DNA of 64,000 nt from a bacterium. GTDB taxonomy: Bacteria > Zhuqueibacterota > Zhuqueibacteria > Residuimicrobiales > Oceaniaggregativiventaceae. The position numbers were made by a program, and so were the translations under genes. Positions within the stretch are counted from its first letter, which is position 1, and each line of letters begins with the position of its first letter. Positions 1 through 64,000 of the stretch are shown here, piece by piece. The notes beneath the pieces are model-generated. The model was not told the origin of the DNA and searched no databases. It saw only the letters and a list, made by a program, of their open reading frames with translations. The DNA lies in NCBI GenBank assembly GCA_029565675.1, contig JAKQNP010000042.1, positions 1-64,000 of the forward strand. The letters run 5' to 3'.

Positions 1-2042
1 TCCGCTTTGGTTGCCGGCCGAAAGCGGATCGCCTGACCGCCGCCGGGCGCCAGGCGAAGCGACAGGACGGTGTTTGCATCCACCAGTTGCTCGGTGATCT
101 CGATGGCATACGGCTGGGTGCGCCAGTCGGCATCGGGAGCATCGCGGTAGATGGTAGCGACATATTTTTGTCCAGGTTCCAGAAATGCAAGAGGTGCATC
201 CAGTATCCGTCCCTGGTCGTCGGTGATCGAGCCGAGAAACCAGTCGCTGCCGTCGCGTTGTTGCCGCACCACGGTGATATAGTCGCCGATCCGGGCGTGC
301 AAAACCCGGGTGTCGTGCCAGTCGGTGGGCACATCGACGATGAATTGAAAGGGTCCCGGCCGGGCGCGATAGTTTTCCGGCAAATCGGCGGCCATGTGCA
401 GCGGGCTGTAGATCACCACATACAAGGCCAGCTGTTTGGCCAACGTGGTGTTGACGCGGTTGTCAGGTTTAATCTCTGGATAGAGCAGGTCAAAGATGCC
501 GGGTGTGTAATCCATGGGACCTGCCAGCAGCCGCGTAAAGGGCAGGATCGTTGTGTGGTCTGGCGGATTGCCGCCGTCCGGGCTCCAGGCATCGTACTCC
601 ATGCCGCGCGCGCCTTCTCGTGTCATCATGTTGGGATAGGTGCGGCGGATGCCAGTGTCTTTGATGGGTTCGTGTACATCCAGCATGATCTGGTGTTTGG
701 CCGCGGTTTCAACAGCCAGGCGATATTGTTGCACCATGTACTGGCCGTGGTGCCATTCGCCTTGCTCGACGCCGTTTTCGTCCAGCCGCAGAATGCTCTG
801 TCCGTGTCCCACATAGCCGGTCTTGACCGTATTCACGCCCAGACGCTGGTAAAAAGCAAACGCTTCTTCCATCTGCTCGGCATAGTTGCGCACGCCGCCG
901 CCGGTCTCGTGATGGCCGATCAAGCGCACGCCTTTGTCACGGGCATATCGAGCGACCGCCTCGATGTCGAAATCGGGATAAGGTGTGGTAAAGTCAAAAT
1001 TGATCGATTCGTTTACCCAGTCTCCGTCCCAACCCAGATTCCATCCCTCCACCAGCACGCCGTCAAAACCGTATTCAGCGGCAAAATCGATATAGCGTTT
1101 GGCGTTGGCGGTGGTGGCTCCATGTCGGGGTCCCGAATGCCAGGTGGAGAGATCCAGGTGCATCTCCCACCAGATACCCACGTATTTGCCGGGTTTGACC
1201 CAGGAGACGTCGCCCAGGACATTGGGCTCGTTGAGGTTGAGGATCAGATAGGAGGTGATCAGACCGCCGGCGCTATCGGAGATTTGCACGGTGCGCCACG
1301 GGGTTTTGAAAGGGGTGCGGCTGCGCACGCGAATGCCGTCGGACCAGGGCACCAGATCGGCCTGAAAACCGGTTCGACTCGTGCGGCGCAGCGCCATGCT
1401 GGCGTAATCGGTGAGGGCGGCTTCGTGAATGCTGAGAAAGAGGCCGTCGTCGGTCTCCAGAGTCACGGGCGTATGGGCCACGGTGATATCGCTGGCCCGG
1501 GTTTTTTGGTAGAGATATTCGTAGCGGTTCCACTGGTAGGCGCCGATCCACCAGGCAGCGGCATCGGCAGCCAGATTGAATTCGGTCAGCTCATCCATGA
1601 TTGCCACCTGCTCCGATTCCGGTTGCAAGGGGAATTCATAGCGAAAACCAAGACCATCGTCGAATAGGCGAAACACAAGGATCAGGTTTCGCCGGGAGGG
1701 AGTTTTTTCCTGTAAAACGATGGCAAGTTCGTTGTGGCGGTCGCGGATCTCTTTTTTCTCGCCCCAGGGCTGGATCCAGGTTTGATCAACCTGGCCGGAA
1801 TCGACCGCTGCGATAGTGAAATCGTAGGCCAGCGGTGGCTGATCTTTGAGAACAAAACCGAGACGCGAGGGAAGGATGACCGGCCGATTGAAGCGGTCGA
1901 GTTGATAAGTCGGCGCGCCGTTGTGCAGTGAAAAAGTCAGGCGCAGAGAGGCGTTTGGTGACGAGACTGACAGCGGTTGTGCAGCGCACGGTTGGGAAAA
2001 AATCAGAAAGAACAAGAGCAAGATAGAAATGCAGAGACGCAT
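1..2042 (-). CDS. GH97-family alpha-glucosidase, secreted (3' end cut by window edge)
   Basis: Absent from the ORF track because it has no stop codon inside the window. The minus-strand frame is open from an ATG with a GAGGAG ribosome site about 8 bases upstream and reads for 680 residues to the edge. It starts with a signal peptide (MRLCISILLLFFLIFSQPCAAQ), so the enzyme is exported. Family landmarks are GIWWEMHLDLSTWH, GHHETGGGVRNY, VKTGYVGH, HEPIKDTGIRRTYPN and TREGARGMEY. The glutamates in HHET, HEP and REG match the calcium-dependent inverting glucosidases (SusB type), and the glycine in VKTGYVG sits where retaining members carry an aspartate. Expected role: releasing glucose from alpha-glucans in the periplasm. 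The last visible residues look like the normal family C-terminus, so little is missing. The plus-strand ORF 87..1667 is its shadow. Confidence 0.9.
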   Translation of the reverse strand, partial: MRLCISILLLFFLIFSQPCAAQPLSVSSPNASLRLTFSLHNGAPTYQLDRFNRPVILPSRLGFVLKDQPPLAYDFTIAAVDSGQVDQTWIQPWGEKKEIRDRHNELAIVLQEKTPSRRNLILVFRLFDDGLGFRYEFPLQPESEQVAIMDELTEFNLAADAAAWWIGAYQWNRYEYLYQKTRASDITVAHTPVTLETDDGLFLSIHEAALTDYASMALRRTSRTGFQADLVPWSDGIRVRSRTPFKTPWRTVQISDSAGGLITSYLILNLNEPNVLGDVSWVKPGKYVGIWWEMHLDLSTWHSGPRHGATTANAKRYIDFAAEYGFDGVLVEGWNLGWDGDWVNESINFDFTTPYPDFDIEAVARYARDKGVRLIGHHETGGGVRNYAEQMEEAFAFYQRLGVNTVKTGYVGHGQSILRLDENGVEQGEWHHGQYMVQQYRLAVETAAKHQIMLDVHEPIKDTGIRRTYPNMMTREGARGMEYDAWSPDGGNPPDHTTILPFTRLLAGPMDYTPGIFDLLYPEIKPDNRVNTTLAKQLALYVVIYSPLHMAADLPENYRARPGPFQFIVDVPTDWHDTRVLHARIGDYITVVRQQRDGSDWFLGSITDDQGRILDAPLAFLEPGQKYVATIYRDAPDADWRTQPYAIEITEQLVDANTVLSLRLAPGGGQAIRFRPATKA

Positions 2043-2329
2043 CACTTTTTTTCTCCTCTTCACATCTGAATGCAAAGCTCTCATCTATCGCTTTAGCATG
2101 TGATCTCAATTCGCCATGGTGACCTTAAGAAAACCGCCGGATAATTTCGACTCAGCTTTGCGTTTGGCGGATGTGTTTATGTATCAGGGAAAGGAGAAAA
2201 AGCGCAAATCGATTCTCCATGCTGTGTGGTCCGGCTCCGAGGTTTGACTGACTGCGCTAAAAGTACCCATTTTCACCGGTAATCCGTATCATTGGCCTGT
2301 CTTCTGCCAACCCATTCGATGACTGGATC
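2043..2329. other. Intergenic gap between lipocalin and GH97 genes
   Basis: I see no convincing gene, hairpin terminator or near-consensus promoter on either strand. It presumably carries the GH97 leader on the minus strand. Confidence 0.4.
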
Positions 2330-2914
2330 TTAACGCAGTTCTTCTTTTTTCTCTTCTGGTGCGCCAGGTATAAAATGAGCAGTTTCGATAAACAATTTTG
2401 GATCATAGCCGTGCTGTTGCAGCAGGCTGTCGATCGACGCCCGGTCACCTGCATCGAGTTTTGCTTCGCGCGCCAGAATCCAGCCGAGTTTTCGCGAGGG
2501 TGTGCCCACCACTACATAGCGGTAGTCGGCATCGAGCCCGATAATCCAATAATCGCCCCAGAACAGCGAAATACCGAGAAAGCGGACAAAACTCACCTGC
2601 AATTTGGCATTGCTCTGCTTGTCAACGATGCGGGCGATGGCCTGCGCCTCATTCGTGCTGCCGTCCTGGCGCCGGCAGCTGTTGATGACGTCGATGCGGC
2701 CATCGTCGCGCAACCGGTACTCGGCGGTGGTGTTGCTGTTGCAATTGCGCTGAAAACGGTTGGGCAACCTGGCGATTTCATACCAGAGTCCGGCATAACG
2801 CTCAATCTCAACGCGGTCAACAGTTTGTAAGGGGGCAAGAGACTGTTCGGCTTGTTGGCAAAACGCCAACAGCGGACAGAACAGCAGAAGAAGGCGATAG
2901 TTCCTCATGATCAT
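2330..2914 (-). CDS. blc: Blc-type outer-membrane lipocalin (lipoprotein)
   Basis: The 194-residue product has an N-terminal hydrophobic stretch ending in LAFC, a plausible lipobox, so it is probably lipid-anchored. The lipocalin signature YAGLWYEIARLPNRFQRNC (G-x-W in the first strand) is followed by DVINSCR, FWGDYWIIGLD and YVVVGTPSRKLGWILAR, all typical of bacterial Blc and apolipoprotein-D-like proteins. These bind lipids or small hydrophobic ligands at the outer membrane. Two ATGs six bases apart are possible; the second (2908) has better spacing from GGAG. It lies upstream of the GH97 gene on the same strand with a gap of about 290 bp, so co-transcription is uncertain. Confidence 0.88.
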   Translation of the reverse strand: MIMRNYRLLLLFCPLLAFCQQAEQSLAPLQTVDRVEIERYAGLWYEIARLPNRFQRNCNSNTTAEYRLRDDGRIDVINSCRRQDGSTNEAQAIARIVDKQSNAKLQVSFVRFLGISLFWGDYWIIGLDADYRYVVVGTPSRKLGWILAREAKLDAGDRASIDSLLQQHGYDPKLFIETAHFIPGAPEEKKEELR

Positions 2915-3234
2915 TGCTCTCCGACAGGTTTTTCTTGTTTCTGCCTGAAATTCGTGCTAAATTGCCATCGCTGCTGTCGCGATATTGGCTAGCGATAAAT
3001 CCTGTTCAAATTGATCAGGAAGGGAATTGCCATTCTCCTGTCAACTGTTTGTTCTTCAGGGAGAAGCACAGAATCCAAAAGTCACTCAAGTGAACGGCGA
3101 TGTTTCAAGGCGGATAACAGCGCGAACACTGCTTGCAGGGTTTTGGAATCTGCAAACAATCTTCAGGGCAGGTCGATCAGTCGATCCGCCGTTTCGCATA
3201 TTTGCATTGTTTCATCACCTGAAAAAAGATAACA
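2915..3234. other. Low-coding stretch upstream of the lipocalin gene
   Basis: Only two overlapping plus-strand ORFs of about 72 codons occur (3011 and 3027). Both lack domains, a good ribosome site and a biased codon pattern. The stretch must contain the minus-strand promoter of the lipocalin gene; no clear consensus was found. Confidence 0.4.
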
Positions 3235-3585
3235 ATGTTGGGTAAAAACACAATTCTTTTCTTTAGCGTGATCGCACTCGGTTTTACCTTGTTCGGCCGC
3301 GTCGATCACTTGCCGCCGGTTGGTGAGACGGTAGAGTTGGCAGATGATTCGCCAGTGGATACCCATGCTGTCATTTTACCTGCGACAGTGCGCAAGCTGA
3401 TTTTGATTTGTCAACAACGAATACGGCTTTTGGCCAATCCTGCGTCGCTCCAATGGGACGTAGAACGGCGCTTTCCGGCTTTTTACAGCTGCAGGCTTGG
3501 CGCCCATTTGCCAACCTGTCCGCAGGTTTTTTGCCTCAAAAGACCCGCACCGACAAACAGCGATGAACCTCCCTTCTTGTCCTGA
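3235..3585 (+). CDS. Doubtful small protein with N-terminal hydrophobic segment
   Basis: A 116-codon frame starting at ATG with only a weak A-rich upstream sequence. Its first residues (MLGKNTILFFSVIALGFTLFG) resemble a signal peptide or membrane anchor. The remainder shows no recognisable motif and becomes proline- and cysteine-rich towards the end (LPTCPQVFCLKRPAP), as random frames often do. It is not recognised as a known family. It could be a lineage-specific exported protein, a decayed gene, or chance. Nothing in the neighbourhood argues either way. Confidence 0.22.
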   Translation: MLGKNTILFFSVIALGFTLFGRVDHLPPVGETVELADDSPVDTHAVILPATVRKLILICQQRIRLLANPASLQWDVERRFPAFYSCRLGAHLPTCPQVFCLKRPAPTNSDEPPFLS

Positions 3586-3679
3586 AACAAAAGATTATCG
3601 ATGAACATCGGCAAGAGTTGATCGGCAGAGAATGGTCTTGCTGCTGAACTCTATTGGTCAATTTAATGGGAGAATCGCC

Positions 3680-3829
3680 ATGAACGATATTTTTTTCTGG
3701 TTTATGCTTTTGGTGGTTGGTGGATTTTTTGTTGGTTTGATCGTATTTGCATTTTATATCTTTATGGCCAATAAAGGCGAAGATCCAGAGGCGAAAAAGT
3801 ACCAGCAGAACCACAAACGGAATCGCTGA
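3680..3829 (+). CDS. 49-residue single-span membrane protein
   Basis: The ORF track starts at 3632, but the ATG at 3680 is preceded by GGGAGA at good spacing and gives a clean 49-residue product. It has a short N-terminus (MNDIFF), one long hydrophobic helix (WFMLLVVGGFFVGLIVFAFYIFM) and a charged tail rich in Lys/Glu/Asn (NKGEDPEAKKYQQNHKRNR). This is the architecture of small inner-membrane proteins that associate with larger complexes, for example cytochrome oxidase accessory subunits, but I recognise no specific family. A strong hairpin follows 11 bases after the stop, supporting a genuine short transcription unit. Confidence 0.55.
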   Translation: MNDIFFWFMLLVVGGFFVGLIVFAFYIFMANKGEDPEAKKYQQNHKRNR

Positions 3830-3840
3830 TAGGAACTACC

Positions 3841-3871
3841 ATTTCGGGGTATGACTGCCATACCCCGAAAT
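3841..3871. terminator. Bidirectional hairpin terminator between convergent genes
   Basis: A perfect 13-bp inverted repeat, ATTTCGGGGTATG / CATACCCCGAAAT, encloses a 5-base loop (ACTGC). It sits 11 bases after the stop of the small membrane gene and directly abuts the stop codon of the convergent amidotransferase gene. The A/T-rich ends of the arms and the following TTCATTTTAT give U-rich tracts, so one element can end both transcripts. Confidence 0.75.
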
Positions 3872-5803
3872 TCATTTTATCAACACCATTCGGCCTACGG
3901 TTCGTTCACTGCTGCTCTGCAGCGTATAAAAATACAACCCGCTTGTCACCGCACGACCAGCCCAATCCTTGCCGTTCCAGGTAAATCGATGCGCACCCGC
4001 AGCCAATTGCCCTTCGAAGAGGCGAGTGACCAATCGGCCGTTGAGATCATAAACATCGATTTTGACCCGGCGGTCGATGTTGAGCGCAAAGTCAATGACC
4101 GTCGACTCATTGAACGGATTGGGATAATTTCGCGTCAGGGTAAAAGAACCTGGAAGCGGTTTTCCGGGAATGTCGGCCACCGCTGAGGTGCTTTCATCCA
4201 GGTATTGGACAATCAAACGTGGATGATTCATGAACCAATCGTCATCGTCGTCTTCGAAATAGAAATATTGATCTGTGGGGTAGGTGTCAGTTTTTTCGTA
4301 TAGCAAGCCGCAGTTGCTGTCGGGATGATCAACCCAGTTCTGGATGAGCGCAGCCGGCAGCTGCACTGTGCCGTCAAAGGCTATGCCGGTGCCATCGCCT
4401 TTCAAGGTATAGGAGGCAATGGGTTGCGTAGAGCGGTCGCTGTTGCCTTTGCAGCCGGCGATTTCCCAGGGTAAAAGGCTGTGTTGAGCCGCGTTCCAGG
4501 TCACCTCACCGGTGCGGGCGGTATTGTTGAGATAGCCGATGCCCTCATTCCAGGGTTTCAGGATTCGATAGACGGCAATATCAGCCCGGTGTGAGCTGTT
4601 GGTCTGGCTGTTCACGCCGCCGGCAAATAGGAAAGTCAATTTACCAGCCACGATCTTTTTCCCCGCCAGATGTTTTTCCAGGTCTTTGAATTGCACCAGG
4701 CCGGCATTCCACCAATAGAGCTCATCTTTGCCAGGTGTTCCACGCTGACCGTAATTGCAGTCCGGAAAAGCCTGACGGATGGCTGTCGCTTCGTTGCCGG
4801 CATAGTTTTGGCCGTTGATCGGCTTGCCGTTTTGGAAAATGATCTCATGATGGCCGTCTGGTGTGATGGGAAAGACGGATTGATTGCTGTCCACAAACGC
4901 CGCAGACTGGGCGCGGACCGCAAAATAGAGTGTTGACTCGGGATCCAACCCGGTTATTTCATACTGCAGATCGGTTGTTTCGTAGCGAGGATGGTCAAAA
5001 TCCAGTTTTGCCACATCGTCGGCACAAAATATTCGATAAAGAACCGGTTCCGACGTTTTTGCCGGCCACCAACTTATCCTGACTTTTCCTGGCTCGCCGG
5101 GAAAACCGTTTGCTTCCGCGATTCCATGAAATTTGCGTTGCATGATGATATTGCGAAAGTTTGCCAGAATCGCTGGTCCGGCGCTGCTAAGATTGTTCAT
5201 ACTTTCGATGTGGAGCTGGCTGCCATAGAGGGGCATGCTGATATGGCGGACAAAGGTTACATAGCAGGTCCGGGTGGAAGCGAGATTCCGATAAGAATCC
5301 GGCAAATCGGCGATGCTGTAGGTATGGGCGGCGCGGTCGACGTAGGGATTGGGCGCGCCGGCAAAGATTTCATCCCCCTCGAAAATCGTCGCTGTTTGAT
5401 TGCCGCTTTCCGGACTGCGCTGGGCGCAGATACCGCCATATGCCATCAGCAGGAACTGCAGTCCGGCGCAAAAACCGATGGTCGGTCTGCCCGGGTTGCG
5501 CAGGAGTTCCACATATGAATCCAGACTGCCGTCGTAAAACGGCACATCCGAGGTGTTGCCGCCGGGGATGACAAATGCGTCCGCTTTGCAGGAATCAGCT
5601 CTCGTGCGGGAGGCGTAGTACCAGTTGTCGTGAACAACCCAGACATCGGTGAATCCGCGATAGCTGGATTCGAATTTGGGCACCAGGCTGGGCGGCTGCA
5701 CCGGTCGGTCCCCATATTCGACTGTGTAGAGGATTGGCTGACCAACAGCGACCGCGATCAAAAAAAGTGCAAAAACAAAGATTGCTGAAGCCTTTTTAAA
5801 CAT
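3872..5803 (-). CDS. Secreted class I glutamine-amidotransferase-like protein with FN3, beta-sandwich and T9SS/FlgD-like C-terminal tail
   Basis: The 643-residue product begins with a signal peptide (MFKKASAIFVFALFLIAVAVGQ). Residues ~25-215 look like a class I glutamine amidotransferase fold: FVIPGGNTSD, then a nucleophile elbow IGFCAGLQ with Cys112, then YGSQLHIES with His198 and Glu200, matching a Cys-His-Glu triad. A fibronectin type III-like domain follows (~235-318). Next comes a beta-rich region (~325-545) with WNEGIGYLNN, TWNAAQ and LLPWEIAG, resembling the DNRLRE/secreted carbohydrate-binding type. Residues ~560-643 form a FlgD-like/Por secretion tail (NYPNPFNESTVIDF...GLYFYTL). No synthetase or glutaminase partner domain is present, so ammonia channelling is unlikely; a secreted hydrolase or peptidase is a better guess. 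Exact substrate unknown. Confidence 0.8.
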   Translation of the reverse strand: MFKKASAIFVFALFLIAVAVGQPILYTVEYGDRPVQPPSLVPKFESSYRGFTDVWVVHDNWYYASRTRADSCKADAFVIPGGNTSDVPFYDGSLDSYVELLRNPGRPTIGFCAGLQFLLMAYGGICAQRSPESGNQTATIFEGDEIFAGAPNPYVDRAAHTYSIADLPDSYRNLASTRTCYVTFVRHISMPLYGSQLHIESMNNLSSAGPAILANFRNIIMQRKFHGIAEANGFPGEPGKVRISWWPAKTSEPVLYRIFCADDVAKLDFDHPRYETTDLQYEITGLDPESTLYFAVRAQSAAFVDSNQSVFPITPDGHHEIIFQNGKPINGQNYAGNEATAIRQAFPDCNYGQRGTPGKDELYWWNAGLVQFKDLEKHLAGKKIVAGKLTFLFAGGVNSQTNSSHRADIAVYRILKPWNEGIGYLNNTARTGEVTWNAAQHSLLPWEIAGCKGNSDRSTQPIASYTLKGDGTGIAFDGTVQLPAALIQNWVDHPDSNCGLLYEKTDTYPTDQYFYFEDDDDDWFMNHPRLIVQYLDESTSAVADIPGKPLPGSFTLTRNYPNPFNESTVIDFALNIDRRVKIDVYDLNGRLVTRLFEGQLAAGAHRFTWNGKDWAGRAVTSGLYFYTLQSSSERTVGRMVLIK

Positions 5804-5932
5804 GAGGTGTCCTTTCGCAGTTCATCGCCACCAACAGAATTTTAACATAGCCATTCAAAAACAGAAAAACAAGATACAATTCGAAAAAAGAACACCCGTA
5901 ATGGAGGTTTTTTGGGCGAGTGCCTAAAAAGA

Positions 5933-5971
5933 AAAACAGCCACCGACGATAATGCTGTAAGTGGCTGTTTT
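5933..5971 (-). terminator. Rho-independent terminator of tRNA-Val
   Basis: An 11-bp perfect stem AAAACAGCCAC / GTGGCTGTTTT with a 17-base loop lies just downstream of the tRNA on the minus strand. Read in that direction it is followed by TTTTTCTTTTTAG. The U-rich tail and position fit an intrinsic terminator of a single-gene tRNA transcript. Confidence 0.75.
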
Positions 5972-5987
5972 CTGTGGGGGGAGGAGG

Positions 5988-6061
5988 TGGGCAATACTGG
6001 ATTTGAACCAGTGACCTCTGGTATGTGAGACCAGCGCTCTAACCAACTGAGCTAATCGCCC
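5988..6061 (-). tRNA. tRNA-Val (anticodon CAC)
   Basis: The minus-strand sequence starting GGGCGATTAGCTCAGTTGG folds as a full cloverleaf. The acceptor stem is GGGCGAT/ATTGCCC (one G-U pair), the anticodon stem CTGGT/ACCAG has loop CTCACAT giving anticodon CAC, and the T arm reads GTTCAAATC. CAC decodes GUG valine. The bases after the discriminator A read CCT, so the 3' CCA is not encoded and must be added by a nucleotidyltransferase. ORF 5924..6157 across it is spurious. Confidence 0.95.
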
Positions 6062-6079
6062 TGCAAACAAAACATAAAA

Positions 6080-6108
6080 AAGATAGTGCATCCAATGGAT
6101 AATTCCAA
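6080..6108 (-). promoter_or_regulatory. Sigma-70-type promoter for tRNA-Val
   Basis: On the minus strand TTGGAA (-35) and TATCTT (-10) are separated by 17 bases. The -10 box ends 18 bases before the first tRNA base, leaving a short 5' leader as expected for a stable-RNA gene. Confidence 0.5.
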
Positions 6109-6178
6109 GTAAAAAGTTCAATGAGCAGTAAATTGTGTGGATTTGTCGCACAAACAAGTCTCCAAAAACATTTAAGAT

Positions 6179-6207
6179 TTGATTTCCTCCTGTTGAACTC
6201 TTATATT
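6179..6207 (+). promoter_or_regulatory. Sigma-70-type promoter upstream of the PfkB-HAD gene
   Basis: TTGATT and TATATT are separated by exactly 17 bases, 66 bp upstream of the ATG at 6273. This divergent gap must supply rightward transcription, because the tRNA is on the other strand. Confidence 0.55.
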
Positions 6208-6272
6208 CTTCTCGATCGACAAGAGCCGAGCCGTTGATTTCTCTATGACCCGAACAGAAGGCAGTATGCGCG

Positions 6273-8189
6273 ATGCAGCCATTTTTACCGCTTAACTCAG
6301 AACGTCTCGATGTGTTGTTAAAAAGCTATCCACAGGCTCACATCGGTGTGATCGGCGACTTTTGTCTCGATGCCTATTGGGTCATCGATATGAGTGCCAG
6401 CGAGATCTCGCTGGAAACAGGAAAGCCGACGCAACCGGTGCGCAGGCAGCGCTATTCTTTGGGCGGAGCGGGGAATGTGGTGGCTAACCTCAGCGAGCTC
6501 GGTGTTGGTTCGCTGTCGGTTTTTGGTTTGATCGGGCCAGATCCCTTTGGCACCCGCATGCGCGAGCTTTTGCTGCAGCGGTGCGTCAATATCGAGAATC
6601 TGCTTTGCGCTTCCAGCGACAGTTGGCAGACGCTGACTTATTGCAAACCCTATATCGAAGACGATGAATTGCCACGGCTGGATATGGGCAATTTTAACTG
6701 TTGTCCAGATGAACTGGCTGTCGATTTGATCGCGCGACTGGAACGCTCATTGCCACAATTTGATCTGGTGATCATCAATCAACAGGTGCTCTCCGGCATC
6801 CATACAGCCTGTTTTCAGGATCGACTCGCAGCTCTTATCCGCAGTCATCCGGAATGCCGTTTTCTATATGACGGGCGGCATGTGAAGGGGCGTTATGACG
6901 GCGCCTGGCTCAAAGTCAACGATCATGAAGCTCTCCGCCTTGTCGGACAAGGAAAAGATGCTCAGGAACGCGTTTTACGGCGCGAAGTGGAGCAGGTAGC
7001 CGAGCAGCTCGCCGCAAAACTCAACCACCCAATTTTCATAACCCGCGGTGATCGTGGCTGTCTGGTGGGGGATCCGCGGGGTTGCACTGCCATTCCCGGC
7101 ATTCAGGTGATCGGCCGAATCGACACAGTCGGAGCAGGGGACAGTTTTCTCGCCGGTCTGGCCGCATCGCTGGCAGTGGGTGCGGAGCCGGTTGAAGCCG
7201 CTCAGGTGGGCAATTTCGTCGCTGCAGTCACCATTACCCGCATCGGAGTGACCGGCACAGCGACAGGGAACGAAGTCAACGCCGTCGGCAGTCGTCCCGC
7301 CTATCTATACGAACCGGAACTGGCTGAAGATGTGCGCCTGGCTCGCTATTATGGCGATACAGAGATAGAAATCATCGAGTCAGTCCCTGAGAATCTGAAC
7401 GTGCGCACCGCCATTTTTGATCATGACGGCACCATTTCCACTTTGCGGCAGGGTTGGGAACAGGTGATGGAACCCATGATGATGCATGCCATCCTGGCCG
7501 ACCACTACAACGATGCAGATGAGGCGCTCTACCATAGGGTTTTGCTGCGGGTGCGGCGCTATATCGATCAAACGACGGGCATTCAAACCTTGACGCAGAT
7601 GGTTGGTCTGCGGGATTTGGTACGAGAATTCGGCATCGTGCCGGAAGAAGAGATACTCGACGCCGCCGGTTATAAATCGATTTACAACGAAGCCTTGATG
7701 CAACTGGTCAACCGTCGCCGGGAACGGCTGCGGCGCGGTGAGCTTGCGGTAGAAGATTTTACCGTAAAGAACGCGGTGCTGTTTCTGCGCGCCTTGGCTG
7801 CACACGGCGTCAATCTCTACCTCGCCAGCGGCACGGACGTCGGCGATGTGCGTGCTGAAGCAGAGGCTTTGGGTTATGCAGATTTGTTCCAGGGCCGTAT
7901 CTATGGCGCAGTCGGTCAGGTGACGCGCGAAGCCAAACAGATCGTTTTGGATCGCATTCTGTCAGAGATCCACTCGCCAGAAACCGAGTTGGTGACCTTT
8001 GGCGATGGACCGGTGGAAATTCGTGAAACCCGCTTGCGTGGCGGTTTAGCGATCGGAGTGGCAAGCGATGAAATCCGCCGCTTTGAACTGAATACCGGCA
8101 AGCGCAGCCGTCTGATCCAGGCGGGTTCTTCGATCTTGATTGCCGATTTTTCCCAGATGAAGGCCCTTTTGCAGCTGTTGCGGCTGTGA
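6273..8189 (+). CDS. HldE-like PfkB sugar kinase fused to HAD phosphatase
   Basis: The 638-residue protein has two enzymes in one chain. Residues ~15-345 form a ribokinase/PfkB kinase close to the heptose-7-phosphate kinase domain of HldE: IGVIGDFCLDAYW, YSLGGAGNVVANLSELG and the anion hole/catalytic motif DTVGAGDSF with Asp290 as base. Residues ~378-638 form a haloacid dehalogenase phosphatase with a helical cap: FDHDGTIST (Asp383 nucleophile, Asp385), YLASGTD, then FGDGPVEI. HldE normally carries a cytidylyltransferase-fold domain here, so the HAD replaces it. A plausible but unproven role is phosphorylating a sugar phosphate and removing another phosphate in sequence, as HldA plus GmhB do. 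The start is supported by AAGG 12 bases upstream. Confidence 0.85.
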   Translation: MQPFLPLNSERLDVLLKSYPQAHIGVIGDFCLDAYWVIDMSASEISLETGKPTQPVRRQRYSLGGAGNVVANLSELGVGSLSVFGLIGPDPFGTRMRELLLQRCVNIENLLCASSDSWQTLTYCKPYIEDDELPRLDMGNFNCCPDELAVDLIARLERSLPQFDLVIINQQVLSGIHTACFQDRLAALIRSHPECRFLYDGRHVKGRYDGAWLKVNDHEALRLVGQGKDAQERVLRREVEQVAEQLAAKLNHPIFITRGDRGCLVGDPRGCTAIPGIQVIGRIDTVGAGDSFLAGLAASLAVGAEPVEAAQVGNFVAAVTITRIGVTGTATGNEVNAVGSRPAYLYEPELAEDVRLARYYGDTEIEIIESVPENLNVRTAIFDHDGTISTLRQGWEQVMEPMMMHAILADHYNDADEALYHRVLLRVRRYIDQTTGIQTLTQMVGLRDLVREFGIVPEEEILDAAGYKSIYNEALMQLVNRRRERLRRGELAVEDFTVKNAVLFLRALAAHGVNLYLASGTDVGDVRAEAEALGYADLFQGRIYGAVGQVTREAKQIVLDRILSEIHSPETELVTFGDGPVEIRETRLRGGLAIGVASDEIRRFELNTGKRSRLIQAGSSILIADFSQMKALLQLLRL

Positions 8190-8269
8190 GGGCAAGATCG
8201 CTTTTTTGTAAAGTGGTTTTTTCTGCAAATCCTGGTCTGATCGCTTCAGGCGATGAAAGGAGAACACAA

Positions 8270-8680
8270 ATGCGAACGATTGGATTGCTTCTGTTGTTTT
8301 CGGTGCTGCTGGTGGCTTGCGACAGTGAACAGCTCAAAAAATTGGGGCAGGATGTGCAAAAGAATGTTCAGGAAGTGCAAAAGAAAGCCGACGAAGTTGC
8401 GCGAGTTGAACGCGAAGAGTACCAGAAGAAACTGGAAGCCGAACTCGAGGATTTGCAAGTGCATCTGAACGATCTCAGACGCCAGCACGGTGGCCGCAAA
8501 ACCAATCCCGGCTACGAGGTCCAGCCGCAGATTAAAGATCTGGAAGACAAGATCGCCGAACTGCGCGCTCGCCAGACGGAACTTTTGGAAAACCGGGAAA
8601 AAAACTGGAGTGTGCTTAAAAAACGCCTCGATGAAACCCTGCAAGAAACCCAGAACCTCATCGAACGTCTGGCAGATTGA
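8270..8680 (+). CDS. Small coiled-coil lipoprotein
   Basis: The ORF track begins at 8186, but the ATG at 8270 has an AAAGGAGA ribosome site 5-6 bases upstream and places a proper signal sequence at the N-terminus. MRTIGLLLLFSVLLVAC ends in a lipobox (LVAC), so the 136-residue product should be a lipoprotein. The mature part is almost entirely charged helix (EEYQKKLEAELEDLQVHLNDL, later LENREKNW and LDETLQETQN) with heptad-like spacing, predicting a long coiled coil. No enzyme motif is present. It may be a periplasmic spacer or scaffold, but function is unknown. It follows the kinase-phosphatase gene by about 80 bp. Confidence 0.75.
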   Translation: MRTIGLLLLFSVLLVACDSEQLKKLGQDVQKNVQEVQKKADEVARVEREEYQKKLEAELEDLQVHLNDLRRQHGGRKTNPGYEVQPQIKDLEDKIAELRARQTELLENREKNWSVLKKRLDETLQETQNLIERLAD

Positions 8681-8867
8681 CCTTTTAGCAGCCCTTGTGC
8701 AAATCTCGGAGAAGGTAAGAGACGATCGGACGATGATCGGACAAATTTTATTAGCCAGACTTGGTGTTAACCGGATCAAAAAAACTGTCAATCGTTTATT
8801 CTTGCTGCGGTTGCGAATAGGTCACTTTTTACCCAACGTCCATTGCCATCAGATTGATTTTCTTTGA

Positions 8868-8896
8868 GATCCGGTGCTGCGCACCGAATCCGGGTA
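8868..8896 (+). repeat. Dispersed palindrome copy 1
   Basis: GATCCGGTGC-TGC-GCACCGAATC followed by CGGGTA. The 10-bp arms differ from perfect pairing at one position. It is located in the gap between the lipoprotein and the glycosyltransferase. It shares sequence and the 3' GGGTA tail with copies near 10.9, 35.1 and 39.9 kb. Confidence 0.7.
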
Positions 8897-8961
8897 TTAA
8901 TAAGGTTTCGGCGGATAGCGCCGAATTGATTGGATAAGGTGGTCAAGCAGATGATCAAATC

Positions 8962-10134
8962 ATGAATAAAAAACAGGGCGATCCCGAAAAAAGAACCCAT
9001 CGAGATGCGATACTGATGATCGGTCCGCTGCCGCCGCAGGTCGGGGGAATCGAGGCTTTTATCGGCTATCTGCTGGAAACGGATTTGTCAAAGAACTATG
9101 CCATTAAAACCCTGGATATGAGCAAACCTGCGATCCAGCGGGAAAAAATGGCCTACGCCACTTTGATGGGATATGAACGCAGTTTTGGCCGCGGTTTCTG
9201 GCTTACTTTGCGTTCCTGGGGGTATTCGGTACTCTTTTTTATGCGTTTTCTGTATCAGCTGGTGCGTTATCGGATTCGCATTTTGCATATTCATACGGCA
9301 TCGCACACCAACTTTTGGGAAAAATGCATCTATATTGCGGTCGGCAAGCTTTTGCGCAAAAAAGTTATCATGCATGTGCATGGTTCGCAGTTTGAGCTCT
9401 TTTATCACCAGAGCCGTTCGCTGACCAGGCGCTTGATCGCCTATTTTCTCGGTCTGTGCAATCGCGTGATCGCGCTGTCACAATCGTGGTTTGATTTTTT
9501 TATCCAATTTCTGCCTGCTGAAACGGTAAGCGTGGTCCGCAACGGTATCGATTTGCGGGCCTATCAACAAAATGATTTTCGCAAGAGTCCTGAGCCCTCG
9601 GTGGTTTTTCTCGGTGAAGTCGGGACGCGAAAGGGGATTTTTGACCTGATCGAAAGCGCCTGGCTGTTGAAAAATACCGGCGAGTGCCCGAAATTTCACA
9701 TTATCGGTCCGGGCGCGATCCTGGCCGCCCAAGAACGCGCCATCGATAAAGGGGTCGGGGACTATTTCAATTTTTATGGTTCCTTGCGCGGCAAGGAAAA
9801 GATCGGATTGATGGCCTCGGCCTGGTGTTTCGTTTTGCCCACATATGCTGAAGGTTTACCTCTGTCAATACTCGAAGCGTACGCGGTCGGCTTGCCGGTC
9901 ATCTCTACATATGTCGGCGGGATTCCGGAAGTGGTCAAACACGGCGTCAACGGCTTTTTGGTGCAACCGGGAGACGCCCGGACATCTGCAGAGATGTTGC
10001 GAACTGTGCTCAATGACTCCGAAATGCGACAAAAAATGGGGCACGTGAACAGGAGGCAGGCATTTGAAAAATATGATATTAATAATTGCGCCCGCAAGAT
10101 CGATGAGATTTATCGAAAACTTTTGTCGGATTAA
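8962..10134 (+). CDS. GT4-family glycosyltransferase
   Basis: The 390-residue protein has the two Rossmann-like halves of a GT-B enzyme. Near the N-terminus MIGPLPPQVGGIEAF is the glycine-rich acceptor-side loop; VVRNGIDLRAY and LGEVGTRKGIFDLIES open the nucleotide-sugar half. PTYAEGLPLSILEAYAVGLP carries the E-x7-E donor-binding motif of family GT4. Such enzymes transfer a sugar from a nucleotide donor onto lipid-linked or surface glycans at the inner face of the membrane. Donor and acceptor cannot be read from sequence. The start is weakly supported (no clear ribosome site); ATG 9016 (MIGPLPP) is an alternative. Confidence 0.85.
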   Translation: MNKKQGDPEKRTHRDAILMIGPLPPQVGGIEAFIGYLLETDLSKNYAIKTLDMSKPAIQREKMAYATLMGYERSFGRGFWLTLRSWGYSVLFFMRFLYQLVRYRIRILHIHTASHTNFWEKCIYIAVGKLLRKKVIMHVHGSQFELFYHQSRSLTRRLIAYFLGLCNRVIALSQSWFDFFIQFLPAETVSVVRNGIDLRAYQQNDFRKSPEPSVVFLGEVGTRKGIFDLIESAWLLKNTGECPKFHIIGPGAILAAQERAIDKGVGDYFNFYGSLRGKEKIGLMASAWCFVLPTYAEGLPLSILEAYAVGLPVISTYVGGIPEVVKHGVNGFLVQPGDARTSAEMLRTVLNDSEMRQKMGHVNRRQAFEKYDINNCARKIDEIYRKLLSD

Positions 10135-10200
10135 TCCCTGGTGATTTTACCCTGACGATCTGTCGCATGTTTGCAAGTGAGCACTTTGCTGACAACCATT

Positions 10201-10229
10201 TTTAAACTTGCTTTTTACATAAATATAGT
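10201..10229 (+). promoter_or_regulatory. Possible promoter for the HU/ribosomal-protein unit
   Basis: TTTAAA and TATAGT are spaced by 17 bases in a strongly A/T-rich stretch following the glycosyltransferase gene. The -10 box is good and the -35 box poor. A 7-bp hairpin TCTAACC-GAAAAA-GGTTAGA (10245-10264) would sit near the 5' end of the resulting ~190-base leader. Confidence 0.35.
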
Positions 10230-10422
10230 TTACTTTTAAACCTGTCTAACCGAAAAAGGTTAGAAATCCCAATAGGAACGGCGCTCGGTTTTTTGTGGAT
10301 TTGGTTGCCCAAGCAGCTTCATTGAGGATAAGAGCGTTGGCAAGAAAGATTTGCGGCGACAGCGGACAAATCGATCGGCAGCCTGGACGAGAAGACAAGT
10401 TGGATTCCGGAGGGAGGCTGAG

Positions 10423-10710
10423 ATGACAAAAGCGGATATCGTGGACATTGTGTCCCAGGGAACCGGACTTACCAAAGTCGAGACGCAGGCCGTCATTGAC
10501 GGATTTTTTGCTACGGTTGTCTATGCGCTGCAACGAGGCGAACGTGTCGAGTTGCGTGGATTTGGCAATTTTAAGCCGGTTGTGCGACAAGCCCGTCAAG
10601 CCCGCAATCCGATGACCAATGAGCCGGTCTTTGTCGATGAACATGTTACGGCTGCTTTTCGCCCATCAAAAGATTTGAAAAAATATTTAAACCAGGATAC
10701 AGAGATCTAG
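10423..10710 (+). CDS. HU/IHF-family DNA-binding protein
   Basis: The start at 10423 (not the longer 10351 frame) follows GGAGGGAGG at good spacing and gives 95 residues, the usual HU/IHF length. MTKADIVDIVSQGTGLTKVE begins the helical dimerisation part. VELRGFGNFKPVVRQARQARNPMTNEPV is the beta-arm signature with the RNP loop that inserts its proline into the minor groove, and AFRPSKDLKKYLN is the C-terminal helix. It bends and compacts DNA. It is followed after 32 bases by the tiny ribosomal-type gene and a terminator. A second HU-type gene occurs at 27.1 kb. Confidence 0.92.
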   Translation: MTKADIVDIVSQGTGLTKVETQAVIDGFFATVVYALQRGERVELRGFGNFKPVVRQARQARNPMTNEPVFVDEHVTAAFRPSKDLKKYLNQDTEI

Positions 10711-10742
10711 CGACTATCCGATCAAAGAATAGGAGGAGCGCA

Positions 10743-10838
10743 GTGCCCAGCGGTAAAAAACGCAAGCGACATAAGATAGCCACGCACAAACGCAAAAAAC
10801 GTTTGCGCGAAAATCGGCATAAAAAGAAGCTCAAATAA
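10743..10838 (+). CDS. 31-residue AURKAIP1/COX24-domain (mS38/bS22-like) ribosomal protein
   Basis: Too short for the ORF track. A GTG start preceded by AGGAGG at ideal spacing encodes MPSGKKRKRHKIATHKRKKR plus LRENRHKKKLK. More than half of the residues are Lys/Arg/His. The MPSGKK..RHK.ATHKRKKRLR.NRHKK pattern is that of small AURKAIP1/COX24-domain proteins seen in Bacteroidetes and relatives, related to mitochondrial mS38 and mycobacterial bS22, which lie on the small ribosomal subunit near the decoding region. A terminator starts 8 bases after the stop, so it is the last gene of the HU unit. Ribosome association is inferred from the family. Confidence 0.85.
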   Translation: MPSGKKRKRHKIATHKRKKRLRENRHKKKLK

Positions 10839-10846
10839 GACAACAC

Positions 10847-10875
10847 AGGGCTGGGAGTCATTCTCAGCCCTTTTT
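10847..10875 (+). terminator. Rho-independent terminator
   Basis: AGGGCTG / CAGCCCT, a 7-bp stem with an 11-base loop, runs directly into TTTTT, 8 bases after the stop of the tiny ribosomal-type gene. It ends the HU transcription unit. Confidence 0.8.
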
Positions 10876-10896
10876 GACTTTCAGACCCAGATTATA

Positions 10897-10930
10897 ACCC
10901 AGATTCGGTGCTTCGCACCGAATCTGGGTA
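10897..10930 (+). repeat. Dispersed palindrome copy 2 (longest stem)
   Basis: ACCCAGATTCGGTGC and GCACCGAATCTGGGT form a perfect 15-bp stem around TTC, ending in the shared GGGTA. It lies between the terminator and xseA. Partial echoes of the outer arm (acccagatta before, accagatttggg after) flank it. Confidence 0.75.
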
Positions 10931-10982
10931 TAAAACTATGTTCTTTTTAAACCAGATTTGGGAAAAGCTTTTTTAACCCTTT

Positions 10983-12338
10983 GTGCTCGACTTTGTAATT
11001 GATTTTGCATACAGTCCATTTGCACTGAATCAGGGTCAAAAACAGGTATTTGCGCTGACAGTGGAATTATTTGCCGAACAAGAATCCCGGGTCTATTCAG
11101 TCAGCGAAATCACTCGCGCAATCAAAACAACGCTCGAAGACAGCCTGCCGACGGTCTGGATTGAGGGAGAAATATCCAATTTTATCCATCACAGTTCCGG
11201 GCATATGTATTTTTCTCTCAAAGACGCCGATGCGCAAATCAACTGTGTGATGTGGCGAAGCCGCATCGACACTTTGCGGTTTGTCCCGCTGGACGGGATG
11301 AAAATACTGGCACTTGGCAATATTCGGGTTTATGAGAAACGCGGCAGCTATCAGCTGGATTGCATCCGTCTTGTGGCTGCCGGCAGAGGCGAGTTGCAGC
11401 TGGCTTTTGAGAGGCTGAAGGAACGACTGTACAGCGAAGGCTTGTTCGATGCGGAACACAAGAAGCCGATTCCCGAGTTTCCTCAGCAAGTGGGGGTGAT
11501 CACTTCGCCGACAGGAGCGGCGATTCGCGATATATTGCAGGTGATGCGCCGCCGTTTTCCCGGCATCGGTATCATTTTGCGACCTGCCCTTGTGCAGGGA
11601 CAAGATGCGGCGGTGGACCTGGCAAAGGCGATCGCCGAGTTCAACGAATTCGGCCTGGTCGATGTGATCATTCTGACCCGCGGCGGCGGTTCGCTTGAAG
11701 ATCTGCAGCCGTTCAATGAAGAGATGGTTGCGCGGGCGATCTTTTCCAGCGCGATTCCAATCGTCTCCGCAGTCGGACATGAAATCGACTTTACCATCAG
11801 CGATTTTGTCGCTGATCTGCGCGCTCCCACCCCCTCTGCGGCAGCTGAATTGGTTGTGCCCGACAGCCGGGAATGGCGTGTGCGGCTGCAGCAGGTGCAG
11901 CGCCATCTGGTGCAGCAGATGGAAAACCGCTGTCGCATGGCTGGCGAACAGATCCGGCGAATCCGCAGCAGCTATGCTTTTCGCCAGCCAGAAGAGCGAC
12001 TTCATCAGTTGCAGCAGCAGATCGATGACCTGGCCGCTCAGCTATCGCGCGCCATGCAGCTGCGCTTCGAACGCGCTGAACAGCGGCTACAGTCGATTCA
12101 TCAGCGTTTGGTCGATCAACAGCCGCAAACCATTTTGCGCCGCGGCTATTGTCTGGTGTGGAATGACGAAAAACAAAAATTTACCCTAGCGGCTCGTGAC
12201 CTGCGCCAAAATGATGCTCTTCGTCTCTACTTTGGTGATGGCGGGGCGAGGGCTGTGGTAACCCAAACCGGACTGCCGGCTTGGCAGGCCGGTGATGGCC
12301 GCGAACCGGGAGGCTCTAATGAAAAAACAGACCTTTGA
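10983..12338 (+). CDS. xseA: Exodeoxyribonuclease VII large subunit
   Basis: XseA is the catalytic subunit of exonuclease VII, which degrades single-stranded DNA from both ends. An OB-fold DNA-binding domain (~45-140; VWIEGEISNFIHHSSGHMYF and VMWRSR) precedes the nuclease domain with VGVITSPTGAAIRDIL, DVIILTRGGGSLEDL and VGHEIDFTISDFVADLRAPTPSAAAE. A long helical C-terminal part follows, which in the family wraps XseB. The listed start is a GTG without a clear ribosome site; no ATG exists upstream of the conserved part. GTG 11061 would give a more typical N-terminus (VELFAEQESRVYSVSEITRA). The 3' end overlaps xseB by 20 bp. Confidence 0.93.
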   Translation: MLDFVIDFAYSPFALNQGQKQVFALTVELFAEQESRVYSVSEITRAIKTTLEDSLPTVWIEGEISNFIHHSSGHMYFSLKDADAQINCVMWRSRIDTLRFVPLDGMKILALGNIRVYEKRGSYQLDCIRLVAAGRGELQLAFERLKERLYSEGLFDAEHKKPIPEFPQQVGVITSPTGAAIRDILQVMRRRFPGIGIILRPALVQGQDAAVDLAKAIAEFNEFGLVDVIILTRGGGSLEDLQPFNEEMVARAIFSSAIPIVSAVGHEIDFTISDFVADLRAPTPSAAAELVVPDSREWRVRLQQVQRHLVQQMENRCRMAGEQIRRIRSSYAFRQPEERLHQLQQQIDDLAAQLSRAMQLRFERAEQRLQSIHQRLVDQQPQTILRRGYCLVWNDEKQKFTLAARDLRQNDALRLYFGDGGARAVVTQTGLPAWQAGDGREPGGSNEKTDL

Positions 12339-12540
12339 ACAAGCATTAAAGCGCCTGGATGAAATCGTCGAATTGATTGACAACGGCGAAATAAGTCTGG
12401 ATCAGTCGCTTAACCTGTTGGAAGAAGGCACTGGACTGGTGGCTTTTTGTGCGCAAAAACTCAATCAGGTCGAAAAACGCATCCAGATCTTGCGCAAGGA
12501 TAACGAAGGATTTGTTTTGGATAATGAAGAACTGACGTGA
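12319..12540 (+). CDS. xseB: Exodeoxyribonuclease VII small subunit
   Basis: The ATG at 12319 lies 6 bases after GGGAGG and gives 73 residues, the normal XseB size; the longer track start at 12292 would add sequence inside xseA. FEQALKRLDEIVELIDNGEI and LDQSLNLLEEGTGLVAFCAQKL form the two-helix hairpin typical of XseB, which binds along the helical stalk of XseA in exonuclease VII. The 20-bp overlap with xseA suggests translational coupling to match subunit supply. Confidence 0.93.
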   Translation: MKKQTFEQALKRLDEIVELIDNGEISLDQSLNLLEEGTGLVAFCAQKLNQVEKRIQILRKDNEGFVLDNEELT

Positions 12541-12635
12541 TCGCGGCAGAGCGAAACGTTGTTCCGAACCGGAATATTTTGTCTCTTTTTTTGATTATGT
12601 TTTAATAAAGTGCGTTTTTTCAAAGGGATCGTCTC

Positions 12636-14573
12636 ATGCAACAAATCTTGTCGCGTTTGAATGATCAAAGTGACATCAAGAAATTGACCATTCCAGAAAT
12701 GGTGCTTTTGGTGCGTGAATTGCGCGAAACGATTGTCGACACGTTAAGCCACACCGGCGGGCATTTGGCGCCTTCTCTTGGTGTTGTTGAACTGACCGTG
12801 GCTTTGCACTATATTTTTTCCACTCCAGAAGATAAGATCATTTGGGATGTTGGACATCAAGCCTATGCGCACAAGATACTGACCGGCAGGCGTGATGCTT
12901 TTAAAACGATCCGTCAGCCGGGTGGCATCAGTGGTTTTCCCAAGATCAGCGAGAGCCCTCACGATGCCTTTGGCGTCGGCCACGCGAGCACTGCGATTTC
13001 AGCTGCTTTGGGGATTGCGACTGCAAGAGATTTGGCCGGCGAAAAATACCATGTGGTGGCGGTGGTTGGTGATGGCGCGCTGACAGGAGGATTGGCCTAC
13101 GAGGGACTCAACAATCTGGGCGCTTCAGGCAAGAATGTGGTGGTGATTCTCAACGACAACAGCATGTCCATCTCGCCCAATGTCGGAGCAATGGCCAAGT
13201 ACCTGACCAATCTCATCTCCAACCCTCTGTACAATCGGGTCAAGAGTGAAATCTGGAATTTTACCGGCAATCTGGACCGTTTTGGTGAACGAATTCGCTG
13301 GGCAGCGCAGCGGCTTGAGGAGAGTTTAAAGAGCATCATCATGCCGGGTCAGCTTTTCGAGCGGCTCGGTTTGCGGTACTTTGGTCCGATCGACGGCCAT
13401 AATTTATCCGAGTTGTTGCATGTCTTCCGTGAAGTCAAGAATTTGCAAGGTCCGATTTTGGTACACATGCTGACCAAAAAGGGCAAGGGTTTCAAACCGG
13501 CGGAAGATAATTCAGCCATTTTTCATGGTCTGGGCAAATTCGACCCGGCCACCGGTAAAGTCGTAAAAGAATCGACCATCCCTTCCTTTACACAAGTGTT
13601 TGGCCAAACGGTGGTCGAACTGGCTGCAGAGAATCCCAAATTGGTGGCGATCACGGCCGCGATGGCGATTGGCACCGGATTGAGCGCTTTTTCGACCGCT
13701 TATCCAGAGCGCTTTTTTGATGTAGGCATTGCTGAGGGCCATGCAGTCACGTTTGCGGCCGGTCTATCCTCTCAAGGTTATTTACCCATCGTTGCGATCT
13801 ATTCGACTTTTTTGCAGCGCGCTTATGATGAAGTCATACACGATGTGGCTTTGCAGCGATTGCCGGTGATTTTTGCACTCGACCGTGCCGGGTTGGTCGG
13901 CGATGACGGCCCTACGCATCATGGTGTTTTTGACCTGGCCTATATGCGCCATATACCCAATTTGATCGCCATGGTGCCGAAAGACGAGGATGAATTGCGC
14001 CATATGCTCTTTACCGCTGTGCAGACCGGCAATGGACCGATTGCAATTCGCTATCCGCGCGGGGAGGCGATAGGAGTGCCGCTATCATCTCCCTTGCAGA
14101 GTCTGGAGATCGGCAAGGCAGAAATCCTGCAACCCGGTACCCAGATCTGTCTTTTGGCTCTGGGACCGCTGGTTTATACGGCGCTGGATGCAGCTGCAGA
14201 GATTAAAAGACGCTTTGGGATAACGATTCAGGTGGTTAATGCCCGGTTTCTCAAACCGTTTGACAAAGAATTGCTGCTGCATCTATGCGATGATTTTCAT
14301 TGTTTGATCACGCTTGAAGAGGGCGTACTCGCCGGCGGATTTGGCTCGGCAGTAGCCGAGTTTTTGGCCGACCACCATTGTGAACCACTTGAATTGATCC
14401 GCTTGGGAATTCCAGACCGTTTTATCGATCAGGGTGATCGCGATTCACTGCTCGATGGAATCGGTCTCAGCGCCCCCGCCATCGTCAGAACAATCGAGAA
14501 AAGCAACACCCTGAGAAAACTGGCTGAATTCAACGACTTTATGCCTCTTGGCACTGAGAGCAAAACCGTATGA
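12636..14573 (+). CDS. dxs: 1-deoxy-D-xylulose-5-phosphate synthase
   Basis: Dxs condenses pyruvate and glyceraldehyde 3-phosphate, using thiamine diphosphate, in the first step of the MEP isoprenoid route. It also feeds thiamine and pyridoxal synthesis. The 645-residue length is standard. VGDGALTGGLAYEGLNN and ILNDNSMSI form the cofactor/Mg motif; RYFGPIDGHN, LTKKGKGFKPAEDN and DRAGLVGDDGPTHHGVFDL are family landmarks of the pyrimidine domain; the C-terminal third is the transketolase C domain. AGGGA precedes the ATG. It is followed by nadK with a 4-bp ATGA overlap, giving a compact xseAB-dxs-nadK-mutS order. Confidence 0.96.
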   Translation: MQQILSRLNDQSDIKKLTIPEMVLLVRELRETIVDTLSHTGGHLAPSLGVVELTVALHYIFSTPEDKIIWDVGHQAYAHKILTGRRDAFKTIRQPGGISGFPKISESPHDAFGVGHASTAISAALGIATARDLAGEKYHVVAVVGDGALTGGLAYEGLNNLGASGKNVVVILNDNSMSISPNVGAMAKYLTNLISNPLYNRVKSEIWNFTGNLDRFGERIRWAAQRLEESLKSIIMPGQLFERLGLRYFGPIDGHNLSELLHVFREVKNLQGPILVHMLTKKGKGFKPAEDNSAIFHGLGKFDPATGKVVKESTIPSFTQVFGQTVVELAAENPKLVAITAAMAIGTGLSAFSTAYPERFFDVGIAEGHAVTFAAGLSSQGYLPIVAIYSTFLQRAYDEVIHDVALQRLPVIFALDRAGLVGDDGPTHHGVFDLAYMRHIPNLIAMVPKDEDELRHMLFTAVQTGNGPIAIRYPRGEAIGVPLSSPLQSLEIGKAEILQPGTQICLLALGPLVYTALDAAAEIKRRFGITIQVVNARFLKPFDKELLLHLCDDFHCLITLEEGVLAGGFGSAVAEFLADHHCEPLELIRLGIPDRFIDQGDRDSLLDGIGLSAPAIVRTIEKSNTLRKLAEFNDFMPLGTESKTV

Positions 14574-15469
14574 GGTTCGGAATAATCGGGCATACCGGCA
14601 AGCCCGAAGTGCCGGTGGTGGTCAACCGCTTCATCCGCATCCTGCGAGATCGCCGGGTCGACTATTGGCTCGCCGATGAGCTGCAGGAGATCATGCAATT
14701 GGAAAAAGAACGAACATTGCCGCTCGATCGTCTTGGTAAAGAAGTCGATGTGGTGGTTTCTTTTGGCGGTGACGGCACAATGCTCGATACAGCTCGCCAT
14801 GTTGGTCCGTCCGGAGTACCTATTCTCGGAGTCAATATCGGTGGACTCGGTTTTTTGACTGAGATTTTGATCGAGGAAATGGAAGAGACTGTCGATGAGT
14901 TGTTGCGGGGCGATTATCAGATCCTCGACCGCATGTTGCTGCAGGTCGAGATTCAGCGGCCGGCAGACCTTCAAACCATTACCGCTCTCAATGATGTGGT
15001 GATCGAAAAAGGCGAAATTCCGCATTTGGTCGTTGTATCAGTCGACGTGAATCAGAGCTTTCTTAATACCTATCGCAGTGACGGTTTGATTGTTGCCACA
15101 CCCACAGGTTCTACCGCTTATTCGCTTTCTGCCGGGGGGCCCTTGTTGTCGCCATCTTTGCACGCGATGATTATTACCCCGATCTGCCCGCATTCTCTGA
15201 CGGTTCGGCCTGTGGTGCTCGCCGACGACTCGCTGGTTGAACTCTATGTGCCGACAGATCAACATCCCCTGCAGATCAGCATCGATGGCCGCCGCTATGG
15301 GCCCATGGACCATTCCACCCGCATCGCGATCAGCCGATCAAAGACCAATATCCATTGGGTGTCGACCTGCAGGCGTGATTTCTTTGAAATTCTGCGCACC
15401 AAGTTCAACTGGGGCATCGATCAACGAATCCGCAAAATGGCAAACCCACAGCAACGGCCAGAGCAGTGA
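14570..15469 (+). CDS. nadK: NAD kinase
   Basis: This enzyme phosphorylates NAD to NADP. The diagnostic GGDGT motif appears in VVSFGGDGTMLDTARHVG, followed by LGVNIGGLGFLTEI. The inner motif YRSDGLIVATPTGSTAYSLSAGGPL is the other hallmark of the family and shapes the NAD pocket. At 299 residues the protein has the normal size for the cytosolic bacterial enzyme. Its ATG overlaps the dxs stop and its own end overlaps mutS (GTGA), so all three are probably translated in a coupled manner. Confidence 0.95.
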   Translation: MRFGIIGHTGKPEVPVVVNRFIRILRDRRVDYWLADELQEIMQLEKERTLPLDRLGKEVDVVVSFGGDGTMLDTARHVGPSGVPILGVNIGGLGFLTEILIEEMEETVDELLRGDYQILDRMLLQVEIQRPADLQTITALNDVVIEKGEIPHLVVVSVDVNQSFLNTYRSDGLIVATPTGSTAYSLSAGGPLLSPSLHAMIITPICPHSLTVRPVVLADDSLVELYVPTDQHPLQISIDGRRYGPMDHSTRIAISRSKTNIHWVSTCRRDFFEILRTKFNWGIDQRIRKMANPQQRPEQ

Positions 15470-18105
15470 AAAATCTGCAAAAAAATAATGATTCCCACAT
15501 CACACCGCTGATGGAACAGTATCTGGCGATCAAAAAACGCTATAAAGATGCTGTTCTTTTCTTTCGCATGGGCGATTTTTTCGAGATGTTTTACGAGGAT
15601 GCGCGTATTGGCAGTCAGGTGCTCGGCATCACCCTGACTTCACGCGCCCATGGCAAAGCCGCGGATGTTCCGCTTGCCGGTTTTCCCCACCACGCGCTCG
15701 ATGTCTATTTGGCCAAGATGATCAAAGCAGGGTACCGTGTGGCTGTCTGCGAACAGATCGAAGATCCCAAAAAGGCCAGAGGTATCGTCAAGCGCGACGT
15801 GGTGGAGGTGGTCACGCCAGGAACCGCCATCAGCGAAGATTTGCTGGAAACCAAGCGCAACAATTACCTGGTGTCGGTCTCATTGGGCAAAAACAGTTGT
15901 GGCCTGGCCGTGGCCGATATCTCGACTGGAGAGTTTCAGGTTGGGGAAGTGGAAAAGAGCGATCTTCGTGAACGAGTCGAAGGACTCGATCCAGCTGAAG
16001 TGCTGATCAGCGATCGCGACGCGGTGTTTGTCGAAGAGTTGCTGCACCTCTCTGCTGGAGTTACGGTCACCAGGCGGGAAGAATGGACTTTTCAATACGA
16101 TTATGGTTATGAAACGCTGACCGACCATTTTGGCACTCTGTCGCTCAAAGGATTTGGTCTGGAAGAACTGGTTGACGGCATCTGTGCAGCCGGCGCTATT
16201 CTGTGCTATCTGCGCGAAAACCAAAAAGAACGATTGGTTCATATCAACCGCATCGCCTTGCTGCAATCGGCAAAGTACATGGTGATCGATGCCACAACGA
16301 GGCGCAATCTCGAATTGCTTCGCTCGATGTCACAGGATGGCAAGCAAGGAACGCTGTTGTCGGTCATCGACCGCACTCGTACCCCCATGGGGGGACGCAT
16401 GTTGGTGAATTGGCTGCGCTATCCATTGAATGATTTAGCGGCCATCGAGGAACGCCTGGATGGGGTGGAAGAGCTGAGCAATGCAGTTCGCCTCATCAGC
16501 GAATTACACGAGATGCTGCGCGGTATCGGCGATCTCGAGCGCCTGGTTGCCAGATTTGCCACTGGACGCGCCAATGCTCGCGATGCCCGTGCGATAGCTG
16601 ACTCGCTGCAAATTTGTGCGCACGTTAAAAAGTTGCTCGATGCCGCTGAAAGCACCCTGATTGCGAGGTTGCGACAGGGACTTGATCCGCTTGCGCCACT
16701 GGCAGAAAAAATCCAAGGGGCGATCGTCGATAACCCGCCTCTGTCGATCACCGACGGCAATCTTATCCGGCCAGGCTTCAATACCGAGCTCGATGAACTG
16801 CGCGATATCTCCTTTTCCGGCAAAGACTGGATCGCCCGATTGCAAGCCCAGGAAAGGGAAAAAACCGGCATTACTTCTCTTAAAGTAAGCTACAACAAAG
16901 TGTTTGGTTATTATATCGAGGTGACCAAACCGAATCTGCATCGGGTGCCGTCCCACTATATCCGCAAACAGACCCTGGTAAACGCCGAGCGTTATATCAC
17001 CCAGGAACTCAAGGAATACGAAGAAAAGGTGCTGGGGGCAGAGGACAAAATGGCTGCCCTGGAATACCAGTTGTTCGATAAACTGCGCCAGGATATCCTG
17101 GCGCAGACTGAACCGCTGCAAATCAATGCCGGTTGCCTGGCCAATTTGGATTGTCTGGTGTCTTTGGCTTTGGTCGCGCGGGACAACGATTACCATCGGC
17201 CGGACTTGAACGACAGCGATGCGATTCGCCTGCGCGATTCCCGCCATCCGGTGGTGGAGAAGATGATTCGCGCCGGTGAACCTTTTATCGCCAATGATGT
17301 TTATCTCGACAATCGGGAAAATCAAATATTGATCATCACTGGCCCCAATATGGCCGGCAAGTCGACCTATCTTCGACAGATTGGACTGATCGTCATCCTG
17401 GCCCACATGGGATCGTTTGTGCCGGCAGCTGAGGCGCACATCGGTCTGGTGGATCGCGTTTTTACCCGGGTGGGCGCCAGCGACAATCTAACCGCAGGGG
17501 AGAGCACATTCCTGCACGAGATGAACGAAACAGCCAACATTCTCAACAACGCTTCCTCAAAAAGCCTGGTGTTGTTGGACGAGATCGGCCGCGGGACCAG
17601 CACCTATGATGGTCTATCCATCGCGTGGTCGGTGGTCGAATATCTGCACAATACGCCCAAATTGGCGGCCAAGACAGTTTTTGCCACCCATTATCATGAG
17701 CTGACGGAACTTGAACGAATTTTGCCGCGTGTAAAAAATTACAACGTGGCGGTCAAGGAGTGGGGTGATCACATTGTTTTCCTGCGCAAGATCATCCCCG
17801 GCGGCTGCGATCACAGTTACGGAATTCAGGTTGCGAAACTGGCCGGCCTGCCGGCTGAGGTCATCGCCCGGGCCAAAGAAATTTTGGCCAATCTGGAGAG
17901 CGAAACACTGAACGGCAATGCAATGCCCAAATTGGCGGTACATCGGCAAAAATCCACAGCTGAAGTTGAGCAAATGAATCTTTTTGCCGAATTGGAACGC
18001 AAATTACAGCAAGAGCTGGTCAAGTTAGATCCAAATCAGTTGACTCCAATTGAAGCTTTGAATAAATTGGATGAGTTGAAAAATCTCGCTGGTCGCTCCA
18101 AATAG
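15466..18105 (+). CDS. mutS: DNA mismatch repair protein MutS
   Basis: MutS recognises mispaired and looped bases and starts mismatch repair with MutL. The 879-residue product has the mismatch-recognition loop GDFFEMFYEDA in domain I (Phe-x-Glu wedge) near residue 35-40. Connector, lever and clamp domains fill the middle. The ABC ATPase is at the C-terminus: GPNMAGKSTYLRQ (Walker A, ~625), GESTFLHEM (signature) and LVLLDEIGRGTSTYDG (Walker B). The tail LFAELERKLQ...LTPIEALNKLDELK fits MutS1 rather than MutS2. The GTG start overlaps the nadK stop. Confidence 0.97.
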   Translation: MKNLQKNNDSHITPLMEQYLAIKKRYKDAVLFFRMGDFFEMFYEDARIGSQVLGITLTSRAHGKAADVPLAGFPHHALDVYLAKMIKAGYRVAVCEQIEDPKKARGIVKRDVVEVVTPGTAISEDLLETKRNNYLVSVSLGKNSCGLAVADISTGEFQVGEVEKSDLRERVEGLDPAEVLISDRDAVFVEELLHLSAGVTVTRREEWTFQYDYGYETLTDHFGTLSLKGFGLEELVDGICAAGAILCYLRENQKERLVHINRIALLQSAKYMVIDATTRRNLELLRSMSQDGKQGTLLSVIDRTRTPMGGRMLVNWLRYPLNDLAAIEERLDGVEELSNAVRLISELHEMLRGIGDLERLVARFATGRANARDARAIADSLQICAHVKKLLDAAESTLIARLRQGLDPLAPLAEKIQGAIVDNPPLSITDGNLIRPGFNTELDELRDISFSGKDWIARLQAQEREKTGITSLKVSYNKVFGYYIEVTKPNLHRVPSHYIRKQTLVNAERYITQELKEYEEKVLGAEDKMAALEYQLFDKLRQDILAQTEPLQINAGCLANLDCLVSLALVARDNDYHRPDLNDSDAIRLRDSRHPVVEKMIRAGEPFIANDVYLDNRENQILIITGPNMAGKSTYLRQIGLIVILAHMGSFVPAAEAHIGLVDRVFTRVGASDNLTAGESTFLHEMNETANILNNASSKSLVLLDEIGRGTSTYDGLSIAWSVVEYLHNTPKLAAKTVFATHYHELTELERILPRVKNYNVAVKEWGDHIVFLRKIIPGGCDHSYGIQVAKLAGLPAEVIARAKEILANLESETLNGNAMPKLAVHRQKSTAEVEQMNLFAELERKLQQELVKLDPNQLTPIEALNKLDELKNLAGRSK

Positions 18106-18143
18106 GCGAGATACAGAATGCTGTACAGAAGAAGGATGGCCGC

Positions 18144-19142
18144 GTGAAAACACGCATGCGAAATCTTGTTATGTTTTTGGGGATAGCGATCGGGGCGCAT
18201 GAACTCTACAGCGCAGAAATAGCCAAGTATGCCGGTGAATTCATGGCCACCGGGGTCGGAGCGCGCGCGCTGGGCATGGGAGGGGCCACTGTCGCCGGGC
18301 AGGGAGATGTGACCTATGCCTATTGGAATCCTGCCGGATTGGTTTCAGTCGATTATCCGGAAATCGCCGCCATGCATTCGCGTCGATTTGGTGGCGTGGT
18401 CAACTATGACTATCTCGGTGTCAGCATGCCGTTCAGGCGCGACAAGACTTTGGCTGTTTCCCTCATCCGTTTGGCTGTGGATGACATCTACTTCACTGAT
18501 CTGATTCGGCCAGGCGAGCCTTTGAGCACCGGCAATCGGCCGTTTATTACCGAGACCGTCAGCGATGCGGAATATGCTTTTTATCTCAGTTATGCGGCAT
18601 CAACGAGGAAAGGATTTTCTTACGGCACCAATGTCAAATTCGTGCGCAAAGGCGTGGGAGAGCACTCGGCCTGGGGCATCGGCTTTGATATCGGCACGCG
18701 ATGGAATCCCATCGGTCGTCTGCAGACCGGGGTAATGATTCAGGATGTGACGACGACTCTGTTGGCCTGGAATACCGGAACAACGGAATTGATTTCTCCG
18801 ACGGTCAAATGGGGTGCCGGATTGCCATTGCCGATTCCCTTCCTGCATAGCGACCTCTGGTTGGCGGCTGACTGCGACACCCGCTTTGAGGGACGGAAAA
18901 TCGCCTCCCAGGCTCATGTCGGCAAAATGAGCTTCGATTTTCATCTCGGCGCAGAGCTTCTTTTCAAGCGCACAATCGCTCTGCGCCTGGGCACCGATGT
19001 CGGCAACTTTGCCGCTGGCGCGGGCATCCGGCTGCCGCGTCTGGACATCGATTACGCCTTTCTCAGCCACGAATACCTGGACAGCACCCATCGAATTTCC
19101 CTGCGCTTGCGTCTGGAGGAGAAGCGTTTTCTCCGGCGTTGA
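18144..19142 (+). CDS. PorV/PorQ-family outer-membrane beta-barrel protein
   Basis: The 332-residue protein starts with a short signal-like segment (MFLGIAIGAHELYSAEIA) and then the family block GVGARALGMGGATVAGQGDVTYAYWNPAGL, seen in PorV/PorQ (UPF0164) proteins. The rest alternates hydrophobic and polar residues as in a FadL-like barrel and ends RISLRLRLEEKRFLRR. PorV shuttles type IX secretion cargo at the outer membrane; other members are assembly-related or of unknown role. A T9SS-like tail on the protein encoded at 3.9 kb makes a secretion link conceivable, but no other T9SS component is in view. The GTG start follows GAAGGATGG. Confidence 0.8.
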   Translation: MKTRMRNLVMFLGIAIGAHELYSAEIAKYAGEFMATGVGARALGMGGATVAGQGDVTYAYWNPAGLVSVDYPEIAAMHSRRFGGVVNYDYLGVSMPFRRDKTLAVSLIRLAVDDIYFTDLIRPGEPLSTGNRPFITETVSDAEYAFYLSYAASTRKGFSYGTNVKFVRKGVGEHSAWGIGFDIGTRWNPIGRLQTGVMIQDVTTTLLAWNTGTTELISPTVKWGAGLPLPIPFLHSDLWLAADCDTRFEGRKIASQAHVGKMSFDFHLGAELLFKRTIALRLGTDVGNFAAGAGIRLPRLDIDYAFLSHEYLDSTHRISLRLRLEEKRFLRR

Positions 19143-19255
19143 AATCCAACCTTCTTGCTTTATCGGACGTTTTGTCGCTGTGATCGGGCGACCCCATTCG
19201 ACCCCCTGAGGGGTACGCTTGTGTTCGATTGCGGGTTTTTGCATATAAAAAATAT

Positions 19256-19284
19256 TTGACTAATTCAAAAAATATCATTAAAAT
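19256..19284 (+). promoter_or_regulatory. Near-consensus sigma-70 promoter for the yicC-gmk-rpoZ operon
   Basis: TTGACT and TAAAAT are separated by 17 bases within an A/T-rich stretch, 81 bases before the yicC ATG. The preceding gene ends 114 bases earlier, and this is the only strong promoter before the six-gene block. Confidence 0.65.
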
Positions 19285-19364
19285 AGCGATTGAATTAAAC
19301 CGGCAGATCTTTCCTTGCTATTGCCCATTCGGATCGGTTCTTTTGACCTTTATCAGGAACAACA

Positions 19365-20246
19365 ATGATCACGAGCATGACAGGTTATGGACGGGCTGCA
19401 TTTCGGTCCGATGGAACCGAAATTTTGGTTGAGATCCGCACGGTCAACAATCGATTCCTCGATATCATGACCAAACTGCCGCGCTGTATTGCCGGTTATG
19501 AACAGCAAGTTCGCGAGATAATCAGCAAACGTTTGCAGCGCGGCCGGGTCAGTGTCTATATCAGTCTCAGCCGCGGTGACGAGAGCGGCATCCAGCTCGA
19601 CCTCAATCTCGAAGTGGCCAAAGCCTATCTCAAGATTGCGCAAAAATTGGAACAGGATCTGGGGGTTGCGGGAAAACTGAGTGTTGCTGAACTGTTGGCC
19701 ATGCCTGATGTCATTGCCGTTCCAGTGCAGGAGACCACCGATGAAGAGATTTGGCAACTTGCCGAGCAGTCGTTGCAGGCTGCCATCGAGCAATTGGTGG
19801 CCATGCGTGCGGAGGAAGGCAAAAATCTGGCACAAGATTTTCGCCATCGTGTCGAGCAGCTCGAAAAACTGATCGAAGAAATGGAAAAACGCGCTGTTGA
19901 GCAGCCTCGTATTGAAATGAATAAATTGAGTGAGCGGATTACCAAGTTGATCGACAACCGCGATGCGGTTGATGAATCGCGTTTGGAGATGGAATTGGCC
20001 CTAATCGCCGACCGCATCGATATCACCGAAGAGTGTGTTCGCTTTCACAGCCACAACCAGCTCTTTTTGCAAACCCTCGAACTGGAGCCCTCACAAGGGC
20101 GTAAACTCAATTTTTTGCTCCAGGAAATGCATCGGGAAGCCAATACCATCGGTTCAAAGACCAGCCAGTCGGACGTTTCGCATATTGTGGTTTCGATCAA
20201 AGATGAGATCGAAAAGATGCGCGAACAAGTGCAGAATATTGAATGA
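19365..20246 (+). CDS. yicC: YicC-family endoribonuclease
   Basis: MITSMTGYGRAAF is the hallmark N-terminus of the YicC family. EIRTVNNRFLDIMTKLPR and the C-terminal block KLNFLLQEMHREANTIGSKTSQ (the DUF1732 core) confirm it. YicC proteins are RNA endonucleases; the E. coli member affects small-RNA turnover. Length (293) is typical. The position directly before gmk and rpoZ is conserved in many bacteria. The stop overlaps the gmk start by 4 bp. Confidence 0.93.
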   Translation: MITSMTGYGRAAFRSDGTEILVEIRTVNNRFLDIMTKLPRCIAGYEQQVREIISKRLQRGRVSVYISLSRGDESGIQLDLNLEVAKAYLKIAQKLEQDLGVAGKLSVAELLAMPDVIAVPVQETTDEEIWQLAEQSLQAAIEQLVAMRAEEGKNLAQDFRHRVEQLEKLIEEMEKRAVEQPRIEMNKLSERITKLIDNRDAVDESRLEMELALIADRIDITEECVRFHSHNQLFLQTLELEPSQGRKLNFLLQEMHREANTIGSKTSQSDVSHIVVSIKDEIEKMREQVQNIE

Positions 20247-20917
20247 CGCTTGCCGTGAAACCAAGGTCAGGTTTGTTGGTGGTCTTGTCGGCTCCGAGCG
20301 GTGGAGGCAAAACCACTGTGATTCGCCGGCTGTTGCAGGATCAGACTTTGCCGCTGAATTATTCCATTTCTTTGACCACTCGTCCACGCCGCAGCAATGA
20401 ACAGGAAGGAGTGGACTATTATTTTGTCGATGAACCGGAATTCAAACGTCGTATTTCCGCAGGCGAGGTGATCGAGTATGAAGAGGTGCATGGGCATCTG
20501 TACGGAACACCACGTCAGCCGATCGAGTGTGCGCTAAAGGATGGGCGCATCCTTTTATTTGATATCGATGTCAAGGGAGCTCTGGCTATCCGTGCGGCGT
20601 ATCCGGAACAAAGTTTGTTGATTTTTTTACAGCCGCCCAGCCTCGAAGAATTGCGCAGGCGGTTGCTGGATCGCGGATCTGAACCGATCGCGATTGTGAA
20701 CAAACGGCTGCAACGCGTTGACATGGAGATGGAAATGGCGGGCCGTTTTGATGATGTGATTGTTAACGACCAATTGGAGAGGACTATCGCCCGGGTGCAA
20801 GAGATTGTACGAAAACGGTTCGCAGTTGCAGCAATCTCATCGATTCCACCGCAACGCCAGAAACGGGGTGTTAAGGGCGCAAGATATCGAAAGAACAACA
20901 CAGGAGAGGTTTCATGA
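20243..20917 (+). CDS. gmk: Guanylate kinase
   Basis: Converts GMP (and dGMP) to GDP with ATP. The P-loop LSAPSGGGKTTV is at residues ~15-27, followed by SLTTRPRRSNEQEGVDYYFV (GMP-binding segment), EYEEVHGHLYGTP and ILLFDIDVKGALAI, all in canonical order. It is slightly longer than average (224) because of a basic C-terminal tail (PPQRQKRGVKGARYRKNN). It overlaps yicC at the start and rpoZ at the end by 4 bp each. Confidence 0.96.
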   Translation: MTLAVKPRSGLLVVLSAPSGGGKTTVIRRLLQDQTLPLNYSISLTTRPRRSNEQEGVDYYFVDEPEFKRRISAGEVIEYEEVHGHLYGTPRQPIECALKDGRILLFDIDVKGALAIRAAYPEQSLLIFLQPPSLEELRRRLLDRGSEPIAIVNKRLQRVDMEMEMAGRFDDVIVNDQLERTIARVQEIVRKRFAVAAISSIPPQRQKRGVKGARYRKNNTGEVS

Positions 20918-21219
20918 TCAGCACAATTCCTTTGCAGGAACTGGAAAAGAATGCCGGCAGCATCTATGAGGCGATTGTGATCATCGCCAAGCGCGCCAAT
21001 CAAATCAACACAGCACAAAAAAAGATGATTGAAGCAGAAACCGCCGCCGTCGAAACCGACAACGATGATTACGATGATGAAGTGGTCAGCGCGGATTTGA
21101 TCGATCGCCAGTATCTCAAGCTCCCCAAACCGACCGCGATTGCTTTGCAGGAAATGCTAGAAGGCAAGTTGCAGAGCATCGATCGTCGGGACCAGGGTGC
21201 GCAAGACGAGCAGAAATAG
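20914..21219 (+). CDS. rpoZ: RNA polymerase omega subunit
   Basis: A 101-residue protein directly after gmk, the classic position of rpoZ. GSIYEAIVIIAKRANQIN is the conserved helix that grips the beta-prime C-terminal region, and LPKPTAIALQEMLEGKL matches the family end (the usual KPT.IAL.E). Between them lies an acidic insertion (ETAAVETDNDDYDDEVV), as seen in Bacteroidetes/Chlorobi versions. It stabilises RNA polymerase and in many bacteria helps form a ppGpp site. Confidence 0.9.
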   Translation: MISTIPLQELEKNAGSIYEAIVIIAKRANQINTAQKKMIEAETAAVETDNDDYDDEVVSADLIDRQYLKLPKPTAIALQEMLEGKLQSIDRRDQGAQDEQK

Positions 21220-21226
21220 CCTCGAG

Positions 21227-22438
21227 ATGAGCGACATGGTCAAGGGAAAGAAAATAGCGATTGCGGTCAGCGGTGGGATCGCTTGTTACAAAATCGCTGA
21301 AATGGTGCGCGAACTGGTAAAAAACGGAGCGCTGGTGCGCGTGATGATGACGAAGAGTGCACAGCAATTCGTCTCTCCCTTGACTTTTTCCACATTGACG
21401 GGGAATGAAGTTTTAACCGATTTGTTTGGTCATGATGTTGTGGGCGCAGTGCACATCGAATGGGCGCGCTGGCCTGATATAATCGTTGTTGCGCCGGCAA
21501 CCGCCAATACAGTAGCCAAGTTGGCCAACGGCCTTGCCGATAATGCGGTGACCACCACCATTTTGGCAGCCACTGTGCCGGTACTGATATGTCCGGCGAT
21601 GAATAAACAGATGTATGCCAACCCGTTTTACCAACAAAACCAGCAGCGGTTGGCTGATCTCGGGTATACCATTATCCAGCCGGAACAGGGTGAGTTGGCT
21701 TGTGGTGAAGTGGGGTGGGGGCGGCTGGCCGACGTCCAAGATATTATCGACGCGGTTGTGCAGCGGCTGACTCTGCCAAAGGATCTGGCAGGGAAAAAAA
21801 TCATCATCACGGCAGGGCCGACCCGCGAATTTCTCGATCCTGTTCGTTTTCTCAGCAATCGGTCCAGTGGGAAAATGGGCTACGCACTAGCTGCCCGGGC
21901 TGCCTGTCGTGGGGCTGATGTCATATTGATCAGCGGACCGACTTTGCTGCGACCTTTTCGCAGTGTTCGCTGCATCGCGGTCGAAAGTGCCATGGAAATG
22001 ACCGAAGCGGTTGCGCACGAGCTCGACGATGCGGACGTCCTGATCGGCGCAGCAGCGGTCAGCGACTATCGCCCGGCCAAACGCGACAGCGAAAAGATCA
22101 AGCGCACCGGCGAACAGGCAGTGCTTGAATTGACAGAGAATCCGGATGTCCTGCTGCAGGCTGCAGTGGCCAAAAAGAAGCGGCTGCATGTGGGGTTTGC
22201 GGTGGAGACATCAGAAGAAATCCGCCATGCCGGCGAAAAATTGCGGAGCAAAAAACTCGATTTTATCGTCATCAACAACCCCAATGAACCAGGTGCCGGC
22301 TTCGAGGTGGACACCAATAAAGTCACCCTGCTCTATCCGGATGGTTTGACAGAACCCCTGGAGTTGATGAACAAGTTCGTTCTGGCTGACATCATATTGG
22401 ATCGCATCGCCGATCGGCTGCAAACGCTGCACAGGTGA
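21227..22438 (+). CDS. coaBC: Bifunctional phosphopantothenoylcysteine decarboxylase/phosphopantothenate-cysteine ligase
   Basis: CoaBC makes 4'-phosphopantetheine for coenzyme A. The N-terminal flavoprotein half contains AIAVSGGIACYKIAE, HIEWARWPDIIVVAPATANTVAKLANGLADN and the active-site PAMNKQMYANP. The C-terminal synthetase half begins ITAGPTREFLDPVRFLSNRSSGKMGYALA and includes AAVSDYRPA and KIKRTG. The track start (GTG 21197) overlaps rpoZ; ATG 21227 or 21236 gives the usual N-terminus (MSDMVKGKKIAIAVSGG). None has a strong ribosome site. Confidence 0.95.
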   Translation: MSDMVKGKKIAIAVSGGIACYKIAEMVRELVKNGALVRVMMTKSAQQFVSPLTFSTLTGNEVLTDLFGHDVVGAVHIEWARWPDIIVVAPATANTVAKLANGLADNAVTTTILAATVPVLICPAMNKQMYANPFYQQNQQRLADLGYTIIQPEQGELACGEVGWGRLADVQDIIDAVVQRLTLPKDLAGKKIIITAGPTREFLDPVRFLSNRSSGKMGYALAARAACRGADVILISGPTLLRPFRSVRCIAVESAMEMTEAVAHELDDADVLIGAAAVSDYRPAKRDSEKIKRTGEQAVLELTENPDVLLQAAVAKKKRLHVGFAVETSEEIRHAGEKLRSKKLDFIVINNPNEPGAGFEVDTNKVTLLYPDGLTEPLELMNKFVLADIILDRIADRLQTLHR

Positions 22439-22441
22439 CCA

Positions 22442-23167
22442 ATGGAAAACTGGGCGCAAAAAGTCGAGCGTCTGCTCAAACAGCAGATTGAGCTCTATGG
22501 AGATGAGGAAGTCCTGGCGCGCCAGTCTTTGCAGGAGTTGTTAAATTCATCTTTAAAAGGTGAATCATCGGAAGATTGGCGACAGAGCGAAAATCTTTTT
22601 ATTATGAACGACCGCATCAGCTCCTGTCTGCAATGCCCCCTGGGATATACGAGAAAATCCTTTGTCTTTGGCAACGGCAAAGGAGACGCCGATATTCTGG
22701 TGATCGGTGAAGCGCCTGGCGAAGAAGAAGATCGACAAGGATTCGTTTTTGTTGGCCGAGCCGGTGAGTTGCTGGACAAAATTCTCGCGGCCATCAATTT
22801 GCGTCGCCAAGACATCTATATCGCCAATGTGCTCAAGTGCCGTCCTCCACAAAACCGCGATCCACAACTGACTGAAATTGCCGCTTGTTTGCCTTATTTG
22901 CACAAACAGATCGAACTGATCAATCCGGCATTTATCCTGTGTTTGGGCAGGATTGCTGCTCAGACAGTGCTGCAAACCACGACGTCATTGGAAAAACTGC
23001 GCGGACAGGCTTATCCATTTATGAATGCTTCGGTGATCGTGACCTATCATCCCGCGGCGCTTTTGCGCTTTCCGCAATACAAGCGCGCGACATGGGAAGA
23101 TGTCAAATTGTTGCGAAAACTGTACGATGAATGGTTGACTCAAAAGAGTATGAATCATGGCAGATGA
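22442..23167 (+). CDS. Type 4 uracil-DNA glycosylase (4Fe-4S)
   Basis: Removes uracil from DNA and starts base-excision repair. CLQCPLG supplies the first two iron-sulfur cysteines; KCRPPQNRDPQLTEIAACLPYL supplies the other two with the family spacing. GEAPGEEEDRQGFVFVGRAGELLD is the catalytic motif of family 4 (not 1 or 5), and VIVTYHPAALLR is the C-terminal DNA-contact block. An N-terminal helical extension (~60 residues) precedes the catalytic fold, as in many bacterial members. It starts 3 bases after coaBC and overlaps dnaB by 11 bp. Confidence 0.92.
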   Translation: MENWAQKVERLLKQQIELYGDEEVLARQSLQELLNSSLKGESSEDWRQSENLFIMNDRISSCLQCPLGYTRKSFVFGNGKGDADILVIGEAPGEEEDRQGFVFVGRAGELLDKILAAINLRRQDIYIANVLKCRPPQNRDPQLTEIAACLPYLHKQIELINPAFILCLGRIAAQTVLQTTTSLEKLRGQAYPFMNASVIVTYHPAALLRFPQYKRATWEDVKLLRKLYDEWLTQKSMNHGR

Positions 23168-24542
23168 CGGACTAGAGGCTCAAAAACTACCACCACAGGC
23201 CATTGAAGCGGAGATGGCAGTCTTGGGCTCGATGATGCTCGATAAACAAGCAGCCGGGACGGTTTTTGAGGTGCTCGATGTTTCCTGTTTTTATCGACAG
23301 GCCCATCAAAAGATTTTTTCGACCGGCTTGAACTTGTACAAGCAGAACGAACCGATCGACATTCTCACCATTGCCAGCGAACTGCAGAAAAAACAAGAGC
23401 TGGAAGAGGTGGGAGGCGAGTTTTACCTGACTGAATTGGTTGAACGCATTCCCTCGGCTGCCAATGCAGAAAATTATTGCCGTATCGTTCTGGATAGAGC
23501 CTTGCTGCGCAAGTTGATTGCTGTCACCAACACCATTCAACAAGAGTGTTACGAGAGCGCTGTGGCTGCCAGTGAACTTCTCGATCAGGCGGAAGCCAGA
23601 ATATTCAATCTCGGTCAGCAGCATGAACGGCGCGATTTTGTGGATCTCAGCTCGGTTCTCTTTACGACGATGAAGACCTATGAGAGCTTTCATGGGTTGA
23701 AGAGCGGCATTACCGGTATTGCGACCGGCTATCACAATCTGGACCAGATGCTCTCCGGGATGCAAAAATCTGAATTGATCATTCTGGCGGCGCGTCCCTC
23801 GATGGGCAAAACCGCCTTGGCGCTCAACATCGCGGTAAACGCCGCCAAAACTGGCAAGTCGGTGGGAATTTTCAGCCTGGAAATGTCTGCGGTGCAGCTG
23901 GCCATGCGGTTGCTCTGTTCAGATGCGCGCGTCAATTCGCACTCAGCGCGAACCGGTCGATTGCCAGATTCCGAATGGGCGAGGTTGGGCATGGTCGCTG
24001 GCCACCTTTCGCAGCTCAAGCTGTTCATCGACGATTCGCCAGGACTGACGGTCATGGAATTGCGCTCCAAAGCCCGTCGCTTGCATTATGAACACAATGT
24101 GGAATTGTTGGTCATTGATTATTTACAGCTTTTGCGCGGCAGCGGACGTTATGAAAATCGTCAGATAGAAATAGCCGGGATTTCCCAAGCTCTCAAGTCG
24201 CTGGCAAAAGAGATGGAAATTCCGGTATTGGCGCTTTCCCAGCTGTCACGCGCCGTCGAAGCCCGCACCGGAGAGCGGCGCCCCATGTTATCTGACCTGC
24301 GCGAGTCGGGGGCTATCGAGCAGGATGCCGATGTGGTGCTGTTTATCAATCGACCATCCGTCTACCTTGCTCATGGGCAGACCGATTCGCCGCAAGATGA
24401 CAAAAAAGCGGAGATCATCATTGCCAAGCAGCGCAATGGCCCGGTTGGTTCAGTAGAACTGAACTTTATTCGCGATTTTGTGCGTTTTGAGAATATCAGC
24501 CCGCAAGATGCGACTTCTTCAGTCGACAGCAATCTTTTTTAA
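23157..24542 (+). CDS. dnaB: Replicative DNA helicase DnaB
   Basis: The hexameric helicase of the replication fork. The N-terminal domain (LPPQAIEAEMAVLGSMMLD) mediates ring assembly and primase contact. After a linker come GLKSGITGIATGYHNLDQML, the Walker A ARPSMGKTALALNIA, Walker B LLVIDYLQLL, and SQLSRAVEART, DLRESGAIEQDADVV and IIIAKQRNGPVG of the RecA-like motor. The 461-residue length shows there is no intein. It overlaps udg by 11 bp and is the last gene of the unit started at yicC. Confidence 0.97.
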   Translation: MADDGLEAQKLPPQAIEAEMAVLGSMMLDKQAAGTVFEVLDVSCFYRQAHQKIFSTGLNLYKQNEPIDILTIASELQKKQELEEVGGEFYLTELVERIPSAANAENYCRIVLDRALLRKLIAVTNTIQQECYESAVAASELLDQAEARIFNLGQQHERRDFVDLSSVLFTTMKTYESFHGLKSGITGIATGYHNLDQMLSGMQKSELIILAARPSMGKTALALNIAVNAAKTGKSVGIFSLEMSAVQLAMRLLCSDARVNSHSARTGRLPDSEWARLGMVAGHLSQLKLFIDDSPGLTVMELRSKARRLHYEHNVELLVIDYLQLLRGSGRYENRQIEIAGISQALKSLAKEMEIPVLALSQLSRAVEARTGERRPMLSDLRESGAIEQDADVVLFINRPSVYLAHGQTDSPQDDKKAEIIIAKQRNGPVGSVELNFIRDFVRFENISPQDATSSVDSNLF

Positions 24543-24591
24543 AAGTGCAGCGAACAACCGGTCAAAGGGAATAATTACAATTATTTGGTAC

Positions 24592-24619
24592 TGGTGTCCG
24601 GGCGAACGACTGGACACCA
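24592..24619 (+). terminator. Possible terminator after dnaB
   Basis: TGGTGTCC / GGACACCA, an 8-bp perfect stem with a 12-base loop, lies about 50 bases after the dnaB stop and is followed by ATGTTATTTTGG. The U tract is imperfect, so termination may be partial. Confidence 0.4.
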
Positions 24620-24659
24620 ATGTTATTTTGGAAAAATGTTCTAAAATTAAAAAAAACAT

Positions 24660-24687
24660 TTGATTTTTGCGGATAAAAGTTTAATAT
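24660..24687 (+). promoter_or_regulatory. Probable promoter of rel
   Basis: TTGATT and TAATAT (or overlapping TATACA at 24685) are spaced by 16 (19) bases. It coincides with the TTG that the ORF track uses as the rel start, which argues that translation begins further downstream. Confidence 0.4.
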
Positions 24688-24761
24688 ACAATTGGTTAAT
24701 TGTTGATTCGAGTTCAGGGCGAGTGAAAAAAACAATCGGAACAGTGCCTTTGTTTTTTACT

Positions 24762-26918
24762 ATGGCGGATACGATGCAAGAGTCGTACGTCAAAGTCTAT
24801 GAGGGATTGATTCGGCGAATCAAGCGCTACAATCCCAGTGCTGACGAGGCTTTATTGCGCAAGGCTTTCGAGTTCAGCCAGGCTGCGCACAAGGAACAGC
24901 AGCGCAAGTCCGGCTCGCCCTATTTTGAACATCCCCTTGAGGTCGCCAAGATATTAACCGGCCTGCGAATGGACTATGAAACGATTGCAGGCGGTGTTCT
25001 TCATGATGTCGCAGAAGATACGGACATTACCATCGAGCAGGTGGAAAGAGAGTTCGGCAGCAGCATCGCGCAATTGGTTGATGGGGTGACCAAGATCTCT
25101 GGCCTTAAGATGCAGGGCTTTGAGCGACAGCAGGCAGAAAATTTTCGCAAGATGTTGCTGTCCATGGTCAAAGACATCCGCGTGATATTGATCAAATTCG
25201 CCGATCGCTTGCACAACATGCGGACATTGGAATATCTGCCAGAAAAGAAACGCCAGCGCATCGCTCGGGAGACTCGCGAAGTCTATGCCCCGCTCGCCCA
25301 TCGATTGGGTTTGGCCAAGATCAAATGGGAATTGGAAGACTTGTCTTTGAAATATCTGGAACCGGATGTCTATTTCGATTTGTTCACCAAGATTCGCGAG
25401 ACGCGCGAGGAACGAGAAAAAACCATCCAGGAAGTGACGCATCCGATTCGTCAGGCTCTGGTGGAAGCGAAAATCCAGGCTCGTTTCGAGGGAAGACCGA
25501 AGCATTTTTATTCGATTTTCAACAAGATCACCAAACGAGGTGTTCCATTTGAAGAAATTTACGATCTGTTGGCGATTCGCATAATCGTCGATAAGGTTGA
25601 AGAATGCTATCACGCTCTGGGCATTGTCCATTCGCTATTTACTCCGATCCACGAACGTTTCAAAGATTATCTGGCAACTCCAAAATCCAATGGTTATCAA
25701 TCGCTGCACACGACTGTCATCGGCCCGCATGGCAAAAAAATCGAAATCCAAATTCGTACAGAGCAAATGCATCGCACCGCTGAAGACGGAATTGCTGCCC
25801 ACTGGCGGTACAAAGAAGGACGTCTGCGCGAGGATGATCTGGACCATCACCTCAGCTGGTTGCGTCAGGTGCTCGATTGGGAGGATGGTGAGCCGGACTC
25901 TGATTTTCTGGATCATCTCAAAATCAATCTGTTTCAGGATGAGGTTTTCATCTTTACGCCAAAGGGTGATTTGTTCCGACTGCCGGTAAAGTCCACGCCG
26001 GTCGACTTTGCTTTTGCCATCCACACCGATATCGGCTTGCACTGCCTGGCAGCCAAAGTCAATGGGAAAATCGTTCCTTTGAACACCGAATTGCGCAGCG
26101 GTGATACAGTCGAAATACTGACCTCCGCCAATCAACGACCGAACGAGGACTGGCTCAAGTTTGTCGTCACGACCCGTGCACGAAGCCGGATCAAAAGGAT
26201 CATTAAAGATTCCCAGTATGAGAGCAGCATCGCTCTGGGCGAAGAGATGCTTACGCGTGCACTATCGCGATTCAGCAAAAAGATCAAAGATGTGCAGATC
26301 GACACACTGTTGGAGAGTTTGAAGCTCAAAGACCGCAATACCCTGTTTGCCAGTCTCGGACGCGGCGATCTCAAGCTCGATCAAGTTATCCGCAAACTGC
26401 TGCCCGAGGAAAAAAGCCCAGAACATGCCGATCAGTTTATTCTGAAAAAGTTTATCGAGCGGGCCCGCAAATCGTCGCATGGGGTACGAGTGGCAGGCAT
26501 GGACAATATCATGATCGCCTTTGGCGGCTGCTGCAACCCTGTTCCGGGTGAGCCGATAACCGGCATCGTTACCAAAGGCCGTGGTATCGTCATCCATTCC
26601 AATACCTGTAAAAATCTTGTCCACCTGATGCAAGATCCTGATCGTATTGTTGACGTCTCCTGGGACGTGGAGAAAGGCAAACGCTTTCTCAGCGGGATCT
26701 ATATCCTCGGGGAAAGACGAAATAAATTTTTAACCGAGATTTCTGAATATGTTGCACATGAAGACGCCAATATTGTATCGGTGAACATGAATTCCGAGAA
26801 CAGTCTCGTCAATTGCATCATGACAATAGAGGTTTACGATTTGGCTCATCTGCAGCGTATCATGGCCAAAATTAACAAGCTGCCGGGTGTCATTTCGGTT
26901 GATCGATTAAATAAATAG
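24762..26918 (+). CDS. rel: Bifunctional (p)ppGpp synthetase/hydrolase (Rel/SpoT type)
   Basis: Makes and degrades the stringent-response alarmone. The HD hydrolase domain shows FEHPLEVAKIL, GGVLHDVAEDTDI and IKFADRLHNMRTLEYL, all metal-binding residues intact. The synthetase domain shows HFYSIFNKITKRG, DLLAIRIIV and TPKSNGYQSLHTTVIGP. TGS (FIFTPKGDLFRLP), zinc-finger/CC (FGGCCNPVPGEPI) and ACT domains follow. Length (~718 from ATG 24762) is typical. The track's TTG start lies in the promoter; GTG 24723 (with AGGG upstream) and ATG 24762 (MADTMQESYVK) are the realistic starts. Confidence 0.94.
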   Translation: MADTMQESYVKVYEGLIRRIKRYNPSADEALLRKAFEFSQAAHKEQQRKSGSPYFEHPLEVAKILTGLRMDYETIAGGVLHDVAEDTDITIEQVEREFGSSIAQLVDGVTKISGLKMQGFERQQAENFRKMLLSMVKDIRVILIKFADRLHNMRTLEYLPEKKRQRIARETREVYAPLAHRLGLAKIKWELEDLSLKYLEPDVYFDLFTKIRETREEREKTIQEVTHPIRQALVEAKIQARFEGRPKHFYSIFNKITKRGVPFEEIYDLLAIRIIVDKVEECYHALGIVHSLFTPIHERFKDYLATPKSNGYQSLHTTVIGPHGKKIEIQIRTEQMHRTAEDGIAAHWRYKEGRLREDDLDHHLSWLRQVLDWEDGEPDSDFLDHLKINLFQDEVFIFTPKGDLFRLPVKSTPVDFAFAIHTDIGLHCLAAKVNGKIVPLNTELRSGDTVEILTSANQRPNEDWLKFVVTTRARSRIKRIIKDSQYESSIALGEEMLTRALSRFSKKIKDVQIDTLLESLKLKDRNTLFASLGRGDLKLDQVIRKLLPEEKSPEHADQFILKKFIERARKSSHGVRVAGMDNIMIAFGGCCNPVPGEPITGIVTKGRGIVIHSNTCKNLVHLMQDPDRIVDVSWDVEKGKRFLSGIYILGERRNKFLTEISEYVAHEDANIVSVNMNSENSLVNCIMTIEVYDLAHLQRIMAKINKLPGVISVDRLNK

Positions 26919-27105
26919 TTGATTCTAATTAAATTAAATATTATTTTTATTCGCGATTACACGGAAGCGTTGATTCTTTTCGCATCCTGAAGGTTCAGCG
27001 ATCTATCCTGGACGCTGTCAATGAAAAAGAATCTCTGGTCTGCCTTCCGCCCAGTTTGTGATGTTCGCCAAGGATTGAGAGGTAACAAAAAGAGGAGCGA
27101 GATTT

Positions 27106-27438
27106 ATGATGATTAAGAAGGAAACCATCACGAAGAAGGATGTCTCCAAGAGAACTGCGCGGATCGTTGGAGAAAAAATCTACTTGACCGAAAAAGTGGT
27201 GGATGGTGTGTTTCAGGCTTTGCGTGAATTTATGGCGGAAGCAGATCCGGAAGTGCGCATCGAAATACGCGATTTTGGTGTTTTTGAGGTCAAGCGCACC
27301 AAGCCAAAGCCAAAAGCCAGAAATCCCAAAACGGGTGAAATTATTTATGTGCCGGCTCGCCGCAAAACCCATTTTAAGGCCGGCAAATTGTTAAAAGAAT
27401 ATCTAAAAAAACCCCTTCCTGATTCCCAGCAGGAATAA
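27106..27438 (+). CDS. HU-family DNA-binding protein with extended N-terminus
   Basis: A 110-residue HU/IHF-type protein. After a lysine-rich start (MMIKKETITKKDVSKR), VVDGVFQALREFMAEADPEV and IEIRDFGVFEVKR build the dimerisation core. KPKARNPKTGEIIYVPARRKTHFKAGKLLKEYL is the DNA-gripping arm and final helix. It differs from the 10.4-kb paralogue at most positions, so the two probably form distinct dimers. GAGGAG lies ahead of two adjacent ATGs (27106, 27109). ruvX starts on its last base. Confidence 0.9.
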   Translation: MMIKKETITKKDVSKRTARIVGEKIYLTEKVVDGVFQALREFMAEADPEVRIEIRDFGVFEVKRTKPKPKARNPKTGEIIYVPARRKTHFKAGKLLKEYLKKPLPDSQQE

Positions 27439-27914
27439 TGGCTCTTCTCGAAACGAGCGCTGAAAATCTGCAACAGCTGCCGTTGGGGCGCATCGCTGCA
27501 TTCGATTATGGCGAAAAGCGGATCGGAGTGGCGTTGAGCGATCCTCTGCAGGTGCTGGCCACGCCGTTTCGGACTTTGGGCAATGCAGGAAAAAAATCTG
27601 TGCTTCGAGAGTTATCTGCATTGCTTTCCGATAACGCCTGCTGCTGTGTGGTTTTTGGCATGCCCTATCATCTGCACGGTGACGCTGGCGATAAAGCCCG
27701 CCAGGTCGAACAATTGGCCGTTGACCTCGCAAAGCGGATCACCTTGCCGATCTTTTGTTGGGACGAGCGGTGGACGACGGTCAGAGCTCACCAAACGCTG
27801 CAAGAGTTGGGTGAGTCGCCGTCGCGAAACAAGGCGCGCGTTGACCGCATGGCTGCAGCCTTTATTTTGCAGGCTTTTCTGGATCGAATCGCGGCCGTTC
27901 GCTCGCACCGATGA
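27438..27914 (+). CDS. ruvX: RuvX/YqgF-family pre-16S rRNA nuclease / Holliday-junction resolvase-like
   Basis: An RNase H-fold protein of 158 residues. IAAFDYGEKRIGVALSDPL contains the first catalytic aspartate; VVFGMPYHLHGDAGDKARQVEQ and the WDERWTT block provide the other acidic residues; VDRMAAAFILQAFLD closes the fold. In E. coli YqgF matures the 5' end of 16S rRNA; in some bacteria the family resolves Holliday junctions. The N-terminus has about 17 extra residues before the core. Confidence 0.92.
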   Translation: MALLETSAENLQQLPLGRIAAFDYGEKRIGVALSDPLQVLATPFRTLGNAGKKSVLRELSALLSDNACCCVVFGMPYHLHGDAGDKARQVEQLAVDLAKRITLPIFCWDERWTTVRAHQTLQELGESPSRNKARVDRMAAAFILQAFLDRIAAVRSHR

Positions 27915-28013
27915 ACCGGATATCGATCCGCTGGCCTCCATGCAGGTGGTGCAATCTCCTGAGGCATCGCGCTCTTGTGGATACAGCTGATTGCAAAGCA
28001 AGTAAATGGATTG

Positions 28014-29555
28014 ATGAAAAAGACCCTCGTTTTAGCTGTTCTGACCGGGATTCTATTCGCCTTATCCTTTCCGCCTTTTAGCAGCGGTTTTATAGCCTAT
28101 GGGGCGTTGATCCCGTTTTTTTATCTTTTAAACAATCGATCGTTTAAAGAAACGATCCGTTTGGGTTATCTGAGCGGGTTCTTTATTCATTTGACCACCC
28201 TTTTCTGGGTTGGCAATGTCACCATGCCCGGTGTTGCCGGCATGCTTTTGATATTGCCGCTTTTCACCATGTTGTACGGGGTTTTGCACCGATTGGTGCT
28301 GCTCCGTTTGCCGCGGACCGGCTTTGTTTTTTTGCCGTTTGTTTGGACAGCGGTTGAGTATCTGCAATCTTTTGGCGAAACTGCATTTCCCTGGATTTAT
28401 CTCGGCTACACACAGACTTATTATCTGCCGGTCATCCAATTCGCCGAATACACATCGGTTTTTGGCGTCACTTTTTGGGTTTTTTCTCTCAATATTATAC
28501 TCTATCACCTTTTATTTGGTTTTTCTGAAAAGCCAAACCGCAAGCTTTGGCTAATCATTTGGATGGTTTTATTTCTGCTGCCTTTTGGTTTTGGTCTGTC
28601 GACCAGTGCTCGCTTGCAGAATGATAGCGATTCAGTTCGCATCGCTCTTATCCAAGGTAATATCGATCCGTTTGAAAAATGGAATTCAGCCAACACCGAA
28701 CGCCAATTTGTTCTTTATGACAGCTTGACTCGTGAAGCGCTGTCGAGCAATCCCGATCTGGTGATCTGGCCTGAAACCGCGATGCCGTTTTATCTGCGCT
28801 ATGAATACCGCTATTTGCGGCGCATTCGGCAGTTGATCGACACCAGCGATGTGGTTTTGTTGACCGGTTCGATCGATCTTTCTTCGGACGAAGGTGAACA
28901 TCGCTATTACAATGCGGCGCTGCAGCTGCGACCCGATGAAGAGAAAATCAACTCGTACGGCAAAAGAAAATTGGTACCGTTTTCGGAACGGGTGCCTTAT
29001 TCTGATTTTTTTCCCATCTCATCCTTGCGCGATTGGCTGATGGAAACTTCGCTTGGTGTAGGTGATTACAGCCGTGGTGCAGAATACACGCTTTTTTATC
29101 TGACCAGCGATTCGTGTGCGCAAGCGAGCGCTGATTCGGGATTTGCTTTTGCGGTACCGATTTGTTACGAGTCGACCTTCCCTGAATTGGTCCGCCAGTT
29201 CGTCAAGCGCGGTGCCGATTTTCTGGTGGTGATCACCAACGATGCCTGGTTCGGACGGACATCGGCACCCTATCAACATCAACAAATTGCGGTTATGCGC
29301 GCGATCGAAACGCGCAGAAGCATCGCCCGCTGCGCGAATACCGGCATTTCCTGTTTTATTGATCCCTATGGACGAGTCAGCCAGCGATCTCGGCTCTTTC
29401 GCCAGGCGGTGCTCGTCGGTGATGTGAAGGTAACCCAAAGACAAACATTTTTTGTGCGTCATGGGAATCTGTTTTCCCAATTCACATCCTTGCTCTCTGT
29501 GCTCGTTGTCCTGTTTGCCATAGCCAAGGGAACATCTAAAAGAGGTTATCGTTGA
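28014..29555 (+). CDS. lnt: Apolipoprotein N-acyltransferase
   Basis: Adds the third acyl chain to the N-terminal cysteine of lipoproteins, completing their maturation in the inner membrane. The N-terminal ~190 residues carry several membrane helices (LVLAVLTGILFALSFPPF, FIAYGALIPFFYLL). The periplasmic nitrilase domain has the triad: Glu in VIWPETAMP, Lys in YGKRKLVPFSERVP and Cys in VPICYESTFPELVR, followed by TNDAWFGRTSAP. ATG 28014 replaces the TTG 27975 on the track. The lipoproteins predicted in this window (bamD, 8.3-kb protein, lipocalin) are potential substrates. Confidence 0.94.
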   Translation: MKKTLVLAVLTGILFALSFPPFSSGFIAYGALIPFFYLLNNRSFKETIRLGYLSGFFIHLTTLFWVGNVTMPGVAGMLLILPLFTMLYGVLHRLVLLRLPRTGFVFLPFVWTAVEYLQSFGETAFPWIYLGYTQTYYLPVIQFAEYTSVFGVTFWVFSLNIILYHLLFGFSEKPNRKLWLIIWMVLFLLPFGFGLSTSARLQNDSDSVRIALIQGNIDPFEKWNSANTERQFVLYDSLTREALSSNPDLVIWPETAMPFYLRYEYRYLRRIRQLIDTSDVVLLTGSIDLSSDEGEHRYYNAALQLRPDEEKINSYGKRKLVPFSERVPYSDFFPISSLRDWLMETSLGVGDYSRGAEYTLFYLTSDSCAQASADSGFAFAVPICYESTFPELVRQFVKRGADFLVVITNDAWFGRTSAPYQHQQIAVMRAIETRRSIARCANTGISCFIDPYGRVSQRSRLFRQAVLVGDVKVTQRQTFFVRHGNLFSQFTSLLSVLVVLFAIAKGTSKRGYR

Positions 29556-29556
29556 A

Positions 29557-29724
29557 ATGGCAGACATCCGTGCACAAGCCGCTGGTTTTGCCGAAACGGC
29601 ACCTGCAATTTCATCTGATTTGGTGAAAAGTCAACCAGGCTACTGGACCTTGCCCTACAAACGGCCTTATCGACTCCATTTTGCACGAGGTTCTTCTGAA
29701 CAGATTATTCGGAAAGTTCGTTAA
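29557..29724 (+). CDS. Possible 55-residue ORF between lnt and the anchored protein
   Basis: Below the track's size cut-off. An ATG starts one base after the lnt stop and the frame stays open for 55 codons (MADIRAQAAGFAETAP...EQIIRKVR), overlapping the next gene in another frame. No domain is recognised. Start proximity to lnt hints at coupling, but it may be chance. Confidence 0.2.
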   Translation: MADIRAQAAGFAETAPAISSDLVKSQPGYWTLPYKRPYRLHFARGSSEQIIRKVR

Positions 29725-30337
29725 CCACAAATCTTGTTTTCTTTTTGTCCTGATTCTCTGCCAGGCAAGAGCCGGTTCAAGTCCTGCTGTTCCGAACAAT
29801 GCCGAACAACTGGACCTTTTGGTTCTTCGAGCAATTGCCCAGATCCCGGCTTGCTCCTCTGCAGAGGAGCACGATTTTATTATTTCCAGAACACCGCGCG
29901 GCGATGGTGTGGAGCGAATGGTCGATCAACGCCTGAGCGAATGGGCGTTGGCCGCAGGCAGCAAAACCGTACGAATTGTCGAGCCGGGAAAGAGCGGCGA
30001 TGCCAATGCAATCCAATTGCGTTACAGTGTTTTGGCGGTAGGAATAGATTACACGCCGATTTCCAGGCCGGACAGCCTGAGGCGCACCGTATCAATGACC
30101 ATCCAATTCACCCTGCTCAACCCGGATCAAGAGATCGCATGGGCTAAAACAATCAGCGATTCTCTGCTCGATTCGATAGACGCCGACGCTCTGAAGCAGT
30201 TGGAAGAAAGCGATCTGCCTGCGACAGTCGGCATTGGGCCGAAAAAAACGCAAAAATGGAAATGGTTGGAGCCGGCGTTGGTGACAGCCGTCTCTGCCAT
30301 GGTTGTTTATCTCTTTTATTCGTATCGCAGCAATTAA
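29681..30337 (+). CDS. Unknown protein with N-terminal signal and C-terminal membrane anchor
   Basis: A 218-codon frame with no ATG in its first half; an in-frame stop at 29624 leaves TTG 29681 as the best start. KSCFLFVLILCQARAGSS looks like a signal sequence. The body (DFIISRTPRGDGVERMVDQR, LRYSVLAVGIDYTP, MTIQFTLLNPDQEIAWAKTI) is a mixed alpha/beta region without a known motif. It ends with KWKWLEPALVTAVSAMVVYLFYSYRSN, a clear C-terminal transmembrane helix with a basic end. It sits between lnt and bamD, both envelope-biogenesis genes, so an envelope role is plausible. I do not recognise the family. Confidence 0.6.
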   Translation: MHEVLLNRLFGKFVNHKSCFLFVLILCQARAGSSPAVPNNAEQLDLLVLRAIAQIPACSSAEEHDFIISRTPRGDGVERMVDQRLSEWALAAGSKTVRIVEPGKSGDANAIQLRYSVLAVGIDYTPISRPDSLRRTVSMTIQFTLLNPDQEIAWAKTISDSLLDSIDADALKQLEESDLPATVGIGPKKTQKWKWLEPALVTAVSAMVVYLFYSYRSN

Positions 30338-30358
30338 TTGCCAAAAGAAAGATACCCT

Positions 30359-31120
30359 ATGAAACTGAAGAAAATCTATTTGTTTTGCCTCTTGTTTACT
30401 GCATTTGTATTGGCTTCGTGTTCATCACAAAAATTAGCCGGCGACTTGACTCTTGAACAGCGAATGCAGGAAGCCATCGAGTTGTTCAACAAGAGAAAAT
30501 ATCTCGATGCACGAACACAATTTCGCGTGATTACCCTGAGCCATGGCGGATCGCAATTGGCCGATAAAGCCCAGTTTTACCTGGCTGAGTGCCATTATGC
30601 CCTTAAAGAGTATATCCTGTCATCTGCAGAGTACGAGCGTTTGCTCAAAGTTTATCCCAACTCTGAATTTCGCGATGATGCCAAGTACAAGCTTGGTATG
30701 TCTTATTTCCAACTTTCTCCCAAATACTCTTTGGACCAAGAATATACTCTGAAGGCCATTGAACATTTTCAGGAATTTCTCGAGGAACATCATTCCAGCG
30801 AGTACACGCCTGAGGTTGAGAAAAAGCTGAGCGAAGCGCGTGGCAAACTGGCGCACAAGTTGTTTGCTGCGGCTGATCAGTATCGCAAAATGGGAGAGTT
30901 GAGCGCTGCCATCATTTATTATCAAATGGTTTTGGACAAATATTACGACAGCGATTACGCTGCAGATGCGCAATACTGGGTCGGCGAATGCTATCGCAAA
31001 CAAAAGCGCTATGATCTGGCAGCTGTAGAATTCGAAAAATTTATGCAGAAATTTTCTGGCCACAGCTATACCAGCCGGGTTCAGAGTTATTTGGCAGAGA
31101 TGCCCAAGACTGCCGAGTGA
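30359..31120 (+). CDS. bamD: Outer-membrane assembly lipoprotein BamD
   Basis: BamD is the essential lipoprotein of the BAM complex that inserts beta-barrel proteins. ATG 30359 (not 30338) starts a clean signal sequence ending LASCSS with the acylated cysteine. The mature chain consists of TPR-like helical pairs: EAIELFNKRKYLDARTQFRVI, QFYLAECHYALKEY, AEYERLLKVYPNSEFRDDAKYKLG and AIEHFQEFLEEHHSS, repeated to the end. The size (253 residues) is normal. Barrel substrates in the window would include the PorV/PorQ-like protein. Confidence 0.88.
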   Translation: MKLKKIYLFCLLFTAFVLASCSSQKLAGDLTLEQRMQEAIELFNKRKYLDARTQFRVITLSHGGSQLADKAQFYLAECHYALKEYILSSAEYERLLKVYPNSEFRDDAKYKLGMSYFQLSPKYSLDQEYTLKAIEHFQEFLEEHHSSEYTPEVEKKLSEARGKLAHKLFAAADQYRKMGELSAAIIYYQMVLDKYYDSDYAADAQYWVGECYRKQKRYDLAAVEFEKFMQKFSGHSYTSRVQSYLAEMPKTAE

Positions 31121-31196
31121 GAATCCGGGTTCTGGCGTGCGTTTCAAGGACCGGTTTACGACAATTGCCTGATCTGAGAATACGGAGATTATCAGG

Positions 31197-31790
31197 GTGA
31201 GATTGGCACTGTTCGGAGGTACTTTCGATCCAGTCCATTATGCCCATTTGATTCTGGCCGAACGCGTCCGCGAACAATTGAACCTGGATCGGGTGCTTTT
31301 CATTCCATCGGCTAATTCTCCTCACAAATTGGGCCGCCGCGTCGCAGCCGACCGGCATCGATTGGCCATGTTGCGGCTGGCGCTTCGCAGCAATCCGGCC
31401 TTCGCGGTCGCCAAGCTTGAGATCGAGCGGGGCGGAACAAGCTTCACCGTTGATACGGTTAATCGACTGCAGCAGGAACTGCAAATTCCGCGTTCATCTT
31501 TGTTTCTGATCGTCGGTGCCGACAATCTGGTTGATTTCCATACCTGGAAAGAACCGGATCGCATCCTGCAAATGGTTCAACTGGTGGTTATCGATCGGCC
31601 GCATGTCGCGATTGATTCGGCAAATCTCTATACCACCGACTATTTGCAAATCGACGCACCTTTACTGCAAATTTCATCGACCTGGATCCGGGAATTGGTC
31701 GCTGCCGGGCGAAGCATTCGCTACCTGGTTCCGGAATCAGTTGAAAAATATATCTACCGCCACCGTCTCTATATAAACGATGGCGAATAA
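31197..31790 (+). CDS. nadD: Nicotinate-nucleotide adenylyltransferase
   Basis: Forms deamido-NAD from nicotinate mononucleotide and ATP. LFGGTFDPVHYAHLILAERV contains the nucleotidyl-transfer H-x-x-H-type motif; FIPSANSPHKL is the adenylate loop; VGADNLVDFHTWK and QISSTWIRELVAAGRSIRYLVP (the ISSTxIR motif) complete the family pattern. Length 197 is usual. The start is GTG, with GGAG 10 bases upstream. With nadK (14.6 kb) and nadC (59.9 kb) it makes three NAD(P) genes in one window. Confidence 0.94.
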   Translation: MRLALFGGTFDPVHYAHLILAERVREQLNLDRVLFIPSANSPHKLGRRVAADRHRLAMLRLALRSNPAFAVAKLEIERGGTSFTVDTVNRLQQELQIPRSSLFLIVGADNLVDFHTWKEPDRILQMVQLVVIDRPHVAIDSANLYTTDYLQIDAPLLQISSTWIRELVAAGRSIRYLVPESVEKYIYRHRLYINDGE

Positions 31791-31872
31791 ATGCTTCTTC
31801 TGCTGGCGTTCATTGCGCCTGGCCATTTTCAAGTCAACCATGTGCGAAGATCATTCGACTCGCGGCACAGCC

Positions 31873-33036
31873 ATGCAATCGCCTAAATCGGTCTCTGCCG
31901 ATTCTTTGACCATTGCTCAGATTTGCTCTTCACCTTCCTGGGGGGGGATGGAGATGCATGTCGCTGAGCTGGCTTTTCTTTTGCGGAACAACGGGTGTCA
32001 AGTGCAAGCCTTTTGTGCCCCGCAAAGCCGATTAACCACGCGTTTGCAGGATCAGGCGATCGAACCGAAGGTCTTTCGACCACATGGTTACATCGATCCT
32101 TGTGGCATATGGTCGCTTTTTCGCGCTTTCAGAAAAGATCCTGTTGATGTTGTGCACGTCCATTACTCGAAAGATTTGTGGAGTTTAATCCCAGCTCTGC
32201 AACTTTTGCCAGACAACCGCCGCCCCGCGGTGGTGCTTAGCAAGCATATCGGTACACAAAAGCGCAAAACTGATCTATTCCATCGCCGGCTATATGCTCG
32301 AGTCGCTCGGGTGATCGCCATTTCGCGGGTAATCGAACGGAATATCCTGCAGACCCATCCTGTTCAGCCGCAGCAGGTTGTGGTTCTGCATCATGGGATC
32401 GACACCGATCGATTTCAACGATCTGAAACCGTTCGCAACCGCAAACGTGCAGAATTGGGATTGGCGGCCTCAGAGATTTTAATCGGCACCATCGGCCGTC
32501 TGGAATCGGGCAAAGGACATCTCGAATTTCTCGCGATGGCAGAACAATTGGCAAGCGAGTTCGATCAGGTTCGTTTTGTGATGATCGGCGAGGCAACCCG
32601 CGGAGAAGAATTTCGCGCCGAGCCCATTCTAGAAAAGGCAAGAACGCTGAATTTGGCTGATCGACTGCAATTGTTGGGATTTCGCGATGATGTGCCGGAA
32701 CTGTTATCAGCGATGGATATATTTGCCTTTCCCTCACATGCAGAGGCTTTTGGTCTGGTTTTGATTGAAGCCATGGCGGCGAGCTTGCCGGTTGTCTCCA
32801 GCCGTTGTGACGGCGTGTTGGACATCGTGCAAGAAGGCAAAAATGGTTTACTCGTTCCTCCGCATGACAGTGCTGCACTGACACAAGCGGTTCGCTCGCT
32901 GGTGGTTGATCCAGAGTTGCGATCAACAATGGGCAAAAACAGCAGAAAAATAGCCGAGCATCATTTCTCAACCAAACGTATGATGACAGAGTTGCTGCAG
33001 CTTTATCATCAGTGCCTTGCAGAAGCGGCTCTTTAG
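31873..33036 (+). CDS. GT4-family glycosyltransferase
   Basis: A second GT-B enzyme, ~387 residues from ATG 31873 (ATGs 31840 and 31780 are alternatives; none has a strong ribosome site). IAQICSSPSWGGMEMHVAELA is the glycine-rich N-terminal loop; VVHVHYSKDLWSLIPAL and VLSKHIGTQ continue the acceptor half. VVLHHGIDTDRFQ and GTIGRLESGKGHLEFLAMAEQL open the donor half, and FPSHAEAFGLVLIEAMAASLPVV holds the E-x7-E donor motif. It is likely involved in lipopolysaccharide or other surface glycan assembly. It shares only family-level motifs with the 9-kb transferase. Confidence 0.85.
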   Translation: MQSPKSVSADSLTIAQICSSPSWGGMEMHVAELAFLLRNNGCQVQAFCAPQSRLTTRLQDQAIEPKVFRPHGYIDPCGIWSLFRAFRKDPVDVVHVHYSKDLWSLIPALQLLPDNRRPAVVLSKHIGTQKRKTDLFHRRLYARVARVIAISRVIERNILQTHPVQPQQVVVLHHGIDTDRFQRSETVRNRKRAELGLAASEILIGTIGRLESGKGHLEFLAMAEQLASEFDQVRFVMIGEATRGEEFRAEPILEKARTLNLADRLQLLGFRDDVPELLSAMDIFAFPSHAEAFGLVLIEAMAASLPVVSSRCDGVLDIVQEGKNGLLVPPHDSAALTQAVRSLVVDPELRSTMGKNSRKIAEHHFSTKRMMTELLQLYHQCLAEAAL

Positions 33037-33131
33037 ATTAGGTTTCATTCCTACTGCGTGAAAAGAGGTTGCGCATCTTTTGCGGAATCTTTTCAGCGTG
33101 CTGGCGATTTAATTTAGCCGAGGACTTTGCC

Positions 33132-33869
33132 ATGGTGGAAGAGCGCCTTATCCGATTAATGAAGCGGGTACCTTTATTTGCCAAAATGCCCGATTCGGAG
33201 GTGTCGCAAATCGGCGATCAATGTGTTTGCCGGGAATGCAAAAAGGACCAGGTGATTCTGGTCGAGGAAGAGCTGGGGCAGACTTTTTTCATTATTCTGC
33301 ACGGCATGGTCAAAGTGACTCGCACCAGCGACGAGGGTCGAGAGGTGATCATCACCATGTTGCGGGCAGGCGATTTTTTTGGTGAACTCTCTTTGCTCGA
33401 CGGCAAAGGCCGATCCGCAACGGTGGTGGCTATGGAGGATTCCGAGTTGCTTACCCTCCGGCGCAGTGAATTTCTGTTGCTGTTGGAGCAATACCCGATG
33501 ATTTCGGTGGAATTGCTCAAGGTTCTGGCAGACCGTATTCGCAAGAACAATACACAGATTGAGTATTTGACATTGCAGGATGCCGTCGGACGGGTGGGAT
33601 CGACGCTTATTCATGTGGCGGAAAGCACCGGTTACAGCAGGGGAGAGGCGAGAATCATCCCGAAATTGCCGGTACAACAGGATCTCGCCAATATGGCCGG
33701 TACAGCCCGCGAAACGATTTCGCGAATTATGGCTTTGTTCGAATCCAGCGGACTTGTAGAACGCGACGGACATCGCGTTATCATTCCCAATTTTAGTCGC
33801 TTTAAAGACGATTATCGCACTGCAGTGCACGGCAAGGACGAGGCCGGCAAAAACGTTGAAAAAGCATGA
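33132..33869 (+). CDS. Crp/Fnr-family transcription regulator
   Basis: ATG 33132 follows GAGGA and gives 245 residues. The N-terminal cyclic-nucleotide-binding-like barrel includes FIILHGMVKVTRTSDEGREV and RAGDFFGELSLLDGKGRSATVVAMED, close to the phosphate-binding cassette of Crp (GE-x-SLL-x9-SAT), so it may bind cAMP or a related nucleotide. A long dimer helix (LLKVLADRIRKNNTQIEYL) is followed by a winged helix with LANMAGTARETISRIMALFESSGLVERDG. The iron-sulfur cysteines of Fnr are not evident (only two near residues 35-38: CVCREC). Target genes cannot be told from here. Confidence 0.9.
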   Translation: MVEERLIRLMKRVPLFAKMPDSEVSQIGDQCVCRECKKDQVILVEEELGQTFFIILHGMVKVTRTSDEGREVIITMLRAGDFFGELSLLDGKGRSATVVAMEDSELLTLRRSEFLLLLEQYPMISVELLKVLADRIRKNNTQIEYLTLQDAVGRVGSTLIHVAESTGYSRGEARIIPKLPVQQDLANMAGTARETISRIMALFESSGLVERDGHRVIIPNFSRFKDDYRTAVHGKDEAGKNVEKA

Positions 33870-33952
33870 GGTAACGTTCGATCCCAATGAGCGGCGGTGG
33901 CGCTCAGATGGGTTGAGGGTTGTTTTTTGGTAGAAGAAAATCGAGAAACAAG

Positions 33953-34912
33953 ATGAACGGCAAACTCAAAATATTTTGCGGCAGCAGCAATCCGAATCTG
34001 GCCAATTCGATCTGCGAGCATCTCGGCGTTCAACCCGGCAAGATCAATATCCATAGATTCAGCAACGACAACATCAAAGTTAAAATTGAAGAAAATGTTC
34101 GCAACGATGATGTGTTTGTCATTCAAACCGCTGCACCGCCGGTCAACGATCATCTGATGGAATTGCTCATTATCATCGATGCGCTTCGTTATGCTTCGGC
34201 GGGGCGTATCACCGCAGTGACGCCCTATTATTTCTATTCGAGATCCGACAAAAAGGACGAGCCAAGGATTTCGATCACCGCAAGATTGGTATCCGACTTG
34301 CTGCAAACGGCTGGTGCAAATCGCATTTTGGCCATGAAGTTGCATGCACCACAGCTCATGGGCTTTCCGCGTATTCCGATCGATCAACTGATGGCCAATG
34401 GTTTGCTGTTGGACTATTTCAAAGAATGCATTGATCTGGACAATACGGTTATCGTGGCGCCCGATGTGGGCAGCGCCAAGGGCTCAAAGTGTTTTGCCCG
34501 TGCGTTGAATTTGCCAATGGTCATCATCGACAAAGAGCGGCTGGGCGATCAGGAAGAGGTCAGTGCGGGAGCCGTGATCGGCGATGCAAGTGGCAAAGAT
34601 GTGTTGATCACTGATGATGAAATTCTTACCGGTAAGTCAATTCTGCAAGCGATTCGGATCTTGCGCAAAATAGGCACCGGCAAAATTTATGTCAGTTGCA
34701 CACATGGTTTTTTTTCCAACAACGCCTTGGACAAGTTTTGCGAATATCCCATCGAGGTGTTGGTTACCACCGATACCTTGCCCTGTGTTGCGCGGCCCCA
34801 AAAATTGCCGCTGGTGGTTCTATCGGTCGCAGATCTGTTTGCCAAAGCGATCGTGGCAATTCACGAAGGCGAATCGGTTGGCGACCTTTTTCCCGCTGAT
34901 GTGAGAATCTGA
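33953..34912 (+). CDS. prs: Ribose-phosphate pyrophosphokinase family protein (divergent)
   Basis: About 319 residues from ATG 33953. MNGKLKIFCGSSNPNLANSI, INIHRFSNDNIKVKIEENVRNDDVFVIQ and VNDHLMELLIIIDALRYASAGRITAVTPYY match PRPP synthetase throughout. The ATP-binding segment is YSRSDKKDEPRISITARLV and the catalytic-region histidine is kept (KLHAPQLMGF). The PRPP loop reads LITDDEILTGKSI instead of the usual VDDxxDTGGT/AGT, losing the second acidic pair. PRPP synthetase makes the activated ribose for purines, pyrimidines, histidine, tryptophan and NAD. It is either a variant subfamily or a paralogue with altered activity. Confidence 0.82.
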   Translation: MNGKLKIFCGSSNPNLANSICEHLGVQPGKINIHRFSNDNIKVKIEENVRNDDVFVIQTAAPPVNDHLMELLIIIDALRYASAGRITAVTPYYFYSRSDKKDEPRISITARLVSDLLQTAGANRILAMKLHAPQLMGFPRIPIDQLMANGLLLDYFKECIDLDNTVIVAPDVGSAKGSKCFARALNLPMVIIDKERLGDQEEVSAGAVIGDASGKDVLITDDEILTGKSILQAIRILRKIGTGKIYVSCTHGFFSNNALDKFCEYPIEVLVTTDTLPCVARPQKLPLVVLSVADLFAKAIVAIHEGESVGDLFPADVRI

Positions 34913-34919
34913 AATGTTG

Positions 34920-34948
34920 TTGACAACTTGCTTTGCATTTCGTAACTT
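34920..34948 (+). promoter_or_regulatory. Candidate promoter in the gap before the corrinoid-protein gene
   Basis: TTGACA and TAACTT are separated by 17 bases, starting 7 bases after the prs stop. If used, the transcript would carry a 380-base leader through the palindromes before reaching the corrinoid gene. Confidence 0.4.
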
Positions 34949-35078
34949 GAGTCTTATTTTAACAAAACCTGCATTTTGTGCTGGCAGAATTCAACAAAAC
35001 AGTTTTTTGGATTTTATTCTGTTTGCCACAATGGTCATCGCCACCCATTGACGCAAACATCAAATTGTATTTATTGGT

Positions 35079-35107
35079 GATTCGATGCGCAGCATCGAAT
35101 CAGGGTA
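35079..35107 (+). repeat. Dispersed palindrome copy 3 (plus degenerate neighbour)
   Basis: GATTCGATGC-GCA-GCATCGAATC is a perfect 10-bp stem followed by AGGGTA. Relative to copies 1-2 the arms carry matching G-to-A/C-to-T changes that keep pairing, i.e. compensatory substitutions. A second, degenerate element, TCGGTG-taaag-CACCGA, follows at 35127-35143. The remaining ~200 bases up to 35337 hold no gene I can support, only short hairpins such as GGATT-ttcgcg-AATCC and CGATGAA...TTCATCG (35272-35306). Confidence 0.7.
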
Positions 35108-35337
35108 AAAAATAGGTTATCCGGCATCGGTGTAAAGCACCGACTCGTCGATACGATCACTTGCATTAAAAAGCGCCAAGAGCGGGGATTGCGCCCTGCA
35201 AACGGCATGATCTCATTCGCTCAATTTTGTATGGATTTTCGCGAATCCGAATAGAGTTTTTTCAAATCTGTCGATGAATTTGATTCTTGATTAAAGAATT
35301 TCATCGCTCATTAGAAACCGATAAACAAGGAGGCTGT

Positions 35338-35970
35338 ATGGCAATTTTAGATGAATTGGCTGAAAACATTATCAAAGGGCAGGCGCCAGCTGTAGAGCAG
35401 TTGACAGAAAAAGCGCTGGCTGAGGGAGAGTCGCCCGAATCAGTATTGCGGAAAGGGTTGATCAAAGGCATGGACGTGGTTGGGGCGAAATTCAAAGCCA
35501 ATGAATTCTATGTGCCTGAGGTTTTGATTGCTGCTCGAGCGATGAAAGCGGGGATGAAGATCCTGCGACCGCGTCTGGCCGAAAGCGGTGTTCAACCTGT
35601 TGGACGTTTTATCGTCGGAACCGTCAAGGGCGATTTGCACGATATTGGCAAAAATCTTGTGGCGATGATGATGGAAGGCGCTGGCTTTGAGGTGATCGAT
35701 CTGGGAGTCGATGTGACCCCGGAAAAATTCGTTGCCTCGATCAAAGAGACAAATGCCCAATTTGTCGGTATGTCGGCTTTGTTGACAACGACAATGGTGA
35801 AAATGAAAGATACGATAGAAGCAATTAATTCCAGCGGCATGCGCAATTCTGTCAAGATTGTAGTTGGTGGCGCCCCCTTGACGCAAAAATTTGCCGATGA
35901 GATCGGTGCCGACGGCTATGCGCCGGACGCCGCCTCGGCAGTCGAATTGGTCAAGAATCTGCTCAATTAA
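35338..35970 (+). CDS. Cobalamin-binding corrinoid protein (MtaC/MtbC/MttC type)
   Basis: AAGGAGG lies 5-6 bases before ATG 35338; the product has 210 residues. The N-terminal half is the helical cap domain (LDELAENIIKGQAPAVEQLTEK, GMDVVGAKFKANEFYVPEVLIAARAMKAGM). The C-terminal half binds B12: GTVKGDLHDIGKNLVAMMM contains the D-x-H-x-x-G cobalt-ligand motif, with FVGMSALLTTTM and KIVVGGAPLTQKFADEIGADGYAPDA closing the Rossmann fold. Such proteins carry methyl groups between a substrate methyltransferase and a second methyltransferase. Neither partner is encoded nearby, so this is an orphan here. A terminator follows. Confidence 0.92.
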   Translation: MAILDELAENIIKGQAPAVEQLTEKALAEGESPESVLRKGLIKGMDVVGAKFKANEFYVPEVLIAARAMKAGMKILRPRLAESGVQPVGRFIVGTVKGDLHDIGKNLVAMMMEGAGFEVIDLGVDVTPEKFVASIKETNAQFVGMSALLTTTMVKMKDTIEAINSSGMRNSVKIVVGGAPLTQKFADEIGADGYAPDAASAVELVKNLLN

Positions 35971-36035
35971 CTGGCACTGCTCTTGACCGTACGACATGAT
36001 GTTTAAAGAAATTTAACTTCATTCTCTTGCCATTT

Positions 36036-36072
36036 CGAGAGCCCTCCTGCGAGGGCTCTCGTCCTGTTTTTT
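36036..36072 (+). terminator. Rho-independent terminator after the corrinoid-protein gene
   Basis: CGAGAGCCCTC / GAGGGCTCTCG, an 11-bp perfect stem with loop CTGC, is followed by TCCTG and six T. It isolates the corrinoid gene as a single-gene unit from the downstream kinase. Confidence 0.85.
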
Positions 36073-36107
36073 AGGTGTATCTGTCAACTTCCTGCTGGAG
36101 TGATCAC

Positions 36108-37196
36108 TTGTCCATATCCGAGATCGATCTATTTGTGCCCGGTCGTGTCTGCTTGTTGGGTGAACATTCCGATTGGGCCGGTGGCTATCGCCGTATGGAT
36201 TCAAGCTTGACCAAAGGCTATTGTTTGGTGGTCGGCACTGATCAGGGTATCAATGCCAGAGCTCGCGCCCATCCAGATAAAGTGATCATTCGCTCGACTC
36301 TACCGGACGGCAAGATCGTCGGGCCGTATGAAATTGAACTCAAAATGGATGCCCTGTTGCGGGTTGCCGCCGAAGGAGGATTTTTCAGCTATTCGGCAGG
36401 AGTTGCCGCCTACGTGGTCAACCACTATCACGTTGGCGGCTTGGAGGTCAACAACTATCGGATGACCCTGCCGATACGCAAAGGCTTGTCATCATCAGCA
36501 GCCAACAATGTGTTGATCACCCGTGCTTTCAACCGCATCTATGATCTCAAGCTGACCTTGCGTGGTGAAATGGAGGTGGCCTACCAGGGAGAAATCCTGA
36601 CCCCATCGCGCTGCGGCAGGATGGACCAGGCATGTGCCTATGCCAAGACCCCGGTCTATTTGATCTTCGATGGCGACCGTTTGACCGTTCAGCCAATCTA
36701 TCCCCAAAAGCCGATTTATATGGTCATAGCCGATCTCTGCGCCGGCAAGAATACCCAGCGCATTCTCGCCGATCTCAACGCTTGTTTTCCTAAAACGCTC
36801 GGCAAAATCTCGGAAGATGTGCGATACTATCTCGGGCCGGTCAATAAAGATATCGTATTTCGCGGCTGCGAATTGCTGCAGAATGGCGATGCAGAGCGGC
36901 TGGGGGCGCTGATGACCGAAGCACAGCGTCTTTTCGATCTGTTGATTGCGCCGGCCTGTCTAGATGAACTGCGTTCGCCCCAATTGCACAGTGTTCTTGA
37001 ACACCCTCGCGTCATGCCACTGATATATGGCGGCAAGGGTGTCGGTTCACAGGGCGATGGCAGTGTTCAATTGATCGCCCGTGGGCAAGAGGAACAAAAA
37101 ACCTTGATGCAGGTGTTGCGCGAAATCCGCTGCGAACCCTATCCCTTAACCATCGAAGCAAAAGCTGACAGTGATGCAGAAAAATCCGTCAATTGA
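36108..37196 (+). CDS. GHMP-family sugar kinase
   Basis: TTG 36108 is the best start: GGAG lies 8 bases upstream, and the conserved region begins immediately (LSISEIDLFVPGRVCLLGEHSDWAGGY, GHMP motif 1). Motif 2, LPIRKGLSSSAANNVLI, is the phosphate-binding loop, and YGGKGVGSQGDGSVQLIA is motif 3. The 362-residue size and the motif 1 form resemble galactokinase and other sugar-1-kinases rather than homoserine or mevalonate kinase. The substrate is not assignable. Its 3' end overlaps the following HAD gene by 23 bp, implying coupled production of a kinase and a phosphatase. Confidence 0.82.
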   Translation: MSISEIDLFVPGRVCLLGEHSDWAGGYRRMDSSLTKGYCLVVGTDQGINARARAHPDKVIIRSTLPDGKIVGPYEIELKMDALLRVAAEGGFFSYSAGVAAYVVNHYHVGGLEVNNYRMTLPIRKGLSSSAANNVLITRAFNRIYDLKLTLRGEMEVAYQGEILTPSRCGRMDQACAYAKTPVYLIFDGDRLTVQPIYPQKPIYMVIADLCAGKNTQRILADLNACFPKTLGKISEDVRYYLGPVNKDIVFRGCELLQNGDAERLGALMTEAQRLFDLLIAPACLDELRSPQLHSVLEHPRVMPLIYGGKGVGSQGDGSVQLIARGQEEQKTLMQVLREIRCEPYPLTIEAKADSDAEKSVN

Positions 37197-37800
37197 GTTG
37201 ATTTTTTTTGACCTTGGCAATGTTTTGGTGGAAATCGAATTGGACCGGTTTTTTCATGCCATGGCTGCACAGACGGGCATGTCGAAAAAAAAGTTTAAAA
37301 ACAGAATCAAAAAGCTCACACCGTTGTACAAAGCCTTTGAATGCGGCCAAATGTCCAGCCATCAGTTCTTTCAACTTTTTGGCGAAAACTTTCCACTTAA
37401 ATCTGCAAGTTATCCTGATTTTGTCAAGGATTATACCGGTATATTCGAGCCCAACCAAGAGCTGTTTTCCTGGTGTCGCATCTTGCGGCAACAGGTCCGG
37501 TTGTCAATAATCAGCAACACCGATGAGCTCCATTATCAGCGCATCGCAGAGGATTATGCTCTCGATGAACTTTTCGAAAAACCGATCACATCTTTTAGAG
37601 CCGGCTCTCGCAAGCCCGACCCATCGATCTATGATTATGCTCTACAGCAGCTGGGGATATCGCCTGACAGAGCGCTTTTGATCGACGATCGGCGCGAAAA
37701 CGTGTTGGGTGCGCAGCAAGTCGGCATGCATGCAATTCTTTATGCCAACAACAGAAAGCTGAAAAGAGATTTGCACCGTTTCTTTCTGCAGATACCATAA
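37174..37800 (+). CDS. HAD-superfamily hydrolase (YihX-like, subfamily IA)
   Basis: 208 residues from ATG 37174 (GTG 37171 is adjacent). IFFDLGNVLVEIE carries the nucleophile motif; note DLGN rather than DxDGT, as in the YihX/epoxide-hydrolase-like branch, so the general-acid Asp of motif I is replaced. SIISNTDELH is motif II, RKPDPSIYDYALQQLG motif III and LLIDDRRENVLGAQQVGM motif IV. YihX removes phosphate from glucose-1-phosphate. Overlap with the GHMP kinase suggests that both act on the same sugar-phosphate pool. Confidence 0.85.
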   Translation: MQKNPSIELIFFDLGNVLVEIELDRFFHAMAAQTGMSKKKFKNRIKKLTPLYKAFECGQMSSHQFFQLFGENFPLKSASYPDFVKDYTGIFEPNQELFSWCRILRQQVRLSIISNTDELHYQRIAEDYALDELFEKPITSFRAGSRKPDPSIYDYALQQLGISPDRALLIDDRRENVLGAQQVGMHAILYANNRKLKRDLHRFFLQIP

Positions 37801-37883
37801 GCAGAATGGCACTACCTTTAGATCTGATCGCTGGCGTTCCAAACCATAACACCGACACCGCCTGTCGAGCTTCGGGTGACCAG

Positions 37884-37916
37884 GATTTGAAGCCCGGCGA
37901 GGGTCGATTTCAAATC
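37884..37916. repeat. Inverted repeat upstream of the DegT gene
   Basis: GATTTGAA / TTCAAATC, 8-bp perfect arms 17 bases apart, located about 45 bases before the DegT start. No U tract follows, so it is not an obvious terminator; it could be an operator or a leader hairpin. Confidence 0.3.
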
Positions 37917-37962
37917 AGGTTGTGTTGGTCATCGCCAGCAGCAAGCACAAAGGAGGAGATGC

Positions 37963-39192
37963 ATGGCATCTTTGGCAGTCCGCGGAGGACGCCCGATTCG
38001 AACTGAACCTTTTCCGGTTTGGCCGGTGTGGGGCGATGAAGAGATTGACAATTTGACCCAGGTCATTAAAGGTGGACAATGGGGACGGTTAAAAGGCACT
38101 GTAACCAGCGATTTTGAACGCCGGTTTGCCGATTTACATCAAGCGAAACACGGCATTTGCATCAACAGCGGCACGACTGCCCTGCAGATCGCGCTGATCG
38201 CCGCCGATGTGGCGACGGGAAGCGAGGTGATTTGTCCCGCTTATACGTTTATCGCCACGGCGTCTGCTATTGTCGATATCGGATGTGTGCCGATTTTTGT
38301 CGATGTTCAGCCCGACACTTTCAATATCGATCCGCGGCAGATCGAGGCAGCCATCACCGAACGGACTACAGCGATTATGCCGGTCCATTTTGCCGGTCGA
38401 CCTTTTGACCTCGATGCCGTTATGGAGATAGCAACCAAACGCCGACTTAAAGTAGTCGAAGACGCGGCACAGGCCTGGGGCGCTGCCTGGCGAGACCGAC
38501 CGGTCGGCGCTATCGGTGATGCAGGTTGTTTCAGTTTCCAGTCGTCAAAAAACATCACCTGCGGCGAAGGCGGAATCATTCTGACCAACGATGACCAGGT
38601 GGCCAAATTTGCCAAAGCTCACCACAACTGCGGACGCAGTGAAGTAGGTCAGTGGTATGAACACTATTACTATGGCGGCAACTATCGCATGACTGAACTG
38701 CAAGCCGCGGTTTTGCATGCGCAGCTCAACCGTTATGAAGAACTCCATCGCATTCGTCTGGAAAACCTCGACTATTTGAACCAGGAACTGGCGCAGATTC
38801 CCGGCATCACCATTTGCTCCCCAGATGACCGGATCACCAATCATGCATGTCATCTGTTTGTGTTTCGCTACATTAAATCGCACTTTGCTGATGCCCCACG
38901 AGCGACTTTCCTCGATGCGCTGCGAAAAGAGGGGATTCCCGCCAGTCCGGGTTATTCTCTGCCCCTCTATCAACAACCGGTTTTCCGTGAGAAATCCTTT
39001 GGCCCGCGCGGCCGAAAAGTCGATCTCGATATCGATTACAGCAAATTTCATTGTCCGGTAACCGAAAAACTCTGCTTTGAAGAGGCGATTTGGTTCACAC
39101 AAAACATGTTGCTCGGCACCAAAGAAGACATGGATCAGATAATCGCCGCCATCGAAAAGATCAGCAAACATGCGGATGAACTGTCCGATTAA
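37963..39192 (+). CDS. DegT/DnrJ/EryC1/StrS-family PLP aminotransferase
   Basis: A 409-residue fold-type I aminotransferase acting on keto-sugars. The PLP-phosphate loop is INSGTTALQIALIAADV; VEDAAQAWGA includes the pyridine-nitrogen Asp; FSFQSSKNITCGEGG holds the Schiff-base lysine. NYRMTELQAAVLHAQL and SLPLYQQPVF are typical substrate-site blocks. Such enzymes make amino sugars for surface glycans or antibiotics; some members are dehydratases, but these replace the lysine, which is kept here. AAAGGAGG precedes the ATG. The two glycosyltransferases and sugar kinases of the window are possible pathway partners. Confidence 0.9.
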   Translation: MASLAVRGGRPIRTEPFPVWPVWGDEEIDNLTQVIKGGQWGRLKGTVTSDFERRFADLHQAKHGICINSGTTALQIALIAADVATGSEVICPAYTFIATASAIVDIGCVPIFVDVQPDTFNIDPRQIEAAITERTTAIMPVHFAGRPFDLDAVMEIATKRRLKVVEDAAQAWGAAWRDRPVGAIGDAGCFSFQSSKNITCGEGGIILTNDDQVAKFAKAHHNCGRSEVGQWYEHYYYGGNYRMTELQAAVLHAQLNRYEELHRIRLENLDYLNQELAQIPGITICSPDDRITNHACHLFVFRYIKSHFADAPRATFLDALRKEGIPASPGYSLPLYQQPVFREKSFGPRGRKVDLDIDYSKFHCPVTEKLCFEEAIWFTQNMLLGTKEDMDQIIAAIEKISKHADELSD

Positions 39193-39261
39193 CCATTCAA
39201 TGCACTACTGCATCACTCGATAGATTGCAGCGGTTCGACTCTCTTTCCCAAGGCAGCGACC

Positions 39262-39630
39262 ATGTATGAATTGACGGTACAGACCACTTTTTCAGCAGCT
39301 CACCATTTGCTCGATTACTCGGGTGCTTGTCGACGAATCCATGGCCACAACTGGAAGGTCAAGGCAAGCTTGCAAGCGAGCCAGTTGAATGAAAAAGGCA
39401 TGGTTTTTGATCTGATGGAATTCCAACGGATCTTGAACACATGTGTACAGCAATTTGACCATCGGATGATCAACGAAGTCCCGCCTTTCGATCGGATCAA
39501 CCCGACTTCTGAACATTTGGCCAGAATTATTTTCGAGTGGATGAGCGAGCATCTGCCAGCCAATCTGCGATTGACAGAGATCAGAGTGGCGGAGACAGAC
39601 GATTACTCGGTAGTCTATACCCCTGAATAA
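39262..39630 (+). CDS. queD: 6-carboxy-5,6,7,8-tetrahydropterin synthase / PTPS family (QueD)
   Basis: A 122-residue T-fold enzyme. FSAAHHL and HGHNW provide the three zinc-binding histidines; the catalytic Cys lies in GACRRIHGHNW; DLMEFQRILN, QFDHRMINEVPPF and NPTSEHLARII are family signatures; VAETDDYSVVY holds the pterin-anchoring glutamate. QueD converts 7,8-dihydroneopterin triphosphate to carboxytetrahydropterin in queuosine biosynthesis. QueC/QueE/GTP cyclohydrolase are not in the window. Confidence 0.9.
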   Translation: MYELTVQTTFSAAHHLLDYSGACRRIHGHNWKVKASLQASQLNEKGMVFDLMEFQRILNTCVQQFDHRMINEVPPFDRINPTSEHLARIIFEWMSEHLPANLRLTEIRVAETDDYSVVYTPE

Positions 39631-39657
39631 CCTTCATCTTTCTCGGCAGGATGAAGG
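39631..39657 (+). terminator. Hairpin directly after queD
   Basis: CCTTCATC / GATGAAGG, an 8-bp perfect stem with an 11-base loop, begins on the base after the queD stop. No T-run follows, so it may be a Rho-dependent or mRNA-end-stabilising structure rather than an intrinsic terminator. Confidence 0.4.
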
Positions 39658-39864
39658 AGTCGCTGCTGTCGGTCTTGGGCATGCAACGATATGAATTTAC
39701 AAATTCAGCTTGACTATTCTGTTTTATTTATTAACTTTTTAAAGGATGCGAGCGGTTACCTCTTTTACCAACTCAAACAAGAATCATCAGCTGCTGATCT
39801 GCGAGCTGTGGAATTTTTTTCATTTTTACCGATGGTGTTGTTCAGTCCAACTGTTTGAATTTCT

Positions 39865-39893
39865 GATTCGGTGCTGGGTTCCAGACCCGGGTA
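39865..39893 (+). repeat. Dispersed palindrome copy 4 (right arm replaced)
   Basis: GATTCGGTGC and the terminal GGGTA match copies 1-3 exactly, but the right arm GCACCGAATC is replaced by TGGGTTCCAGACCC, which forms its own small GGGT/ACCC hairpin. It lies in the 440-bp gap between queD and the aro operon; the rest of that gap upstream of 39940 shows no gene. Confidence 0.5.
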
Positions 39894-39942
39894 TTTGGGA
39901 TGAATCTTTCATATGATTGATTTGAAGGCAAAAATTGCGCGC

Positions 39943-39948
39943 TATTAT
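39943..39948 (+). promoter_or_regulatory. Possible -10 box of the aro operon promoter
   Basis: TATTAT is a good -10 element. Upstream TTGATT (39917) is 20 bases away and TTGAAG (39922) 15 bases, so no well-spaced -35 exists. If used, transcription would start near 39955, just ahead of the attenuator. Confidence 0.3.
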
Positions 39949-39978
39949 GAAAGCTATTTTTATTTTGCCAGCTTTGGG

Positions 39979-40058
39979 AGTGGCGGAATGGATTAGAAAT
40001 CGAATAAACCTGCCTGTAATCCGCCCACTGCCACAAACCTGGTAGTGGGCTTTTTTTT
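39979..40058 (+). promoter_or_regulatory. Predicted transcription attenuator of the aro operon
   Basis: The terminator stem GCCCACTGCCA / TGGTAGTGGGC (11 bp, one G-U, loop CAAACC) at 40023-40050 runs into eight T and ends 13 bases before the chorismate mutase ATG. Its 5' arm can instead pair with an upstream segment: AGTGGCGGA (39979-39987) with TCCGCCCACT (40020-40029), 9 bp with one bulged C. The two folds are mutually exclusive, the layout of an attenuator or riboswitch-type switch. A strong terminator this close to a start codon would otherwise silence the operon. Confidence 0.6.
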
Positions 40059-40070
40059 ATGGAGTCACAG

Positions 40071-40334
40071 ATGTCTATTGATCAACTCCGCCAGGAGATC
40101 GACGCAATCGACGCACAGTTGTTGCAGCTTTTGAATGCACGGGCTGCGAAAGCCATGCAGATCGGTCGCATCAAGTCGGCAATGCAGCTGCCGATCACCG
40201 ATTCCGGGCGGGAAAGAGCGGTTATCGAGAGCCTGACAGAGCTGAACCGCGGGCCGCTTGCCACAGAACACATCACTCGACTGTTTAGCCAAATCATCGA
40301 AATTTGTCGTTCACTGCAAACCCGGGAGAAATAG
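40071..40334 (+). CDS. Chorismate mutase (AroQ class)
   Basis: Converts chorismate to prephenate, the branch to phenylalanine and tyrosine. ATG 40071 has GGAG at good spacing and follows the attenuator; the upstream in-frame ATG 40059 has no site. MSIDQLRQEIDAIDAQLLQL, LNARAAKAMQIGRIKSAM and a helical end are the all-helical AroQ fold; the Arg, Lys and Glu/Gln active-site positions appear present. It is monofunctional (87 residues), with no dehydratase fused, and no separate pheA dehydratase gene lies in the window. The next gene begins 2 bases after the stop. Confidence 0.9.
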   Translation: MSIDQLRQEIDAIDAQLLQLLNARAAKAMQIGRIKSAMQLPITDSGRERAVIESLTELNRGPLATEHITRLFSQIIEICRSLQTREK

Positions 40335-40336
40335 CA

Positions 40337-41350
40337 TTGGTCATCGTGATGCGAGACAATGCCACAGAGCAACAGATTCAAAATGTGGAACAGCGTCTCG
40401 AAAGGTACGGATTCAAGATTCACCGTGTCGATGGAGTGACACGCACCATTCTGGGAGCAATCGGCGATAAGCGCGGTATTGAAATGCGTGAATTCGAGAG
40501 TCTTGAAGGTGTACATGAAGTTCTGCGCATTACTGAGCCATACAAGCTGGCTGGCCGGACTTTTAATCCGGATAACAGTATAATTCCCATCAACGGCTCG
40601 TCAATCGGCGGTGACGAGATCATCGTGATGGCTGGACCTTGTTCGATCGAAAGCGAAGAACAGCTCTATACAACCGCCAAAGAAGTGAAAAAGTATGGCG
40701 CCAAAGTTTTGCGCGGTGGCGCTTTCAAGCCGCGTTCTTCTCCCTACAGCTTTCAGGGGTTGGGCGAACAGGGCCTGATTTTTCTCAATCGCATCGCCCA
40801 AGAACTGAAAATGGGGTCGGTCTCTGAGATCATGGAGATCAAACAGATGGAGGCCATTACCCGCTATGTGGATATTGTCCAGGTCGGCGCGCGCAATATG
40901 CAAAATTATGCGCTTTTGCGCGAATTGGGAAGAATAAAAAAGCCGATTCTTCTCAAGCGAGGTCTTTCGGCCACAATCGAGGAGCTTTTGATGGCCGCCG
41001 AATACATCATGTCCGAGGGCAATTATCAGGTCATTTTGTGCGAACGCGGCATACGCACTTTTGAAAACTATACACGCAACACAATGGATCTTTCGGCGAT
41101 TCCGGTGGTGCAGAGTCTCAGCCACCTGCCGATTGTTGCTGATCCCAGTCATGGCACTGGTCGGCGGGATCAAGTCGTTCCGATGGCTCGCGCGGCAGTG
41201 GCTGCCGGTGCCAACGGCCTGCTCATCGAAGTACACCACGATGCGGATCACGCGCTTTCAGACGGGTTTCAGTCGCTCTATCCTCAGCAATTTCAACGCA
41301 TGATGGAAGAAATCAAGACCATTGCCTGGGCAATCGGCAAGACCATTTGA
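40337..41350 (+). CDS. aroF: 3-deoxy-7-phosphoheptulonate synthase, type I-beta
   Basis: First step of the shikimate route: PEP plus erythrose 4-phosphate to DAHP. TTG 40337 has GGGAG 8-9 bases upstream and yields the expected N-terminus (VIVMRDNATEQQIQNVEQRLE), a ferredoxin-like regulatory domain of the Thermotoga type that senses Tyr/Phe in relatives. The barrel shows MAGPCSIESEEQL, VLRGGAFKPRSSPYSFQG, LKRGLSATIEE, CERGIRTFENYTRNT and VADPSHGTGRRDQV with the metal-binding Cys, His, Glu and Asp. Adjacent chorismate mutase recalls the mutase-DAHP synthase complexes or fusions of other bacteria. Confidence 0.94.
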   Translation: MVIVMRDNATEQQIQNVEQRLERYGFKIHRVDGVTRTILGAIGDKRGIEMREFESLEGVHEVLRITEPYKLAGRTFNPDNSIIPINGSSIGGDEIIVMAGPCSIESEEQLYTTAKEVKKYGAKVLRGGAFKPRSSPYSFQGLGEQGLIFLNRIAQELKMGSVSEIMEIKQMEAITRYVDIVQVGARNMQNYALLRELGRIKKPILLKRGLSATIEELLMAAEYIMSEGNYQVILCERGIRTFENYTRNTMDLSAIPVVQSLSHLPIVADPSHGTGRRDQVVPMARAAVAAGANGLLIEVHHDADHALSDGFQSLYPQQFQRMMEEIKTIAWAIGKTI

Positions 41351-41363
41351 AGGAAAGGCATGC

Positions 41364-42473
41364 ATGAACGCAGACAACTCTTTCGAACGCATCCTGATTG
41401 TCGGAGTCGGGCTTATCGGTGGCTCGCTGGGTTTGGCTCTTAAACGCAAGGGCTTTGCCGGGGAAATAATCGGTGTCGATGAACAGACGGCACTCGATAT
41501 TGCCTTGCAGCGCAAAGTGATTGATCGCGGATTCCGTCGTGAAGAATTGCATCAGGCAACCCGACAGGCGGATCTCATCTTTCTCTGTACCCCGATCGCC
41601 GAGACGTTGCGCCTGTTGGCAACAATCGGCAAAGATTTGCAGCCCGGCACCTTAATCACTGATGTGGGGAGCACCAAACGGCAGATCGTCGAAGCGGCAA
41701 AGATTCATTTGCCGGCAGATGTCGATTTTATCGGCGGTCATCCCATGGCCGGTTCGGAATTCCGCGGTGTCGAGGCGGCTGATCCTTTTCTGTTTGAGAA
41801 CACGACTTATGTGCTCACACCCAGCCGACCGACTCATTTCCGGATGCAGCGCGCTTTTGGCGAGTTGCTCGAGAGGATCGGGGCAAAAGTCTTGTTGCTG
41901 CTGCCCGAATTGCACGATGAAATTGCTGCTGCTGTCAGCCATTTGCCGCAGATGCTGGCGGTATCGCTGATGCATCTGGTCGCCAGCCGTCAAGATGAAA
42001 GCCCCTATTTCCTTAAAATGGCGGCCGGTGGTTTTCGCGATATGACCCGGATCGCCTCGAGCCCTTACGGCATCTGGGAAGATATCATACGAACCAACAG
42101 CGACATGATCGTCCGCTATATCGACGACTATATCGAGGAGCTGCACAAGTTAAAGCTCTGCTTGCATGAACAGTGTTTAGCGGAATATTTCGATAAAGCA
42201 GCAAAAAACCGACTTTCAATTCCCAAAGACACCAAAGGATTTTTGCAGCCCCATTATGATCTTTTGATCGGTGTGGAGGACAAGCCAGGTGTTATTGCTG
42301 GAATTTCAAATGCCCTGTCAGAACGCCAGATCAACATCAAAGATATCGAAGTCTTAAAGATCCGCGAGAATGAAGGGGGAACCATGCGACTGGCGTTTTC
42401 TTCGCGCGAAGATCGCGATCAAGCAGCAACGATACTGCGCCAAGTTGGCTTTGACGTCAGAACGAGGGAATAG
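41364..42473 (+). CDS. tyrA: Prephenate dehydrogenase with C-terminal ACT domain
   Basis: Oxidatively decarboxylates prephenate to 4-hydroxyphenylpyruvate for tyrosine. ATG 41364 follows GGAAAGG. The NAD fold starts ILIVGVGLIGGSLGLALKRKG; FLCTPIAETLRLL, ITDVGSTKRQIVEAA and FIGGHPMAGSEFRGVEAA are family signatures, including the catalytic His. GGFRDMTRIASSP is in the helical dimer domain. Residues ~305-369 (LLIGVEDKPGVIAGISNALSER) form an ACT domain, the likely site of tyrosine feedback. It is followed 2 bases later by aroA. Confidence 0.94.
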   Translation: MNADNSFERILIVGVGLIGGSLGLALKRKGFAGEIIGVDEQTALDIALQRKVIDRGFRREELHQATRQADLIFLCTPIAETLRLLATIGKDLQPGTLITDVGSTKRQIVEAAKIHLPADVDFIGGHPMAGSEFRGVEAADPFLFENTTYVLTPSRPTHFRMQRAFGELLERIGAKVLLLLPELHDEIAAAVSHLPQMLAVSLMHLVASRQDESPYFLKMAAGGFRDMTRIASSPYGIWEDIIRTNSDMIVRYIDDYIEELHKLKLCLHEQCLAEYFDKAAKNRLSIPKDTKGFLQPHYDLLIGVEDKPGVIAGISNALSERQINIKDIEVLKIRENEGGTMRLAFSSREDRDQAATILRQVGFDVRTRE

Positions 42474-42475
42474 CT

Positions 42476-43759
42476 ATGTCCACAAAGACCATAAAACCCG
42501 CTCTATCGATTCAGGGATGTATACAAGTACCGGGGGATAAATCGATCAGCCATCGAGCTTTGATGCTATCGAGCATTGCCAACGGCGATTCTGTTATCAC
42601 AGGTCTATCGCAATCCGCCGATGTGCAAAGCACCATCAATTGCCTGCGTGCTCTGGGGATTGAACTGGAGATCGATGGGAATCGCGCTGTGGTGCATGGC
42701 CGGGGAAAATTAGGTTATCATAAACCTTCAGAGGTATTGAATTGTGGCAATTCAGGCACCACCATGCGGTTGTTGGCTGGTCTGTTGGCTGGTCAACCTT
42801 TTGACGCAGTCCTCGACGGTGATGAATCGCTGCGCCGCCGGCCAATGCGGCGAATTATCGATCCGCTTGAACAGATGGGGGCGACGATCGAGAGCAACGA
42901 CTACAAAGCGCCGTTGAAGATCCGTGGCGGCCAATTGCGCGCCATCGATTATGCCACCACCATTGCCAGCGCCCAGGTGAAATCCTGCGTCATCTTTGCC
43001 GGTCTCTATGCAAACGGCAATACCCGGGTGACTGAGCGCGCTCCTTCCCGCGACCACAGCGAACGCATGTTGATCGAATTCGGTGTTAAAGCGCAGTATT
43101 CTATGGGTGGTGCCGGAGTGCGCGGTCCTGCTGAGTTGCAACCGTGCGAGCTGGATATACCGGGTGATATATCTGCTGCCGCATTTTTCCTGATTGCAGC
43201 CACCTTGTTGCCTGATTCGAAAGTGGAACTGGCCAATGTCGGGGTCAATCCATCGCGTATCGGCATTCTCGACGCTCTGGCCACCATGGGTGCCAGTGTC
43301 TATAAAGACGAAGTGCAAGAGCGCAACAGAGAACCGCGGACCAACCTGACATCCGGATACAAGAAACTCAAGGCCACGACGCTGGGTGGTTCTTTAATCC
43401 CCAAAATTATCGATGAGTTGCCTATTCTGGCTGTGGCGGCGACCCAAACCGAAGGCGTGACCGTGATCAAGGATGCCGAGGAGCTGCGATTCAAAGAGTG
43501 CGATCGCCTGGCAACGATGTGCAAATATTTGAAAAAAATGGGGGCCGACATCCGCGAAAACAAGGACGGTTGTGTGATAAAAGGTCCGACCCCTCTGCAT
43601 GGCTGTACAATCGACAGCTTGGGTGATCATCGCATTGCCATGTCTTTTGCCATCGCCGGCTTGATCGCTGACGAAAAAACAGTGATCAAGAACAGCGAAT
43701 GTATCGATGTTTCATTCCCAGGTTTTTTTGAGGTGCTGGAAAAAAGTGTCGTTCGTTGA
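42476..43759 (+). CDS. aroA: 3-phosphoshikimate 1-carboxyvinyltransferase (EPSP synthase)
   Basis: Transfers enolpyruvate from PEP to shikimate 3-phosphate. VPGDKSISHRALMLSSIANG, LNCGNSGTTMRLLAGLLAG and DGDESLRRRPMRRIIDPLEQMGA mark the N-terminal PEP/shikimate site; LPILAVAATQTEGVTVIKDAEELRFKECDRL and LGDHRIAMSFAIAG the C-terminal half. The glycine in NSGTT is followed by the sensitive class I-like TMR context, but glyphosate class cannot be assigned firmly by eye. The 427-residue length is normal. Its 3' end overlaps aroE by 14 bp. Confidence 0.96.
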   Translation: MSTKTIKPALSIQGCIQVPGDKSISHRALMLSSIANGDSVITGLSQSADVQSTINCLRALGIELEIDGNRAVVHGRGKLGYHKPSEVLNCGNSGTTMRLLAGLLAGQPFDAVLDGDESLRRRPMRRIIDPLEQMGATIESNDYKAPLKIRGGQLRAIDYATTIASAQVKSCVIFAGLYANGNTRVTERAPSRDHSERMLIEFGVKAQYSMGGAGVRGPAELQPCELDIPGDISAAAFFLIAATLLPDSKVELANVGVNPSRIGILDALATMGASVYKDEVQERNREPRTNLTSGYKKLKATTLGGSLIPKIIDELPILAVAATQTEGVTVIKDAEELRFKECDRLATMCKYLKKMGADIRENKDGCVIKGPTPLHGCTIDSLGDHRIAMSFAIAGLIADEKTVIKNSECIDVSFPGFFEVLEKSVVR

Positions 43760-44627
43760 TGCAAAAACCGGGCTATATGGGGTCTTTGGCGATCCGGTCG
43801 GCCACTCACTTTCGCCTGTCCTGCACAATTGGTTCATGCGCCGTTTTGGCATCAATGGTGTCTATATGGCTTTTGCAATCTCGGCTGATCGACTGCAAAA
43901 AGCGATTCAGGCTTTGCCGACTCTCGGTTTTGTAGGAGTCAATCTGACGATTCCGCACAAAGAAGCTGTGCTGGCCTATGTCGATCACTGTGACCTGCAA
44001 GCGGAGATCATCGGGGCCGCCAATACAATTCGAATTGTCGACAATCGTGTGGATGCTTATGTGACCGACGCGGACGGATTTGTCCTTTCGCTGCACAAAC
44101 AACAGCAGCGTTTTCACAACGCTTCAGTGGTCATGCTCGGTGCCGGCGGTGCTGCTCGATCGATCGCCTATGCGCTGGCAAGGCTGCAGGTTGCCAGACT
44201 GGCGATCATCAACAGGACCTATTCGCGGGCGGAAAGCCTGGCGCGATTCGTGCGAGAACGTTTTCAACTGCCCGACACCAAAGCGTTGCCGGAAGGTGAA
44301 CAACTCGAGGGGCTGTCCAGTGCTGATATTGTCATCAACACAACCTCTGTTGGAATGTATCCCTATACTTCAGAGTCCCTGGTCAAGGATCCGCGAGTTT
44401 TCCATAACGGTCAATTGGTTTATGATTTGATCTATAATCCTTCTGCCACCAGATTGTTGCACGATGCCCGCCGAAATGGCGCGGAAATCCAAAATGGCCT
44501 CGATATGCTGATTTATCAAGGATTGGTTTCTCTTAATATCTGGCGGCAGGACACTTACGAATTGCGCGCTGCAGATCTGCAAGAACTGCGGCAGGTGCTG
44601 ACTCAAGAATTGGCTGCCCATGAATAG
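43746..44627 (+). CDS. aroE: Shikimate dehydrogenase
   Basis: Reduces 3-dehydroshikimate with NADPH. The conserved core begins GLYGVFGDPVGHSLSPVLHN, so GTG 43746, overlapping the aroA end by 14 bp, is a better start than the track's 43707. VGVNLTIPHKEAVLAYVDH contains the catalytic lysine; GAANTIRIVDNRVDAYVTDADGF, VMLGAGGAARSIAYALA (NADP loop), IINRTYSRAESLA and INTTSVGMYP complete the pattern. The product is ~293 residues. It overlaps aroC by 8 bp. Confidence 0.95.
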   Translation: MSFVDAKTGLYGVFGDPVGHSLSPVLHNWFMRRFGINGVYMAFAISADRLQKAIQALPTLGFVGVNLTIPHKEAVLAYVDHCDLQAEIIGAANTIRIVDNRVDAYVTDADGFVLSLHKQQQRFHNASVVMLGAGGAARSIAYALARLQVARLAIINRTYSRAESLARFVRERFQLPDTKALPEGEQLEGLSSADIVINTTSVGMYPYTSESLVKDPRVFHNGQLVYDLIYNPSATRLLHDARRNGAEIQNGLDMLIYQGLVSLNIWRQDTYELRAADLQELRQVLTQELAAHE

Positions 44628-45828
44628 ATTGCGATTTTTTACCGCTGGAGAGTCTCATGGCCAGGCGTTGACCGCTATTGTCGAAGGTTTGCCAGCCGGA
44701 TTGTCTTTGTCTGAAGCCGACATAGCCAAGGAACTGCAGCGTCGTCAGCGTGGCTACGGCCGCGGCGATCGGATGAAAATCGAAACGGATCATGCTCGTC
44801 TGCTGTCCGGGGTGCGTTACGGCAAAACGCTGGGGAGTCCGGTTTCCATGTTGTTGGAAAACCGCGACTGGCCCAACTGGACCACAAAAATGGCTGTCGA
44901 GCCGATGGAAGCGCCGATCGGCAAACTGCAAATGCCGCGTCCGGGACATGCTGATTTTGCTGGTATGGTCAAATATCGCCAAGATGATCTGCGCAACATT
45001 CTGGAGCGATCATCCGCCCGCGAAACTGCAATGCGTGTCGCGGTCGGCGCTATTGCCCGCCGCTTGTTGGATGAATTCGGCATTCGCATCTGCAGTCATG
45101 TCGTGTGCCTGGGCGGAGTTGATTCTGCTTTTTCCGCACTGCGTATTTTCAATCAACACGACGACGCGATAACCCCAGTGCTCGATGAATGGTGGGCGGG
45201 TATCGAAAGAGCTGAAGCTTCGCCGGTTGCTTGTGCAGACGGTCGTGCGGAAAGACAAATGATCGAAGCGATTGGTCAGGCGCAAAAGCGCGGCGATACC
45301 CTGGGTGGCGCTTTTGAAGTGGTGGCGCTCAATGTGCCGGTCGGTTTGGGCAGCCATGTGCACTGGGATAGACGCCTGGATGGTTTGCTTGCCTGGGCGG
45401 TGATGAGTATCCATGCCATTAAAGCGGTCGAAATCGGCCTCGGCTATCAAGTTTCTGCTTTGCCGGGCAGCCAGGTACATGACGAATTGTTTTATACTCC
45501 AGAACGAGGCTATCACCGAAAGCGCAATCATGCAGGCGGCATTGAGGGCGGGATGAGCAACGGTGAACCAATCATTGTCCGCGCGGCGATGAAGCCTTTG
45601 CCGACTTTATCTACGCCTCTTCAATCTGTGGATACCGCGACCCGACAACCCAAAGCCGCCTTTAAAGAGCGGTCCGATGTGTGTGCCGTACCAGCTTGTG
45701 CAGTCGTCGCCGAAGCCATGCTCACCATTGTCCTGGCTGATGCGCTTATGGAAAAATTGGGCGGTGATTCAATCGACGAGATGCGTAAACGATTTCAGGA
45801 ATTGCCCAATGTACCCCTGGGATGGTAA
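44620..45828 (+). CDS. aroC: Chorismate synthase
   Basis: Eliminates phosphate from EPSP to give chorismate, using reduced FMN. MNRLRFFTAGESHGQALTAIVEGLPAG and QRRQRGYGRGDRMKIETD are signature 1; RPGHADFAGMVKYRQDDLRNILERSSARETAMRVAVGA is the FMN/EPSP core; GGIEGGMSNGEPIIVRAAMKP and DVCAVPACAVVAEAM are the last two signatures. 402 residues is a typical monofunctional length with no flavin-reductase fusion. It overlaps aroE by 8 bp and aroK by 20 bp. Confidence 0.96.
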   Translation: MNRLRFFTAGESHGQALTAIVEGLPAGLSLSEADIAKELQRRQRGYGRGDRMKIETDHARLLSGVRYGKTLGSPVSMLLENRDWPNWTTKMAVEPMEAPIGKLQMPRPGHADFAGMVKYRQDDLRNILERSSARETAMRVAVGAIARRLLDEFGIRICSHVVCLGGVDSAFSALRIFNQHDDAITPVLDEWWAGIERAEASPVACADGRAERQMIEAIGQAQKRGDTLGGAFEVVALNVPVGLGSHVHWDRRLDGLLAWAVMSIHAIKAVEIGLGYQVSALPGSQVHDELFYTPERGYHRKRNHAGGIEGGMSNGEPIIVRAAMKPLPTLSTPLQSVDTATRQPKAAFKERSDVCAVPACAVVAEAMLTIVLADALMEKLGGDSIDEMRKRFQELPNVPLGW

Positions 45829-46345
45829 AAATATCTATTTCACTGGTTTTATGGGGACTGGCAAAAGCGCAGTCGCCAGACATTTTGCTCGTCTGTTGGG
45901 CAGATCCTTTTTCGATACCGATGCTTTGATCGAGAGTGAAGCGCAGATGACCATCAGTGAAATATTCACTCGCCAAGGTGAAAGCAAATTTCGAGAAATG
46001 GAAAAGCAAAAGGTGCAGCGCCTTGCCCGAGAAAAAGAAATCGTTGTCGCACTGGGTGGGGGCGCCATAATGGATAGCGATAACTGGCGCGAACTGCAAA
46101 GAAGCGGCTTGACCGTCTGTTTGTTTGCCAAACTGGATGTTTTATACGAACGCCTGGGGAGAAAGAAGGACCGTCCTTTGATGGCGGGTTATTCTGCTGA
46201 TGCTCTGCGCCAGCATATTGCTGCTCTCCTGGCTGAACGCCAACCATTTTACGATTTGGCCACCTATCAATTTGAGAGTTTGCCGGATAAAACCCCTCAA
46301 CAAACCGCGGAAGAGATTTATATCGCCTTGCGGGATGAAATATGA
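45809..46345 (+). CDS. aroK: Shikimate kinase
   Basis: Phosphorylates shikimate at O3. ATG 45809 (AGGA 9 bases upstream) gives 178 residues; the track start 45677 would run through aroC. IYFTGFMGTGKSAVARHFARLLG is the P-loop, FFDTDALIESEAQMTISEIF the shikimate-binding Asp and neighbourhood, FREMEKQ its Arg-Glu pair, VVALGGGAIM the Walker B-like glycine motif, and RLGRKKDRPLM the lid. It overlaps aroC by 20 bp and aroB by 4 bp. Confidence 0.94.
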   Translation: MYPWDGKNIYFTGFMGTGKSAVARHFARLLGRSFFDTDALIESEAQMTISEIFTRQGESKFREMEKQKVQRLAREKEIVVALGGGAIMDSDNWRELQRSGLTVCLFAKLDVLYERLGRKKDRPLMAGYSADALRQHIAALLAERQPFYDLATYQFESLPDKTPQQTAEEIYIALRDEI

Positions 46346-47442
46346 AAACGGTCTGGGTTAATACGGTCAACAACGATTACCCAATCGAGATCGCTCCCCA
46401 TTTGATGCAAAATACCGCTGCATTTGGGCAAGTTTTCAATCGATTTGCCCAGGCGGTTGTCATCACAGACGAAAACGTGCGCAAACTCTATGGCAGACAG
46501 CTGGTGAACCAATTGCGGCAGAGCGGGCTGCAAACCGAATTGTTGTCTGTACCGCCGGGTGAACCTTCCAAGTCGATGAACCAGGTCGGGAAGCTGTTTA
46601 CCCGTCTGATCGAACGGCAGATTACCCGGCAGGCGGTTATCGTTGCTCTCGGCGGGGGAGTGGTCGGCGATCTGGCTGGCTTTGTCGCTGCCACCTATCT
46701 GCGCGGCGTTAATCTGATCCAAGTGCCGACCACTCTATTGGCCCAGGTCGACAGCAGCGTTGGGGGCAAAGTCGGCATCAACCATCGGTTGGGCAAAAAC
46801 CTCATCGGTTCTTTCTATCAACCTCAGCATGTCCTTATCGATCCATATGTCCTGCAGACTCTGGAAATGCGCGAGCGGAGAGCCGGTGCGGCAGAGGTCA
46901 TCAAATATGGATTGATCGCTGATAGCGGGCTGTTTGCACAACTGGAAACAAGCCTGGAAGCATTGCTGGACTTGACGGATATCGATTTTGTCGCCACCGT
47001 GATCGAACAATGTTGTCACATCAAAGCCGATATCGTCGGACAAGATGAACGCGAGCAGAGTTTTCGCGCCCTTCTCAATTTCGGCCATACCGTCGGACAC
47101 GCGTTGGAAAACGCCACCCAATATCGAGTTTTTTTGCACGGTGAAGCCGTGGCCTACGGAATGCTGGCGGCCTTGCATCTGTCCATCGATAGCCTGTGTT
47201 CCACCTCATTGGAAAGGGCGATTCAGTTGATCCGCCGCTTGTCCTTGCCGCCGATCCCCCAGTCAATCACAGTCGATCAGTTGCTGTCGGCCATGCAACA
47301 GGATAAAAAACGCCGGCCGAGCGGCCAGACATGGATTCTGTTAAAAACGATTGGCAGCGCCTTTATGTCGGAAAATCTGCCCGAAATTCGTGTTCGGCAG
47401 GTCCTGAACGATGTGCTCCTTGCAAGGCGGGTGAAGAAATGA
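46342..47442 (+). CDS. aroB: 3-dehydroquinate synthase
   Basis: Cyclises DAHP to 3-dehydroquinate with catalytic NAD and a metal. [19 protein letters not shown] precedes the NAD/phosphate motif [58 protein letters not shown] and [16 protein letters not shown] give metal ligands (Glu, His), with [12 protein letters not shown] the last His. 366 residues is normal. It starts inside the aroK stop (ATGA) and ends inside the aroQ start. Confidence 0.96.
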
Positions 47443-47897
47443 CTAAAAGTAAAACGCAAACCGAACCTTTTATTTTGGTTGTTCATGGACCAAATCTCAA
47501 TCTTTTGGGCGAACGCGAGCCTGAAATCTATGGCAGCTTGACGCTAAAGGAACTCAACGAACGGATTGTCTCCAAGGCCCGATCTTTGGGTGTGCGAATC
47601 GGTTGCTTTCAATCGAACCATGAAGGGCAGATCATCGACACTATCCACGGGCAACGCCATTCAGCAGCAGGGATGGTCATCAATCCCGGCGCCTTTACCC
47701 ACTATAGCTACGCAATACGCGATGCCATTAGCGCGGTCAACTTGCCGTGTGTCGAGGTCCATCTGTCCGATATCCAGCAACGCGAAGAATTTCGTCGAAT
47801 TTCGGTCATCGCGCCGGTTTGCATCGGTCAGATCAGCGGTAAGGGATACGAGAGCTACTTGCTCGGATTGGAAAAATTGGTCGAGTATCTGAGGTAA
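47439..47897 (+). CDS. aroQ: 3-dehydroquinate dehydratase, type II
   Basis: Dehydrates 3-dehydroquinate to 3-dehydroshikimate. The ATG overlaps the aroB stop (ATGA), giving 152 residues. [20 protein letters not shown] carries the Asn/Arg/Tyr of the flexible active-site loop; [33 protein letters not shown] and [16 protein letters not shown] are the remaining type II signatures, including the catalytic His-Glu. It is the last gene of the nine-gene aro operon. No intrinsic terminator is obvious after it. Confidence 0.95.
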
Positions 47898-47955
47898 CCA
47901 TTTATAATCTTCCTTTTTGCATACACAAGCGTCCCGCAACCACACCAATTAGCTG

Positions 47956-47984
47956 TTGACATTTCCTGTCATTCATGCTATATT
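47956..47984 (+). promoter_or_regulatory. Consensus-grade sigma-70 promoter before polX
   Basis: TTGACA and TATATT separated by exactly 17 bases: the best promoter match seen in the window. It lies 59 bases after aroQ and about 330 bases before the polX ATG. Confidence 0.75.
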
Positions 47985-47990
47985 CTTTCC

Positions 47991-48311
47991 CACTCGCTTT
48001 CGACTTGCACAATCTGGTTAATAAAAATATATTAAACAAAAGTATATGATGTTTTACCTGGAAGCATGAATCAATTCGTCAACTTTTTTTGATTCTCAAT
48101 GGCTTCGGTCTGCAAGCAGATTGGTCTTGGTTGCAGATCTTGCCGATTGTGTACAAGGTAGTGGGTAATCGCGGAAAGGTTGATGCAGGCTTTTCTTTTT
48201 TGTCGTCTTGCCATACGACAAGCTCCGACCCTTGTCTCTGGATTTTCATTGCGTGTCGGGCTCGTCGGATGAACCGTTGCTCTTGCACATGGGGTAATAC
48301 AAAGATTGCCG
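47991..48311 (+). other. Unexplained ~320-base leader between the promoter and polX
   Basis: The promoter at 47956 should make a transcript beginning near 47991, leaving a long region before the polX start. It has overlapping ORFs on both strands (48071..48394 minus, 48089..48325 plus), neither with a ribosome site or recognised domain. Local structure includes TTGTCG-tcttgccata-CGACAA. I recognise no known RNA family. It may encode an untranslated RNA, a long 5' UTR or a decayed repeat. Confidence 0.35.
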
Positions 48312-50024
48312 ATGAAAAACAGTGAAATAGCATCGATATTTGATCGGATGGCCGACATTCTCGAGTTCAAGGGTGAGTTGATTTTTAAAATCAATGCCTA
48401 CCGCAAAGCCAGCCGGGTGCTTCTTGAAGGTGCTGAAGACATCGAAATCCTGGCAGCCCAGAATCGTCTTGGAGAGTTGCCGGGCATCGGCAAGGCAATC
48501 CAGGAAAAAATTCTCGAATATCTGCGCGAAAAAAGAATAGCCAAGTACGAAGAGTTGCTTGCCACGGTTCCGCGGGAATTGTTTGAGTTGCTCAGCATAC
48601 CCAATTATGGGCCCAAAACTGCGGCTCTTGCCTATCGGGAGCTGGGGATTGAGACTCTGCAGGATCTGAAAGCTGCAATCGACAAGGGATCTTTGCGCGA
48701 CTTGCCGGGAATGGGCGATAGAAAAGTAGAAAAGATCCGGCAGGGGATTGAACTGCGTGAATCTGCCAGTGAACGCATCTCAATCGGTATCGCACTGCCG
48801 ATTGTCGAGGAGGTTATTTCTTATTTGCGCGCGACTGGCGGTGATCGAATTTTACAAATCGCTCCGGCCGGCTCGGTGCGGAGGTTTCGCGAAACCGTTC
48901 ACGATATCGATGTGTTGGTGGAAACCGCTGTCAGCGCTGAAATAATCCGTTTGTTTACCGAAATGCCGCAAGTGACCCGAATCTTGGCTGCCGGGGAGAC
49001 CAAAGGCAGCGTTTTGCTGGATGATCGTTTTCAAGTGGATTTGCGCGCTGTTTCGCCGGGCAGTTTTGGAGCGGCACTGCAATATTTTACCGGCTCCAAG
49101 GAACACAATGTCCGTCTGCGGGAGTTGGCGCGCAAAAAAGGGCTAAAGATCAATGAATATGGGGTTTTTGCCGGCGAGGATAAAGTCGCAGGTGAAGATG
49201 AAGAAGCGCTTTATGCCTATCTGGGTATGGCGTGGATCGCTCCTGAATTGCGCGAGGATCGCGGTGAGATCGAAGCTGCCGTGGCACAGCACTTGCCGAA
49301 TCTTGTCCATTTGAATGAGTTGTTGGGCGATTTGCATATTCATTCCAATCAGAGCGATGGTCACCTGACCCTGGAGGATATGGCTGCGGCGGTGCGTGCG
49401 CGCGGCTATCGATATATGGCTTTTTGCGATCATTCGCAGAGCGCGTTTTATGCCAATGGGCTTTCAAGCGATCGGTTGCAGCACAGCAAGGAGACGATTG
49501 CGCGGTTGAATGAAAAATGGGACGACTTTGTCGTACTGGCAGGGGCTGAAGTTGAAATCCTGGCGGACGGCCGTCTCGACTATAGTGATGAGATCTTGAA
49601 AGAACTCGATTTTGTTGTGGCTTCCATCCACAGTGGATTCAAGAGCGATCCAACCGGCCGCACCATCGCGGCAATGCAAAATCCCTATATCGACCTCATC
49701 GGGCATCCCACCGGCCGTTTGATCTCGCGTCGCAAAGGTCTTGAAATCGATTTGGACAAGGTGATCGAGAGTGCGGTGTTGACTGGAACTGCGCTGGAAG
49801 TCAATTCTTCTTGGGATCGACTCGACCTTCAGGAACTACACATCAAAAACGCAATTGAAGCGGGAGCCAAAATTTGTATCAATACAGACGCCCATGATTC
49901 TTCGCAATTGGACCAAATGCAGTTTGGCGTTGCCACTGCGAGAAGAGGCTGGGCGACCGCAAAAGATGTCATCAACACCCTATCACTCGAGAGATTGAAG
50001 AAATGGCAAAAACGCAACCGATGA
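48312..50024 (+). CDS. polX: Family X DNA polymerase with PHP domain
   Basis: A 570-residue repair polymerase/exonuclease. The N-terminal lyase-like HhH region ([48 protein letters not shown]) precedes a palm with [20 protein letters not shown], where the D-x-D pair binds catalytic metal, and FQVDLRAV with the third Asp. [19 protein letters not shown] and LNEYGVF-like sequence close it. The C-terminal PHP domain ([50 protein letters not shown]) is the metal-dependent 3'-5' exonuclease/AP nuclease. ATG 48312 is preferred to the track's TTG. It overlaps ggt by 22 bp. Confidence 0.95.
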
Positions 50025-51751
50025 CCGCAAAAGCTTTTCGAAACTCTTGTTGGTTGTCCTGCTGGCTCATCCTATTTCTACCGATCGCCATGGTCGGTGG
50101 TTGCCAGCAGGCCCAGCCAAATCGGACTGCAACGGCGAGGGACGGGATGGTGGTCAGCGCCCATGATCTGGCGAGCCGGGTGGGAGTTGAACTCTTGCGT
50201 TCCGGCGGCAATGCGGTGGATGCAGCTGTGGGAGTCGGCTTCGCCCTGGCGGTTGTTTATCCGGAAGCCGGCAACCTGGGTGGCGGCGGATTCATGGTGA
50301 TTCGATTTCCTGACAATTCTTCCACTGCCATCGATTTTCGTGAAACTGCTCCTGGTGCAGCACGCCGCGATATGTATCTGGATGAAAACGGCGAGTTCAT
50401 TCCCCAGAAGAGCCAGCGCGGTTACCTTGCGGCAGGTGTGCCCGGCACGGTCAAAGGTCTCGCTTTGGCACACGAAAAATATGGTCTGTTGTCCTGGGAG
50501 CGCGTTATCGAGCCGGCGATTGCGCTTGCTGAGAAGGGATTTGACCTGACTGAGAAGCAGGCTGCAGCTCTGCAAAAGGTCGGCGAGGCTTTTCCATCGT
50601 CCAATAAAGTTTTTGGCAAGGCGCTGTCGAACTTTCGGGCAAAGCAAAACTTTCGTCAGCCAGAACTGGCGCAGACCCTCAGGGCGGTGCAACAAGAGGG
50701 TGAGCAAGGTTTTTACACCGGTGCGGTTGCCGATTTGATTGTTCAAGATATGGCTCGCAATGGTGGGTTGATCACTCTTGCAGATCTTGCAGGTTATCGC
50801 GCAGTTGAACGCGAGCCGCTTACCGCTGTTTATCGCGATTTCGACCTGATCTTGATGCCGCCGCCGAGCTCTGGAGGTATCGCTCTCATCGAGATGCTCA
50901 ATATTCTCGAGTTCTACGATCTGGCTGGCCCCGGACCGCAATACGCTGAGACGGTCAGGCTAATCATCGAAGCGATGCGGTTGGCTTTTGCCGATCGCGC
51001 CCATTTTTTAGGTGATCCCGATTTTGTCGATATTCCGGTGCAAAAATTGATCGCAAAATCTTATGCGGCGGAATTGCGGGGTAAAATACCAGCTTTCGGA
51101 GCCGGACATTCAGAAGAATCTGCAGAAATCCCCGCAGCGATGCAGGGCGAAGCGAGAGAAACAACTCACTATTCGGTTGCCGACCGCAGCGGTTTGGCAG
51201 TTGCCGTAACCACAACCTTGAATGGATCCTTTGGCAGTTTGGCTGTGGTCGACGGCGCCGGATTTTTGCTCAACAATGAGATGGATGATTTTACCGCCAA
51301 GCCGGGCGCAGCCAATATGTTTGGCCTGATTCAGGGTGAGGCAAATGCCATACAGCCGCACAAACGCATGTTGTCATCCATGACGCCGACGATTGTGTGC
51401 CGGCAGGGACAACTGCATTCTGTTGTCGGATCTCCGGGTGGTCCGACGATCATCACCACCGTTTTGCATGTCTTGTTGCACACCCTGGACTATGGCAAAA
51501 ATATCGAAGAGGCGATCGCTGCACCACGCTTTCACCATCAATGGTTGCCCGATGTAGTCGAATATGAACGCGACCGCTTTGATGACGATCTCATCGCTGG
51601 TCTTCAGGAGTGGGGCTATCAGTTGCGCTCCACCGGCGTTCTTGGCCAAGTCCACGGCCTGAGCTGGGATCCGTCTGCGCAAAATTTTTACGGCGCAGCC
51701 GACCCCCGCGGCGATGGTTCAGCCCGCGGTTTTACTGCGGATGGCAAATAA
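50003..51751 (+). CDS. ggt: Gamma-glutamyltranspeptidase (putative lipoprotein)
   Basis: Cleaves the gamma-glutamyl bond of glutathione and related compounds. An N-terminal segment, CWLILFLPIAMVGGCQQ, resembles a lipoprotein signal with VGGC as lipobox, so the enzyme may be membrane-tethered in the periplasm. GGNAVDAAVGVGFALAVVYPEAGNLGGGGFMVI and DFRETAP are large-subunit signatures; self-cleavage should occur before Thr387 in ETTHYSVAD, followed by NGSFGSLAV, LLNNEMDDF and SSMTPTIV, and GSPGGPTIITTV. Start 50003 has GAGAG upstream; 50021 would give a 4-bp ATGA overlap with polX. Confidence 0.93.
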   Translation: MAKTQPMTAKAFRNSCWLSCWLILFLPIAMVGGCQQAQPNRTATARDGMVVSAHDLASRVGVELLRSGGNAVDAAVGVGFALAVVYPEAGNLGGGGFMVIRFPDNSSTAIDFRETAPGAARRDMYLDENGEFIPQKSQRGYLAAGVPGTVKGLALAHEKYGLLSWERVIEPAIALAEKGFDLTEKQAAALQKVGEAFPSSNKVFGKALSNFRAKQNFRQPELAQTLRAVQQEGEQGFYTGAVADLIVQDMARNGGLITLADLAGYRAVEREPLTAVYRDFDLILMPPPSSGGIALIEMLNILEFYDLAGPGPQYAETVRLIIEAMRLAFADRAHFLGDPDFVDIPVQKLIAKSYAAELRGKIPAFGAGHSEESAEIPAAMQGEARETTHYSVADRSGLAVAVTTTLNGSFGSLAVVDGAGFLLNNEMDDFTAKPGAANMFGLIQGEANAIQPHKRMLSSMTPTIVCRQGQLHSVVGSPGGPTIITTVLHVLLHTLDYGKNIEEAIAAPRFHHQWLPDVVEYERDRFDDDLIAGLQEWGYQLRSTGVLGQVHGLSWDPSAQNFYGAADPRGDGSARGFTADGK

Positions 51752-51778
51752 AATTTCAAAGACTTGAGGATGGGGATC

Positions 51779-52273
51779 ATGAACAAAATGCAGACCTACT
51801 TGGCTCTTGCCGGGTCACTCTTTTTGTTGCCTGCAGAATCGCTCTGGGCTGCCCAGACCACGGCGCAGCAGGTGGTGATGAATCCTTTTCTCAATCTGTT
51901 GGCGCTGTCGCTGATCATCGAGCGTTTGCTCGAGATCGCGGTTACTCTCATTCCAGGAATCGAAGAGAAAAAGATCGATCTGGTCGATGACGCGGTGGCT
52001 TTTGCCCGCTTTGCCCTGCGGATCAAGAGATGGACCTTGCTGGCCGGTATGGCCCTTGGTGTTGCCTTTTGCCTGTTCTTGCGGTTTGGAATTTTGGATG
52101 AAATTTTCACTGGCGTCATCAGCCCTGAAAATGGGTTGAACCTGGTCATCACCGGCTTGATTGCGGGCAGCGGATCTGATCCTGTTCACCACATCATCCA
52201 GCTGCTGATCAGCGTGCGAGAAAAATTGAGTGCGAGTTTTCGTGCGCGCCGATTGCCTGGCAAGGTTTCATGA
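51779..52273 (+). CDS. Unknown small multi-span membrane protein
   Basis: ATG 51779, 6 bases after GGGGA, is better than the track's 51764; it gives 164 residues. A signal-like start (MNKMQTYLALAGSLFLLPAESLWA) is followed by hydrophobic spans FLNLLALSLIIERLLEIAVTLI, LLAGMALGVAFCLFLRFGILD and LNLVITGLIAGSGSDPVHHIIQLL. A charged loop (GIEEKKIDLVDDAVAFARFALRIKR) lies between. No known family is recognised. It ends in a 4-bp ATGA overlap with the CPBP protease gene, so the two proteins may function together at the membrane. Confidence 0.7.
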   Translation: MNKMQTYLALAGSLFLLPAESLWAAQTTAQQVVMNPFLNLLALSLIIERLLEIAVTLIPGIEEKKIDLVDDAVAFARFALRIKRWTLLAGMALGVAFCLFLRFGILDEIFTGVISPENGLNLVITGLIAGSGSDPVHHIIQLLISVREKLSASFRARRLPGKVS

Positions 52274-52962
52274 AAAACGACTATTTCAACGCCAGCAAAA
52301 GTCCGGCAATCGGCTTGCTCGCTGTTCTGCCGCTTATCATCGCCTATGAGTGGCTCTCCCGATCGCTCTTTGCCGAAGAAGGCATACAATTGCGAAATAT
52401 GGTCGATTCGACTTTCAGGCAGATTTTCGACTACCTGGGACTTGGCCATAATTTGCTGCTGGTCATTTTTATGGTGGCTGTTGTCCTTGCTTTGCTTCTC
52501 GACAGCAAACAGGCAGCATCCATCCACCTTCACTATTTCGGTCTTGTCGTCATCGAGAGCGCTTTTTATGCGGTTTTGCTCGGATCGATCGTCAGCCGTT
52601 TGACGGCAACGGTTCTAAGCATGTCAAACAATCACTTATCAGACCGAGCTGCCATCATGCTCTCACTAGGTGCCGGCGCGTATGAGGAATTGGTCTTTCG
52701 CGGGATCATCTACCAATTTACCGCCTTGCCGCTGATCCGCTATTTAGACGTCACGCCGCTGATCGCTTTTATCCAGGCAGCGGTTTTATCTTCACTGCTT
52801 TTTTCCGGCTTGCACTATCTGGGCACCGAAAATTTTACCTGGTATACTGCCTATTACCGCTTTTTTGCCGGACTTTTTTTCTGTGGCTTGTACCAGCTGC
52901 GCGGGCTTGGTGTGGCAGCCTGGACGCATGCACTCTATGATCTGTTCATTTATCTGACATGA
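52270..52962 (+). CDS. CPBP-family intramembrane metalloprotease (Rce1-like)
   Basis: A 230-residue membrane protein with several hydrophobic helices. The ABI/CPBP catalytic motifs are all present: EELVFRG (EExxxR) around residue 142, FSGLHYLG (FxxxH), and the final WTHALYDLF (HxxxD/N) that completes the zinc-like active site. In bacteria such proteins mature or degrade membrane substrates and some process bacteriocins or secretion factors. It overlaps the unknown membrane protein by 4 bp and precedes mltG by 10 bases. Confidence 0.88.
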   Translation: MKNDYFNASKSPAIGLLAVLPLIIAYEWLSRSLFAEEGIQLRNMVDSTFRQIFDYLGLGHNLLLVIFMVAVVLALLLDSKQAASIHLHYFGLVVIESAFYAVLLGSIVSRLTATVLSMSNNHLSDRAAIMLSLGAGAYEELVFRGIIYQFTALPLIRYLDVTPLIAFIQAAVLSSLLFSGLHYLGTENFTWYTAYYRFFAGLFFCGLYQLRGLGVAAWTHALYDLFIYLT

Positions 52963-52972
52963 TGGAAATGCG

Positions 52973-54040
52973 ATGAAAAAGAAGCGTTCACTTGCTTGGA
53001 GTCGCCTGTTGGTGCTGTTGGGCCTTTTGGTGCTTTGGGTTGGGCTGTTTGCCGCATGGTCGGTCTTCTGGCCTCTTAAACCGTCAGATACTGCGGACAA
53101 TGTGACCATCCGCATACCTTACGGAGCTTTTCCTGCTCAGATCGCCGATTCCCTTGCCACCCAAAAGGTGGTTCGCAGTGCCTGTTGGTTCCGCCAAACA
53201 GCCAGATTTATGGGCGTTGCCGATCAACTCAAAGCCGGAATGTATCGGTTGACTGTCGACCAATCCGCCTATTCGGCAGTGACCCACATTGCGCGCGGTG
53301 AGCAGGTCTATGTGCGGGTTACTGTGGCAGAGGGACTTCCTGCGCGTCAGATCGCCCATTTGATGAGCAAAAGTCTGGAGATCGATTCCTTGCGTTTTAT
53401 GCAGCGCGTCGAGGATTCTCTTTTTATTCAGACTTTGGACCTGGTTGTGCCGACGCTGGAAGGCTATCTCTATCCGGATACCTACCATTTCACCCTTGGA
53501 ACCGATATCGATACCATCATACAGCGCATGGTTCAGCAGTTAAAAAAAGTTGTGCCGGACAGTTTTTATCAGCGCTCAGAAAAAATGGGATTTGATTTTC
53601 GGCAGGTTCTGACGTTGGCATCGATTATCGAAGGTGAGGCTCTGTTGACGAGCGAAATGACGATCATCTCATCGGTTTATCACAACCGTTTGCGTCGCGG
53701 CATGCCTTTGCAAGCCGATCCAACCATTCAATATTTGATCAGCGATGGTCCACGGCGGCTGCTTTGGCGGGATCTAAAAATCGAATCGCCCTACAATACC
53801 TATCTGCACATCGGCTTACCGCCAGGCCCGATCAACAGTCCTGGCATCGATGCAATCGAGGCAGCGCTCTATCCGCAAGATACACCCTATTTATATTTTG
53901 TTGCGGACGGTCGCGGTGGCCACCGTTTCAGCACAACCTTACAGGAACATAATCTGGCAAAAAAACAGTTCGATCAAATCCGCCGGCAAGTGGCACAGGA
54001 AAAGCGGGAGAAAGCAAATCGTGAGCAATCGCTCGAGTAA
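52973..54040 (+). CDS. mltG: Endolytic murein transglycosylase MltG
   Basis: Cuts nascent peptidoglycan strands and probably sets their length. An N-terminal membrane anchor (LLVLLGLLVLWVGLFAAWSVFW) is followed by a LysM-like subdomain (IRIPYGAFPAQIADSLATQKVV), then the YceG core: LEGYLYPDTYHFTLG, LASIIEGEALLTSEMTIISSVYHNRLRRGMPLQADPTIQYL (catalytic Glu in IIEGE), SPYNTYLHIGLPPGPINSPG and YLYFVADGRGGHRFSTTLQEH. Length 355 is standard. It overlaps pcrA by 20 bp. Confidence 0.95.
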   Translation: MKKKRSLAWSRLLVLLGLLVLWVGLFAAWSVFWPLKPSDTADNVTIRIPYGAFPAQIADSLATQKVVRSACWFRQTARFMGVADQLKAGMYRLTVDQSAYSAVTHIARGEQVYVRVTVAEGLPARQIAHLMSKSLEIDSLRFMQRVEDSLFIQTLDLVVPTLEGYLYPDTYHFTLGTDIDTIIQRMVQQLKKVVPDSFYQRSEKMGFDFRQVLTLASIIEGEALLTSEMTIISSVYHNRLRRGMPLQADPTIQYLISDGPRRLLWRDLKIESPYNTYLHIGLPPGPINSPGIDAIEAALYPQDTPYLYFVADGRGGHRFSTTLQEHNLAKKQFDQIRRQVAQEKREKANREQSLE

Positions 54041-56240
54041 GGCATCGGCCAAGACACCCGGGTTTCTCGAAGACCTCAATTCGCAACAATCTGCAGCTGT
54101 GTCCCAGACCGAGGGACCGGTGTTGATTTTGGCCGGGGCCGGGAGCGGCAAAACGCGGGTCCTGACCTACCGTATCGCCTATCTATTGGCAAACGGTCTG
54201 GCCGATGCCTCGGATATCCTGGCCATGACTTTTACCAACAAGGCGGCGGGGGAGATGCGCGAGCGAGTCGCCAAATTGGCGCCCGATCGGATGGCAGGCA
54301 TGTGGATCGGCACCTTCCATTCGCTTTTTGCCCGCTTGATGCGACGCGAAGGCGAGCGGCTCGGGTATTCGAGCAATTTTGCCATCTATGACGAGTCTGA
54401 CCAGCTGGCCGTTCTCAAACAAGTGGTCACGGATCTGAAATTGTCGATGCAGGAATTTTCACCCAAGATGCTCTCCTATCGCATCAGCAACGCCAAAAAC
54501 CGGTTGGCTTTGCCGAATGATCTGCACGAACAGGCGGAAACTCCACTGGATGAAATTGTGGCCCGCGTTTATCAATTGTATCAAAACCGCCTTCTTGAAT
54601 TGAATGCGATGGACTTTGATGACCTGCTGATCAAGCCGATCGAATTGTTTGAGCGCTTTCCGTTGGTCGCTGAATATTATCAGGATAAATTCCATTACCT
54701 ATTGGTCGATGAATATCAGGATACCAATCATGCACAGTATATTCTGTTGAAAATTCTTGCCGCCAAACATCGCAATATCGCGGTGGTCGGCGACGATGAT
54801 CAATCGATTTATCGCTGGCGTGGGGCGGATATTCGCAATATTCTGGATTTTGAGAAGGATTATCCGGACTGCAAGAAATATCATTTGGAACAAAATTATC
54901 GTTCCACCGGCAAGATTCTCGCTGCTGCTCATTCGGTCGTCAAAAACAACCGCCAACGCCATCCCAAGGAACTGTGGACCAACAAACCGGATGGGGAAGA
55001 TGTCTGCCTGCTCGAGGTGGAAAACGATTTGGCGGAAGCGCGCATTGTGGTCAACAAGCTGATCCGCGAGTTCAAACAAGGACCGCGCAACTTTGGTGAT
55101 TTTGCTGTTCTCTATCGCACCAACGCCCAGTCCCGGGTCATCGAAGAAGCTTTGCGCAGCGAAAGCGTACCTTATCTTATTGTGGGCGGGGTTAAATTCT
55201 ACGAGCGCAAGGAAGTCAAGGATGTTTTGGCTTATCTGCGGTTGCTGAGCAATCCTGCAGATGCGATCAGTTTTCGCCGCATAGTCAATTATCCGGCTCG
55301 CGGAATCGGCGAGGCCACCATCAACAAGCTCGAGGAATTTGCCCGGCAACATCACCTCACCATCGTCGAGGCTCTGAATCGCGCTTCGACGATTGATTCA
55401 ATACAGCCGCGCATTCGCGAGGAAATATCGGCTTTTGCGCAACTGATCTCCAAATATACTTTGCTCAAACAGGAACTCTCACCAGCCGAGTTGGCGGCAG
55501 CTTTGGTCGATGAAGTGGGAATTGCGCGCGATCTCAAACAAGAAGGAACCCTGGATTCCATCAACCGCATGGAAAACGTGCGGGAATTGCTGTTGGCGAT
55601 TGCCGAGTTCAGCGCCAAGAACGGCCGCACGTCTACACTCGATGATTATCTCCAGCAGGTGTCGTTGACCACGGATTTGGATTCCCTGACCGATCGAACA
55701 AACGCAGTTACGCTGATGACTCTGCACAGCGCCAAAGGCCTTGAATTCCCGATAGTTTTTATTGTCGGAATGGAAGAGGGATTGTTTCCGCTTTCCCGCA
55801 GCATCACCGATCCACCTGCTTTGGAAGAAGAGCGTCGGCTGTTTTATGTTGGCGCCACACGCGCGAAAGAAAAGCTCTATCTTACCTGGTCGCGCTTCCG
55901 ACGGCGCTTTGGCGACGGGATGCAAAGCGTGCCTTCGCGGTTTATCAAGGAACTCGACCCAGAAACCACTCATTTGGAAAGTTCTTTGCATTCCGTGCGC
56001 GCCGAGCGGCGCCGTCCTATCAGCGACGATGCGTTCGATGCCCCTATGCCGGATTATGCCGATCAGTCTCAGGAATCCAATGAGTATCGCATCGGCATGC
56101 GGGTCATGCACGAGATCTTTGGCAAAGGAACCATTTTAAAAATTGATCCAAGCGGTGCCCAGGCTAAAATTTTGGTCTTGTTCGACACAGCGGGCAAGCG
56201 CAGACTCATTTTGCCGTATGCTAAACTGGAGATTTTATAG
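54021..56240 (+). CDS. pcrA: ATP-dependent DNA helicase PcrA/UvrD
   Basis: Superfamily 1 3'-5' helicase for excision and mismatch repair and replication restart. GTG 54021 is preferred over the 53850 track start, which lies deep in mltG; it gives 739 residues, the PcrA norm. FLEDLNSQQSAAV (Q motif), LAGAGSGKTRVLTYRIA (Walker A), AMTFTNKAAGEMRERV, LLVDEYQDTN (DExx), VVGDDDQSIYRWRGAD, LEQNYRST, VTLMTLHSAKGLEF and FYVGATRAKEKLYL cover helicase motifs I-VI. The C-terminus has the Tudor-like VMHEIFGKGTILKID block used to contact RNA polymerase. In this window it accompanies mutS and uvrC. Confidence 0.96.
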   Translation: MSNRSSKASAKTPGFLEDLNSQQSAAVSQTEGPVLILAGAGSGKTRVLTYRIAYLLANGLADASDILAMTFTNKAAGEMRERVAKLAPDRMAGMWIGTFHSLFARLMRREGERLGYSSNFAIYDESDQLAVLKQVVTDLKLSMQEFSPKMLSYRISNAKNRLALPNDLHEQAETPLDEIVARVYQLYQNRLLELNAMDFDDLLIKPIELFERFPLVAEYYQDKFHYLLVDEYQDTNHAQYILLKILAAKHRNIAVVGDDDQSIYRWRGADIRNILDFEKDYPDCKKYHLEQNYRSTGKILAAAHSVVKNNRQRHPKELWTNKPDGEDVCLLEVENDLAEARIVVNKLIREFKQGPRNFGDFAVLYRTNAQSRVIEEALRSESVPYLIVGGVKFYERKEVKDVLAYLRLLSNPADAISFRRIVNYPARGIGEATINKLEEFARQHHLTIVEALNRASTIDSIQPRIREEISAFAQLISKYTLLKQELSPAELAAALVDEVGIARDLKQEGTLDSINRMENVRELLLAIAEFSAKNGRTSTLDDYLQQVSLTTDLDSLTDRTNAVTLMTLHSAKGLEFPIVFIVGMEEGLFPLSRSITDPPALEEERRLFYVGATRAKEKLYLTWSRFRRRFGDGMQSVPSRFIKELDPETTHLESSLHSVRAERRRPISDDAFDAPMPDYADQSQESNEYRIGMRVMHEIFGKGTILKIDPSGAQAKILVLFDTAGKRRLILPYAKLEIL

Positions 56241-56243
56241 CTC

Positions 56244-59200
56244 ATGAAACAATATTTGTTTTTTGGGATTTTTATCAGCCTGGCCGTCATGGTTTTACCC
56301 GGCTGGTCTCAGAGTCCGAATGTGGTGCAAGAACAAGAGGATTTTCTCTTTGCCGAACAACTGGCCACCAAAGGGATGCACGATCTGGCAGCCGAACAAT
56401 TCCGGCAATATGCAGAGAAATATCCATCAAGCCCGCGGTCGGCTGAAGCACTCTTTCGTGCAGGTAAAAGCCTGGAAGAGCTGGCCAAGTGGAATGAGGC
56501 GGTGTCGGTCTATGGCCGGCTGCTGCTGAATTATCCGCAATCCGCCTTGGTTGACCAGGGGCTTTATCGCCGCGGAACAGCGCTGGTCAAATTGGGCTCG
56601 AATTGGGAGGCGGCAAAATCCTTTGAACGAGTGGCTTTGTTTGCGCCAAAAAGCGAGTGGATCCCGCAAGCGCAACTCCAGGCCGGCATCGCCAATTTCA
56701 GGGCTGGTGAGAGTCAATCCGCGCTGGATGCGTTGTTTGTTCTGCTTGAGAATTATCCCAGCCATCCCTTGCGCCTGCAGGCGCGATGTGTATTGGGAGA
56801 GATATTTGCCCAAAAGGGCGACTATACGCGTGCTCTTGCTGAGCTCGATCGTTTGGTCAGCGAAAGTTTGGACAACCATCTGGCTATCAAGAGCGGGTGG
56901 TTGCGCGCCCAAATATATCAATCCATCGGTCGCTACAGCGCCGCTGACAGCGTGCTGCAAAAACTGATCACCAGTGGCATCCAATCGGATACCGTGGGTA
57001 TCGCTGCAGCCCAGGTGGCCCAAACTCTGCAGTTGCAGGGCAAATTTGCTGCTGCAAAGTCAACAACAGAGCAGGCGCTTAAAAGAGCCTATGCCGATTC
57101 GATTCAGAATATTCTATACCGGATCAACAGCGACAACAACTATGCTTTGGGATTGTTCGATGAAGCCCTCGCGTATCTGCAAAAAATGACCGTTCCACCT
57201 CAAAACGAGCAAATCGCCATTGCCTTTCGCCGGGCAATGGCGCTGGTCAAGTTGAACAGAGAGGCGGAAGCTCTGGCGGAATTCCGCCAACTGCTTGGCG
57301 AGCCGATGAGCCTGCCCTGGCAAGGCCGGTTAAAAACCGAGGCTGCCTTGCAGGCATCGGAAATTTTATTGCGGCGCAGCCAGAGCACAACTGCAGTGCA
57401 ATTGTTGCGCGAAACACTGCGTCAGCCGGCAGTCGCTCCATACGGCGATCGGATCTTGTTGCGACTCGCAGAAATTCAGGGATACACCCAGGACGACTGG
57501 CCTGCTGCGAGACGGAGTTTGACTTCACTGCTGGAACTGTATCCGTTTAGTCCCTTGACCGATGACAGCCAATTAAAGATCGCCAGCAGTTACGAAATGG
57601 AACAAAACTGGCCGCAGGCGCAGACCGAATACCAGCGTTATCTGTTGAATTATCCGGGTGCCGATGAAACTGAACGAATTGCCCGCCAGCAACGCGGAAT
57701 GCCGTCGAGTGGCAACGTCGCTGCCAGAGATGCCGACGAAGCTTTTAACCGCATATTCGATCTCAGCCTCAGCGGTCAACCCCGTTCTGTGATGCTTTCT
57801 CAGTGGTTGCACGAGCAGATCTATACTTTTCGCAATTATCGTCGCGGTTTGACGATTATCCGTCTGCTTCTTGGCGAGGAGGTGGAGAGCCAGGTGTCGC
57901 TGCAAAAATTGCTCTATGAAATCGCCCATTGCCACGCTCAATTGGCCGCCCTGCCCGATCTGCCTGCGATTCAGCAAGCGCATCTGGATACCCTCAACCA
58001 ATCGGCTGAGCTGTTGCGCACCAATTATCCGCGCAATCCATGGACTTTGAAAGCGGTTGCACTTGCTGCTGATGCAAAAATTGCCCGCAGTGCCGAACCG
58101 TCAGAGAGAATGCAGACCTTGCGGCAATCGATAGGCTACTTTGTCGATTCAGGTGCCGATTCGTTGGCCAATGACCATCGGTTGCAACTGGCGCGTGAAT
58201 TGCTTGCGGATAACAGCGAAGCGGCGCTTGCTGAATTGAGCAACACCATGGATGCACTGCTGCAGGGCACTCCGTCCTTGATGCAACGCGCACAGGCTCT
58301 CTACTTTCAGGCGATGGTCGAACTTGGTCATGCAAAAAACGAGGCGGCAGGTCCCTTGTTACAGCAAGCTTTGGAGCTCGATCTTCATCTGCCACAGCAA
58401 GTCAGTGCTCGCTACATGCTGGCAAAATTGGCGATGGAGCGCAAGGAATGGAATACGGCAATGGCGGCTTTTGCTGATGTGGCGGACCGGTATTCCTATA
58501 CCTCGCTGGGTCGAGAGGCTGCTTTGCAAAAGTGCCAGATCCTTTTGCAAATCGACCGGAGACAAGACGCTGCGAATTGTGTCGAAGAATTGCGAACACC
58601 GGATTTGCCGTCTGGTCTTTGGCTCTATATCGATGATATTGTCGATGGCGAGGAAAAAAAAGAGTGGCTTTGGCTGCAAACCCATCTCGATAAGAAAGAT
58701 CCGCAACAGCGCTACTTGGCGCTGGTCGGTTTTCTGAATCGGTATCCCGGCGGAGAGAATCGAGATCAGGTCCTGGCTGAGGCAGGCGCTTTAGCATTGC
58801 AGATGCAGCAGTTGGATGTCGCCACCGGCTATTTTACCCAGATTGCCGAAAATGGTCGAGATGCCGAGTTGGTCATGCAAGCCAGAAACCGCATTGGTGA
58901 GCTCTATTATGAGCGTGAGATGTACAAAGAAGCGCTCGAGCAAACGCTGCAGAGCATCGCGCATCTGAATGGTGATTATCTTATGGCAGCCAAGGCGCGC
59001 GCTGCCAAATGCGAATACAAATTGGGAAATTTGGCGCGCGGTGATGCGCTGGCAGAAGAATTCAGGCGCAATTTTACCCGCAACGACCTCAAGGCCGAGA
59101 TCTACTATGAACGCGGGCTCTTGTTGATGAACAACAAAGAGTTTAAAGAAGCGGAGAAGGCGTTTAAATCCGTGAGCGACGATTATGAAAAACGCGCCAG

Positions 59201-59933
59201 CGGCGGATTGGGTGAGCTAGGACTGGCGCGTCTCTATGTTGTGCTCAATCGGACAGAAGATGCGTTAAAAAGGCTGACCGATCTGACCAGTCAGTCGCAA
59301 GATCCGCAAATATTGGCAACGGCCTACCTCAATTTGGCTGATTTTTACTATGAAAACCGGCAATTGGAAAACTGCATCACAGCCGGTTTGCGGGTGTTGG
59401 CGGTGCAAGAGCGCGGCGAGCAGCATCGGTTGGCGCTGAACCTGCTGATGAACGCCTACGACGACTTGCGGTTGTGGGATCGCGCGATTCAGATGGTGCG
59501 CACCTATCTGGACCTCTACCCAAATGCACAAGATGTGATGCAAAAAGAGACCAAGGTCGGTATTTTTCTCTATTATTTAAAAGAGTATGATCGATCGCTG
59601 GCGATTTTGCGCGATCTCAAGATCAAAGTCGACGCCGATACGCAGACAGAAATTCAATATTGGATTGGCAAAGCCGAGGCAGACCGGGGCAATTACCAGA
59701 CGGCGATCGCAGAATTCCTGAAAGTCAAATATGTATGCAAACAGACCCGTTGGCCGTGGGGAGTGACCGCACTTTATGAAGCTGGACAATTGTATAGAAA
59801 AATCGGCGAATTGGAGAAGGCCAAAGGTTTGTTTCAGCAGATTGTTCAGGAAAGAGGCTCGGCCGATCAATTCGGCCGGGTAGCCTTGCAGAAAATCGAA
59901 GAAATCGATGCAGAATTGCGCAATCCGTCATGA
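56244..59933 (+). CDS. Very large secreted tetratricopeptide-repeat protein
   Basis: 1229 residues, starting with a signal peptide (MKQYLFFGIFISLAVMVLPGWSQ) 3 bases after pcrA. The chain is a near-continuous array of TPR/BamD-like helical hairpins: AAEQFRQYAEKYPSSPRSAEALFRAG, AVSVYGRLLLNYPQ, AVQLLRETLRQPAV, AFKSVSDDYEKRASGGLGELGLARLY and IAEFLKVKYVCKQTRWPWGV, with recurring Y-P-x-S/G turn signatures. No catalytic domain was seen. It is likely a periplasmic or outer-membrane-associated scaffold for protein-protein contact. Comparable oversized TPR proteins occur in the FCB group, but a specific partner cannot be named. Confidence 0.85.
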   Translation: MKQYLFFGIFISLAVMVLPGWSQSPNVVQEQEDFLFAEQLATKGMHDLAAEQFRQYAEKYPSSPRSAEALFRAGKSLEELAKWNEAVSVYGRLLLNYPQSALVDQGLYRRGTALVKLGSNWEAAKSFERVALFAPKSEWIPQAQLQAGIANFRAGESQSALDALFVLLENYPSHPLRLQARCVLGEIFAQKGDYTRALAELDRLVSESLDNHLAIKSGWLRAQIYQSIGRYSAADSVLQKLITSGIQSDTVGIAAAQVAQTLQLQGKFAAAKSTTEQALKRAYADSIQNILYRINSDNNYALGLFDEALAYLQKMTVPPQNEQIAIAFRRAMALVKLNREAEALAEFRQLLGEPMSLPWQGRLKTEAALQASEILLRRSQSTTAVQLLRETLRQPAVAPYGDRILLRLAEIQGYTQDDWPAARRSLTSLLELYPFSPLTDDSQLKIASSYEMEQNWPQAQTEYQRYLLNYPGADETERIARQQRGMPSSGNVAARDADEAFNRIFDLSLSGQPRSVMLSQWLHEQIYTFRNYRRGLTIIRLLLGEEVESQVSLQKLLYEIAHCHAQLAALPDLPAIQQAHLDTLNQSAELLRTNYPRNPWTLKAVALAADAKIARSAEPSERMQTLRQSIGYFVDSGADSLANDHRLQLARELLADNSEAALAELSNTMDALLQGTPSLMQRAQALYFQAMVELGHAKNEAAGPLLQQALELDLHLPQQVSARYMLAKLAMERKEWNTAMAAFADVADRYSYTSLGREAALQKCQILLQIDRRQDAANCVEELRTPDLPSGLWLYIDDIVDGEEKKEWLWLQTHLDKKDPQQRYLALVGFLNRYPGGENRDQVLAEAGALALQMQQLDVATGYFTQIAENGRDAELVMQARNRIGELYYEREMYKEALEQTLQSIAHLNGDYLMAAKARAAKCEYKLGNLARGDALAEEFRRNFTRNDLKAEIYYERGLLLMNNKEFKEAEKAFKSVSDDYEKRASGGLGELGLARLYVVLNRTEDALKRLTDLTSQSQDPQILATAYLNLADFYYENRQLENCITAGLRVLAVQERGEQHRLALNLLMNAYDDLRLWDRAIQMVRTYLDLYPNAQDVMQKETKVGIFLYYLKEYDRSLAILRDLKIKVDADTQTEIQYWIGKAEADRGNYQTAIAEFLKVKYVCKQTRWPWGVTALYEAGQLYRKIGELEKAKGLFQQIVQERGSADQFGRVALQKIEEIDAELRNPS

Positions 59934-59941
59934 GGGGCACA

Positions 59942-60796
59942 ATGAAAATTACACCAGCGATTCAATCTCTGATCGATCAGGCGCTCGCCGAAGATCTGGG
60001 CGAGCGCGGGGACATCACAGCACTCGCTATACGGCCTCGACCTTACAAAGCCAAGGCAACCATAACAGCCAAAGAAGCTGGCTGGATTGCCGGCGGTCCA
60101 GTTGCTGCAGCAGTATTTCATACTGTGCAACCCAGGCTTAAAGTTCAACAGCTCGTCTGTGATGGATTTCAGGTCCAGGCCGGCACACCCATCATGACTA
60201 TCCATGGCCAGGCACAGGATATTTTGACCGCTGAACGTACAGCGCTCAATTTTTTAGGCCATCTCTCGGGCGTGGCGACGCTCACGGGCAAATTTGTGGA
60301 GACGATTGCCCATACCCGTGCAAAAATGCTCGATACCCGGAAAACATTGCCGGGATTTCGCTATTTGGAAAAATATGCCGTGCGCTGTGGCGGTGGAATC
60401 AATCATCGCCAAGGGCTTTATGATATGTTTTTGATCAAAGAAAATCATATCGAAACCGCTGGCGGAATTGCTGCGGCTGTAAACGCATGCCGTGTCTACC
60501 AGAAAGAAAAAGGCTTTCAAGCGGAAATCGAAGTCGAAACAAATTCATGGAAACAAGTTGCAGAAGCGCTGGAGCTGGACGTCGACCGCATCATGCTCGA
60601 TAACATGAGCATTGCCCAGATGGCGCGCTGTGTGGCCAAGGTGGCGGGGCGGGTACCTTTGGAAGCCAGCGGAAACATCACCCTGCGACGCGTCAAAAAA
60701 GTTGCGGAAACAGGAGTCGACACCATTTCAGCCGGATCGCTAACCCACTCCGCCCCCAATCTGGATTTGAGTCTGCTCTTGCAAATCTGCGAGTGA
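59942..60796 (+). CDS. nadC: Nicotinate-nucleotide pyrophosphorylase (quinolinate phosphoribosyltransferase)
   Basis: Makes nicotinate mononucleotide from quinolinate and PRPP in de novo NAD synthesis. ALAEDLGERGDITALAI, ERTALNFLGHLSGVATLT, MLDTRKTLPGFRYLEKYAVRCGGGINHRQGLYDMFLIKENHI and IEVETNSWKQVAEAL, IMLDNMS, LEASGNITL and VDTISAGSLTHSAPNLDLSL are the full set of QPRTase signatures. Start 59942 has GAGGGG just upstream; ATG 59930 gives a 4-bp overlap with the TPR gene. nadA/nadB are not in view. Confidence 0.95.
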   Translation: MKITPAIQSLIDQALAEDLGERGDITALAIRPRPYKAKATITAKEAGWIAGGPVAAAVFHTVQPRLKVQQLVCDGFQVQAGTPIMTIHGQAQDILTAERTALNFLGHLSGVATLTGKFVETIAHTRAKMLDTRKTLPGFRYLEKYAVRCGGGINHRQGLYDMFLIKENHIETAGGIAAAVNACRVYQKEKGFQAEIEVETNSWKQVAEALELDVDRIMLDNMSIAQMARCVAKVAGRVPLEASGNITLRRVKKVAETGVDTISAGSLTHSAPNLDLSLLLQICE

Positions 60797-60812
60797 CAGA
60801 CCGCAAGGACGG

Positions 60813-60843
60813 TTGACTGATCGGAACAAAATATCGGTATATA
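60813..60843 (+). promoter_or_regulatory. Possible promoter of the ClpX-like gene
   Basis: TTGACT and TATATA are spaced by 19 bases, 55 bases before the ATG. The spacer is longer than optimal. Confidence 0.35.
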
Positions 60844-60897
60844 TTGTTTAATGCGCAAAAGAATGTATCGTTTGAATTATCGGTTATCGAGGATTAC

Positions 60898-62424
60898 ATG
60901 AGCAACAGCAATATACCTTCTCCAGAAGAGATTCGCAAAGAAATATCGGAATTTCTGGAAGACAAATATGGCAGACGGGTCATTGTTCCTCCGGCGACAG
61001 ATCGAGAGAGCAAAGAGCCGAGCGATGAGACCGTCGGTAAAAAAGTTCAGGGGCAAATCAATTTTGATCTCAAGCCTTCTGAGCTTGAGGCATATTTGCA
61101 GCAATACGTGGTCGGCCAGGATGAAGCGATTGAAGTGTTGGCCACCAAAATTTGTACCCATTTTAATCGAATGCGCCTGGAAAATTCGCGTCCCGATTTT
61201 GAAGAGTTGGTCGGCAATATCAAGAGCAACATCTTGATGATCGGTCCGACCGGCGTGGGCAAGACCTATCTGATCAAACTGATCGCCAAAAAAATCGGTG
61301 TACCCTTTGTCAAGGGAGATGCGACCAAGTTCAGCGAGACAGGCTATGTCGGCGGCGATGTCGAGGATCTGGTGCGCAGTCTTGTGCATGAAGCCAATGG
61401 CGACATCAAATTGGCCGAGTATGGTATTATCTATTTGGATGAAATCGACAAGATTGCCTCTTCAGGCAGTGTTTGGGGTCCGGATGTTTCCCGCACAGGT
61501 GTCCAGCGCAACTTGCTCAAATTGATGGAAGAATCTGAAGTCGATTTGAAAACCCCCACCGATCTTGCCGCCCAAATGGAAGCGGCCATGGAAGCACAGC
61601 GCACCGGAACGGTTAAACGCAAAAAGGTCAACACCAAGAATATCCTTTTCGTGATGAGCGGAGCTTTTTCGGGATTGGCGGATCTGGTGCGACGGCGGCT
61701 GAATCAGCAACCTGTAGGGTTCCGCGCAAACGAAGAACGCGATTCCCTGAGCCGGCTTGAAGAATTCGAACTGCTAAAAAATGTCAAATCCGAGGATTTG
61801 CTCAAATACGGCTTTGAATCTGAATTTATCGGCCGTTTGCCGGTCGTGCTGACCTTGAATGACCTGGATATCGATGGCCTTTACCAAATTCTAAAAAATC
61901 CGCAGAGCACTGTCGTTCTGGGCAAAAAACGCGATTTTGCAGCCTATGGTATCGACATTTCCTTTACCGATGAAGCCCTGCGGAGTATGGCAGAAAGAGC
62001 TTTTGCGGAAAAAACCGGTGCACGTGGACTGGTCAGTGTGGTGGATCGGTTGCTTCTCAAGTTTGAAAAAAAACTTCCCGATACCCAGATCCGAACCTTG
62101 CTTGTCACCCAGGCAGTGGTCGATCATCCTCAAACGGAACTCAGAAAAATATTGCACAGTTTTTACCTTAAAAATTTTCAAAAGCGATTTCTGGCCAGCA
62201 ACGGCATTATCGTCACCTTTACCGAGGAAGCGATTCAGTTGATCGAAGAACGGTCGGCAGCCGAGAGCAAGAATTTTGAAGAATTTTGCTCCGATCTGTT
62301 GCGCGATTACGAATACGGACTTCGATTGCTCAACTGCGAAGAGTTCACGGTGACCGCAGAGCTGGTTACGAATCCAAAGGAGACTTTGGAGAAGTTAATC
62401 AAAGCCACCTACGATAAACACTGA
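60898..62424 (+). CDS. ClpX-like AAA+ ATPase lacking the zinc-binding domain
   Basis: ATG 60898 with GAGGA gives 508 residues. The motor matches ClpX: VVGQDEAIEVLATKI, Walker A MIGPTGVGKT, pore loop SETGYVGGDVEDLV, Walker B GIIYLDEIDKIA, sensor 1 FVMSGAFSGL, EFIGRLPVVLTLNDLD and sensor 2 GARGLVSVVDRLLL. The first ~75 residues contain no cysteine, so the Cys4 adaptor-binding domain of true ClpX is missing. A longer insertion follows Walker B, and the C-terminus extends by ~100 residues. The tripeptide VGF (residues 273-275) sits where ClpX carries its ClpP-docking IGF. It probably unfolds proteins, perhaps with ClpP or another partner. Confidence 0.85.
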   Translation: MSNSNIPSPEEIRKEISEFLEDKYGRRVIVPPATDRESKEPSDETVGKKVQGQINFDLKPSELEAYLQQYVVGQDEAIEVLATKICTHFNRMRLENSRPDFEELVGNIKSNILMIGPTGVGKTYLIKLIAKKIGVPFVKGDATKFSETGYVGGDVEDLVRSLVHEANGDIKLAEYGIIYLDEIDKIASSGSVWGPDVSRTGVQRNLLKLMEESEVDLKTPTDLAAQMEAAMEAQRTGTVKRKKVNTKNILFVMSGAFSGLADLVRRRLNQQPVGFRANEERDSLSRLEEFELLKNVKSEDLLKYGFESEFIGRLPVVLTLNDLDIDGLYQILKNPQSTVVLGKKRDFAAYGIDISFTDEALRSMAERAFAEKTGARGLVSVVDRLLLKFEKKLPDTQIRTLLVTQAVVDHPQTELRKILHSFYLKNFQKRFLASNGIIVTFTEEAIQLIEERSAAESKNFEEFCSDLLRDYEYGLRLLNCEEFTVTAELVTNPKETLEKLIKATYDKH

Positions 62425-62573
62425 TCGACAAAAAGTCTTTCTGTCTGCAGTCAACCCAGACTGCCAATGCGATTCGCCGAGAATGCTTGCTGTTGTCGGA
62501 ATACGATTGCTGCACAAGTACGGATCTATCGCTCAGATTGTGTGAGGAAGCGGAAAGTTTTTTGTTCTATTTC

Positions 62574-62607
62574 AAGCCGTTTTCATTTTATGAGAACGGC
62601 TTTTTTT
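62574..62607 (+). terminator. Rho-independent terminator after the ClpX-like gene
   Basis: AAGCCGTTTTC / GAGAACGGCTT forms an 11-bp stem with one mismatch and a 7-base loop, followed by TTTTTTT. It separates the ATPase from uvrC. Confidence 0.8.
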
Positions 62608-62726
62608 GCGTTTGTGCTTAAAGATTTGTACTTTCAAGGTGGAAAATTAGGGATTGGCGGTTAGCTCCCCCTCTGATCGAAGTCTGTCAGAGGAAAAGAT
62701 AAGCGTACCATTTCAAGGCGTCAACC
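62608..62726 (+). other. Leader region of uvrC
   Basis: Non-coding. It contains a perfect 7-bp inverted repeat CCTCTGA / TCAGAGG (62670-62693) about 34 bases before the uvrC ATG, without a U tract; possibly a leader hairpin. The 65-codon ORF 62467..62664 spans the terminator and is not credible. Confidence 0.35.
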
Positions 62727-64000
62727 ATGCGTAGCGATAAAATCGCTGTCGAAGAAAAATTGCAAAATTTGCCTGGCAAACCGGGTGTCTATCTTTTCCG
62801 CAATGCCGATGGGCAAATTATTTATATCGGCAAGGCCAAAGTTTTGCGAAATCGGGTTAGAAGCTATTTCCAAACCAGTCGAAACCGCGATCAAAAAACC
62901 CGGCGTTTGGTTTCGCAGATCAGGGATCTGGAAATCATCTTAACCGATTCCGAAGTTGAAGCTCTTATTCTCGAATCGAATCTGGTCAAACAGCACAAAC
63001 CCAAATACAACATCAATCTCAAAGACGATAAAACCTGGCCGTACATCTGCATCACCAAGGAACCTTTTCCGCGGGTCTTTCCGACCCGGCGTATCGTGCG
63101 GGATGGATCTCGCTATTTCGGTCCCTATACCGATGTTGGTGGAATGAAAAATTTGCTGAAAACTCTGAAAAAGATATTTCCCCTGCGCAGCTGTAAACTG
63201 GCGTTAACCCGGGAAAGTGTGGCTGCAGGCAAATACCACCTTTGCCTGGCCTACCACATCAAACAATGTCAGGGACCATGTGTGGGATTGGTGAGTCAGA
63301 TAGATTATGGGAAAATGATCGATCACGTGAGCAATTTTATCGAAGGACGCAGGGAAACCATCCTCGAGGAACTCCGCCAACGCATGGCCGAAGCCGCTGA
63401 TCATCAGCAATACGAACAAGCCGCCTATCTGCGCGACCAACTGTTCGCTTTGCAGGATTTTCAAGAAAAACAAAAGATTATTGATCCTGGATTAGGAGAT
63501 CGAGATCTATTTGCCATTGCCCATCAGGGAGAACAGGCCTGTGCAGTGGTTTTTCAGGTGCGCCGGGGCAAAATGATCGGCCGCCAGCATTTTTTTCTGA
63601 CAACCAGCACTGACGATGTCCGAGAATCGATTCTTCAGGCATTTTTACCGCAATACTATTTACAGGGCGCCGATGTTCCTGAAGAGATAGGTTTGCCTTT
63701 CGAGCTGCCAGAAGAGAGCTCAGCCTTGCAGGAATGGCTTTCCGAGCGACGCGGCTCGCGAATCTCCATGGTCGTGCCCAAGCGCGGGCTAAAAGCGCAA
63801 TTGTTGCGCCTGAGCGAAAAAAATGCCTCTCTGTTGCTCGAAGAATTGCAGCTCCACAAAGATGCACAAGCGCTGTCCGACAGCGCCTTGACTCATTTGC
63901 AGATCGAACTCGACCTGCCGACCATGCCCAATCGGATTGAAGCGTTCGATATTTCGACCTTGCAGGGGAGCGATGCTGTGGCATCAATGGTGGCTTTTCA
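62727..64000 (+). CDS. uvrC: Excinuclease ABC subunit C (3' end beyond the window)
   Basis: Not on the ORF track because it is open at the right edge; 424 complete codons are visible. ATG 62727 has AAGG 9 bases upstream. The GIY-YIG nuclease that makes the 3' incision is complete: LPGKPGVYLFRNADGQIIYIGKAKVLRNRVRSYF, EALILESNLVKQHKPKYNI. YFGPYTDVGGMKNLLKTLKKIFPLRSC and CLAYHIKQCQGPCVG are family motifs; the UvrB-binding UVR stretch is QYEQAAYLRDQLFALQDF. The RNase H-like domain for the 5' cut begins near IEAFDISTLQGSDAVASMVAF, where the window ends. Confidence 0.95.
   Translation, partial: MRSDKIAVEEKLQNLPGKPGVYLFRNADGQIIYIGKAKVLRNRVRSYFQTSRNRDQKTRRLVSQIRDLEIILTDSEVEALILESNLVKQHKPKYNINLKDDKTWPYICITKEPFPRVFPTRRIVRDGSRYFGPYTDVGGMKNLLKTLKKIFPLRSCKLALTRESVAAGKYHLCLAYHIKQCQGPCVGLVSQIDYGKMIDHVSNFIEGRRETILEELRQRMAEAADHQQYEQAAYLRDQLFALQDFQEKQKIIDPGLGDRDLFAIAHQGEQACAVVFQVRRGKMIGRQHFFLTTSTDDVRESILQAFLPQYYLQGADVPEEIGLPFELPEESSALQEWLSERRGSRISMVVPKRGLKAQLLRLSEKNASLLLEELQLHKDAQALSDSALTHLQIELDLPTMPNRIEAFDISTLQGSDAVASMVAF

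Follow-up and report, generated by a model that had tools for sequence, protein, structure and literature searches.

Triad glutaminases are normally silent until a synthetase partner signals, which avoids wasting ammonia, and the glutaminases of the PabA/TrpG type are cytosolic. Gamma-glutamyl hydrolase and PuuD (MEROPS C26) are stand-alone Cys-His-Glu hydrolases of gamma-glutamyl bonds, the animal enzyme being secreted. GGP1 is a separate class I glutamine amidotransferase (GATase)-type enzyme, and cyanophycinase shares its superfamily fold with class I GATases. Plant GGP1 cuts gamma-glutamyl bonds (PMC3042935), and bacterial extracellular cyanophycinase (peptidase S51) is an exported hydrolase of an amide-linked polymer (PMC3235067). 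In PabA, the triad consists of C79, H168 and E170 and the oxyanion pair of G52 and L80, removal of H128 nearly abolishes glutamine binding, and the active site is completed by PabB (PMC7617670). GMP synthase GATase subunits without their partner are inactive or weak (PMC10526850). Since GMP synthase subunits are weak alone and PabA relies on PabB to complete its site, a lone domain of this type may need adaptations of its own.

The window, a 64,000-nucleotide stretch of bacterial DNA, carries on its minus strand a 643-aa open reading frame with an ATG start and no internal stops. An earlier note on this DNA had read the product as a GATase fold followed by FN3-like, DNRLRE-like and FlgD/T9SS-tail modules, and profile matches in this protein and in its four full-length orthologs bear out that order. 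Given the E-values and these orthologs, the likelihood that such a match arose by chance is negligible. The layout is as follows.

3872-5803 (minus strand): the whole gene, coding for 643 aa: a predicted exported GATase, then the FN3-like and DNRLRE-type modules and the T9SS sorting tail (open reading frame and translation; four full-length orthologs, 55-64% identity)
5741-5803 (minus strand): putative Sec signal peptide spanning residues 1-21, with invariant Q22 as the first residue after the predicted cleavage site (read from the sequence; orthologs diverge in sequence and keep the pattern)
5138-5740 (minus strand): class I GATase domain, residues 22-222 (PF00117, 43.3 bits; PDB profile 2a9v, E 1.4e-14; model pLDDT 82; Foldseek 2a9v, E 1.6e-14)
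4889-5113 (minus strand): FN3-like module, residues about 231-305 (fn3 in four of five family members, best E 1.9e-5; below cut-off in the window protein)
4208-4786 (minus strand): DNRLRE-type module, residues 340-532 (NCBIfam NF033679, cut-off 34 bits: 30.3 in the window protein, 36.2 and 39.2 in two orthologs)
3884-4126 (minus strand): T9SS type A sorting domain / FlgD-Ig-like tail, residues 560-640 (TIGR04183, 33.1 bits; PF18962, 30.4; PF13860, 39.2)

By profile, the N-terminal domain is a member of the PF00117 class I glutamine amidotransferases. The Pfam match spans residues 70-216, scores 43.3 bits where the cut-off is 22.8 (E 4e-11), and recurs in all five members of the family. A whole-genome search with PF00117 returned six matches over cut-off including this protein, the remaining five reading as ordinary CarA, GuaA, PyrG, HisH and PuuD-like enzymes. 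NCBIfam searches also brought up GMP-synthase-type GATase models, and a single-sequence PDB search ranked the GMP synthase subunit A and PabA-type glutaminase families first. A model of residues 20-236 reached a mean pLDDT of 82 and a pTM of 0.82; its nine-sequence alignment held GuaA-type rows, so that the model is not wholly independent of GuaA and could favor that fold. The top solved structure in Foldseek was 2a9v, GMP synthase subunit A (probability 1.00, TM 0.71/0.77); next came aminodeoxychorismate synthase and further GATases from GMP synthases. The earlier note had proposed comparison with GATase1, gamma-glutamyl hydrolase and DJ-1/PfpI folds and had named a fold unrelated to GATase1 as a refuting result. 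No such fold emerged: the model matched GMP-synthase GATases best, and the other two folds were absent from the best 50 Foldseek matches. Peptidase family C26 was likewise missing from the Pfam matches of the window protein up to E 1. These results point specifically to GMP synthase subunit A and PabA-type glutaminases as the closest relatives, not to gamma-glutamyl hydrolase or DJ-1/PfpI.

GMP synthase itself was considered as an identity and rejected, because the scores fall short of the equivalog cut-offs and no synthetase partner came to light. The window protein scored 54.7 bits against 172 and 57.7 against 198 (TIGR00888 / PRK00758), and scores across it and its orthologs were 46-61 bits against the cut-off of 198. 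No ATP-pyrophosphatase domain was found in the protein by Pfam or seen among the neighboring genes read, and the genome has a separate two-domain GuaA of its own.

We aligned the domain with GuaA, CarA, HisH and PyrG from the same genome, which placed the following active-site positions.

5468-5470 (minus strand): Cys112, predicted catalytic nucleophile in a GFCAGLQ elbow; it lines up with the nucleophile Cys in GuaA, CarA, HisH and PyrG and is equivalent by motif to PabA C79 (PMC7617670)
5210-5212 (minus strand): His198, triad (QLHIE), aligned with the QFHPE His and invariant in the family
5204-5206 (minus strand): Glu200, triad, aligned with the QFHPE Glu and invariant in the family
5558-5560 (minus strand): Gly82, in the PGG loop at the oxyanion-hole position; this loop corresponds in the alignment to GGP/NGP in GuaA and CarA, and the residue is equivalent by motif to PabA G52 (PMC7617670)
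5456-5458 (minus strand): Gln116, the Gln after the nucleophile (C-A-G-x-Q) at a glutamine-pocket position, invariant in the family; motif common to GuaA, CarA, HisH and PyrG
5324-5326 (minus strand): His160, second active-site His (RAAH[TS]Y), invariant across all aligned GATases and equivalent to PabA H128 (PMC7617670)

All six residues are invariant in the window protein and its four full-length orthologs, and the G-x-C-A-G-x-Q nucleophile motif and Q-x-H-x-E are kept. The apparently intact Cys112-His198-Glu200 triad reported earlier was thus correctly numbered, is fixed throughout the five-member family and aligns with known GATases. Its residues appear to occupy the positions of the GMP-synthase/PabA-type glutaminase triad, the proximity of Cys and His resting on alignment to solved structures. 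The family departs from the usual QxHPE in having QLHIE, with Ile replacing Pro, and its oxyanion loop is GGNTSD or GGSTSD, compared to the usual GGPxS. Further stretches, DNWYYASR and PFYDGSL among them, are invariant and family specific, and we infer that they may substitute for the contribution of a synthetase partner.

Read by eye, the N-terminus has MFKK, a hydrophobic run and a small residue before Q22-P23, a pair invariant in all five proteins. The sorting tail exceeded the cut-offs of 23 bits for TIGR04183 and 27 for PF18962. A search for T9SS machinery that covered SprA and PorU found both over cut-off: the SprA translocon (686 and 196 bits within one frame) and the PorU sortase (892 bits against 420). 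Since the genome encodes SprA, PorU and dozens of other proteins with similar sorting tails, T9SS delivery of the predicted GATase protein to the surface is plausible. The signal peptide pattern and the T9SS tail fit the earlier emphasis on export of a normally cytosolic fold. Exported members of the fold superfamily are known (animal gamma-glutamyl hydrolase; cyanophycinase, PMC3235067), so that export alone is not unprecedented. Separately, three further long proteins of 1608-1898 aa (G000:C62:706554-710630, G000:C62:85057-89196 and G000:C36:22171-25785) combine a partial, below-cut-off match to the PorU model with a tail, and are possible PorU/gingipain-like cysteine peptidases by sequence.

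The C-terminal modules were less well resolved. The fn3 match in the window protein is weak (15 bits, under cut-off), with the best E-value coming from one ortholog, and a full-length protein model (pLDDT 52) showed only strand-rich C-terminal modules, its quality being insufficient to search with the middle module for similar folds. In the profile search suggested earlier for the middle domain, NF033679 was over cut-off in two orthologs and under it here, and a PDB profile search returned only spurious matches to designed repeat proteins, with no related solved structure found. By analogy with polysaccharide-binding domains, the DNRLRE module might retain the protein at the surface.

We lean modestly towards a Sec-exported, T9SS-delivered triad cysteine amidase of gamma-glutamyl bonds, held near the surface or a polymer by its C-terminal modules. 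This reading builds on the observed domain content, the triad and pocket residues, the strong constraint described below and the T9SS genes in the genome. It accords with the earlier proposal of an extracellular or surface cysteine hydrolase, which profile matches, orthologs, the confident domain model and T9SS support, the activity being a prediction. Export, catalysis, a gamma-glutamyl preference and an anchoring role would then combine as follows. The domain would be a GMP-synthase/PabA-type class I glutaminase whose synthetase partner has been lost. Cys112, activated by His198 and Glu200, would attack a gamma-glutamyl amide carbonyl held in a Gly82/Ala113 oxyanion hole, with the glutamyl moiety held by Gln116 and His160; a thioester would form, ammonia or an amine (peptide) would leave, and water would release glutamate. 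Once the enzyme is secreted, its FN3, DNRLRE and tail modules would retain it at the cell surface or on an external polymer. Free glutamine or gamma-glutamyl peptides would be the most likely substrates. Points against this reading are the reliance of GMP synthase and PabA glutaminases on their partners, HIE in place of HPE, the changed oxyanion loop and the lack of a neighboring gene that reveals a substrate.

The same triad could instead serve an exported cysteine amidase or acyl hydrolase acting on another substrate. It could work as a deamidase on side-chain amides of surface proteins, or it could attack amides or esters of an extracellular polysaccharide bound by the DNRLRE module. The founding CBM96 module binds alginate and shares about 30% identity with members of the DNRLRE domain family, and DNRLRE/CBM96-type domains are present in lyases that act on alginate, hyaluronate and pectate (PMC9971899). 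The oxyanion loop and HIE motif differ from those of glutaminases, and the neighbors at L007/L049 include extracellular-type and sialidase-like genes (read by eye), which would also fit. However, Gln116 and His160 of the glutamine pocket are invariant, CBM96 was not matched in the window protein by Pfam at E<=1, the middle-domain profile found no related solved structure, and the neighbors are not common to different genera. We regard a different substrate as unlikely, though more probable than the two alternatives taken up below.

Operon context was considered as a guide to substrate and rejected, as neighbors differ between genera and gave no clue. Read by eye, they are housekeeping genes in G065, a transporter in G050 and quinoprotein-like genes in G048/G049. 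Several features around the gene were recorded in their own right. One gene (6273-8189, plus strand) encodes a 638-aa fusion of a PfkB-family sugar kinase with a HAD hydrolase; because the protein has a full-length match in three genomes of the window's taxonomic family, while in G048 and G049 the HAD part alone matches, as a separate 291-aa frame, it looks like a family-level gene fusion. On the strand of the GATase gene, a Blc-like bacterial lipocalin (2330-2914, minus strand; Pfam Lipocalin_2, E 4.6e-45) is encoded about 1 kb downstream, and a tRNA-Val(CAC) (5986-6061, minus strand) some 180 bases upstream. At 3841-3871, a 13-bp inverted repeat, ATTTCGGGGTATG...CATACCCCGAAAT, abuts the GATase stop codon after the end of a small plus-strand ORF, of which it is possibly the terminator.

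The full-length orthologs come from G048, G049 (also L007), G050 and G065, and identity among the five proteins goes down to 53-55%. The N-terminal domain scored high (430-457 bits) in just five of 82 genomes of the phylum, always in single copy. The next-best matches there reached at most 54 bits and, among the matches listed below the family, lay mostly in frames of GuaA size (about 515 aa) or PabA/TrpG size (about 200 aa). The same five, and no additional members, were recovered from 388 genomes of wider kinship at a strict limit of E<=1e-22. No viral relatives of the domain were found in the viral-contig collection, and plasmid relatives were discarded, the matches listed being enzymes of the GuaA and PabA types or stretches without annotation. 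Because the gene is missing from the nearest congener, G047, and from two further genomes of the same taxonomic family, its distribution is patchy.

For G048 and G049, a pair in which dS is unsaturated, dN/dS was 0.094 in the GATase domain, 0.12 in FN3, 0.14 in DNRLRE and 0.27 in the tail, making the GATase domain, 94% identical between the two, the most constrained mature module. Across taxonomic families (the window against G049/G065), the GATase domain of this family is 78%/69% identical, and that of the housekeeping enzyme GuaA 66%/62%. The low dN/dS and this higher cross-family identity argue for a working enzyme rather than a relic, although recent transfer could also raise identity. These data bear on a further alternative, in which the fold is retained as an exported, non-catalytic binding domain. 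Altered HPE and GGP motifs and the often weak activity of isolated GATase subunits (PMC10526850) are consistent with such a pseudo-enzyme. We consider it improbable, since a triad usually drifts once catalysis is lost, whereas here the triad, second His and Gln116 are invariant down to the lowest identities and the GATase domain is under stronger constraint than the other modules. An ordinary cytosolic GATase, with signal peptide and tail from misassembly or a tail unused for secretion, is scarcely credible: class I GATases are mostly cytosolic and the signal peptide was judged by eye alone, but the identical full-length order recurs in four other genomes with different surroundings, and the genome holds SprA, PorU and dozens of such tails.

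Returning to the proposed exported gamma-glutamyl amidase, its origin was less clear. Full-length identity across taxonomic families was 63-64% and 55%, compared to somewhat lower values of 51-53% and 49% for XseA, which is compatible either with horizontal transfer or with strong constraint plus losses. A tree placed the family within an open fork that also contains GuaA sequences. Its branch there is long (4.1), so that long-branch attraction is possible, and the PuuD-like protein of the genome forms a separate branch. We tentatively suggest, as a possibility that falls short of an even chance, that a GMP-synthase/PabA-type domain minus its partner and plus Sec/T9SS export gave a gamma-glutamyl amidase that stands alone at the cell surface; this extracellular class I GATase would have arisen separately from gamma-glutamyl hydrolase. 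If true, a partner-free extracellular family would reveal what is required to free a glutaminase domain, and would add an uncharacterized way for uncultured bacteria to obtain nitrogen, with glutamine or gamma-glutamyl compounds as the source. In genome annotation, it would caution that a GMP-synthase-like hit can be a secreted enzyme.

Among known systems, GMP synthase subunit A and the GuaA GATase (PRK00758, TIGR00888; PDB 2a9v, 2lxn) share with this family the fold, the Cys-His-Glu triad, the second His, the Gln after the nucleophile and a TCxV...PLYG/PIYG stretch. The family differs in its predicted export, in lacking an ATP-pyrophosphatase partner in the protein or alongside, and in having HIE for HPE and GGNTSD for GGPxS. 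PabA/TrpG glutaminase subunits (PF00117; PDB 8hx6, 8rp0) are alike in fold and active-site positions (PMC7617670), but pair with a synthase that completes the site. Gamma-glutamyl hydrolase and PuuD stand further off, with no C26 Pfam match, none of the best 50 fold matches and the PuuD-like protein of the same genome on another branch, while cyanophycinase has a Ser nucleophile and no sequence match to the family. CBM96/DNRLRE domains (NF033679; PMC9971899) resemble the middle module, which is over cut-off in two orthologs, although it has no CBM96 match. The domain order, described earlier as unlike any characterized protein, likewise had no counterpart in the literature searched, coverage of which was partial. 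Collectively, the parts of this protein are known and their combination is without a described precedent that we found, while exported relatives of the fold exist in gamma-glutamyl hydrolase and cyanophycinase.
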